39,874 bases of DNA from contig CALJAA010000046.1 of assembly GCA_938028465.1 (NCBI GenBank), forward strand, positions 1 to 39,874, read 5' to 3'. The position numbers and the translations under genes were made by a program. Positions 1 to 39,874 of this stretch are shown here, piece by piece; position 1 is the first letter of the stretch; each line of letters starts with the position of its first letter. Origin of the DNA: an uncultured Granulosicoccaceae bacterium. GTDB taxonomy: Bacteria > Pseudomonadota > Gammaproteobacteria > Granulosicoccales > Granulosicoccaceae. The notes under the pieces were generated by a model that was not told where the DNA came from, made no database searches, and worked only from the letters and a program-made list of their open reading frames with translations.

Positions 1-126
1 GTGGATGAAGGGCCAGATTTCAGTACGGTGCGAATGGGCTTGTTTGGTTTGGATAAGTTGAATGATATCGATGGCACGGTAAAACGGTTGGAAGATGTTG
101 TGAGCAAGGTATTAGCCGAAGGCTAG
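1..126 (+). CDS. Class V aminotransferase, C-terminal fragment (partial)
   Basis: The reading frame is open from base 1 to the TAG at 124-126 and encodes 41 residues. It ends in a segment containing MGLFGLDKL, a C-terminal signature I associate with PLP-dependent class V aminotransferases of the alanine/serine-glyoxylate or 2-aminoethylphosphonate type. The PLP lysine and the rest of the fold lie outside the window, so the substrate cannot be assigned. It lies upstream of an aldehyde dehydrogenase on the same strand, but a REP-like palindrome and about 170 bases separate them, so an operon is only possible. Confidence 0.55.
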   Translation: MDEGPDFSTVRMGLFGLDKLNDIDGTVKRLEDVVSKVLAEG

Positions 127-142
127 ACTTGGCATGCAGCAA

Positions 143-189
143 CCTGTCATCCCCGCGAAGGCGGGGATGACAGGCTTCGCGGGGATGAC
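143..189. repeat. REP-like palindromic element, copy 1
   Basis: A perfect 14-bp inverted repeat (CCTGTCATCCCCGC at 143-156, reverse complement at 161-174) surrounds a GAAG loop. A third arm, CGGGGATGAC, follows at 180-189. The GTCATCCCCGC core resembles dispersed intergenic palindromes found in many proteobacteria. A second copy lies at 2786-2829. Confidence 0.8.
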
Positions 190-294
190 TAGTACCGTGG
201 ATGATAGGCCTAATATGACGCAACCAGCACGCCTTTCCGCGGCCTTTACCTCTAAAATACTAGCCATGTGAACAATGCCCTGGGGGGCAATACA

Positions 295-1743
295 ATGGCT
301 GAAGTATCTAATAATCTCATCGGTGGCCAATGGGTGGCCGGTGCAAGTAGCGTCGAAAATCGAAATCCATCTGATCTGTCCGATGTTGTTGGCGTTTATG
401 CACAAGCCGAACAATCGCAGTTAAATGATGCCGTTAGTGCCGCACGCGCTGTCATGCCGGCATGGCGAGCGGTGGGTTTAGAAGCTCGTCAAACGATGCT
501 CGATACGATTGGCCGTGAGTTAATGGCACGTGCTGAAGAGCTAGGTACATTGCTTAGCCGTGAAGAAGGAAAGCCAGTTGCAGAAGGCAAGGGTGAGGTT
601 TATCGTGCCGGTCAATTCTTCACTTACTACGCTGCTGAAGTACTTCGCCAACTAGGTGAAAACGCTGACTCTACTCGCCCTAACATAGAAATCGATGTGC
701 GCCGCGAGCCAATGGGTGTGGTGGCAGTGATATCGCCATGGAACTTCCCGACTGCAACGGCTAGTTGGAAAATTGCACCGGCACTTGCTTATGGCAATGC
801 TGTTATCTGGAAGCCAGCTAATCAAACACCTGCTTCTGCCTGGGCGCTTGCAGAAATCATCGCACGGGCAGGTTTGCCGGATGGTGCCTTTCAGTTGCTT
901 ATGGGGAGCGGATCAAGCATCGGTAATTCATTGGTTGAACACAAAGGTATTGACGCAGTGACTTTCACGGGCTCATACGAAGTAGGGCGACAAGTCGCGA
1001 TTGCCGCAGCCGGTAACCTTACTAAAGTGCAGCTCGAGCTAGGTTCTAAAAACGCACTTGTCGTGATGGATGATGCTGACGTTGATTTAGCGGTTGCAGC
1101 TGCAACGGCCGGTGGTTACTCTGGCTCTGGCCAAAAGTGTACAGCGTCTTCTCGCTTGTTAGTACATTCAGCTGTTCATGATGAATTTGTTGAAAAACTC
1201 AATAAATCAGTAGCTGCTTTAAAGGTTGGCCACGCGTTAGAGGCAGGCACACAGCTCGGACCGATTGTTAGTGAATCTCAATTAAATGAGAACTTGGCTT
1301 GGATTGAAAAGGCGCGTACAGAAGGCGCTGATGTTGTTGGCGGAGAGCGCTTACAGCTGGAGCACGATGGTTATTACATGTCACCCGCTGTGATTACTAA
1401 TACCACTAACTCGATGCAGCTAAACCGTGATGAATTGTTTGCCCCCATTGCTGCGGTGCAAAAAATTGATTCGTATGAGCAAGGCTTGGCGACTGCTAAC
1501 GATACCGACTATGGTTTGGTAGCGGGCATATTCACGCGTTCTCTAGCACGTGCAACACACTTTAGGCGTCATGCTGAAACGGGTTGCGTTATGGTTAACT
1601 TACCAACGGCGGGTACTGACTACCATGTGCCGTTTGGTGGGCGTAAAAACTCTAGCTCTGGGCCGCGCGAGCAGGGTAGAGGTGCAGCAGAATTTTATAC
1701 GCAAATGAAAACGGCTTACTCGCTTTCAGGTGATCCTGAGTAA
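295..1743 (+). CDS. NAD(P)-dependent aldehyde dehydrogenase, ketoglutarate-semialdehyde dehydrogenase-like
   Basis: This is a full-length ALDH-superfamily protein of 482 residues that oxidises an aldehyde to a carboxylate. Visible hallmarks are the oxyanion Asn in SPWNF (N150), the general-base Glu in ELGSKN (E248) and the nucleophile in SGQKCTASS (C282). The GQKC motif and the C-terminal GPREQGRGAAEFYTQMKTAY segment resemble alpha-ketoglutaric-semialdehyde dehydrogenases, but substrate assignment is inference. The usual ELGGKN reads ELGSKN here. I chose ATG 295 because a GGGGGG tract lies about 7 bases upstream; a GTG at 268 is in frame but lacks that spacing. The M19 dipeptidase gene follows after 41 bases, suggesting co-transcription. 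Confidence 0.85.
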   Translation: MAEVSNNLIGGQWVAGASSVENRNPSDLSDVVGVYAQAEQSQLNDAVSAARAVMPAWRAVGLEARQTMLDTIGRELMARAEELGTLLSREEGKPVAEGKGEVYRAGQFFTYYAAEVLRQLGENADSTRPNIEIDVRREPMGVVAVISPWNFPTATASWKIAPALAYGNAVIWKPANQTPASAWALAEIIARAGLPDGAFQLLMGSGSSIGNSLVEHKGIDAVTFTGSYEVGRQVAIAAAGNLTKVQLELGSKNALVVMDDADVDLAVAAATAGGYSGSGQKCTASSRLLVHSAVHDEFVEKLNKSVAALKVGHALEAGTQLGPIVSESQLNENLAWIEKARTEGADVVGGERLQLEHDGYYMSPAVITNTTNSMQLNRDELFAPIAAVQKIDSYEQGLATANDTDYGLVAGIFTRSLARATHFRRHAETGCVMVNLPTAGTDYHVPFGGRKNSSSGPREQGRGAAEFYTQMKTAYSLSGDPE

Positions 1744-1784
1744 GGCTGAACAAATTCGCTTAGCCAGCGTAACGGGAGTAGATT

Positions 1785-2762
1785 GTGTCAGTACTGATCG
1801 ATAATTTACAGTATGCCAATTGGTCTGAAAAGATATTCAGGCAGATGCGTGAAGGTGGAATGCACGCTGTGCATGTGACGATCGCGTATCACGAAGTGTT
1901 TCGCGAAATGGTGCTGAATGTTGAACAGTGGAACCGTTGGTTTGAGCAATACCCTGATCTGATTTTTATGGGGCGCACCCATGAAGATGTTGATAAAGCC
2001 GTAGCTGAAAACCGCACTGCGATATTCTTTGGTTTTCAAAATCCATCGCCGATCGAAGATGATATTGGTTTAATCGAAGTGTGTCATACCTTGGGTTGTC
2101 GTTTTATGCAGCTCACGTATAACAATCAATCGTTGTTAGCAACGGGTTGCTATGAAGAGGTTGATACTGGTGTTACGCGTTTTGGTAAGCAAGCGATTGC
2201 TGAGATGAATCGAGTTGGTATGGTGGTCGACATGAGCCACTCGGCTGATTTATCCACGCTGCAAGCAATAGAGTTATCGAGTCGGCCTATCGCCATTACT
2301 CACGCTAATTTGTACGACTGGCATCCAGCGCTACGTAACAAGAAATCTGATGTTGTATCAGCCTTAACCCAAGCAGGCGGCATGATGGGCTTCTCTATCT
2401 ATCCGCACCACCTTAAAGGCGGTACTGAGTGCGAGCTTAGTAGTTTTTGTCAGATGATTGCAGATGCAGCGGAGCGCTATGGTGTAGAGCATTTTGGTAT
2501 TGGCTCAGACCTATGTCAGGATCAACCCGATAGCATCGTGACCTGGATGCGCAACGGGCGTTGGTCAAAACAAACTGATTACGGCGAAGGCTCAGCTGCC
2601 GATCCAGGCTTCCCGCCTCACCCTAAATGGTTTGAAGACAACCGGCACTTTGCTGGCTTAGCGGAGGGTTTATCTGATATTGGTTTTAATAAAACGGAAG
2701 TGGGGCAGCTAATGGGTGAGAATTGGTTGCGGTTTTATAAGGATTCTTTTTCGCCGGTTTAG
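1785..2762 (+). CDS. Membrane dipeptidase family protein (peptidase M19, atypical)
   Basis: The 325-residue protein matches the short bacterial branch of the renal-dipeptidase (M19, COG2355) family, TIM-barrel hydrolases with a binuclear zinc site. The segments VDMSHSAD and AITHAN correspond to the two conserved His ligands, and GIGSDLCQDQ is the usual late-barrel motif. The N-terminal HxD ligand pair of canonical members is absent (the protein begins LIDNLQYANW), and the bridging Glu position appears to be Gln in FFGFQNPS. I have seen this pattern in a proteobacterial subfamily, so it is probably not decay. No signal peptide is visible, so the protein is likely cytoplasmic. The GTG start at 1785 has GGGAG seven bases upstream. 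Substrate is unknown; the adjacent aldehyde dehydrogenase suggests small-molecule catabolism. Confidence 0.75.
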   Translation: MSVLIDNLQYANWSEKIFRQMREGGMHAVHVTIAYHEVFREMVLNVEQWNRWFEQYPDLIFMGRTHEDVDKAVAENRTAIFFGFQNPSPIEDDIGLIEVCHTLGCRFMQLTYNNQSLLATGCYEEVDTGVTRFGKQAIAEMNRVGMVVDMSHSADLSTLQAIELSSRPIAITHANLYDWHPALRNKKSDVVSALTQAGGMMGFSIYPHHLKGGTECELSSFCQMIADAAERYGVEHFGIGSDLCQDQPDSIVTWMRNGRWSKQTDYGEGSAADPGFPPHPKWFEDNRHFAGLAEGLSDIGFNKTEVGQLMGENWLRFYKDSFSPV

Positions 2763-2785
2763 GCGGCATCTTTGCGTGCTTCGAT

Positions 2786-2829
2786 TGTCATCCCCGCCTT
2801 CGCGGGGATGACAGGGGAACGGGGATGAC
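2786..2829. repeat. REP-like palindromic element, copy 2
   Basis: A perfect 12-bp inverted repeat (TGTCATCCCCGC at 2786-2797, complement at 2802-2813) flanks a CTTC loop, with a third GGGGATGAC arm at 2821-2829. The loop is the reverse complement of the loop in the copy at 143-189, so the palindrome core is inverted relative to it. It lies between the convergent ends of the dipeptidase gene and a minus-strand gene, where its hairpin could also act as a barrier to transcription. Confidence 0.8.
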
Positions 2830-2842
2830 TCCGCCTACAACT

Positions 2843-3421
2843 TTATCGACGTACAGGGCAAATCGCCTGAGCAACCACTTCACCTGAAAAAGTGGGCACC
2901 GTACACTTGTAACTTCTTGACGAGATAAAGGCGTCAGCTTCTACAATATCCGACGTAGAGCAAGCTCCGCCTGACATGAAGTCAATACTTCGGGTAAAGC
3001 CAAATTGCGTAACATGCTGGTTCGGGCAAACGGCAATACATGACTCGCCGGGGCCTACGTTTTTACAAGTTTTGTATACCAAAACCACGGGGAATCTGTA
3101 GTCGTAACTGACCGATTCGTCGGCATTGTCGGGTGTATATTCAACGGATTCTGGATAATCGGAGCCGAAATCGCCTGAATCATTAAACGCCACCACTCGG
3201 TATGTGCCAGCTTCGCGAAGCGTATAGCTTTGTGCGTCTCTGACCGTATCGTAGTATCTGAAGTTAAACAAGATGTTGTAACCGGTAGCACCTTCTTGTG
3301 CATCCCAGCTAAGTAATTGCCCATCGATTTGGACATTTTCAACATCAGGGAGTAGGTCTGCACGAGCGGTTGAAAATAAAAATGCGATGCTTAGCAGCAT
3401 CAATACTGAGATCTGTCGCAT
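2843..3421 (-). CDS. Secreted hypothetical protein with fibronectin-III-like and six-cysteine regions
   Basis: The 192-residue protein starts with a clear Sec signal peptide (hydrophobic LMLLSIAFLFSTA, cleavage probably near ARA-D at residue 21). Residues about 24-95 look like a fibronectin type III or similar beta-sandwich (VENVQIDGQLLSWD, YNILFNFRYYDTV, GTYRVVAFNDSG). The C-terminal half has six Cys (119, 128, 132, 154, 173, 188), consistent with disulfides in the periplasm or outside the cell. I recognise no specific family. It is last in the minus-strand run after fabI, 102 bases downstream of it, and may have its own expression control given the hairpin over its ribosome-binding site. 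Confidence 0.7.
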   Translation of the reverse strand: MRQISVLMLLSIAFLFSTARADLLPDVENVQIDGQLLSWDAQEGATGYNILFNFRYYDTVRDAQSYTLREAGTYRVVAFNDSGDFGSDYPESVEYTPDNADESVSYDYRFPVVLVYKTCKNVGPGESCIAVCPNQHVTQFGFTRSIDFMSGGACSTSDIVEADAFISSRSYKCTVPTFSGEVVAQAICPVRR

Positions 3422-3428
3422 GGGAGTT

Positions 3429-3449
3429 GCCTCTTTAATAATCAGAGGC
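3429..3449 (-). promoter_or_regulatory. Hairpin covering the ribosome-binding site of the 2843-3421 gene
   Basis: On the minus strand GCCTCT (3449-3444) pairs perfectly with AGAGGC (3434-3429) across a 9-nt AT-rich loop. The GAGG in the 3' arm is the only Shine-Dalgarno-like sequence and sits 8 bases before the ATG at 3421. It would therefore be sequestered when the stem forms. Function is inference. Confidence 0.4.
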
Positions 3450-3467
3450 TTAGTCTAGTAAAGATAA

Positions 3468-3511
3468 CGAGGCCCAGGGTCGGGGAAATTACCGATAAGG
3501 GTTGGGCCTCG
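3468..3511 (-). terminator. Candidate hairpin terminator downstream of fabI
   Basis: A perfect 9-bp stem (CGAGGCCCA at 3468-3476, TGGGCCTCG at 3503-3511) encloses an inner TCGG/CCGA stem. It lies just beyond the fabI stop codon on the minus strand. The tract that follows (TTATCTTT) is a weak U-run, so termination would be partial at best. Confidence 0.45.
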
Positions 3512-3523
3512 CAGATTTTACGT

Positions 3524-4306
3524 TTAGCCAAGATCAGGCATCGAAACGATATTAAAACCGCCATCAACATAGATGATCTGGCCCGTGATGCCACCACCCA
3601 TAGGGGAGCACAAAAAGGCGGCAGTATCGCCAACTTGTTCAATGGTGGTGTTTTCTCTTAAAGGTGCAACGGATGCAACATGGCCTAGTAGTTTTTTGAA
3701 ATCACCGATACCCGCAGCGGCTAATGTTTTGATAGGGCCTGCAGAAATCGCATTCACTCTAACGCCATCTGGGCCAAGTGCATGCGCCATAAAACGCGTG
3801 TTGGCTTCGAGTGATGCCTTGGCTAAACCCATAACGTTGTAGTTCGGCATGGCGCGAACAGCCCCGAGGTAAGATAACGTTAACAGGGCCGCGCCCGTAT
3901 TAAGCATGGGGCGAGCAGCTTTCGCAAGTGCTGCGAAACTATAAGAGCTCACATCATGGGCTACGCGAAATGATTCTCTATCAACGGCTTTAAGGTAATC
4001 ACCATCAAGCGCTTCGCGTGGTGCAAAAGCTACGGCGTGTACAAAGCCATCAAACTTGTCCCAAGTTTCGCCTAGGGTTTTATACATCGCGTCGATCTCT
4101 TCATCGCTTGATACATCGCACGGCATAACGATCGTGGAGCCACATTCTTCAGCGAACCCGATAACTCGATCTTTTAAGCGATCATTTTGATAGGTGAAGG
4201 CTAGGCTTGCGCCTTCACGATGCATAGATTGGGCTATGCCCCAGGCGATTGAGCGTTTACTTGCTACGCCAACAATCAAAATACGTTTTCCGTCAAGCAT
4301 TCCCAT
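3524..4306 (-). CDS. fabI: Enoyl-[acyl-carrier-protein] reductase (NADH)
   Basis: FabI catalyses the last reduction of each type II fatty-acid elongation cycle in the cytoplasm. The 260-residue sequence aligns without gaps to what I recall of E. coli FabI over most of its length. It includes the N-terminal nucleotide-binding [13 protein letters not shown], the catalytic Y146/Y156/K163 constellation ([20 protein letters not shown]) and the C-terminal VDGGF. Residue 93, Gly in E. coli and the known triclosan-resistance position, is Ala here (HAVAFAP). ATG 4306 was chosen because GGAG lies six bases upstream and the protein then starts [10 protein letters not shown], like E. coli MGFLSGKRIL. The start overlaps the end of dapE by 14 bases, implying translational coupling. 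Confidence 0.95.
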
Positions 4307-5465
4307 GATGTTCTCCACTGAGTAGCAGTTGTTCAAACAGGTTTTCGAAAATGGCTGTGAGGCTGTTTAAGTCTTCACAGTTAGTATGTTCGTTTATCTG
4401 ATGAATGGTAGCGTTGGTTGGGCCAAATTCAATAACCTGTTTACACACGGGTGCAATAAAGCGTCCGTCCGATGTGCCGCCGCCAGTATTGAGCCCAGCT
4501 GTTTTTCCCGTAACCGCCTTGATGGCTTGCTGCATTGATTGAGTGAGCGAGCCTGGTTCAGTGATAAAGGGTTGGGCGCTGTCCTTCCATTGCAAGGTAA
4601 ATTTTAACTCGTGTTTTGCGATGAGTTTTTCGATCGTGCTTTTAATATGCGTTGCAGGTGACGCTGGGCTATAACGCAGATTGAGCTCGATGTGAAAATC
4701 ACTCGGAATAACGTTAGTTGCACCGGTACCTGCATTGGCATTCGATAGTTGTAGTGTAGTGGGGGGGAAATTGGCATCACCTTCATCCCACTTTACTTCA
4801 ATTAGTTCGTTTAAAAACGGTAGTGCGCGATGCACAGGGTTATCCGCTAAATGTGGGTAAGCCACATGACCCTGCGTGCCATGAATAGTTAACGACAACC
4901 CGAGCGACCCGCGCCGACCGTTTTTAATAAAATCGCCAAGTTCGTTAGTGCTGGTGGGTTCTCCCACTACGCAGTAGTCTATCGTTTCGCCTCGAGCTTG
5001 CAGAGTGTTAATGACTTTAACCGTGCCATCTATCGCAGGGCCTTCTTCATCACTCGTGATCAACATAGCCAAGGAGCCTTTCATGTCTTGTGCGTGCTGC
5101 ATGGCAAAATTTTCGCAGGCAACAACCGCTGCGGCAACTGAGCCCTTCATATCGGCTGCGCCGCGACCCATGATGTTGCCATCCACTAACTTGGCTGAGA
5201 AAGGAGGGTGCGTCCACTGGGCTTCATCACCGGTGGGAACAACATCGGTGTGACCGGCATAGACCACAAGTGGTGCAGTATCGCCAAGCCGTATCCAAAG
5301 GTTGCTCACATCACCAAAAGGCATGTGCTCAACTTTAAAACCCACTTTGCTTAGCCGGTCCGCGATGAGCTGTTGGCAACCTTCATCAAGCGGGGTAACC
5401 GACGGACGCGAAATAAGTTGCTGGGCAAGTTCTATGGTGGGGCTTTGGCTGCCGCTAGTGGTCAA
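4293..5465 (-). CDS. dapE: Succinyl-diaminopimelate desuccinylase
   Basis: DapE hydrolyses N-succinyl-LL-diaminopimelate in the lysine and peptidoglycan precursor pathway. The 390-residue protein shows the M20/DapE zinc ligands and catalytic acid in order: [10 protein letters not shown] (H72, D74), [10 protein letters not shown] (D105) and ITSDEEGPA (E140/E141). The dimerisation/substrate region ELNLRYSP and the late [13 protein letters not shown] follow. The start is TTG at 5465: no in-frame ATG or GTG precedes the family's N-terminal [15 protein letters not shown] segment, and an in-frame stop lies just upstream. It sits 71 bases downstream of glnD and overlaps fabI, forming a map-glnD-dapE-fabI run. 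Confidence 0.95.
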
Positions 5466-5536
5466 TGTTGCTTACTCATTTATTAGTGACGATCTATTGG
5501 TTACGATTGTTCGTTTACGCTGCTGTAAATAGCCGC

Positions 5537-8146
5537 TTAATCAATATTATCTAGTACTGTTGCTGTGATTAACTTGCGTTGCTCTAAATCGTCTATTTCC
5601 TGACCATTTTCGTCGAGAACAAAAAAGACGTTTTCTAGTTTTTCGCCCAATGTGTTGATCATAGCCGACTGTACGCTAACACCGCAGGCCAAAAACGCTC
5701 TGGCGATAGCTGCCAGTATACCCGGCCTATCGGTTGTCGAGATACGGATTTGTGTAAACGCACCGTCATGAATGACAAACCGAATTCGAGTCGCTATTTG
5801 GAAGTGCTGTATTAGCCGAGACCCCTTAGCTGTTGCAACTTCTGGTAATTGTTCTGGCGTAGCGAGGCAGGATAGCAGGGTGTCATGGATTTGTTCGATA
5901 CGGGCCTTGTCCTCGATAATCCTACCGTCGTTGCTTAATACGTAAAATGTGTCTAAGGCAAACCCATCTGCGGTAGTGTTGATAGATGCCGACTGGATAT
6001 CCAATTGCAGTTGTCCAAGTACTGAAATAATTAAGGCGAATAGAGCTTTGTGATCTCGCGTGTAAATCAAGATCTCATTCGCGCCGCGCGATACGCTATG
6101 GCGTAGGTGTACATTGGGTTTGTCTTTGTTTGCTTGCTGTAAAATAAACAATGAATGCCGAGCGATCTCCGCTTCTTGATTTTGGCGAAAATAGTCTTCG
6201 TCTAATTGATTCCAAAATTCAGTGAGTTCGGCTTCGTCTATTTTAGTGTCAGCCAACATCGCCCGTGTATGAGCTTTACGATTGTCTATAGCGTCAGTGG
6301 CGTCGGGTGCATTGCTTATACCTTGTCGTAACAACACAGCTGTTGATTGATACAAGCTATGTAACAAACTTTCTTTAAACGAATTCCACAACTCGGGGTT
6401 TGTTGCGCGGATATCGGCAACGGTTAGTAGATACAAATGATTGAGCCGATCAATACTGCCAACCAATTCAGCAAACTCACGAACGACATCAGGGTCAGTG
6501 ATGTCTTTGCGTTGCGATGTGTTTGACATGGCTAAATGCTCTCGCACTATCCAGCTGATGAGTTCTGCATCGTCAGTATGCATATTGTGCGCTTCACAAA
6601 ATTTCTGCGCATCCTCAGCACCTAGTACGCTGTGATCACCGCCGCGTCCTTTTGCGATATCGTGAAATAGGGCGGCCAAATATAAATCTTCTGGGCTGTC
6701 GATTTGTTGCATAACAAAGGTGCAATGCGGCCATTCGTCCGCAAACTCTTCTAGTGCAAAGCGGCGCAAGTTACGGATAACCCCTAGTGTGTGTTCATCG
6801 ACGGTGTAGATATGAAATAAATCATATTGCATGCGACCAACGATCTCATCAAATGCTGGCAGGTAGGCTGCCATAACGCCGTAGACGTTCATCAATCTAA
6901 TTTTGCGCGTTAGCTTGTTTGGGTTGCTAAATATTTGCAAGAACAACTGTTGGATATGCGTGTCGCTGCGAAAGCGATCATTGATCAGCGGTAGGTGAGC
7001 GCGAATTTGGCGTACCGTGTTTGAGCGTACCTTGAGTGCTGAAGGCGTATTGCCAAACACCAGAAACACTTCAAGCAACGCTGCAGGGTAATGCACAAAA
7101 ACATCATCATGCGTTGTTTCTAAAAAACCATTACGCACTTGAAATCGAGGGTTAATTATCTCGGGTTCGGTTGCAGCAGTGACGCCTGATATCACGCCAC
7201 CAATGCCTTGAAGTAATATGTCAGTTAGTCGCTGCAAAGCCATGACGCTTCTGTAAAAGCGTTGCATAAGCTCCTCTATGCTGCGGTTTTGCTCATCATC
7301 GGTATAGCCAAATGCATGTGCAATGTCGCGTTGATAGTCAAACAGTAGTCTGTCTTCACAGCGTTGTGCAAAGTGATGTAGTAAATAACGAATACGCCAT
7401 AGTAGGTGAGTGCCTTCGATAAGGATGTCGTATTCGTCTTGCGTCAGTAAATCCAGCTTGACTAAATCGCTAAGTTTGCGGGTGCCAAATTGTCGTTGGC
7501 ATACCCACGAAATAGTTTGTATATCGCGCATGCCTCCTTGGCTTTCTTTGACGTTAGGTTCTAGGCGGTACGCATTTGAATGAAATCGTTCGCGGCGTTG
7601 CTCTTGTTCTTCAAACTTCGCGGCAAAAAATTCATCCGATGGCCACATGTTGTTTGTGGAAATGCGAGCGTGCATCGCTTCAAACATGTTTTCATCACCA
7701 CAAAGTAGTCGAGACTCCATCAGATTGGTGACGACGGTGATGTCTGCCCGTGCTTGCACTTCGCAATCATCCACTGAGCGAACGCTTTGGCCGATATCAA
7801 GGCCTAGGTCCCATAGCCGGGTTAGCCAATCCGCCAGAGCTGCTTGCGTATCGCTATCCAAGTTTGTTGGTACAAGGATGCTTATGTCGATATCTGAGGC
7901 CGGGTGAAGTTCTCGACGGCCATAGCCGCCAACAGCCACTAAGGACAAATTGTCGAAGGGCTGCTGAAGCCACAGGTGGCGTAGCAATCGATCGATTAGA
8001 TCGGTTTGCCATAGCAAGATATCCGTTACATCGGCACCAGCGACAAATTGCTCATGGATAGCAGCTCGCCCTAAGCTTAGAGCGGCTTTGCAACCAGCAG
8101 TCGAGCCATCGGCCTGCAGCTGCTGATCTATTGCATCAAAATTCAG
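5537..8146 (-). CDS. glnD: Bifunctional uridylyltransferase/uridylyl-removing enzyme (PII sensor)
   Basis: GlnD uridylylates PII proteins when nitrogen is limiting and removes UMP when glutamine is high. Domains in order: nucleotidyltransferase (GGYGRRELHPASDIDIS), helical linker, HD phosphohydrolase (LFHDIAKGRGGDHS, then VREHLAMS) and two C-terminal ACT domains (IYTRDHKALFALIISVL; ISTTDRPGILAAIARAF). GlnD-like sequence (FDAIDQQLQ, AAIHEQFVAGADVTDIL, DLIDRLLRHLW) extends past the first usable TTG at 8017. It stays open to the map stop codon, with no ATG, GTG or TTG. I therefore place the start at CTG 8146, which has GGGAG nine bases upstream and gives 869 residues, a normal GlnD length. A TTG 8017 start would give 826 residues and cut the N-terminus. 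Confidence 0.9.
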   Translation of the reverse strand: MNFDAIDQQLQADGSTAGCKAALSLGRAAIHEQFVAGADVTDILLWQTDLIDRLLRHLWLQQPFDNLSLVAVGGYGRRELHPASDIDISILVPTNLDSDTQAALADWLTRLWDLGLDIGQSVRSVDDCEVQARADITVVTNLMESRLLCGDENMFEAMHARISTNNMWPSDEFFAAKFEEQEQRRERFHSNAYRLEPNVKESQGGMRDIQTISWVCQRQFGTRKLSDLVKLDLLTQDEYDILIEGTHLLWRIRYLLHHFAQRCEDRLLFDYQRDIAHAFGYTDDEQNRSIEELMQRFYRSVMALQRLTDILLQGIGGVISGVTAATEPEIINPRFQVRNGFLETTHDDVFVHYPAALLEVFLVFGNTPSALKVRSNTVRQIRAHLPLINDRFRSDTHIQQLFLQIFSNPNKLTRKIRLMNVYGVMAAYLPAFDEIVGRMQYDLFHIYTVDEHTLGVIRNLRRFALEEFADEWPHCTFVMQQIDSPEDLYLAALFHDIAKGRGGDHSVLGAEDAQKFCEAHNMHTDDAELISWIVREHLAMSNTSQRKDITDPDVVREFAELVGSIDRLNHLYLLTVADIRATNPELWNSFKESLLHSLYQSTAVLLRQGISNAPDATDAIDNRKAHTRAMLADTKIDEAELTEFWNQLDEDYFRQNQEAEIARHSLFILQQANKDKPNVHLRHSVSRGANEILIYTRDHKALFALIISVLGQLQLDIQSASINTTADGFALDTFYVLSNDGRIIEDKARIEQIHDTLLSCLATPEQLPEVATAKGSRLIQHFQIATRIRFVIHDGAFTQIRISTTDRPGILAAIARAFLACGVSVQSAMINTLGEKLENVFFVLDENGQEIDDLEQRKLITATVLDNID

Positions 8147-8149
8147 AGC

Positions 8150-8917
8150 CTACAGCTCCCGACCTTCGGCAAGGGTCAGTAGTTCGTAGCCGGTTTCGGT
8201 TACCAATACGGTGTGTTCCCATTGCGCTGAGAGGCTGCGATCACGAGTGACTACTGTCCAGCCATCAGCCAAAACTCGAGTATGCCGTTTGCCTTGGTTG
8301 ATCATCGGCTCAATTGTAAAGGTCATGCCTGCCTTAAGAGCTGGGCCTTTGCCTGGTTTGCCCACATGCAATATCTGCGGCTCTTCGTGAAACGATGAAC
8401 CGATACCGTGGCCACAATATTCTTCCACCACAGAGTAGCGCTCGCCTTCGGCATATGTCTGAATGGCATGGCCAATATCCCCAAGTGTTGCGCCCGGTTT
8501 TACCACGTTGATGCCGCGAACCATTGATTCGTAAGCAGTTTCGCATAGTCGTTGAGCATGCGGAGCCGGCTGGCCGACGTAATACATGCGACTGGTATCG
8601 CCGAAATAACCGTCCTTGATCACCGTGACGTCAATATTGACGATATCGCCCTTTTTCAGAATTTTATCGCTAGGGATGCCGTGGCATATCTGCTGGTTGA
8701 TCGAGGTACAGATCGACTTTGGGAAGCCCTTGTAGTTGAGTGGGGCCGGGATGCCTCCCTGAACGTCCACAATGTGCTGGTGGCAGATAGTGTTCAGCTC
8801 GTCTGTTGTGACGCCAGGCACCACGTGCTCCGTGATCAGATCGAGCACTTCACTGGCCATGAGGCTGGCAACGCGCATTTTGGCGATCTCTTCGGGGGTC
8901 TTAATCGAAAATTCCAT
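8150..8917 (-). CDS. map: Methionine aminopeptidase, type I
   Basis: Map removes the initiator methionine from nascent proteins. The 255-residue protein has all dinuclear-metal ligands of the type I family: D96 (NIDVT), D107 (FGDTS), H170 (CGHGIG), E203 (TIEPM) and E234 (QWEHT), plus the substrate-contacting H79 (ICHGIP). It is divergent from rpsB, the common gammaproteobacterial arrangement, and heads the minus-strand run. Its TAG stop lies directly before, and in the same frame as, the glnD coding sequence. Confidence 0.97.
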   Translation of the reverse strand: MEFSIKTPEEIAKMRVASLMASEVLDLITEHVVPGVTTDELNTICHQHIVDVQGGIPAPLNYKGFPKSICTSINQQICHGIPSDKILKKGDIVNIDVTVIKDGYFGDTSRMYYVGQPAPHAQRLCETAYESMVRGINVVKPGATLGDIGHAIQTYAEGERYSVVEEYCGHGIGSSFHEEPQILHVGKPGKGPALKAGMTFTIEPMINQGKRHTRVLADGWTVVTRDRSLSAQWEHTVLVTETGYELLTLAEGREL

Positions 8918-8981
8918 GGTTTTTACTTAGGTGAAATCAGTCGGAAACCCGCATAGTGTACCGCGCTGGCCCCGATTGTGA

Positions 8982-9152
8982 TATAAAGACGGGCTGTGTA
9001 CAGCCACTTTAGTGAGCTGTGCAATTTCACACGCGAATCAACAAGGTTCGACCGGGTGCCCTAGCTTTGTATCTTAATGAATATATTAATGATTCGGGCG
9101 GGGTCTGTCGGAGCCGGTTCGCGGAGGCCTAACCCATACAAAGGAAAACAAC
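8982..9152 (+). promoter_or_regulatory. rpsB promoter and leader region (candidate S2 autoregulatory leader)
   Basis: A TATAAA hexamer at 8982-8987 is followed by a GC-rich discriminator (GACGGGC), as in stringently controlled ribosomal promoters; no good -35 box is visible. The implied leader of about 160 nt contains small stems such as GGCTG/CAGCC (8992-9005) and CACT/AGTG nested in CAGC/GCTG (9001-9019). Gammaproteobacterial rpsB leaders are known to bind S2 and autoregulate. I infer that here from position and structure, not from a matched motif. Confidence 0.4.
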
Positions 9153-9998
9153 ATGGCTGATGTAACCATGCGCCAGATGCTAGAAGCTGGCGTGCATTTC
9201 GGGCACCAAACACGTTATTGGTCGCCAAAGATGGCACCGTATATCTATGGTGAACGCAACAATATTCATATCTTCAACCTTGAAAAGAGCCTGCCTGCGC
9301 TGAATGATGCGGCAAACTTTCTAGGTAAAATCGCGAGTAAGAACGGACGAGTACTGTTTGTTGGTACTAAGCGTGCGGCACGTGACCCAATCAAAGATGC
9401 GGCAGCAAGCTGCAACATGCCATATGTAAACCGTCGTTGGTCGGGTGGCATGATGACTAACTTCAAAACCGTTAAGGTTTCGGTTAAGCGTTTGCTTGAA
9501 CTAGAAGCGATGATGGAAGACGGCAGCATGGAACGCCTAAGCAAGAAAGAAGCACTTGGCTTGCAACGCGAACATGAAAAGCTAGAGCGTGGCATGGGCG
9601 GCATCAAGCACATGGAGCGCCTTCCAGACGCACTATTTGTAATCGATGTTGGTCACGAAAGCATTGCCATTGCAGAAGCTAAAAAGCTAGGTATTCCAGT
9701 AGTTGCCGTTGTTGATAGCAATAGCAACCCTGACGGTGTTGATTACGTTGTACCAGGTAACGATGACGCAATTCGCGCAATTCAGTTGTATGCAGGTGCT
9801 ATTGCAAAAGCGGTTGAAGATGGCAAGCGGGTTAGTAACACTGGGCATGCAGAAGAAGCTGCACCGGCTCCTGCTCCAGCAGCTGCGCCGGCTGAAGCTG
9901 CTGCAACTGATGCGACTGAAGCTGCAGAAGCTGAAGCAAAGACAGAAGCGGCGGCTGGCGAAAGCGGTGATGCCGCTAGCGAAACACCTGCTAGCTAA
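9153..9998 (+). CDS. rpsB: 30S ribosomal protein S2
   Basis: S2 binds the 16S rRNA platform and is needed to recruit S1. The core is textbook ([76 protein letters not shown]). The protein is 281 residues, about 40 longer than E. coli S2. The excess is a C-terminal tail from about residue 230 rich in Ala, Pro and Glu. Ala/Glu-rich S2 tails occur in some other bacteria; their role is not clear. GGAAAA lies just upstream of ATG 9153. It is the first gene of the rpsB-tsf pair. Confidence 0.98.
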
Positions 9999-10027
9999 GC
10001 TAAGCAACAAACCCAAGCAATTTTTTA

Positions 10028-10047
10028 CAGCGGCTATTTAGCCGCTG
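10028..10047 (+). promoter_or_regulatory. rpsB-tsf intercistronic stem-loop
   Basis: A perfect inverted repeat (CAGCGGCT at 10028-10035, AGCCGCTG at 10040-10047, 4-nt loop) lies in the gap between rpsB and tsf. No U-run follows on either strand, so it does not look like a full terminator. It could be an attenuator or an mRNA-processing or stability element, as suggested for rpsB-tsf in other bacteria. Confidence 0.5.
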
Positions 10048-10067
10048 ATTTACAGGAGACAAATGCG

Positions 10068-10949
10068 ATGCAAATTTCTGCGTCCATGGTAAAAGAGCTT
10101 CGCGAGCGTACAGGCGCTGGCATGATGGAGTGCAAAAAAGCACTAACCGAAGCAAATGGTGATATGGAAGCTGCTATTGAGCAAATGCGTATTACCGGTT
10201 TAGCAAAAGCTGACAAGAAAGCGGGCAACACAGCAGCTGAAGGTATGGTTGTTATTCGAGTAACAGCTGACAAATATGCAATGGTTGAAATTAACAGTCA
10301 AACTGACTTTGCTGTTAAGTCTGACGATTTCATGGGCTTTGCTAATGCAGTATCCGATGCTGTACTTAATTCGCAGCCTGCGTCAGTTGATGCCATTAGC
10401 CTTGATGGCAAAGAGCTTGAAGCGGTACGTAAAGAACTTGTGGCTAAGATCGGCGAGAACATTCAAGTTCGACGTTTTGTTTGTGGTGATAGCACTGGCG
10501 GAACCATCTCTGAGTATTCACACGGTGGTGGACGCATCGGTGTTGTTTGCGAAATAGAAGGCGGCGATGCTGCTCTAGCAAAAGATATTTCTATGCACAT
10601 TGCGGCAAGTAGCCCGGTATGCATCGATGAAACAGGCGTGCCCGCTGAGTTACTTGAAAAAGAGAAAGCTATTTTGGTTGCTGAAGCTGCTGAAAGTGGT
10701 AAGCCGCCTGAGATCGTTGAAAAAATGGTTGCCGGTCGAATCAAAAAGTATTTGGCTGATATCACTTTAGTGGGCCAGCCCTTTGTGAAAGATCCAGACC
10801 AAACCGTTGGTGATCTTTTAAAATCGGCAGGCGCAACAATTAAGGTTTTCCATCGTTTAGAAGTTGGTGAAGGTATCGAAAAGAAAGTAGAAAACTTTGC
10901 TGATGAGGTTATGGCTCAGGTGCGTAGCTCTGAGGATGACAAGGTCTAA
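10068..10949 (+). CDS. tsf: Elongation factor Ts
   Basis: EF-Ts is the guanine-nucleotide exchange factor for EF-Tu. The 293-residue protein carries the N-terminal UBA-like module ([19 protein letters not shown]), the [10 protein letters not shown] motif that inserts near the EF-Tu nucleotide site, and the dimerisation core ending [11 protein letters not shown] 10068 has AGGAG nine bases upstream; an ATG five bases earlier is out of frame. Expression is likely closed off by the strong terminator at 11001-11025. Confidence 0.98.
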
Positions 10950-11000
10950 GGCTAATATGCGGCTAGCATCAACAAGTTTGTAGTCGTTTAATAGTTAATA

Positions 11001-11025
11001 GCCGGGCAATGCCCGGCTTTTTTTT
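11001..11025 (+). terminator. Rho-independent terminator after tsf
   Basis: A perfect 7-bp GC stem (GCCGGGC at 11001-11007, GCCCGGC at 11011-11017) with an AAT loop is followed directly by eight T (11018-11025). It ends 25 bases before the pyrH ATG, so pyrH needs readthrough or its own promoter. Confidence 0.93.
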
Positions 11026-11050
11026 GGGTGAAACAGCATACGGAACAACA

Positions 11051-11770
11051 ATGAAAAAATCGAAGCCAAAATTTAAACGCATCATGCTCAAGCTCAGCGG
11101 TGAAGCGTTAATGGGTGATATGGACTACGGCATCGACCCAACTTATATTCGCAAGCTGGCAGAAGATGTCAAAGCAGTTAGCGATGCAGGTGTTGAGGTC
11201 GCGATGGTGCTTGGCGGTGGTAATATCTTCCGTGGTGCAGGCTTAGCCGAAGGCGGAATGGATCGAGTAACGGGTGACCACATGGGTATGCTAGCCACGG
11301 TTATCAATTGCTTATCAATGCAGGATTCGCTGGAGAACCTTGGAGCCTATTGCCGGGTAATGTCAGCCTTGCCTATAAATGCAGTCTGTGAAGATTATAT
11401 TCGTCGTAGAGCTGTGAGGCATCTAGAAAAAGGCCGAATCGTTTTATTTGCTGCGGGTACGGGTAATCCATTTTTTACAACCGATTCTGCAGCGAGTTTA
11501 CGAGCTGTTGAGGTGGGTGCTAATTTAATGATCAAAGGTACTAAAGTGGACGGAATCTTCGATAAGGATCCGATGAAGCATGATGACGCGGTGAAATACG
11601 AGACAGTGACATTCGACGAAGCGATACAGAAAAAACTAGCAGTGATGGATACAACCGCATTGGTATTGTGTCGTGATAATGATCTTCCCGTTAAAGTATT
11701 CAATATGAATAATCAGGGTGATCTAATGCGGTTAGTAAACGGAGAGGGTGTTGGTACCACCGTTAACTAA
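11051..11770 (+). CDS. pyrH: Uridylate kinase (UMP kinase)
   Basis: PyrH phosphorylates UMP to UDP in pyrimidine synthesis; bacterial enzymes are hexamers of the amino-acid-kinase fold, usually activated by GTP and inhibited by UTP. The 239-residue sequence shows KLSGEALMG, the GGGNIFRG loop, [23 protein letters not shown] and [10 protein letters not shown]. The frame stays open upstream into the tsf terminator. ATG 11051 was chosen because [20 protein letters not shown] matches the usual PyrH N-terminus and a GGA lies just upstream. frr follows after 77 bases. Confidence 0.97.
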
Positions 11771-11847
11771 GCATACGGGAACATAGCTTCAGAATTATTA
11801 AGCGTATAAATACAGTAGATAAAGAAAGCGAATAGAGAGAGTAAAGC

Positions 11848-12405
11848 ATGATCAATGACATACTTAAAGACGGTGAAGCCCGTATGGGTAAGAGCGTTGA
11901 CGCATTGGAAAGCGAACTTGGGAAAATGCGTACAGGCCGTGCACATCCAAGCTTGCTTGAGCACATCAAAGTTGATTACTACGGCTCCGAAACAGCTCTA
12001 TCTCAGGTCGCGAATATCAATGCAGAAGATGCTCGCATGTTAACAGTTACCCCATGGGAGCAATCCATGGTGCAAGCTGTTGAAAAAGCCATTATCAATT
12101 CCGACCTAGGCTTAAATCCTAATACCGCAGGCACTGTTATTCGTGTTCCAGTTCCACCCATGACAGAAGAACGCCGTCGTGACATGGTTAAGGTTGTTAA
12201 GAGCGAAGCTGAAAATGCCCGAGTAGCCGTGCGTAATATCCGTCGTGATGCTAATAGCGATCTCAAAGAGCTAGAAAAAGAGAAAGAAATCTCTAAAGAC
12301 GATTTACGCAAGGCCGAAGAATCCGTACAAAAGCTGACAGATAAAGCTATTGCCAATATTGATTCGGTATTGCAAAAGAAAGAAGCCGAACTGATGGAAG
12401 TATAA
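11848..12405 (+). CDS. frr: Ribosome recycling factor
   Basis: RRF works with EF-G to split post-termination ribosomes. The 185-residue length and sequence are typical. They include the N-terminal helix with [23 protein letters not shown], the domain II segment LTVTPWEQ and the long C-terminal helices with [21 protein letters not shown]-type sequence and [18 protein letters not shown] precedes ATG 11848. It lies between pyrH and uppS as in most gammaproteobacteria. Confidence 0.97.
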
Positions 12406-12443
12406 GCGTGATCGATAATCCGATTCGCTAGGCTACATATGAA

Positions 12444-13181
12444 ATGAACTCAACGCTGCAACAACCCCGGCATGTCGCCATTATCATGGATGGTAATGGC
12501 CGATGGGCGCGTCAAAAGGGTAAGCCTAGAGCCTTTGGGCATCAAGCAGGGTTTCACAACACGCGAGATATTGTCGAGGCTTGTGGCAGACGTCAGTTGG
12601 AAGCGTTAACACTGTTTGCTTTCTCGAGTGAAAATTGGCGCCGCCCTGCAAAAGAGGTTGGTTTGTTAATGGATCTCTTCCTGCGCGCTTTGAAAAGCGA
12701 AGTGGGTAAGTTAAACGATAACAAAGTGCAAATTCAGTTTATTGGCGAACGCTCGGCATTTTCTGACAAGCTTCAAAAACAAATGATTCACGCGGAGGAG
12801 CTCACTAAAAACAATCAGGGGCTAAGGCTTGCCATCGCCGTAAACTACGGTGGTCGCTGGGATATCGTCAATGCTACTCGGCTTATTGCCGAGCAAGTTA
12901 AGCGAGGCGAACTCCAGCCTCAGGACATAACAGCCGACACGCTTTCAGGCAATATTTCTCTTGCTGGTCTTCCAGAGCCCGATTTGTTTATTCGTACTGG
13001 TGGTGAAAAGCGCATTAGTAACTATCTTCTTTGGCATTTGGCTTACACAGAGCTGTATTTCACTGATGTGTTGTGGCCAAGTTTCGATGAATCCGAACTC
13101 GACAAAGCGCTAACCTTTTTTGGTGGGCGTGAGCGCAGATATGGTCGCACTGGCGATCAGGTGGCAGAAAAAAATGCTTAA
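12444..13181 (+). CDS. uppS: Undecaprenyl diphosphate synthase (cis-prenyltransferase)
   Basis: UppS condenses FPP with eight IPP units to make the C55 lipid carrier for peptidoglycan and O-antigen. The protein has 245 residues. It carries the catalytic Asp in IIMDGNGRWA (D16), the FSSENWRRP loop, NYGGRWDI, and the IPP-binding FIRTGGEKRISNYLLWHLAYTE region. The start is ATG 12444; the nearby ATG at 12439 hits a stop after one codon. Its last 8 bases overlap the cdsA start, suggesting coupled translation. Confidence 0.97.
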   Translation: MNSTLQQPRHVAIIMDGNGRWARQKGKPRAFGHQAGFHNTRDIVEACGRRQLEALTLFAFSSENWRRPAKEVGLLMDLFLRALKSEVGKLNDNKVQIQFIGERSAFSDKLQKQMIHAEELTKNNQGLRLAIAVNYGGRWDIVNATRLIAEQVKRGELQPQDITADTLSGNISLAGLPEPDLFIRTGGEKRISNYLLWHLAYTELYFTDVLWPSFDESELDKALTFFGGRERRYGRTGDQVAEKNA

Positions 13182-13989
13182 ACAACGAGTCATAACGGCG
13201 GCAGTATTGTTAATTCTATTTGGATTGCTTCTTAGCTTTTCATCCAGATCGTTTTTTACACTTGCGATTGCAGGCGTAACTGCGGCGGCGGCTTGGGAGT
13301 GGAGTCGCTTAGTGGGGGTTAAGGCGGATAATTGGCAATCGGCCTATGCTGCGGCGGTAGGAATACTCACCTTAGCGTTTAGTATGAATGTACCGTTTAA
13401 CTACGACGCTTACTGGTTGCTACTTATTGGTTTCTTGTTGTGGCTGGCGATGGTAGTGGCGTTATTTATCCAACCTCGTTTAGCGCCGATCGAATCTGCA
13501 TCCACACCCATGTTATTTTTAGGTGTTGCGTTGTTGCCCTTGGCAGGCTTTAGTATTGTTTTTTTACGCCACGATGCGTCGGCTGCATCAAATGGCTTAC
13601 TGCTGTACGCGCTAGCGCTTGTATGGGTGATGGATATCGGTGCATACTTTTCTGGAAAGCGTTTTGGTAAACAAAAACTAGCGCCTTTAATCAGCCCGGG
13701 TAAAACATGGGAAGGGGTTTATGGCGGTATCGTTGCAGCGTGTATTCTTTTAGTTGTCGCGTTGATGTTCAATTTCTTTCCTGAATATAAAACCTTTGCA
13801 CTCGTTGTAGCCAGTGTATTGGCCGCCGCCGTCTCTGTGATAGGCGATTTATTTGAAAGCCGAATTAAGCGTGCCTCTGGATACAAAGACAGCAGTCAAT
13901 TGTTACCTGGCCATGGTGGTGTTCTCGATCGTATCGATGGTGTTATGGCATCACTGCCGGTGTTTGCATTTTTATGGGCATGGCTGTGA
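13174..13989 (+). CDS. cdsA: Phosphatidate cytidylyltransferase (CDP-diglyceride synthase)
   Basis: CdsA makes CDP-diacylglycerol from phosphatidate and CTP at the inner membrane, the branch point of phospholipid synthesis. The 271-residue protein is strongly hydrophobic, with about eight membrane segments. It ends with the family signature GDLFESRIKRASGYKDSS, then LPGHGGVLDRIDG; the earlier SPGKTWEGVYGG motif is also intact. The frame is open upstream inside uppS. ATG 13174 was chosen because MLKQRVITAAVLLILFG is the usual N-terminus and AGGTGG lies upstream. Confidence 0.95.
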   Translation: MLKQRVITAAVLLILFGLLLSFSSRSFFTLAIAGVTAAAAWEWSRLVGVKADNWQSAYAAAVGILTLAFSMNVPFNYDAYWLLLIGFLLWLAMVVALFIQPRLAPIESASTPMLFLGVALLPLAGFSIVFLRHDASAASNGLLLYALALVWVMDIGAYFSGKRFGKQKLAPLISPGKTWEGVYGGIVAACILLVVALMFNFFPEYKTFALVVASVLAAAVSVIGDLFESRIKRASGYKDSSQLLPGHGGVLDRIDGVMASLPVFAFLWAWL

Positions 13990-15155
13990 GCCTGCTTAAG
14001 GTTTGTGTTCTAGGTTCAACCGGCTCGATAGGCAAGAGTACGCTTAGCGTTATAGATCAAAACCGCGACAGCTATGAAGTCGCAGCACTAACAGCAAATC
14101 AAAACGACAAAGCGATGCTCGAGCAGTGCTTGGCGTTCAAACCCAGTGTTGCTGCAATGTTAGACGAGCAGGCCGCAGAGCGTTTGCGGCAAGCCTTAAA
14201 AGATGCTGGTAGCCAGACCAAGGTAGTGCAGGGTACGGATGCTTTGGTGGCACTGGCCGCGGAGCACGATATCGTTGTGTCGGCTATCGTTGGCGCGGCT
14301 GGCTTGATGCCAACTCTGGCCGCTGTAGAGGCTGGAAAGCGCGTGTTATTGGCCAATAAAGAATCACTTGTGATGAGTGGGCAGCTGATGATGCAAGCAG
14401 CTCAGCGCTCGGGTGCGCTTATCATGCCGGTTGATAGCGAACATAATGCTATTTTTCAATGCATGCCGGCCCCCGGCGTGGATGGGCAGGAAGCTGGAAT
14501 AGAAAAAATTATCCTAACAGCCTCCGGTGGCCCATTACGAAAGTGTTCATTAGATGAGCTGGCTGTTGTAACGCCGCAACAAGCATTGGCCCACCCTAAT
14601 TGGTCGATGGGACCAAAGATTTCCATTGATTCTGCAACCATGATGAATAAAGGCTTAGAGGTTATAGAGGCCTGTCACTTGTTCTCAGTCGGTCTTGAAT
14701 CGATTGAGGTCGTGGTTCACCCAGAAAGTGTGGTGCACTCAATGGTGGCGTACAGCGATGGCTCAGTACTCGCGCAAATGGGTAATCCAGACATGCGTAC
14801 GCCAATTGCCCATGCGTTGGCTTGGCCCCGTAGGATCAATTCTGGCGTTGCTCCGCTCAAATTTACCAGCCTTTCAGGCCTCCACTTTGAAGAACCAGAT
14901 GTAGAGCGCTTTCCGTGTTTGCGCCTAGCTTACGAAGCGCAAGAAATTGGAGGCGTAGCGCCAGCTGTTCTGAATGCTGCCAATGAAGTTGCTGTTGATG
15001 CTTTTTTGAACGAATCTGTATCATTTTTACAACTGCCTAACATCATCGAAAACACTTTAAATGAAGTAAAAAACTACCATGCAAGCGATTTGCCCACTAT
15101 CATTGAAGCAGACAAGGTTGCACGTGAAGTTGCACAAAAATTAATCGCTAACTAA
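13974..15155 (+). CDS. dxr: 1-deoxy-D-xylulose 5-phosphate reductoisomerase
   Basis: Dxr converts DXP to MEP with NADPH, the committed step of the non-mevalonate isoprenoid pathway that feeds UppS next door. Motifs: GSTGSIG (NADPH binding), ANKESLVMSG, the metal-binding PVDSEHNAIFQC, TASGGPL, HPNWSMGPKISIDSATMMNKG and HPESVVHSMV. The protein is 393 residues from ATG 13974. ATG 13980 and GTG 13986 are also in frame, and GTG 13986 would give the classical 4-base GTGA overlap with the cdsA stop. None has a strong ribosome-binding site, so the exact start is uncertain by four codons. Confidence 0.95.
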   Translation: MGMAVSLLKVCVLGSTGSIGKSTLSVIDQNRDSYEVAALTANQNDKAMLEQCLAFKPSVAAMLDEQAAERLRQALKDAGSQTKVVQGTDALVALAAEHDIVVSAIVGAAGLMPTLAAVEAGKRVLLANKESLVMSGQLMMQAAQRSGALIMPVDSEHNAIFQCMPAPGVDGQEAGIEKIILTASGGPLRKCSLDELAVVTPQQALAHPNWSMGPKISIDSATMMNKGLEVIEACHLFSVGLESIEVVVHPESVVHSMVAYSDGSVLAQMGNPDMRTPIAHALAWPRRINSGVAPLKFTSLSGLHFEEPDVERFPCLRLAYEAQEIGGVAPAVLNAANEVAVDAFLNESVSFLQLPNIIENTLNEVKNYHASDLPTIIEADKVAREVAQKLIAN

Positions 15156-15178
15156 TCGCAAATTAATCGCTAACTAAT
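15138..15178 (+). repeat. 19-bp tandem duplication across the dxr stop codon
   Basis: AAATTAATCGCTAACTAAT occurs at 15138-15156 and again at 15160-15178, a 22-base period. A degenerate third unit (GACTAATTCGCTAA) follows. The first copy encodes the last residues of Dxr (LIAN) and its stop, and the second repeats them in the untranslated gap before rseP. Confidence 0.75.
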
Positions 15179-15238
15179 TCGTTGACTAATTCGCTAAAAA
15201 AAGCACATCTAAGATTCCAGCAAATAACTAATTAATTG

Positions 15239-16624
15239 ATGTTTGAAATGTTTGGCAATTTTGCCGTCAGCGTGTTCGCGTTTATTGTTGCGTTAGGGCT
15301 GTTGGTTTCGATACACGAGTTTGGTCACTTTTGGGTGGCTCGGCGTGTGGGGATAAAAGTACTGCGCTACTCCGTAGGGTTTGGCCGTGCACTTTGGACG
15401 CGTGTAGGTAAAGTTGATCAAACAGAATTTGTCGTGGCCGCAATCCCCTTAGGCGGCTATGTGAAAATGCTCGACGAGCGCGAATCACCTGTTGCTAGCA
15501 ATGAACAACATCGAGCGTTTAATCGCCAACCACTTTGGGCGCGTGCTGCCGTGGTTATTGCTGGGCCGCTGGCTAATTTAATACTTGCCTTCATTGCCTA
15601 TTGGTTTGTGATGATGATCGGCATAAGTGGTATCGCACCAATTATTGGTGAAGTCCCTGCAGGTTCGCCAGCTGCACTTGCGGGCTTGGAGCGAACCGAT
15701 AAAATTATTTCAGTGAACGGGCAAGCCACACCTTCGTGGCAGGATGCTCGTTTAGCACTTCTTGATGCATCGCTTAACCCTGATGCTGATGTCAACATAC
15801 GTGTGCTAACCAGTAGCGATAGCGAAATAGAAAGATCGCTTTCAACGGATGGCGTTAATGTTTTAAAGGCGAGCGGTGATCCTATTGAAAGCCTCGGAAT
15901 CACCATGTGGCGGCCTACGCTTGAGCCGGTAGTGGGGCTTGTGTCTGATGATAGTGCAGCTGCTGCTGCTGGCATGCTAAAAGGCGATCGTGTACTCGCT
16001 ATCAATGGCAAAGAAATTACCTTGTGGCGAGAACTAGTCACGGCTGTTCAACCGAGTGCCGGTGTGCCGTTACTGCTTACTATTCAACGAGGTGCAGAAC
16101 AATTTGATTTGCCGATTACCCCCAAAACAGCAGAGCGCGATGGTGAGACCGTTGGCTTATTGGGAGTAGGGGTTGCACAAACCCAATCCCAAACGGAATT
16201 TGATGCTACGCGCATTACGGTGCGTTATTCGCCAGTTCAATCTATTGGCAAAGCCTTGGAACGCACTTGGGATATGACCTTATTTACCTTGCGCATGATA
16301 GGCAAACTCTTTACTGGTCAAGCGTCGCTAGACAATATTAGCGGCCCCATCACTATCGCTCAAGCCGCCGGTGTAACAGCAACAGTGGGTGTTGATCACT
16401 ATATTAATTTTATTGCAATGATCAGTATCAGCTTGGCAGTACTTAATTTATTGCCGATTCCGATGCTTGATGGTGGGCATCTACTGTATTTTGCTGTCGA
16501 AGCAATTACTGGCAAACCAGTATCCGAACGGGTACAGATATTTGGACAGCAGCTTGGCTTGCTTTTGTTAGGTGGATTAATGTTCCTGGCTTTTTACAAT
16601 GATATTGGGCGGTTCATGCAATGA
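15239..16624 (+). CDS. rseP: RIP metalloprotease (site-2 protease, sigma-E pathway)
   Basis: RseP is the inner-membrane intramembrane zinc protease that cleaves RseA after DegS and also clears signal-peptide remnants. The HEFGH zinc motif sits at residues 26-30 in the first membrane helix. Two PDZ domains follow ([16 protein letters not shown] and [16 protein letters not shown] regions), then the C-terminal MLDGGH motif that supplies the third ligand. Start ATG 15239 has no clear Shine-Dalgarno sequence; an in-frame TTG lies immediately before it. The last four bases (ATGA) overlap the bamA start. Confidence 0.95.
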
Positions 16625-18933
16625 GTCATTTCCTTAGACTCCCGCGTTGGATAATAGTGATGCTGGTCTTGATGGCATCATCAACGGCATTTGCGCAAAG
16701 TGATCCAAATTCGTTTGTGGTGGCTGATATACAAGTCGAAGGTAATGAACGGATTGATCTAGGTACCATCCTCACGTACTTGCCAATACGCACACGCGAC
16801 CGCTTCAGTGCGGAGCGCGATAGCGCTCGTGCGCTTAAAGCGCTGTATGAGACCGGGTTGTTTGATGATGTTGTTATCAAAAGGCGTGGTAGCAATATAT
16901 TGGTTGTTGAAGTGCAAGAGAGGCCAGCGATTGGTAGTATTGAGATCAACGGCAACAAGAAGATACCCACCAGCGATTTAGAAACAAGCTTGCAACAGGC
17001 GGATATTGCTCTTGGCCGGGTTTACAACCGATCACTACTTGAAACAGTAGAAAGAGAGCTGCGCCGTGTGTATTTTAGCGTTGGCAACTACGGCAGTGAT
17101 ATCAAAATAGAAACTGAAGAGCTTGAACGTAATCGAGTTGCACTAAAGATCGACATCTCCGAAGGGTCGGTTGCAAAAATTCAGCATATCAATATTGTTG
17201 GTAATAAGTCGTTTAGCGAAGAGAAGCTGCTTAAGCTGATTAATTCTCGAGAACAATCGCCTAACCCATTTTCAAATGCTGATGAGTATTCGCAGGTAAA
17301 GCTCGCTGCTGATATTGAAACCTTACGTTCGTATTATCAGGATCGTGGTTTTATTCGTTTCGATGTTGATTCCACTCAAGTTTCAATCTCTCCTGACAAA
17401 CGTGAAATTTTTATTGTTATTAACATCCGTGAAGGCGATCGTTATCTGCTTGATGATATTGCCATTGAAGGTGCTGGTGATGATATTCCAGAGGAAGAAT
17501 TACTGAGCCTGTTAGAGGTGAAAACCGGTGATGTTTTTGCACGTAAAGACATCGTGTCTACAAGCAACGCGATAAATGATCGATTAGGAAAAGATGGTTT
17601 TGCATTTGCTGATGTTGATGTAATACCAACAATTGATGATGAAAACAAAAACGTTGATCTGACGTTTTCAATACGCCCAGGTAAACGCGTTTACGTTCGG
17701 CGTATTCGCTTCCTTGGTCAGTATAAAACACGTGATGAAGTGCTACGTAGAGAGATGCGGCAGTTTGAAGGCAGCCGATTCTCACCTGCCTTGGTAAGTC
17801 GATCACGAGTTCGTTTGCAACGTTTGCCATTTATGCAAAGCGTTAGCATTCAAACACCTCGTGTGCCTGGCTCTGATGATCAAGTTGATCTTGAAATCAC
17901 AGTGCAGGAAGGGCCGTCTGGTTCGTTTAGTGCTGGCTTAGGTTATGGCACTGATGGTTCTTCAATTAATTTAGCGTTTTCGCAAGAGAATCTATTTGGT
18001 AGTGGCCAAAGCATGCAGTTTGCATTTGATCGCTCATCAACAACTCGACAGTTATCGTTTTCAGTTAGAGATCCATACTTTACTGATGACGGTATCAGTC
18101 GTAATGTGAGAGCCTTCATTAGAGAAACCAATATTAATGACGATACCTCTACATCCCGCTTTTTAAGTAGCCAGCGTGGTGGCAGTATTACATTTGGTAT
18201 TCCGCTGAGTGAATTTTCAACGTTACGCTTAGGTGGTGGCTATGAGCGTACGGAGATCGGTATAACCGAAGATGGTACGCCTGATGACATCAGAAACTTT
18301 GTCAATGAGAATGGTGATGTTTATGACATCGCACATTTGAATTTGGGCTTTACGTTTGATACCCGTAACCGAACCGTGTTTGCAACCAGTGGTGCAGTCA
18401 ATCGATTTAACATTGAGGTGGGTGTTCCAGGTAGTGATATTACTTACTACAAAACCAGCTATTCTTTTGAGTATTTCAAACCAATTACCGATCGGTATAC
18501 GTTCTCAACGACGGTTCGAATCGATAATGGGCAGGGCACAGGTGATTTCTTAGATATACCGTTTTACAAACGGTATTTTGCTGGTGGTGTGCGTACCCTG
18601 CGCGGGTACAAAAGCGGTAGCCTAGGTCCTAAAGATTCGAAGGGTAATGCCTCAGGTGGTGATTTTCGTACCCTGGGTACAGTGGAGGTTATTTTTCCAC
18701 CGCCGTTTGTTGAAGAGCCTGGCGCGACGCGCTTGAGCATCTTTACCGACTTCGGTAATGTATTTGAAGAAATCAACACGTTTGATGCAGAAGAGTTCAG
18801 AGGGTCGTACGGCGTCGCATTTGTGTGGTTATCACCTGTCGGACCATTGACATTTAGCCTATCAAAGCCCTATAACGAAGAAGAAACAGATAAGAAAGAA
18901 CAATTTCAATTTACGATCGGATCAATTTTCTAG
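16621..18933 (+). CDS. bamA: Outer membrane protein assembly factor BamA
   Basis: BamA is the Omp85 insertase that folds beta-barrel proteins into the outer membrane. The 770-residue precursor has a signal peptide (cleavage near AFA-Q, residue 26). Five POTRA domains are recognisable by their starts at about residues 31, 103, 186, 272 and 355. A 16-strand barrel follows from about 430. The conserved loop-6 motif appears as LRGY (TLRGYKSG), and the protein ends in a C-terminal Phe as expected of an outer-membrane barrel. Start ATG overlaps the rseP stop (ATGA). skp follows, as in other gammaproteobacteria. Confidence 0.97.
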
Positions 18934-18956
18934 CGCATAAGGAGATGGGCGCGCAA

Positions 18957-19538
18957 ATGAGAAAACCTATGTTTGTATCCAGATTAACGGTCAGAGCACT
19001 GGCCACAGCAATAAAAAACTGCTCAATATTGAGCGTGCTTGTGCTGTGCTTGGGTGCATCAGTTGCCTTAGCAGATGAGTCATCAGCGATCGGTTTTGTT
19101 GATATCCCGTACCTAATTGATAAAGCGCCTCAAGCACTTGAAGCTGAGCAGCGTTTAGAGGCAGAATTTGCGCCTCGGCAAGCGGAGCTTGAAAGGCAGC
19201 GTTCTGAGCTCAATCAGTTGTCGAATCAATTGCTTGATGTTAGTGCAAACCTAAGTGAATCAGAGCGAAGCCAATTGGATATACAGGCACGCAGTTTGGA
19301 GCGTCGTATAAAACGCTCTGAGCAAGATTTCAGAGAAGAGCTGAACATCCAAAAAAATAATGAGTTTAAGCAAGTACGTGTTTTAGTTCTAGAAGCTATT
19401 GCTCGATTTGGGAAACAAAATGACTACGATTTAATCGTTAGTGATGGCGTATTGTTTGCCGCAAAACGAATCGATGTAACGGAACGAATACTCGAAGGAT
19501 TAATGAAAGACTTCTCTCGCTTACAGTCTTCCAACTAA
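18957..19538 (+). CDS. skp: Periplasmic chaperone Skp/OmpH family
   Basis: Skp holds unfolded outer-membrane proteins on their way to BamA. The protein has an N-terminal signal sequence with a long n-region and a hydrophobic core (ILSVLVLCLGASVALA). The mature part starts with IGFVDIPYLIDKAPQ and then forms long charged helices (about residues 55-130) typical of the Skp tentacles. I chose ATG 18957 (MRKPMFVSRL). AAGGAG at 18939-18944 directly abuts the ATG at 18945 and is better, though loosely, spaced for 18957. The first in-frame ATG at 18945 would add four residues. lpxD starts one base after its stop. Confidence 0.9.
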   Translation: MRKPMFVSRLTVRALATAIKNCSILSVLVLCLGASVALADESSAIGFVDIPYLIDKAPQALEAEQRLEAEFAPRQAELERQRSELNQLSNQLLDVSANLSESERSQLDIQARSLERRIKRSEQDFREELNIQKNNEFKQVRVLVLEAIARFGKQNDYDLIVSDGVLFAAKRIDVTERILEGLMKDFSRLQSSN

Positions 19539-19539
19539 C

Positions 19540-20544
19540 TTGAAGCTCGGCGATTTAGCAACGAAGCTTGGATTACCTTTTCATGGTGATCCAGAGCATC
19601 AAGTGTTGCGTTTTGCACCTATTGAACGTGCGAAAGCAGATGAGCTAGCCTTTGTTGTTGGTAAAAAGTTTGTAGAACAACTTCGTTCATGCCAAGCAGG
19701 TGCTGTGATAGTACCATCGCAGATGCTAGAAGAAGCGCCGGGTAATTGCTTGGTGTCGGATAACCCGTACGACAGTTACGCTGTCGCTTCATGGCTACTA
19801 AATCCCGAACATAAAATCCCATTGGGCGTTCATGCCTCCGCGACAGTTGCGCCAAGTGCAGCACTAGGCAATAACATTAGTATAGATGCCAACGCTGTGA
19901 TCGGTGAGGCCGTGGTTATTGGCGATGGCGTTAGTATTGGTGCAAATTGTGTGATTGGCGATAATGTTTCTATCAACAGTAACAGCCGTTTGTTTGCCAA
20001 TGTGACTATCTATCATGGTTGTACAGTAGGGCATGAATGTCGTATTCAAAGTGGTGCTGTATTAGGTGCAGAAGGTTTCGGTTATGCACGTAACAAGGAC
20101 GGCTGGAACGGAATTCATCAAACCGGTGGTGTGCAAGTAGGGGATCGTGTTCATATCGGTGCCAACACTACGATTGATCGTGGAGCAATCGATGACACCG
20201 TTATTGGTGATGGCGTTATTCTCGATAACCAAATTCAAATAGCACACAATGTCCGAATTGGTCAAAACACGGCCATCGCAGGTTGTGTTGGTATAGCTGG
20301 TAGTACCACGATTGGCGAGAACTGCCAGATCGGTGGTGCATGCAATATTGTTGGTCATTTATCGATCACTGATAACGTTGTTTTGAACGCTGCATCGTTA
20401 GTGACTCGCTCAATTGATGAAGCAGGGCGCTACAGCTCTGGTATGCCGCTACAATCAAGCAACAGCTGGAAGCGAACATTTGTATCTCTTGGTAAACTTG
20501 ACGACCTGGTGAAGCGGGTACGCCGCTTGGAACGTCAGCCGTAG
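19540..20544 (+). CDS. lpxD: UDP-3-O-(3-hydroxyacyl)glucosamine N-acyltransferase
   Basis: LpxD adds the N-linked 3-hydroxyacyl chain in lipid A synthesis. The 334-residue protein has the N-terminal uridine-binding domain (about 1-95), left-handed beta-helix hexapeptide repeats (about 98-290) and the catalytic His in QIAHNVRIG (H236). The C-terminal tail GMPLQSSNSWKR is characteristic. The start is TTG at 19540, one base after the skp stop. No in-frame ATG precedes the conserved LGDLATKLG, and no strong ribosome-binding site is visible, so translation probably depends on coupling to skp. Confidence 0.95.
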   Translation: MKLGDLATKLGLPFHGDPEHQVLRFAPIERAKADELAFVVGKKFVEQLRSCQAGAVIVPSQMLEEAPGNCLVSDNPYDSYAVASWLLNPEHKIPLGVHASATVAPSAALGNNISIDANAVIGEAVVIGDGVSIGANCVIGDNVSINSNSRLFANVTIYHGCTVGHECRIQSGAVLGAEGFGYARNKDGWNGIHQTGGVQVGDRVHIGANTTIDRGAIDDTVIGDGVILDNQIQIAHNVRIGQNTAIAGCVGIAGSTTIGENCQIGGACNIVGHLSITDNVVLNAASLVTRSIDEAGRYSSGMPLQSSNSWKRTFVSLGKLDDLVKRVRRLERQP

Positions 20545-20597
20545 CTGATCCATAGTTTGCCAACTAATGGCAAACGCAAAAAACGAGCGGAGAAATT

Positions 20598-21050
20598 TTG
20601 GAAGGTCAAGACGACATTCGTGAAATCCTAAAGTACTTGCCACATCGTTATCCGTTTTTGATGATTGATCGTGTACTGAGCTTTGAACATGAAAAATCGC
20701 TAACAGCGATTAAAAACATCACGTTTAACGAACCCATTTTCACTGGTCACTTTCCTCAGTCACCAGTATTCCCTGGCGTGCTCATTTTGGAAGCCATGGC
20801 TCAGGCATCGGCTTTGTTGGCTTTCAAAAGCTTAGGTGGATATCCGAGCGAAAAAACCCTCTACCTGTTGGTCGGAATTGATAAGGCTCGTTTCAAAATC
20901 CAAGTTGTTCCAGGGGATCAACTACACTTTTCCGTAAACGTGCTTCGCGAAAAGCGAGGTATTTGGAAATTCGAAGCAATCGCCACGGTTGACGGTAAGA
21001 CCGTCTGTACAGCCGAGGTCATGATTGCCAAAAATGAGCTAGACGATTGA
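20598..21050 (+). CDS. fabZ: 3-hydroxyacyl-[acyl-carrier-protein] dehydratase FabZ
   Basis: FabZ dehydrates 3-hydroxyacyl-ACP and competes with LpxA/LpxD for the same substrates, which is why the genes sit together. The 150-residue hot-dog fold protein has the catalytic His and Glu in [19 protein letters not shown] (H51, E65). The start is TTG 20598 with GGAG about five bases upstream. Its stop overlaps the lpxA start in TTGA. Confidence 0.96.
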
Positions 21051-21817
21051 TACATCCTACTGCGATAGTTGATCCGAGCGCCGAGATCGCTGAATCATGC
21101 GAGATTGGTCCTTATACCGTTGTCGGTGCTGATGTCACGATAGGCGAAGGTTGTTGGGTAGGCCCGCATGTCGTGCTTAAAGGCCCAACTACCATTGGCG
21201 AAAACAACAAGATCTATCAATTTGCCTCCGTCGGCGAAGATCCCCAAGATCTAAAATACGCTGGAGAGCCAACCAGGCTCGAAATTGGCGATAACAATAT
21301 TATTCGTGAATACGCCACTATAAATCGTGGCACAGCCGGTGGTGGCGCTGTTACGCGCATTGGCAGTAACAATTTGTTGATGGCTTATATCCATATCGCT
21401 CATGATTGCCAAATTGCTAATCACACCGTGTTTTCAAATGGTGCGTCATTGGCCGGACACGTGAATGTAGGTGAGCATGCGATTTTGGCTGGTTTTGCCT
21501 GCGTACATCAGTTTTGTAGTGTTGGTGAGCACGCATTTGTTGGGCTAAATTCAGTGGCTAACCGAGACGTACCTCCGTTCATGATGGTGGTTGGTAACTA
21601 CGCAACCGCAAAGGGTATTAACAAAAATGGATTGCGTCGCCGGGGCTTTAGCGATGAGGCGATCAGTGCATTGCATCGTGCATACATGGCATTAGTTAGG
21701 CAGAAGGGCCAACGGGATGTTGCCGTCGCTGCACTAAAGATTGAGATCGAGACGTATCCTGAAGTAAAGCGATTTTTGGATTTTATCGAACACAGCGAAC
21801 GCGGCATTGTTCGCTAA
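21047..21817 (+). CDS. lpxA: Acyl-ACP-UDP-N-acetylglucosamine O-acyltransferase
   Basis: LpxA performs the first acylation of lipid A synthesis. The 256-residue beta-helix trimer protein has the catalytic His in HIAHDC (H119, equal to E. coli H125), [20 protein letters not shown] and the C-terminal helical domain with GLRRRGF. The hydrocarbon-ruler position equal to E. coli G173 is Leu (L167 in FVGLNS), which suggests an acyl chain shorter than C14. The TTG start at 21047 overlaps the fabZ stop (TTGA). lpxB does not follow in tandem but converges on the opposite strand, 10 bases away. Confidence 0.96.
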
Positions 21818-21827
21818 TAAAAATGCA

Positions 21828-22985
21828 TCAACGCAGCATCTGAGTAATCAGGCTCGCTACATTGCTAGATGCGCCGCCTTCCCCCATTTTTTGTTTGACG
21901 AGCGTTAGCTCGTACAACATCTCTTCTCGATATTGATCATCATCTAACATCCTTAATACTTCGCTTGCGATTGCATCAGGTTGCGCTGCATCTTGAACAA
22001 ACTCTTTGACTATCGATTTACCAGAAACGATATTCACTAGGCCAATTTTGTCGATCTGAATTAAACGGCTCATTATCGCGTAGTTAATTTTATTAACGAT
22101 ATAAACAATAGCCATTGGCGTACCAAGTAGGGCCACCTCTAGTGTCGCGGTGCCTGACGCCGTGACCACTGCATTAGCTGCTCGTACCGCTAGTTGTGTA
22201 TTCGCTTCTACTACAGTAACCGGCACGCGACTGTTAAGTAAGGCCTCATCCACTGTATGCCGTTCTAAGGTGGGTGCTGTAGGTAACACAAATTGGCAAT
22301 TGGGCTTGGCTGTAGCAATTCGTTCCGCAGATTGCAACATACAAGGCAGGTTGCGACTTAGCTCGCCGCTTCGGCTTCCGGGTAGTAGTGCAACAACCGG
22401 CCTACTGGAATCTAAATTTAATTGCTTGCAAGCATCAACTGGGCTGGCTTCACAATTAATTTGATCAATCAGTGGATGCCCCACATAGGTGACGGGTATA
22501 TTGGCGTTTTCATAAAACGGTACTTCAAAGGGAAATAACACCGCCATGTGATCAACCAACTTACCAATTTTAGTAACACGTTTACTGCGCCATGCCCATA
22601 CCTGAGGGCTGATGTAAAACAGAACAGGGATGCCTAGCTTGCGTGCGTCCTTTGCAAGCTTAAGGTTAAAATCAGGGTAGTCCACAATCAAAAGTAGATC
22701 AGGGCGTCGCTCCTTTAATGCACGTTTAAGCACATTTAGCCGTTTTACAAAGCGCGGATAATTGATCAGCACATCAACTATGCCGATTACAGCTAGCTCG
22801 CGGCAATCTACGAGTAGTTCCATTCCAGTATCGGATAATTTTCCGGCGCCCATTCCAAAGCTATCGAACTTTAAGCCTGTGTGTTGTAGAGCGGCCAGTG
22901 CATGGGCTGCGTGCATGTCACTGGAGGCTTCTCCCGCGGAAACCATTATGGTTGGCTGGTTTGAAGGTGTTGCTGCGTTGCTCAT
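21828..22985 (-). CDS. lpxB: Lipid-A-disaccharide synthase
   Basis: LpxB condenses UDP-diacylglucosamine with lipid X to form the lipid A disaccharide at the inner membrane. The 385-residue GT19 protein shows SAGEASSDMHAA, DYPDFNLKLA, YISPQVWAWRSKRV, LLPGSRSGE and TASGTATLE. It is convergent with lpxA, unlike the usual tandem lpxA-lpxB arrangement, and sits 36 bases downstream of a DegT-type aminotransferase on the same strand. ATG 22985 is used; no strong ribosome-binding site is visible. An internal Met (MVSAGEASS) would be too short. Confidence 0.95.
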   Translation of the reverse strand: MSNAATPSNQPTIMVSAGEASSDMHAAHALAALQHTGLKFDSFGMGAGKLSDTGMELLVDCRELAVIGIVDVLINYPRFVKRLNVLKRALKERRPDLLLIVDYPDFNLKLAKDARKLGIPVLFYISPQVWAWRSKRVTKIGKLVDHMAVLFPFEVPFYENANIPVTYVGHPLIDQINCEASPVDACKQLNLDSSRPVVALLPGSRSGELSRNLPCMLQSAERIATAKPNCQFVLPTAPTLERHTVDEALLNSRVPVTVVEANTQLAVRAANAVVTASGTATLEVALLGTPMAIVYIVNKINYAIMSRLIQIDKIGLVNIVSGKSIVKEFVQDAAQPDAIASEVLRMLDDDQYREEMLYELTLVKQKMGEGGASSNVASLITQMLR

Positions 22986-23021
22986 GGCAATCGATATAAA
23001 ACTAACGTTTTTTAGCTAGGG

Positions 23022-24155
23022 CTAAGCGGTTACGCTTAATACACTTTTTATAATGCCAGCTATACGTTCAATTGAATCGTTATCTAGCTCTGGGTAAATA
23101 GGCAATGACATACATTGCTCACTTAGTGCTTCAGAGTTAGGGCAATGGGGTGTGGATGTGAGTAGGCCGTTGACGGCTTCTTGCTTGTGCAACGGGATTG
23201 GATAATAGATAGCTGAGGCTATCTGATTATCTTGAAGTTCCTTTTGAATCGTCACACGCTGATCGCTTAGCAAAGTGAATTGATGAAAAACTGGAATGGC
23301 ATCACCTTCGCCTGCAAATTTTAATTGAGGCAGGCTAACTGGCAAATCAGATAAGCATTCGCAGTAATGCGCAGCCACACGTCGGCGCTCACTGTTGTAG
23401 TGGTCAATTTTTTTAAGCTTGTGCCGCAGGATAGCAGCTTGGATTTCGTCCAGACGGCTGTTGTATCCGATAACGGAGTGTATATATCGTTCAGCACTGC
23501 CGTGCGATTTTAAAACTTGAAGTTTTTTAGCTAAGTCATCATCGTTGCAACTTAGCATGCCACCATCGCCAAAGCAGCCTAGGTTTTTACTCGGAAAAAA
23601 GCTAAAGGAACCAATGCTGCCGATGGTACCGGTTTGCCTGCCGTTGTGGGTTGCACCAAAGCTCTGTGCGCAGTCTTCAATGATCGTTAGCTTATGTTGT
23701 GTAGCTAAGCTCTCAATGGCTTGCATATCGCAAGGCATACCAAATAAATGCACCGGCACGATTGCACGAGTTTTGCTAGTGATAGCCGCTTCAATCAAAG
23801 CTGGGTCGATGTTGTAGCTGGCCTTGTCAACATCAACTAATACAGGCGTAGCACCGACATAGGCGATTGCTTCTACCGTGGCAATAAAGGTAAACGGGGT
23901 GGTGATGACTTCATCGCCTAGACCAATGCCTGCAGCAAGCATGGCTAGGTGTAAAGCGTCGGTGCCATTTGCACAACTTATTGCGTGCTTGGCGCCAAGA
24001 TAGTCGGCGGCTTCGCGTTCAAACGCTTGTACATTTTCGCCACCAATAAAATGAGTTTTCTCTAATACGTCAGAGATGCTGGCATTGATGTCGTTGGCGA
24101 GTTCGAGATATTGCTTTCGCAAATCGACCATTGGAATCGAAGCGAGAGAAGTCAT
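23022..24155 (-). CDS. DegT/DnrJ/EryC1/StrS family sugar aminotransferase
   Basis: The 377-residue PLP enzyme belongs to the nucleotide-sugar aminotransferase family. Motifs: ISCANGTDALHLAM, TTPFTFIATVEAI, IIEDCAQSFGA (D161 contacts the pyridine nitrogen) and the PLP lysine in FFPSKNLGCFGDGG (K190). It resembles WbpE-type enzymes that aminate a 3-keto sugar, and GnnB, which with GnnA makes UDP-GlcNAc3N for amide-linked lipid A in Acidithiobacillus. The lpxB linkage makes a lipid A or LPS role plausible, but no GnnA-like oxidoreductase is in the window. Substrate is therefore inference; O-antigen or capsule sugars remain alternatives. Confidence 0.85.
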   Translation of the reverse strand: MTSLASIPMVDLRKQYLELANDINASISDVLEKTHFIGGENVQAFEREAADYLGAKHAISCANGTDALHLAMLAAGIGLGDEVITTPFTFIATVEAIAYVGATPVLVDVDKASYNIDPALIEAAITSKTRAIVPVHLFGMPCDMQAIESLATQHKLTIIEDCAQSFGATHNGRQTGTIGSIGSFSFFPSKNLGCFGDGGMLSCNDDDLAKKLQVLKSHGSAERYIHSVIGYNSRLDEIQAAILRHKLKKIDHYNSERRRVAAHYCECLSDLPVSLPQLKFAGEGDAIPVFHQFTLLSDQRVTIQKELQDNQIASAIYYPIPLHKQEAVNGLLTSTPHCPNSEALSEQCMSLPIYPELDNDSIERIAGIIKSVLSVTA

Positions 24156-24215
24156 AGTGTTTAGGCGCTGTCCAGAGATTATTCATTCTACCGGACGAGC
24201 GCTCGCTTGGGCGGC

Positions 24216-25604
24216 TTAGGCCTTATTTCGTTGGCGCCTTGCTAGCCAGACGAAAGCTGCTATCCACAGTGCAGCACCGCCGCCCGACGAGCCACCAGCC
24301 GGTGAGGCTGGATCGCCTTTACCTTCACCGACTTCAGGCGCCTTGCTTTCGCTGGACTCACCCGTTGTACTGTTTTCGTTCAGCTCTTCCGTTGGTTCGG
24401 GCTGAGGTACTGGTGCTGCTAGCTCGCCATCATAGTTAACCGTGTTGTTCGAATTATCCGTATCACGGGTGTTGGATACCAATCGCGCAGAAAGCTCTGA
24501 AGGCTCCGCGCCATTGGGATTAACCAGTACCGTAAATTTGTTTTGAGTTTGCTCGGCGAGTGTGTCTCGCGTACAGCGTAGTTCTATACCGAATGCTTGA
24601 CACTCCCAGCCGCTGTTAGTGCTGATCGATATCCAATCAGCGGCATCGCCCAAGGTTGTTATTATCTGCAAATTGTTAGCGCCCATGGTGCCTAGGTTGG
24701 TTACATCGATATCGACTTCAACACCATTTTCAGTCGTGCTAACGTTAGTCGTGAGTGCTAAGTCGGTTTGGTACATCTGGTTAACGCTTTCGGCATCGCC
24801 TTCACTTAAAGCATCACGCTGACCAATCCTGACGTTGTCTGGCACCACAATTGTTTTCTGATTGTTGCCACTGAAGAAAAAGTCTCCATAGTGCATGATT
24901 GACCCGTAGTCATAAGGGCCGAGTTGCACGATTCCCGCGTTCAGCACATCAAAATTAAACGATTTTCCCTCAACGATATTGTCCCAATTAACGGTGATAA
25001 AATCGTCTCTGTCGGGGCGAGTGTGTTCATGGAACAGACCAATCGCATGACCGATCTCGTGAATGATACTGCCCGTTGTGCAATTATCCGATACCCAAAC
25101 CGCTTGCTGCTGTCCGATGCGGCCAACCCATGAAGCACAGCCTGCGCTAGGTTCAAAGTTGACATAGTCTTCATACTGCGCTGCGTTGTCATCGCTGCGC
25201 TCTACAAACTGAATACCGGTTCGGTCTTTCCAGTGTTGTATAGCTTCAATACTTCGCTGCTTAGAAACCGCAGTGATAGATTCATCGAACTGATAAGGCA
25301 CAACACCATCCGGCCAACGATCAACAAGCTGGCTCTGGCCTAGGCCACGAGTAGTGGATGTAATCCGACCATCGGCAAATACCTTACCTAAAACTATATC
25401 GCCTTGAGCAATCGCGTGGCCATTGATGACCACGTACTTAATTCCGTTCAGGACCCCAGTGGTGGGCACGTCCGATTCGCCATCAAACAACGCACCAGGC
25501 TGCCCTTCTAACGAGAACTGTTCTTGCGCATAGCCATTGGAGACCAGCGCCAAAGCGACGCACAATACGGCTGTACGAATGATTTGTGTATTTTCAGATT
25601 TCAC
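24216..25604 (-). CDS. Secreted astacin-family metalloprotease with GlyGly-CTERM-like anchor
   Basis: The 462-residue precursor has a signal peptide (AVLCVALALVSNGYA-Q) and a propeptide-like segment. The M12A catalytic domain carries the zinc signature HEIGHAIGLFHEHTRPDR and the Met-turn SIMHYG. A beta-sandwich resembling DUF11/CARDB repeats follows (ENGVEVDIDVTNLGTMGANN). After a Pro/Glu/Ser-rich linker the protein ends in GGSSGGG, a hydrophobic helix and RRQR, matching the pattern of GlyGly-CTERM tails processed by rhombosortase and linked to type II secretion. GTG 25604 was chosen because it gives an ideal signal peptide. The frame is open to 25790, with another GTG at 25652. It likely degrades extracellular protein. 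Confidence 0.85.
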   Translation of the reverse strand: MKSENTQIIRTAVLCVALALVSNGYAQEQFSLEGQPGALFDGESDVPTTGVLNGIKYVVINGHAIAQGDIVLGKVFADGRITSTTRGLGQSQLVDRWPDGVVPYQFDESITAVSKQRSIEAIQHWKDRTGIQFVERSDDNAAQYEDYVNFEPSAGCASWVGRIGQQQAVWVSDNCTTGSIIHEIGHAIGLFHEHTRPDRDDFITVNWDNIVEGKSFNFDVLNAGIVQLGPYDYGSIMHYGDFFFSGNNQKTIVVPDNVRIGQRDALSEGDAESVNQMYQTDLALTTNVSTTENGVEVDIDVTNLGTMGANNLQIITTLGDAADWISISTNSGWECQAFGIELRCTRDTLAEQTQNKFTVLVNPNGAEPSELSARLVSNTRDTDNSNNTVNYDGELAAPVPQPEPTEELNENSTTGESSESKAPEVGEGKGDPASPAGGSSGGGAALWIAAFVWLARRQRNKA

Positions 25605-25841
25605 GGATGCAATGCCACCGAATATTATTTTAATTATTGTTTTTCTCTTCACTACTGTTATCGGTCGTGTCCGTATACCTTGAGCGACCCAGCTAGCAGT
25701 TATCACTACTGCTATCGTCGCTGTGCGCGCCGTAACACATAGATATCGGGCGTTAGTCGACGATGGCTGGATCCTTGTGAAATGGTTCACATTGGCGTGG
25801 CCAACGTGCGAGAATCAAACACGGTACAGCTGGAGCGCCTA

Positions 25842-27086
25842 ATGCCTTCTATTCAAGCAGCAACATCAAGTCAAAACGGGCTTAGCCCAGTGGTCGTTAT
25901 TTTGGCGGGCTGTGCTATTGCAGCAATTGGGTTTGGTGCACGATCATCATTAGGTTTGTACCTTGGGCCAATGATGGCAACGCCAGAAAGCCCAGAATGG
26001 TCATTTGAAGTATTTGGCTTAGCGCTCGCCATTCAGAATTTGTTCTGGGGCTTAGCGTTACCCATTGCTGGTGCTTTGGCAGACAAACACGGTTCAACGC
26101 GCGTAATTATTTTCGGTGCGTTGCTCTATGCCACTGGTTTGTATGGCATGTCAGTGGTTGACTCTGCATCGATGCTGTATCTCTTTGCGGGCATTATTTC
26201 GGGTATCGGTATTGCATTCTCTGCATTTTCACTAGCTATGGCTGCGATGGTAAGAGTGGTGAGGCCTGAAAGGCGCACGCTGGTATTGGGCTTGGGCACT
26301 GCGGCTGGTTCTTTGGGCCAAGTTGTGTTTTCACCACTAAGCCAACGTCTTATTCAAAGTTTAGGTTGGGAGAGTGCTTTAGGTTGGTTGGCAATCATTG
26401 TTTTGTTACTCGTACCATTGGCTATGTTACTCCCTGCGATTGGTAAGGGCGCATCGGTTGATGAAGGTAACCAAACCTTGCGTGATGCCGTTCATGAAGC
26501 GTTTGCTCATCGTGGTTTTGTATTACTCACCATGGGTTTTTTCGTTTGCGGCTTTCACGTGGCGTTTATTACAGTTCATTTTCCGTCCTACGTACAAAGC
26601 CTTGGTTTAGATTTAAAAGTAGGGGCGTATTGTTTAGCGCTGATCGGCTTGTTCAATATTGTTGGGTCGATTTTGTCTGGGTACATTGGGCAACACCACA
26701 GTAACAAGTTAGGTTTGTCAGCTATTTATCTGCTGCGCGCTATCGTTATTTTTTGGATGTTAATGTCGCCAAAAACACCCATGGTGATGTATGGCTTTGC
26801 ATCGATGATGGGAATCTTATGGTTATCAACCGTACCTTTAACCACCGGTATTATTGCGCAAGTGTTTGGTGTGCGTTATATGGCTACCTTGTTTGGTATT
26901 GTATTTTTAAGCCATCAGATTGGCAGCTTTATCGGAGTTTGGCTAGGTGGCGTTTTGTACGAACGCACCGGTAGTTACGACGGTATGTGGTGGGCGGGAA
27001 TAGTAGTTGGGCTCGTTGCGGCTGTCATTCATTTACCGATTAATGAAAAACCGCTGCCGCGATTAACTCACGCGGAAGTGAGTTAA
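25842..27086 (+). CDS. Major facilitator superfamily transporter (monocarboxylate/OFA-like)
   Basis: The 414-residue membrane protein has about 12 hydrophobic helices. It shows an MFS loop 2-3 motif (GALADKHGSTRVI) and N-terminal GARSSLGLYLGPM, reminiscent of the monocarboxylate/oxalate-formate group. Substrate cannot be read from sequence. ATG 25842 was chosen because GGAG lies six bases upstream (25832-25835); an ATG at 25782 is in frame but lacks such a site. It is divergent from the astacin gene and convergent with the GH20 gene, so it is probably a single transcription unit. Confidence 0.82.
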   Translation: MPSIQAATSSQNGLSPVVVILAGCAIAAIGFGARSSLGLYLGPMMATPESPEWSFEVFGLALAIQNLFWGLALPIAGALADKHGSTRVIIFGALLYATGLYGMSVVDSASMLYLFAGIISGIGIAFSAFSLAMAAMVRVVRPERRTLVLGLGTAAGSLGQVVFSPLSQRLIQSLGWESALGWLAIIVLLLVPLAMLLPAIGKGASVDEGNQTLRDAVHEAFAHRGFVLLTMGFFVCGFHVAFITVHFPSYVQSLGLDLKVGAYCLALIGLFNIVGSILSGYIGQHHSNKLGLSAIYLLRAIVIFWMLMSPKTPMVMYGFASMMGILWLSTVPLTTGIIAQVFGVRYMATLFGIVFLSHQIGSFIGVWLGGVLYERTGSYDGMWWAGIVVGLVAAVIHLPINEKPLPRLTHAEVS

Positions 27087-27098
27087 TCGCAGCGGCGG
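27046..27098 (-). terminator. Rho-independent terminator of the GH20 gene, inside the MFS 3' end
   Basis: Two 21-base arms (27051-27071 and 27078-27098) form a long stem with a perfect 13-bp upper part (GCGATTAACTCAC) and a 6-nt loop. Read on the minus strand it is followed by TTTTT (27050-27046). The plus-strand arm spans the last MFS codons and stop (27084-27086). Confidence 0.8.
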
Positions 27099-27122
27099 AT
27101 TTATCGCCGGATGAATAGTGCT

Positions 27123-29927
27123 TTATTCAACAGCGGTAGCACGTCCAGGCCGATTACCATCGGCTGACAATGCGCGTACAAAGCCTGCAGATGCCGGTTT
27201 ATTACTGGTAGCCCAATCTACCCAGGTGTTGCCATCATTGCTGTACTGCAGTGGTAGGCCAGGAAACATCACATTCATATCCACTGTTGCACCGCTACTA
27301 GCACCGGGTACCGGTATTCGATAGTTAACACCGGCAGCGTCGAGCTTGCGTAGCTCTTTCGCGCCCATAGCCGCAGCAAAATCTGCGTAGTCTGCGTTAA
27401 GGCTAGCTTGATCAACTAGGTTAGTGCCTGATGAATAGTTTTGGCCCGCAACGTATTCTCGTTCCCAATCCGCTTTATGCCAAGCGCGTTCCGCCATGGC
27501 TATTAAACGAGGGAAGAGCATGTAATCAAATTGTTCTGGCGTGCGTACTGTTTCACTCCAGAGTTGTCCTTGCATACCTCTGAAGCCCTGATTGTTAGAG
27601 GTGCCCGTGGCACTCCAACTACGGCCTTCTCGATTAAGTGATGTTTCGGCATTCTGTGGCAAGTTTTCAGGAGCAAACGCAAAAACCTTTTGAGTATCGG
27701 TGAACCGCGTAGCCCAATAGTAACCGCGTTCTTTTGGATCAACTTCGTAAGGGAAGTCAAAGTATAGATAGTCCGGCACGGCTACGATGGTTTCAAATCC
27801 TTTGTTCGAAAAAGCGTTAATTGATTCGTAACCACCTGTGGTAATCATCTCCCAAAAGCCAACGCCTGATCGAGTAGTGGCAAGGTCAGAGGGTGAGATA
27901 TTGCCAAGTATATCTTGGTAGGCATAGAGCGCCGGGATGCCAGCATCAGCTACGATTTGTGAGACGCGCTGTATGAAATAAGGTGTAAGATCGTCTCGTG
28001 AGTTAACACCAGCAGTATTTGCAATAAAGCTTACGCAAGCGGGGGATTTTTCCCAAGGGTAGTCATACACGCTAGTGTCGATGGCTGAATTTGCAAAGCC
28101 TGCACCCTTAAATACGTTTTTAGCTTCATCACCGCCCATGTGCCAAACATCCAACGTTTGGCCGGCTTCTGTGTACATGGCCTTGACATCATTTACCACT
28201 GATTCAACAAACGAATAGGTAGCGGGTAGGCACGGATTGAGAATGCCATCGTCATAGTGTTGTACGGTTAGGTAGCGTGATGTATCGGCTGGATCATCTA
28301 GCCTGATGTCGGTGCTGAGTGGGCTACCCAAGTTATTAGCGCGTGCCCGCATAGCAACTACTGCGGCACGGGCGTGTGCTGGCATATCAAATTCTGGTAT
28401 CACTTCAATATAGCGAGCTTCTGCATAACGGAGTAGATCAATAAAATCGGCGCGTGAGTAAAAACCCGTGCCTTGGTTGTTGCTGGCAGGGCCCGAACCG
28501 AGTTGAGGCATTAGGCCATTTGCTTCGATCACATTGCCGTTACTGTCAGTTTCAAATTGTCGTGTGCCACCAACGCTTGTTAGCTCAGGTAAACCGGCAA
28601 TAGCCAAGCGCCAGCCTTCATCATCAGAAAGGTGCAAATGCAATTTGTTGAGTTTGTATGCCGCCATCTGGTCCATTAAGCGCTTCAAGCTATCGGCTGA
28701 GTGAAAATTTCTGGCAACGTCTATGTGGATGCCGCGAAAATCAAATCTGGGTTGATCAAGAACGTCGACCAAAGGAATGGTGCCCACACCGGGTTGCACG
28801 AGCGATAGAAGAGAATTAGCTGCCCAGAATAGGGACTCTTCCGATCCTGCGCTGATGCTTATGCCGTCGGCTGCTACAACTAATGAATACTCATCGGCAT
28901 CGCGTGAACTAGTGATTTCTGCGTTTAACGTGGTGCCTGCAGCTGTGCTCATAAACTGAGTTTGACGAGCCGCTAGCGCTGCTTTCGAAGCTGCTGGTAA
29001 GGGCGTGGCAGCAAATGAAAAACCAGCACCAATATCTAGCGAGCCAGCTGATAGAGATATTCCTGCTGGTTTTGGGATGATGCGCGATTGGATTTGCGCA
29101 GCAGTTAATACGCTGGCTTGTTGATTGATACCGCTGTTTTTAGCATAACGATTACTTGAATCTGCAATGTCGTAACCTTCACCAATAAATGCAAATCGCT
29201 GATCGCCAACTATTTCGGTGGCGTAGGTGGTTTCGTCCGTTTCACTATCCGTGTTGCTAATCAAAATAGGTGCTGCGCCGTCTTTAACTAACCAGTAGCG
29301 CGGCATAAAATCGGTTTCAACTAAGTGAGAAAACTCGGTGGTGATTTTGATTGTTTTTACTTCGCCACTAAATCCAGTAAACGCTGCGGTAGGTTCAAGG
29401 TAGTTGAGGTCACCATTGACAAGCGTGATCGCAAATTCATCACTCTCAGTACGAAGGATGCGCCGAATGCTATGAAAGTAGATGCGCCAGTTACCATCAT
29501 TGAGTGTGCCTGCAGCATCTTTAATATGGATGTTGGCTACGCTGCATGAAGACCACTCTGCACCGAGGTTGTTGCAATCACTGCCAGCGCCAGGGCCATG
29601 GTTTTCGACAACTTCGTAAATAACACCAAGGTTGTCAGCAAGTGCTGCAGCTTTGGTTTTTCCGATAGTTGAAAAGAGCGGATCGTTTGCGGTAGGCGAG
29701 CTCGAAGGTAGGAGTGTACCTGAGTGGCTTAAACCGGCTTCATCCACTGAGGTGCCTGTTGTGGTTGAGCCGGTGGAATCGCCGGTCGTAGTGCCCGTTG
29801 TAGTTTGGGTCGTTGAACCGGTATTACCAGTCGTGCCACCAGTGTTGTTGCCATCGCCACCAGACGAACTACAAGCCGATAAAGTAAGCGCGGCACAGAA
29901 TAGAGTTGAGTAGACAAACAGACGCAT
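27123..29927 (-). CDS. Beta-N-acetylhexosaminidase (chitobiase-like, GH20) lipoprotein
   Basis: This 934-residue enzyme should release GlcNAc from chitobiose and chitooligosaccharides at the cell surface or in the periplasm. A lipobox (LSAC, Cys19) marks it as a lipoprotein, followed by a Thr/Gly/Ser-rich linker to about residue 60. Next come a CHB_HEX carbohydrate-binding-like domain (about 95-235) and a GH20b domain (about 275-390). The GH20 barrel follows (DFRGIHIDVARNFHS, LHLHLSDDEGWR, catalytic Asp-Glu in HMGGDE at D600/E601, RAW near the end), with a small C-terminal beta domain. ATG 29927 was chosen because AAGGG precedes it and it yields the signal sequence; the frame is open upstream. 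It is convergent with an MFS gene. Confidence 0.93.
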   Translation of the reverse strand: MRLFVYSTLFCAALTLSACSSSGGDGNNTGGTTGNTGSTTQTTTGTTTGDSTGSTTTGTSVDEAGLSHSGTLLPSSSPTANDPLFSTIGKTKAAALADNLGVIYEVVENHGPGAGSDCNNLGAEWSSCSVANIHIKDAAGTLNDGNWRIYFHSIRRILRTESDEFAITLVNGDLNYLEPTAAFTGFSGEVKTIKITTEFSHLVETDFMPRYWLVKDGAAPILISNTDSETDETTYATEIVGDQRFAFIGEGYDIADSSNRYAKNSGINQQASVLTAAQIQSRIIPKPAGISLSAGSLDIGAGFSFAATPLPAASKAALAARQTQFMSTAAGTTLNAEITSSRDADEYSLVVAADGISISAGSEESLFWAANSLLSLVQPGVGTIPLVDVLDQPRFDFRGIHIDVARNFHSADSLKRLMDQMAAYKLNKLHLHLSDDEGWRLAIAGLPELTSVGGTRQFETDSNGNVIEANGLMPQLGSGPASNNQGTGFYSRADFIDLLRYAEARYIEVIPEFDMPAHARAAVVAMRARANNLGSPLSTDIRLDDPADTSRYLTVQHYDDGILNPCLPATYSFVESVVNDVKAMYTEAGQTLDVWHMGGDEAKNVFKGAGFANSAIDTSVYDYPWEKSPACVSFIANTAGVNSRDDLTPYFIQRVSQIVADAGIPALYAYQDILGNISPSDLATTRSGVGFWEMITTGGYESINAFSNKGFETIVAVPDYLYFDFPYEVDPKERGYYWATRFTDTQKVFAFAPENLPQNAETSLNREGRSWSATGTSNNQGFRGMQGQLWSETVRTPEQFDYMLFPRLIAMAERAWHKADWEREYVAGQNYSSGTNLVDQASLNADYADFAAAMGAKELRKLDAAGVNYRIPVPGASSGATVDMNVMFPGLPLQYSNDGNTWVDWATSNKPASAGFVRALSADGNRPGRATAVE

Positions 29928-30129
29928 CGAAAAGTTACCCTTACATGGTTCAATCCCTCTATTATGCCCGTGTAAGCCCAAGGAAATTGGTGATTTTTAC
30001 CCGTGTGCGGACAGTCTTGCATTGCCGTCATGTATATACACCCACGAGTGGCTTAGTCTTTAGCCTTATGCGGGCCATAGCGTCGGTTTTAGCGCCTGGT
30101 TCTGCCAATTTATCAAACATTGTCACATC

Positions 30130-31008
30130 TTGAATACCCTGCCTAAACCGACCCCATTTGATGTTTTGCGCTTGCTCGCGGTGAGTGCCATATGGGGTTC
30201 GGCGTTTATTTGCATTAGCATCGCGCTTCGCGATTTTTCGCCTATCGCTATTGCAGGGTGGCGGGTGGCCATTGCCGCCGTTGTGGTGTTGCTGATTTGC
30301 CGATGGCAAGGGCTGGTGATGCCCAGCGATAAAAAGACGCTACTGATGTTAGCCATAATCGGTATGTTTAATAGTGCGATTCCGTTTTCGCTAGTAGGTT
30401 GGGGGCAAGCTCAAGGAATCAATAGCGCAACCACTGCGTTGCTGATTTCAGCATCTCCCTTCGCTACTTTGTTGTTCTCTCACTTTATGACGCAGGACGA
30501 TCGCTTTACCTGGTTCAAATTGATTGGCATGGTGTTTGGGTTTTCTGGTGTGGTGGTTTTGCTTAGTGGCGAACTGGCAGGTGGGGGTAGCGCTGTCGGA
30601 ATGTTGGCTATTTTGTCCGCCTCGTTTTGTTATGCGTTTTCGACTCTGATGATACGTAAGCTGGGTTCAATTGCTAGCTTGGTCATAGTCGCCGGCGCGT
30701 TAACCGTGAGTACGATTGTGCTGATGCCTTTGGTGCTTATTTTTTATCCACCTGCAACTCAGAGCGTTTCTTTTGAGTCACTCGCAGCCTTATTTTATCT
30801 AGCCATGTTCCCCACTGCTTTAGCGTATTTTTTGCGCACCCGAATCACGCAAAAAAATGGAGCGACGTTTATGTCGAATGTCGGCTATCTGATTCCGTTT
30901 TTTGCGGTGATTTGGGGATGGTTGTTTCTTAACGAGGCCCCGCAACTAAATATGCTTTTAGCCCTCTTATTAATCGGCGGTGGCATTGCAGTGGGGCAAA
31001 AGCGCTGA
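30130..31008 (+). CDS. EamA/DMT-family transporter
   Basis: The 292-residue protein has ten predicted membrane helices in two EamA repeats. The first starts LLAVSAIWGSAFICI, the second GMLAILSASFCYAFSTLMI, and PTALAYFLRTRITQ is the late conserved segment. Members export amino acids, metabolites or drugs; substrate is unknown. The start is TTG 30130: no in-frame ATG, GTG or TTG lies between it and an upstream stop, and no clear ribosome-binding site is visible. The M42 gene follows after 62 bases on the same strand, so it may export the product of that cluster. Confidence 0.82.
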   Translation: MNTLPKPTPFDVLRLLAVSAIWGSAFICISIALRDFSPIAIAGWRVAIAAVVVLLICRWQGLVMPSDKKTLLMLAIIGMFNSAIPFSLVGWGQAQGINSATTALLISASPFATLLFSHFMTQDDRFTWFKLIGMVFGFSGVVVLLSGELAGGGSAVGMLAILSASFCYAFSTLMIRKLGSIASLVIVAGALTVSTIVLMPLVLIFYPPATQSVSFESLAALFYLAMFPTALAYFLRTRITQKNGATFMSNVGYLIPFFAVIWGWLFLNEAPQLNMLLALLLIGGGIAVGQKR

Positions 31009-31070
31009 CTAGGCATATACTATGCACACAATAGCCGTAAACCTGTGACCCAAAAATTGGAGTATTGAGA

Positions 31071-32318
31071 ATGAGCAGCAGCACCCCTTGGACCGAATCC
31101 ATGCCAGATGCACAGTTTGGCGTTATGCGGGATATTATCGCAGCCCCAAGCCCGGTCGGCCTAGAGTCAGCAATGACGCTGGGTGTGCTGAAGCCATACT
31201 TCGATTCATTTATGCCAAGTAGTTGGGCGATGCATCAACATACTGGCAACGCCAGCGTGGTGTGGGATTCACATCCGGGAGACACAGAAAAATTTAGCGT
31301 TATGCTGATCGGCCATGCCGACAAAATCCGTTTGCAAGTTCGCAAGATCGGCGCAGATGGCAAAATTTGGATTAACAGCGATTCATTCCTGCCGTGCACC
31401 TTGATTGGCCATGAAGTCACGCTTTTTAGTGAAGACCCAGTCAAACCAGGTAGCTATCGTCGTTTGAATGGCGGCACGATCGAAGCGCTAGGCGCAATCC
31501 ACTTTTCAGAAGCAGGGCATCGAACAGGTGATAAAGGCATTCGCCCAACGCAGCTTTATCTTGATCTACAAGTACACGGCAAAAATAAAGCTGATCAAAT
31601 TAAACGCTTGGGTGTAAAAGCAGGTGATACCTTATTACTTGATCGCCCAATCAAACGCGGCTTTAGCCCTGATACTTTTTTTGGTGCGTATTTAGATAAC
31701 GGCTTGGGCTGTTTCGTTACTGCTGAGGTTGCAAAACTTATTGCTACGGCTGGCGGTACTCAAAACGTCAGATGTTTATTTGCTATTGCATCGCATGAAG
31801 AAATTGGTCGTTTTGGTAGCCGCGTAATAGCAGGTGTTCATAAACCAGATGCTGTGATTGCAATTGATGTGAATCATGATTATGTTGCGGCTCCTAATAT
31901 CGGTGATCGCAACATGACGCCGTTAGAGATGGGTAAGGGCTTTACCCTAACCACGGGTGCTATCGTGAGTGCCCAGCTTAATGCGCGGATCCAACAAGCT
32001 GCGCTTGATAGCAAAATACCCATGCAGCTAGACGTCAGCGGCCGAGATACCGGTACTGATGGTATGGCGGGCGTGTTGGCCAGCATTGATTGTGCGGCTA
32101 CTTCAGTGGGTTTTCCTACGCGCAACATGCACACGATATCTGAATCCGGCAATACATCTGATGTATTAGCGGCCATCCATGTCATTACCGATACCATTTT
32201 GGCAATGGATAAAGAATCTGATTTACGCAAGAATTTCCGTGAAACGCATCCGCGACTGGATAACCTTGAGGCGATAACTCATCAAGGTTTTGATAAGATC
32301 AAGGATACAGATACCTGA
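31071..32318 (+). CDS. M42-type (FrvX-like) metallopeptidase/aminoacylase
   Basis: The 415-residue cytoplasmic protein fits the M42 clan MH dinuclear hydrolases. It has a metal His in IGHADKI (H82), bridging Asp in AYLDNGLG (D209), catalytic and ligand Glu in SHEEIGRFG (E243/E244), Asp in AIDVNHD (D266) and a C-terminal His in NMHTISE. M42 enzymes are often oligomeric aminopeptidases, but relatives deacylate small molecules. ATG 31071 has GGAG eight bases upstream. A cupin gene follows after 15 bases and a 2OG oxygenase overlaps that, so it heads or is second in a compact operon. Confidence 0.82.
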   Translation: MSSSTPWTESMPDAQFGVMRDIIAAPSPVGLESAMTLGVLKPYFDSFMPSSWAMHQHTGNASVVWDSHPGDTEKFSVMLIGHADKIRLQVRKIGADGKIWINSDSFLPCTLIGHEVTLFSEDPVKPGSYRRLNGGTIEALGAIHFSEAGHRTGDKGIRPTQLYLDLQVHGKNKADQIKRLGVKAGDTLLLDRPIKRGFSPDTFFGAYLDNGLGCFVTAEVAKLIATAGGTQNVRCLFAIASHEEIGRFGSRVIAGVHKPDAVIAIDVNHDYVAAPNIGDRNMTPLEMGKGFTLTTGAIVSAQLNARIQQAALDSKIPMQLDVSGRDTGTDGMAGVLASIDCAATSVGFPTRNMHTISESGNTSDVLAAIHVITDTILAMDKESDLRKNFRETHPRLDNLEAITHQGFDKIKDTDT

Positions 32319-32333
32319 TTAAGTGAGGCCGCC

Positions 32334-32813
32334 ATGGATAAGTATGTTGTAAAAAAAAGCGAGATTGATACTTTTCCTGGCACAGCCAAACAGCATTTTT
32401 TAAACGAAGATGCTATCCGTACTAATAAGTCGCTCGGTGATCTCACCGGGCTGACTGGCCTCGGATTTCATATTATTGAGGTGCCTGTCGGCAAGTTTTC
32501 CACTGAATACCATCTTCACTACTTTGAAGATGAATGCACCTACGTACTCTCAGGCAGCGGCACAGTAACCATCGGTAACGAGGAACACCTCGTTGAGGCC
32601 GGAGACTTTATCGGTTACCGCGCAGGTGGTGAAGCTCATACTATGCAAAATACTGGCGATGAGATGCTGCGTTGCATAGTGGTGGGGCAGCGGCTTGCAA
32701 ACGATGTCGGTGACTTTCCTAATCAGGGCAAACGCCTGTTTCGCAACCAAGGTTTGGAGTGGAACATGGTCAATATAAAATCGATTGAATATCCAAGCGG
32801 CGGCGCAAAATGA
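32334..32813 (+). CDS. Small cupin-domain protein
   Basis: The 159-residue single-domain cupin has motif 1 around YHLHYFEDECTYVLSGSG (candidate metal ligands H60, H62, E66) and motif 2 around GDFIGYRAGGEAHTMQN (H102). Small cupins can be isomerases, dioxygenases or sensors; I cannot choose between them. GAGG precedes ATG 32334. Its stop overlaps the start of the 2OG oxygenase (ATGA at 32810-32813), indicating co-translation and a likely shared pathway. Confidence 0.8.
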   Translation: MDKYVVKKSEIDTFPGTAKQHFLNEDAIRTNKSLGDLTGLTGLGFHIIEVPVGKFSTEYHLHYFEDECTYVLSGSGTVTIGNEEHLVEAGDFIGYRAGGEAHTMQNTGDEMLRCIVVGQRLANDVGDFPNQGKRLFRNQGLEWNMVNIKSIEYPSGGAK

Positions 32814-33634
32814 GCAGCTCAGGTTCAAGCAATTCAATCTCAAGCGATAATGAATTGAACAACATTGTTGATGTTGCGCAGTATCCGCTTGCTAATAGCG
32901 CGTTCAGAAAACAATGCAAAGCTATGTTGGATGAGTCTGGCGTGTTGGTGTTGCCGGGTTTTGTTCAGCCAAGCGCTATTCAACTAATTCAGCAAGAAGG
33001 CGTAACGCATCAATCACAGGCTTTTTACACCAGTAGCAAACACAACGTTTATATACAGCCTAACGATGATTCTTTAAGCGGCGATCATCCACGTAATCGA
33101 TCAATCACATCTAGCAAAGGCTGTATTACGACCGATCAAATACCAGCTGAATCCTACTTGCTTACGCTTTATAACTCAGATGAGTTTCGGCATTTTCTAT
33201 GTGCTGTGCTAGATGAGCAAGCACTTTTTGAATATGCCGATCCTTTGTCTTCAATAAATTTGCACTACGCCGCCGACGGCCAAGAGTTAGGGTGGCACTT
33301 TGATAACTCATCTTTCGCCATTACGTTGTTAATACAAAAGCCAAAAGCTGGTGGTGTGTTTGAATATGTTAAAGATGCGCGTAGCTCAGATAAAAATGAA
33401 ATGAACTATCCATTGGTTAAGCAAATACTCGATGGCGAGCATAAGCCCAGCACCTTAGAGATAGAAGAAGGCGCGCTGGTGTTGTTTCGTGGGCGTGATT
33501 CGATGCATCGCGTGACTCCAACAGAAGGAGACATCACTCGTATGCTAGTAGTATTGGCTTATAACACTAAACCGGGTATCGCCTTGTCTGAATCTGCTAG
33601 GCAGACATTTTATGGGCGTTTGGGCACCAGTTGA
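32810..33634 (+). CDS. HalD/BesD-like Fe(II)/2-oxoglutarate-dependent oxygenase
   Basis: The 274-residue protein matches the family that includes the free-amino-acid halogenases BesD/HalD and related hydroxylases. It contains GWHFDNSSFAITLLIQ, GGVFEYVKDAR, LVLFRGRDSMHRVTP and a C-terminal TFYGR. The iron triad reads H163-x-D165...H233, with R244 for 2-oxoglutarate. Halogenases of this family replace the Asp by Gly, so this copy should be a hydroxylase (family knowledge plus inference). It overlaps the cupin gene by ATGA and ends the cluster that starts with the EamA transporter or the M42 hydrolase. The substrate is probably a free amino acid or derivative. Confidence 0.82.
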   Translation: MSSSGSSNSISSDNELNNIVDVAQYPLANSAFRKQCKAMLDESGVLVLPGFVQPSAIQLIQQEGVTHQSQAFYTSSKHNVYIQPNDDSLSGDHPRNRSITSSKGCITTDQIPAESYLLTLYNSDEFRHFLCAVLDEQALFEYADPLSSINLHYAADGQELGWHFDNSSFAITLLIQKPKAGGVFEYVKDARSSDKNEMNYPLVKQILDGEHKPSTLEIEEGALVLFRGRDSMHRVTPTEGDITRMLVVLAYNTKPGIALSESARQTFYGRLGTS

Positions 33635-33704
33635 TCCATCCGCAATGTGACAGTATATATACGCGTACAATCGCTAATTTGTAGTTTTAATCGGATACAA
33701 AGAT

Positions 33705-34391
33705 ATGCAGTTATGGGGCTTTAGCTCGGTCGATATTGCAGCTGCTGTTTTTTTTCTGCTGTCTTGGCTTGGCCATTTCTGGATCATCAATCGTTCACCT
33801 TTGCGTGTGCACACCATTACTCATCACATGAACAAGATGCGTGTGCAGTGGATGAAAGCGTTTTTTAAGCGTGAACCAAAAATGTTTGATGCGCTAATTC
33901 AAAATGGCTTTCAACAAGGTGTGTTGTTTTTTGCATCTACGTCTATCTTGATAGTCGGTGCATTACTAGCCGGGCTTGGAGCCACTGAACAAGCGATTGG
34001 TATGCTCACTGATCTCCCGTTTTCAAGCACCACCACTCGAACTGTGTGGGAAATAAAAGTATTGCTAATAACCTGCATTTTTGTATTTTCATTTTTCAAA
34101 TTCGCCTGGAGCTATCGACAATTTAATTACGTGATGATAGTTGCAGGGGCCGCTCCCGAATTGGGTGTACAGACTGCTGAGGAAGACGATGTCTATGCAA
34201 CAAAAATGGCAGCAATGCATGCACTCGCTGCATTGCATTTCACTACTGGCTTGAACGCCTACTTCTTTGCGTTGGCAGCTTTTGCTTGGTTTTTAAATGC
34301 CTGGGCATTTATTGGCGCTACTATCTGGGTTACCGCGGTATTGTTTCGGCGCGCGTTTGCATCGAAGTTTGTGAAGATACTTAAAGATTAG
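33705..34391 (+). CDS. DUF599 family membrane protein
   Basis: The 228-residue protein has four or five hydrophobic helices and the features of DUF599. An N-terminal helix is followed by RVHTITHHMNKMRVQWM, then FDALIQNGFQQGVLFFASTSILIVGAL, a central VWEIKVLLI helix and a FNYVMIVAGAAPE segment. No function is established for the family that I know of. It stands alone, 70 bases after the oxygenase gene, with only a weak ribosome-binding site. Confidence 0.75.
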   Translation: MQLWGFSSVDIAAAVFFLLSWLGHFWIINRSPLRVHTITHHMNKMRVQWMKAFFKREPKMFDALIQNGFQQGVLFFASTSILIVGALLAGLGATEQAIGMLTDLPFSSTTTRTVWEIKVLLITCIFVFSFFKFAWSYRQFNYVMIVAGAAPELGVQTAEEDDVYATKMAAMHALAALHFTTGLNAYFFALAAFAWFLNAWAFIGATIWVTAVLFRRAFASKFVKILKD

Positions 34392-34420
34392 GGCGCAAGA
34401 TGCATAAGCAGTGGGAGCGC

Positions 34421-34497
34421 TGGCGTCCCGGGAGGGATTCGAACCCCCGACCTGCCCCTTAGGAGGGGGCTGCTCTATCCAGCTGAGCTACCGGGAC
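34421..34497 (-). tRNA. tRNA-Arg (anticodon CCT)
   Basis: The minus strand folds into a complete cloverleaf. The acceptor GTCCCGG (34497-34491) pairs with CCGGGAC. The D arm is GCTC...GAGC, the anticodon stem GCCCC/GGGGC carries loop CTCCTAA, and the T loop is TTCGAAT. The discriminator is G and CCA is encoded (34423-34421). Anticodon CCT reads the rare AGG codon. A TATACT -10 box lies at 34519-34514 on the minus strand, but the nearest TTGCCA is 20 bases farther, a long spacing. Confidence 0.96.
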
Positions 34498-34586
34498 GTG
34501 ACGCGTACTAGCGAGTATAACCATTAATTTGCGTGTGTTTGGCAAGAACTATGCAGCATCCTTGCTTTGCCGAGTGGGGATACAGC

Positions 34587-34997
34587 ATGCAATCTAACCT
34601 AACTAGCCTAGTTCGACAGCGTAGAGGGCATGATCGTGTACAAGATGCCGTTTTTCTTCAAGTTGTTCCTCAGGGCCAAGAAGAAGCCTTCTGTTCCAAA
34701 TTAACCACTGTGGATGCACCCGATCGCAAGGTGAGCTTGTCGGCCAATGGTATTTACTTTGCCGATAGAGGTTTGTACCTATCTGGTACACAAATTACGC
34801 TTGCGCTGGTTTTGTTCCCATCTAAACAATCAATAGTTTGTCAGGCAATGATTGTTGGCACTGGTGATGCGAATGGTGTAGCAACGGGTGAGCTGCCAAC
34901 TTATCGAGCTAGCTTTGTCGGATTGACGCAAGAAGAGACACAACTGATAGCCGACCATGTAGATGACTTGCTCTCAGGATTGGCAATAGCTGCTTAG
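34587..34997 (+). CDS. PilZ-domain-like protein
   Basis: The 136-residue protein looks like a single PilZ domain, the c-di-GMP-binding module. It has an N-terminal basic RRGHDR (R13...R17, the RxxxR motif), a KVSLSANGIYF strand where the (D/N)xSxxG motif should lie, and the later YRASFVGLTQEETQLIADHV segment. The acidic or amide position of the second motif is Ser here, so nucleotide binding is uncertain. ATG 34587 was preferred because GGGG lies about 7 bases upstream; in-frame GTG 34533 and ATG 34551 exist. It is divergent from tRNA-Arg. Confidence 0.55.
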   Translation: MQSNLTSLVRQRRGHDRVQDAVFLQVVPQGQEEAFCSKLTTVDAPDRKVSLSANGIYFADRGLYLSGTQITLALVLFPSKQSIVCQAMIVGTGDANGVATGELPTYRASFVGLTQEETQLIADHVDDLLSGLAIAA

Positions 34998-35038
34998 AGA
35001 CGGTTGAACGAGCAGGGCGGGGATCGAAAAGTACAACG

Positions 35039-35074
35039 AAAAACGGGGTGCCGGATTGGAGACCGACACCCCGT
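35039..35074 (-). terminator. Rho-independent terminator of the porin gene
   Basis: ACGGGGTGCCGG (35043-35054) and CCGACACCCCGT (35063-35074) pair over 12 bp with one G-T wobble and an 8-nt loop. Read on the minus strand the stem is followed by a T-run (plus-strand A-run 35039-35043). It lies about 30 bases past the porin stop. Confidence 0.85.
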
Positions 35075-35104
35075 ACATTTACACAGCAATTAATGCCGGA
35101 AAAA

Positions 35105-36007
35105 TTACTTCCAGTCGTGCTTCAGAGCTGCACGTAGAGCTGTGCTTGCGTCTGATCCGTCTACACCACTATCAAAAGAACTTGCTTCAAACCAAGCAAG
35201 CGTGTTCTCGCCGATGCTCTTAGTGTAACCAAGAGTAAAGCCTACTGAATCATTGTCACCAGTTACAGTACCAAGATCTACGTAAACATTGCCGTAGCTA
35301 AGGTACACGTCAAGACCTGTACGGTCATCAGCAGTTGAATCAGATGGTGCTGCCTGAGCAGTTATGTTAGCTGCAAAGCCAATAGCGCCTGAAGAACCAC
35401 TAACAGCAACACCGATAGTAGGCTCTGTGCCGTTATCAAGATCTTGCATACCTAAGCCAAGAGACATAGAGCCAACTGGGAAAGTCGCACCGATTTCAAA
35501 GCCGTCAAGCTCATTTGCTTCTGCGTCATCACCGTCGAAGTATAGTGAGATACCACCAGAACCTGCACCAAAGTTACCTGCGTAAGTTACAGCTTCAGTA
35601 CGGCCAGTGTAAGAGATACAACCGTTACAGCTGCCCCACCATGGCTGATCAACAGGACCAATTACGTTGTTGTACCAAGTGTGGTAAGCACGACCTAGAG
35701 TGATCGAGCCGAAGTCACCTTTAATACCAACGTTAGCGTGACGCATTGACGTAGCACCGTTTAGGTTTACGCCGAATTCGTATTTACCGAAGCCCGTTAG
35801 GCCGTTGGCCATTTCGGTTTCGCCTTTGAAACCCATTCGTGAAGCCCAGCTTCGTAGGTCGATAGTAGCGTCAGAATCGCCACCAGCATCAGCGTATGAA
35901 AGGCCGACACGTGCACTACCGTAAAAACCACCATCAGCTTGCGCAGTAAGCGGTACAGCGATGGTCATTGCAACTGCCGTAGCGACAGCGGTTAGTTTAA
36001 AGTTCAA
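35105..36007 (-). CDS. Gram-negative porin
   Basis: The 300-residue precursor has a signal peptide (TAVATAVAMTIAVPLTAQA-D). The 16-strand general porin pattern follows: GGFYGSARVGLSYAD, SRMGFKGETEMANGLTGFGKYEFGV, GSITLGRAYHTWYN (start of the constriction loop) and SMSLGLGMQDL. Two Cys lie in WGSCNGCISY within the presumed loop 3. The protein ends in Trp-Lys rather than a terminal aromatic residue. Its start is TTG 36007 with GGAG seven bases upstream. The gene stands alone with a terminator and a long AT-rich upstream region holding a 32-bp palindrome, so regulated expression is likely. Confidence 0.88.
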   Translation of the reverse strand: MNFKLTAVATAVAMTIAVPLTAQADGGFYGSARVGLSYADAGGDSDATIDLRSWASRMGFKGETEMANGLTGFGKYEFGVNLNGATSMRHANVGIKGDFGSITLGRAYHTWYNNVIGPVDQPWWGSCNGCISYTGRTEAVTYAGNFGAGSGGISLYFDGDDAEANELDGFEIGATFPVGSMSLGLGMQDLDNGTEPTIGVAVSGSSGAIGFAANITAQAAPSDSTADDRTGLDVYLSYGNVYVDLGTVTGDNDSVGFTLGYTKSIGENTLAWFEASSFDSGVDGSDASTALRAALKHDWK

Positions 36008-36484
36008 GGGTCTTCTCCGAGTGGTCTAGTAGGAATACTGAGTGTAAACCTGAATTAACAAATGTCCATCCTTCGACGGTCTGATTCGCGACATTTTTAC
36101 AACAAATTTGTTGTAAAAATGTTCCAAAAAAAATCTATTTTTGGCAGAATTAGTCAAAAATATTCATATAAAACAATGAGATGTATTTACATAAAGGCTT
36201 TAAATTCATTTAATCTTTCGGTAATGTTTTTTTTTACAAATTTGGTGTTGTTTTCTTTTTGAGCACTTTTTGTGGTTTTTTCGCTAATTGAGAAAGGGCT
36301 GTGTATTTATTGGTCTAGTATTGGCGTAGCGATTGGTTGGAAGTACAGGTTATTTTCACGGAATATGACTGCGATTTGTCTTTGTGCGACAGGGGTCGCT
36401 GTACTTGCAAACCAGTCTTGGATATTTTGGTCGGGCTGCGGGTGGCAGCTGCTATAGCTCATTGACGAGCGAAGAGATTCACGG
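36008..36484. other. AT-rich intergenic region between porin and RHS-lipase genes
   Basis: This 477-base gap separates divergent genes and is much richer in A and T than its neighbours, with several T-runs (36226-36235, 36254-36259, 36277-36283). Short open frames exist at 36062-36262 and 36272-36457, but neither has a ribosome-binding site or family features. I see a perfect 32-bp palindrome (36091-36122) and a partial related sequence at 36231-36250; no confident promoter boxes. Confidence 0.7.
36091..36122. promoter_or_regulatory. Perfect 32-bp palindrome, candidate operator
   Basis: The half ACATTTTTACAACAAA (36091-36106) is followed directly by its exact reverse complement (36107-36122) with no spacer. 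It lies 84 bases upstream of the porin start codon and about 360 bases upstream of the RHS-lipase gene. A gapless palindrome this long fits a dimeric regulator site; it could also form a cruciform. I cannot assign it to a known regulator. Confidence 0.6.
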
Positions 36485-38905
36485 ATGAAAAGAAGTTTCG
36501 GTTCCGATAGAGCAACCGCTCAGGCGCGGTTTCTTTATAAGGCCATCAAGGCCAGCTCTATTTTGGCTTTTGCTTTTGCGTTTACCCCCTATTCGTTATT
36601 GGCTGCAGAATGTTCCGTTTCTGTTGGCGCTCCAGCGTGCTCTAGTAAAGCGGATCCAGGTTCCACTAGAGCTTCGTTTTTACCATCCCCTTATGTCACT
36701 AATCCAGTGGATGTGCTGACCGGCAATAAGTATCAGCGTTCCGATGATTATCTTGGCTTTGGCTCTCGTTTACAGTTCAGCAGACACTACAACTCCGCAG
36801 ATAGCGATGCACGCACTGTATTGGGCGCTGGGTGGCGACATAGCTATGACGTCACGCTGAAACGAGCATCACCTTCGCGTTTGTTATTGAAGCAAAGCGA
36901 TGGCCGCATTCTCGAATTCATAGCTAACGAACAATCTAACACCACTTATCATGCGCTCCATTCGGCCGATGGTTTTGTTGAAGTAGCCGACTTAAATCGA
37001 TGGAACCTCACGGACGGTAGAGTCTTATCTTTTAAGGGCTCTTTTTTGGTTGAAGTCTCTTTTCCGGATAGCCGCAGTTTAAGACTTAAATATAAAAATA
37101 ACCGGCTCGATAGTGTCACTGATCATTTTGATCGATCAATAAAGCTTGAGTACTATTCGGGCGAGCAAACACTAGGTAGTTACGACGAAACACTCAATGG
37201 TAGGAGTGCTGGCGATCTGCAATATTTAGTGTTGCCAGATGGAAGCCGTGTTAATTACCAATACGACAATCTGCAAAACCTGACCTCTGTAGGTTATCCC
37301 GAAGGCACGCAGTCCATCTACGAGTATAAAGACTCAGACTTTACCCATCACTTAACAGGCGCAAGCGAAGCGCTGGAATCAACTCAAAAGTTCTGGAAGT
37401 ACGATCATTACGGCCGTGCCATCCAACATACCAACGAGGCGGCAGAGTTTGTTGTTGATATCGAGTTTGCGCCAATAAGTGATCAACAAACCGAACAGCG
37501 CACACGAGTGAAAACAAGTGATGGCTGGAAAGCTGATTATGGCTGGCAACACAGTAACGAAATAAACCTCCCCATTGTTACTGACTATCAAGAGCAAGCA
37601 TGCCCAACGTGCAAACCCACTCAAAAACGCATTACTGAACAGTCGATTGTTGATTGGAAACCGCCGCCAGCCGAGACGAAGCCGGCAGTGCAGAAAAAAT
37701 CTGCACAGCAAACCTCAGCGCCTGAAAAAGTAGAAGAGCCGATTCAGTTTGTTGCAACTGATGGCTCCCTTGGTGGAATGGTGACGATGCGAAGTGCCGC
37801 TGGTGGTGGAGGCGCGGCAGAGAAATATCAGGTGACAGTTGATCGTATTGGGAAGGTGCGTGATGTTTCTGATGGGGTGGATTCTTTATCGGAGGTTAAA
37901 GTGAAACTTCAAAAATCATCTGTGCTAAACCCGCGATTACAACGTAGCTCTTTTCAAGGGTGCAGTGGTCTTAACTGTACCCAGAAAGCACATAAGTTAT
38001 TCGATGTTTCTAAATCAGCAAGAAAGAGTTTCAGCAACCACTTTATAAACAATCCTCACAATCCAACCAATGAAGTAGTTAATAATCGTTTTTGTGCTGG
38101 ACCTGTTCATCGTAATTGTGATCAGCTGAGACATGAATATAAACTGGCTCAGTTATCAAATTGTGTGTATGAAGAGAGTGGTAATGATGACAAGTGCGGA
38201 AACGGTTATAGGAAGGTTAGGCCTAAAAAATTTGGGTTAACACCAGATCTATTTGAAAGCAAGGGGTTTAAGGCTGCGCTGTATAGAAATCGAGATGGGA
38301 AGATGGTTTTGGCGTTTAGAGGGACTAGAGGCGGTTTGGTTAGCGTGGTAGATTGGAAGAATAACATTACTCAAGGTAAAGGAAACTCGTCTAAGTATTA
38401 TGAGCAAGCGAAAGTGCTCGTGCGGGCTTTAACTAGGGCAGGAGCTGTTTTTGAAGTAACTGGCCATTCGCTTGGTGGCGGTCTTGCTGGTGCGGCGGCG
38501 CTAGATTCTCCCGTTCGTGCCACTGTTTTTAATGCCGCATCGGTTCATCCCAATTCAGTTAGAGACTATTGGAAAAAAGTGGAACAAGCAGACAACTACA
38601 TCGTCTCTTATACTGTTGATGGCGATTTGCTTTCCCATTTGCAAGATACAGCTTCGCCAGATCATGCTGCCACGAAAGATAAGAATGATCTGGAACGCAC
38701 AACTTTGGCGGCGGTTGGACAGCGGATTGTTTTGAACCCACCTGGCAAAGCTTGGTTGGAACCGCGTCTACCAACAGTTTCATCACCTAAAGATACCGAA
38801 AAAATTTTGTATAAAGCTAAGCTAGGTATAGAGTTGCATTCTATGGACGCAATACTTGAATCATTGAAAACACGGGTGATTGCAAAATGCAAATCGTTAA
38901 TATAG
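36485..38905 (+). CDS. Exported mini-RHS protein with C-terminal lipase domain (candidate toxin)
   Basis: The 806-residue protein has a Sec signal peptide (hydrophobic SSILAFAFAFTPYSLLA, cleavage near residue 41). A DUF6531-type RHS N-terminal domain follows (NPVDVLTGNKYQRSDDYLGF, about 72-190), then only a few YD-like repeats (about 200-330), and a Pro/Ala/Lys linker (about 390-420). The C-terminal lipase class 3-like domain (about 545-800) has LAFRGTRGG, nucleophile elbow GHSLGGG (S662), probable acid D714 in VDGDLLSH and His785 in ELHSMDAI. The DPxG-type RHS cleavage core is absent. Phospholipase activity is inferred. The following gene encodes a periplasmic ankyrin protein, the layout of lipase effector-immunity pairs. 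AGA/AGG arginine codons are frequent in the C-terminal part. Confidence 0.82.
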   Translation: MKRSFGSDRATAQARFLYKAIKASSILAFAFAFTPYSLLAAECSVSVGAPACSSKADPGSTRASFLPSPYVTNPVDVLTGNKYQRSDDYLGFGSRLQFSRHYNSADSDARTVLGAGWRHSYDVTLKRASPSRLLLKQSDGRILEFIANEQSNTTYHALHSADGFVEVADLNRWNLTDGRVLSFKGSFLVEVSFPDSRSLRLKYKNNRLDSVTDHFDRSIKLEYYSGEQTLGSYDETLNGRSAGDLQYLVLPDGSRVNYQYDNLQNLTSVGYPEGTQSIYEYKDSDFTHHLTGASEALESTQKFWKYDHYGRAIQHTNEAAEFVVDIEFAPISDQQTEQRTRVKTSDGWKADYGWQHSNEINLPIVTDYQEQACPTCKPTQKRITEQSIVDWKPPPAETKPAVQKKSAQQTSAPEKVEEPIQFVATDGSLGGMVTMRSAAGGGGAAEKYQVTVDRIGKVRDVSDGVDSLSEVKVKLQKSSVLNPRLQRSSFQGCSGLNCTQKAHKLFDVSKSARKSFSNHFINNPHNPTNEVVNNRFCAGPVHRNCDQLRHEYKLAQLSNCVYEESGNDDKCGNGYRKVRPKKFGLTPDLFESKGFKAALYRNRDGKMVLAFRGTRGGLVSVVDWKNNITQGKGNSSKYYEQAKVLVRALTRAGAVFEVTGHSLGGGLAGAAALDSPVRATVFNAASVHPNSVRDYWKKVEQADNYIVSYTVDGDLLSHLQDTASPDHAATKDKNDLERTTLAAVGQRIVLNPPGKAWLEPRLPTVSSPKDTEKILYKAKLGIELHSMDAILESLKTRVIAKCKSLI

Positions 38906-38916
38906 GAAGCGTGAGA

Positions 38917-39606
38917 ATGTCGGTTAATACGATCTGTATTTCAATGGTGCTATTAATAGGTATTTGGTCTTGGGGTAGCGTATCTGCTCAGACCGATACC
39001 CATAAACAAGTTCTAGAGAGTATTGTTGAAAATGATTTCAAATCCTTTAGGAGAATTCTTGATCGAGGTTATAATGTTAATAGCCTCGATGCCGTAGAAT
39101 ATTGGGATTGGTTGATGTGCGAAGTTACACAGCGTGATCGAATAAAATTCTTAAAATATGCGATAAAGTCTGGTGGCGACATTAATACAATTAAGCCAAA
39201 AATTTCTCAAACGCACTCGGCCCCATTGATGTGTGCAATTTATTATGGAAATAAGGAAGCTTTTGACTATTTATTGGCTCAAGGTGCGAATCCAAATATT
39301 GTGGTTTGCCCGGAATGCGAATTGAAGTTTCGATATCTACCGTTTCGGGAAGCATTAGTTGGTGATCACTATGAAATGGCTCATGAACTTCTTGCTGTAA
39401 CTGTTGTGACGGAGCAAGAGTTGGAAGATATTCGGTTTATGTTAGAAGATAATCGTTACTTGCCCAATCCAGAGGAGTCGGAAGAAGAGTATCGATTGAA
39501 GTTTGCGGATTACATGGAAAGTAAAGGCTTTGAGCTAAATATCTGGACGCCGGAAAAAGAGAACTCCGGTGAATGGCTTCCCCCTTTTCTGCGTGAAGAG
39601 AAGTAA
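38917..39606 (+). CDS. Periplasmic ankyrin-repeat protein (candidate immunity protein)
   Basis: The 229-residue precursor has a signal peptide (CISMVLLIGIWSWGSVSA-Q). Helical repeats match the ankyrin pattern: VLESIVENDFKSFRRILDRGYNVN (about 32-55), FLKYAIKSGGDIN (about 68-80) and APLMCAIYYGNKEAFDYLLAQGANPN (about 102-127). An acidic C-terminus follows. Ankyrin proteins in the periplasm commonly protect against lipase effectors, and this gene directly follows one. ATG 38917 was chosen because AGGAAG lies seven bases upstream; ATG 38887 is in frame but would extend ahead of the signal peptide. The ribosome-binding site overlaps the toxin stop codon, so translation is probably coupled. Confidence 0.8.
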   Translation: MSVNTICISMVLLIGIWSWGSVSAQTDTHKQVLESIVENDFKSFRRILDRGYNVNSLDAVEYWDWLMCEVTQRDRIKFLKYAIKSGGDINTIKPKISQTHSAPLMCAIYYGNKEAFDYLLAQGANPNIVVCPECELKFRYLPFREALVGDHYEMAHELLAVTVVTEQELEDIRFMLEDNRYLPNPEESEEEYRLKFADYMESKGFELNIWTPEKENSGEWLPPFLREEK

Positions 39607-39659
39607 ACAGTCAGTCAAAAATTAATGTGTGATCAAATGAAAATTTGGTGCCGATCTAA

Positions 39660-39681
39660 AAACACCTCCGCGGAGGTGTTT
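39660..39681 (+). terminator. Palindrome after the ankyrin gene (candidate terminator)
   Basis: A perfect 11-bp inverted repeat (AAACACCTCCG at 39660-39670 and its complement at 39671-39681) has no spacer, so the top pairs must open into a loop. It ends in TTT only. It lies 54 bases past the ankyrin stop, ahead of a better terminator. Confidence 0.5.
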
Positions 39682-39696
39682 ACACCGAAAACAGCA

Positions 39697-39722
39697 AAAA
39701 ACGTTACCACGGAAACGTTTTT
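39697..39722. terminator. Bidirectional Rho-independent terminator
   Basis: AAAAACGTT (39697-39705) and AACGTTTTT (39714-39722) form a 9-bp stem with an 8-nt loop. A T-run is present in either reading direction. It separates the convergent ankyrin gene (plus) and the YheT-like gene (minus, stop at 39725). Confidence 0.7.
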
Positions 39723-39724
39723 CC

Positions 39725-39874
39725 TTAACCCAACCCTTCCAGTACTTCGACAATTCGTCCATCTAACCAATATTCTGGTTTAAACGGTATCTTCCCTTGT
39801 ACAAATCCAACATGCCCGCCGTGTGTTGGTAGTTCTAGCGTGACGCTGGATGAAAGGTCTTTTTCTGTTGGGAT
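39725..39874 (-). CDS. YheT-like alpha/beta-hydrolase, C-terminal fragment (partial)
   Basis: Forty-nine residues up to the TAA at 39727-39725 are visible, and the gene runs off the window end. The segment LELPTHGGHVGFVQGKIPFK followed by PEYWLDGRIVEVL matches the C-terminus of the YheT/UPF0017 family. The HGGHVGF His is the catalytic base of the Ser-Asp-His triad; the nucleophile is outside the window. The role of these hydrolases is not well established. Confidence 0.7.
   Translation of the reverse strand: MPTEKDLSSSVTLELPTHGGHVGFVQGKIPFKPEYWLDGRIVEVLEGLG

Follow-up and report, generated by a model that had tools for sequence, protein, structure and literature searches.

Our results suggest that two adjoining genes of a Granulosicoccus-like bacterium probably form an antibacterial toxin-immunity unit, in which a Sec-exported, disulfide-locked phospholipase of the Tle type sits on a short RHS segment and is paired with a periplasmic ankyrin antidote. 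The kinship to Tle with its catalytic triad, the signal-like N-terminus, the RHS part and the linked ankyrin gene can be read directly from the sequence, and the rest of the explanation is what we infer. The toxin would be exported by Sec, cross the inner membrane and then fold in the oxidising periplasm, and we propose that its lipase domain is for this reason locked by disulfides, from N-terminal cysteines (most likely C545) to C802 on the last helix, and not by the cytosolic methylglyoxal Arg-Lys crosslink of Tle. The periplasmic ankyrin protein would capture the lipase as Tli does Tle, thus protecting the producer and its siblings, and the toxin, most likely leaving by type II secretion or else retained on the surface, would hydrolyse the phospholipids of neighbouring cells.

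The two-gene locus

The window, i.e. the whole stretch of 39,874 nucleotides that was analysed, is contig C46 of a 4.1 Mb genome in 223 contigs that is 88.8% complete. The host is a marine bacterium of the Granulosicoccaceae. In the ORF listing of the window, both ORFs lie exactly at the coordinates given in the original prediction, and the features of the locus are the following.

36485..38905, + strand: RHS-lipase gene, 806 aa (ORF list, Pfam, relatives)
36485..36610, + strand: signal-peptide-like N-terminus, residues 1-42, the first conserved Cys being residue 43 (hydropathy and alignment)
36611..37624, + strand: RHS part, residues 43-380, with DUF6531 at 73-145 and RHS repeats (Pfam, alignment)
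within 36611..37624, + strand: cysteines of the RHS part, conserved C43/C52 and a CxxC at 373/376 in 15 of 21 rows (alignment)
37625..38092, + strand: linker, residues 381-536, model confidence mostly low (pLDDT)
38093..38902, + strand: Tle-like lipase domain, residues 537-806 (PDB sequence and profile matches, structural alignment)
38117..38119, + strand: Cys545 codon, first residue of predicted helix 545-560 (alignment, predicted model)
38468..38470, + strand: codon of catalytic Ser662 in GHSLGGG (motif, alignment)
38624..38626, + strand: Asp714 codon, triad acid (alignment)
38837..38839, + strand: codon of catalytic His785 (alignment)
38888..38890, + strand: Cys802 codon, last residue of predicted C-terminal helix 787-802 (alignment, predicted model)
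38887..39606, + strand: ankyrin gene, 239 aa, probable immunity protein, with an alternative ATG at 38917 (ORF list, Pfam, fold)
38917..38988, + strand: signal-like segment of the ankyrin protein for a translation start at residue 11, ending in SVSA (sequence, hydropathy)
39031..39300, + strand: ankyrin repeats, residues 49-138 (Ank_2, ankyrin fold)

A start of the ankyrin gene at 38887 makes the two ORFs overlap by 19 bp; with a start at the ATG at 38917 there is no overlap and the signal peptide is shorter. The GC content of the ankyrin gene is below that of all 707 overlapping stretches of the same length before position 36000, and a GC content as low as that of the lipase segment is found in 21 of the 704 same-length stretches of that region.

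A Tle-type lipase and a probably exported ankyrin protein

Pfam searches of the 806-aa protein identified DUF6531 at residues 73-145 (E 6.8e-16, above cut-off) and an RHS_repeat at residues 249-275 (E 2.6e-4, slightly below its cut-off), together with Mbeg1-like (4.8e-4) and Lipase_3 (0.01), each below cut-off. The lipase assignment is based on the match of the domain to PDB entry 7ubz, a 'T6SS lipase effector' (E 1.1e-16 with a single sequence, 1.3e-26 with a profile). Of the domain families named beforehand, DUF6531 and Ank score above their cut-offs and Lipase_3 below. The original prediction had joined an RHS N-terminus to a lipase with GHSLGGG, D714 and H785, and these catalytic residues are right, being kept in every aligned relative that covers them: Ser662 is kept in all 21 aligned relatives, the window included, and Asp/Glu714 and His785 are each kept in 20 of 20, one further row ending at a contig end. 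The RHS part is short, with 346 residues aligning to a 1021-residue Rhs core, about a third of the full shell.

The second gene had been described as encoding ankyrin repeats behind a signal peptide. This agrees with an Ank_2 match above cut-off (E 4.8e-7) in the 239-aa protein and with a start that is signal-like by hydropathy; a hydrophobic segment lies within the first 60 residues in all 18 ankyrin proteins of our alignment (A3), two of them with a strict lipobox. At E up to 1, Pfam matches in this protein are limited to four ankyrin models and one weak PYRIN match, with no domain of the lipase chaperone family. Its matches in the PDB, by sequence and by fold, are mostly designed repeat proteins and other ankyrins, and are uninformative on its partner; the Tli entry does not figure among the 50 fold matches listed, which excludes nothing. 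A peptide-pattern scan of GTDB genomes returned no relatives of the protein, which the genome and neighbour searches did find. We also considered a disulfide between C78 and C116 of the ankyrin protein, both invariant (18/18) and at apparently equivalent places in successive repeats, and set it aside, as buried thiols are equally likely.

An ankyrin gene follows most of the lipase genes

The RHS-lipase was matched somewhere in 30 of the 48 Granulosicoccaceae genomes. We examined 29 RHS-lipase regions, in which 21 genes from 17 genomes have their 3' end inside the contig. A homologous ankyrin gene lies directly downstream on the same strand in 17 of these 21, at a distance of -47 to +32 bp, counting among the pairs an ankyrin gene of which a contig end leaves 95 residues (G003) and a lipase split into two frames (G045:C1). 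In two extra cases (G032 and G005) the ankyrin gene adjoins a lipase cut by the contig end. At the order level the search ran over these 48 genomes again and gave 36 lipase matches, the top 21 being the genes counted here and the remaining 15 comprising four contig-cut genes (G032, G024:C199, G005, G022), two short ones (G006, G015) and nine weaker matches outside the neighbour count. Some Pfam ankyrin match (E up to 0.01) was present in seven of ten scanned neighbour proteins; the neighbours of L041, L045 and L043 have none at this threshold and are linked through the profile and phmmer only.

Four lipases (G028, G033, G039, G040) lack an ankyrin neighbour, and a profile search of their whole genomes gave no match at E up to 1e-15; tblastn at their loci gave a single match under E 0.1, weak (E 0.002) and 5.6 kb away, in L027. 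They retain full triads and cysteines, and they cluster in the tree with modest support (88/72). No recognised ankyrin gene stands beside two short stand-alone lipases (L049, L051), and 8 of the 22 lipase-carrying genomes lack any ankyrin match, partly because of contig breaks.

At the class level, 14 of the 369 sampled genomes matched at E up to 1e-15; the matches of the own genome and of G027 alone are strong over nearly the full domain, and those in the remaining 12 genomes are weaker (best E 1.1e-28). Outside the family, the best 80 of 355 loci yielded 79 lipase ORFs. An ankyrin-profile match lies no more than 2 kb downstream of 50 of these and only upstream of another 17, and 12 have none, a proximity count that comes without a random-gene control and from a profile (A3) that also picks up other ankyrins. 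As the homologue rows are related to each other, Fisher values make the result look more certain than it is.

The co-occurrence that the original prediction proposed as a check is thus borne out within the Granulosicoccaceae. Its broader claim of an effector-immunity pair gains from this and from the kinship to Tle-Tli, and is weakened by the four lipases without an ankyrin neighbour or genome-wide match; by inference, such a pair is well supported.

Toxin cassette or folding factor

Tle of Enterobacter cloacae is a phospholipase effector of the type VI secretion system (T6SS), and its antidote Tli, an exported ankyrin protein, is also needed for Tle activation. Other genes of the family have in common a hydrophobic start and a DUF6531-type N-terminus, are 1497-1807 residues long and have different ends. 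Among ten C-termini scanned with Pfam, there was one good match to Tox-REase-7 and one to CDI_toxin_EC869_like at the cut-off; three have RHS only and five no match. Between the two genes and their nearest relative, G032, identity is 83% over the RHS part but falls to 55% for the lipase and 54% for the ankyrin protein. The lipase diverges more than the RHS part in just two of eight further pairs of relatives (L034/L042, and L035/L043 by under 1%), so that rapid divergence of the toxin is no general rule.

Lif foldases are folding factors for lipases. The ankyrin protein might similarly be a dedicated periplasmic folding factor of an exported digestive lipase, which would make the pair nutritional and no weapon. 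The order of lipase and partner, the signal-like start of each and the presence of a type II system in nearly all family genomes would fit such a role, as would the requirement of Tli itself for the activation of Tle. Yet Pfam finds no lipase-chaperone match in the ankyrin protein, the four ankyrin-less lipases imply that the partner is sometimes dispensable, nuclease-like toxin domains occur elsewhere on the common N-terminus, and the genes resemble a toxin cassette in their low GC and in their divergence from G032. We consider this alternative unlikely.

Export and delivery

In all 21 aligned lipases a hydrophobic segment precedes the first conserved Cys (hydropathy), and none of the 24 window ORFs scanned with Pfam, the pair included, belongs to type III, IV or VI secretion families, as anticipated by the original prediction of an effector with its own Sec signal and no secretion genes nearby. 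The type VI sheath protein TssC is present in 9 of the 48 Granulosicoccaceae genomes. Of the 17 genomes carrying the lipase, three have it and 14 do not, among the latter the own genome (88.8% complete), G020 (a single contig) and G027 (100% complete); setting the own genome aside, it is absent from 13 of 16 carriers. The type II pseudopilin GspG was found in 47 of the 48 family genomes, the own one included, and in 16 of the 17 carriers, a type II secretion system (T2SS) so nearly universal that its presence says little. Type II export or retention on the surface would be the likeliest route. It had been suggested that this route may be new, but RHS toxins that depend on Sec and T2SS are already in print: such polymorphic toxins were catalogued before (PMC3482391), the RHS bacteriocin Bcn-A of Xanthomonas perforans is no longer active when type II secretion is mutated (PMC7259588), and Rhs4/5 of Myxococcus, toxins that carry signal sequences, work without a T6SS (PMC10433427).

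The lipase could also stay on, or act on, the producer's own envelope or the surface of a eukaryotic host, with the ankyrin protein limiting self-damage and no bacterial rival involved. This would be compatible with its own signal-like N-terminus, the lack of injection genes among the 24 scanned window ORFs, a genome without TssC and an RHS part too short for a full shell. The variety of C-termini on one N-terminus and the homology to an antibacterial effector-antidote pair argue against it, and we regard it as slightly less probable still than a folding factor. It is very improbable that the lipase is a type VI effector like Tle whose hydrophobic N-terminus is no working signal peptide, since, although it is related to Tle as well as to lipases linked with PAAR or VgrG, and although 3 of 17 carrier genomes have TssC, that N-terminus is hydrophobic in 21 of 21 lipases, their cysteines are conserved, Pfam finds neither a PAAR nor a VgrG domain in the window protein, and TssC is missing from most carriers, the own, incomplete genome among them.

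Relation to known systems

The toxin-immunity unit that we favour has its nearest solved and characterised relative in Tle-Tli of E. cloacae (proposed group Tle6; PDB 7UBZ/9CYS). The two systems have in common a homologous lipase core with a Ser-acid-His triad and an adjoining gene for an ankyrin protein with an export signal, here a signal by hydropathy. They differ in that Tle is injected from the cytosol by the T6SS, whereas the window lipase has a Sec-type N-terminus and a short RHS carrier, and in that Tle has the Arg180-Lys461 pair, whereas the window lipase lacks a Lys at the place of residue 461 and has conserved cysteines instead. As neither type VI delivery nor the glycation pair is found here, we keep the pair out of Tle6 despite a working that would resemble that of Tle-Tli.

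Like Sec-dependent RHS polymorphic toxins, the lipase has a signal-like start (hydropathy) followed by DUF6531/RHS, relatives with the common N-terminus and different C-terminal toxin domains, and an immunity gene in the locus. Unlike the Sec/T2SS toxins with a full shell, it has an RHS segment of about 330 residues, a lipase as toxin and a putatively exported antidote. In the available part of PMC3482391, Imm-ank is catalogued alongside toxins that are nucleases or deaminases, and most entries of the lipase-like toxin are in T6SS modules. The ankyrin protein differs from lipase foldases of the Lif type by the lack of a lipase chaperone domain (Pfam, E up to 1). Fungal class 3 lipases, such as that of Rhizomucor miehei, are secreted enzymes that are not known to have an RHS or ankyrin partner.

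Cysteines possibly in the place of a glycation crosslink

Tle is inactive until methylglyoxal bridges its first and last helices, from Arg180 to Lys461 (PMC11470151). An engineered disulfide between these helices restored activity in vitro, though without inhibition of target cells in co-culture (PMC11470151). According to the proposal of Jensen et al. (2024), Tle relies on a sugar-derived crosslink since a natural disulfide cannot form in the reducing cytosol (PMC11470151).

The structural alignment of the window lipase starts at Tle 197, i.e. after Arg180. By residue spacing, Lys at His+13 is found in one of 20 Granulosicoccaceae rows (L032) and R-x-x-x-R at the distance of Arg180 in two of 20, the window being among neither. 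A Cys at His+17/18 is present in 20 of 20 Granulosicoccaceae lipases and C545 in 21 of 21. In the structure model C545 begins helix 545-560 and C802 ends helix 787-802, and C802 would lie near Tle 465, about one helical turn beyond Lys461. The lipase domain has five conserved cysteines, of which C545 and C802 lie near its ends, so their pairing is only a candidate. By analogy with fungal lipases C560 could be the partner of C802; the Acidiphilium pattern described below favours C545 instead, though without settling the choice.

For the comparison outside the family we used 76 other homologues from the best 80 of 355 loci, leaving out two ORFs whose GHSLGG is not exact and one whose His is unaligned. 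In this set, Lys at His+13 occurs in 22 of 76, and 20 of these 22 also have Glu at +10. Among the 19 Lys+Glu homologues readable upstream, 17 have an R-x-x-x-R 14-30 residues before the place of C545, the range corresponding to the position of Tle Arg180, and in the two that remain it lies a little further upstream (by eye); outside the Lys+Glu group the motif is found in none of 37 readable homologues of the same set. The C545 and C802 pair is present in one of the 76, from Acidiphilium rubrum, whose lipase domain has those two cysteines and no more. This homologue has no clear signal peptide, and near it lies a gene that we take to be a VgrG. Conversely, the pair is absent from the exported-looking homologues L101, L177 and L179, so that cysteines and export are not strictly linked.

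The lack of the crosslink pair in the exported branch and its invariant cysteines towards either end of the lipase domain suggest that a natural disulfide stands in place of the glycation lock. A bolder proposal, which we hold tentatively, is that a Tle-type lipase shifted from cytosol-loaded type VI delivery to Sec, its glycation crosslink being replaced by an invariant C802-C545 disulfide and its antidote serving only to neutralise it.

The delivery class is already known, the exchange of glycation for a disulfide is new to us, and among the papers listed by our searches no title or abstract opening describes an RHS lipase exported by Sec together with an ankyrin antidote, which in neither case shows absence from print. 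We judge the cysteine pattern, which the original prediction did not mention, to be the most interesting part. In this branch of lipase-ankyrin pairs, folding is expected outside the cytosol, the crosslink residues are missing and invariant cysteines lie near both ends of the domain, which amounts to a natural experiment for the idea of Jensen et al. (PMC11470151). One toxin-antidote module would also be seen on differing delivery parts, namely PAAR, VgrG, full Rhs and, here, a short Sec-exported RHS segment. If the exchange is true, activation would be freed from the antidote, which would account for the ankyrin-less branch of G028, G033, G039 and G040.

Lipase-ankyrin loci and related RHS proteins

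Two cysteines of the ankyrin proteins, C78 and C116 (numbered as in the product of the window gene at 38887-39606), are invariant in all 18 of the 18 aligned sequences. No ankyrin neighbour was found beside the RHS-lipases of four Granulosicoccaceae loci (L025, L026, L027 and L028), which form one group in the tree with modest support (88/72). These four lipases have a complete triad and keep the conserved cysteines. At another locus of this family, L041, one RHS-lipase is followed by two ankyrin genes, and an Acidiphilium rubrum locus, L090, carries a tandem array in which a Cys 18 residues past the catalytic His closes the C-terminus of both lipases:

L041, 8322-8990: first ankyrin gene after the RHS-lipase
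L041, 9269-9769: second ankyrin gene after the same RHS-lipase; short frame, profile match crossing a stop
L090, 5137-8598: lipase, ankyrin, second lipase-like fragment, second ankyrin

Longer Granulosicoccaceae RHS proteins (1497-1807 aa; L162-L168, L170 and L171) have their N-terminal part in common with the window protein; their C-terminal sequences differ and are mostly unnamed, and a small gene often lies directly downstream.

Other genes in the window

An astacin metalloprotease with a DUF11 domain is probably a further exported enzyme besides the lipase. Elsewhere, an M42 peptidase, a cupin and a Halogenase D-type gene stand in a row, the last of which possibly encodes a free amino-acid halogenase:

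24216-25790, minus strand: astacin/DUF11 protein
31065-32318: M42 peptidase
32334-32813: cupin
32810-33631, plus strand: 274-aa protein matching Halogenase D (Pfam, E 2.3e-19, over the cut-off)

Spread of the glycation pair

Among Tle-like lipases outside Granulosicoccaceae, drawn from the best 80 of 355 loci, only 22 of 76 have Lys at the place of Tle Lys461, and the Arg180-type motif accompanies it. On this pattern, only some members of the wider Tle-like lipase-ankyrin family may carry the glycation crosslink.
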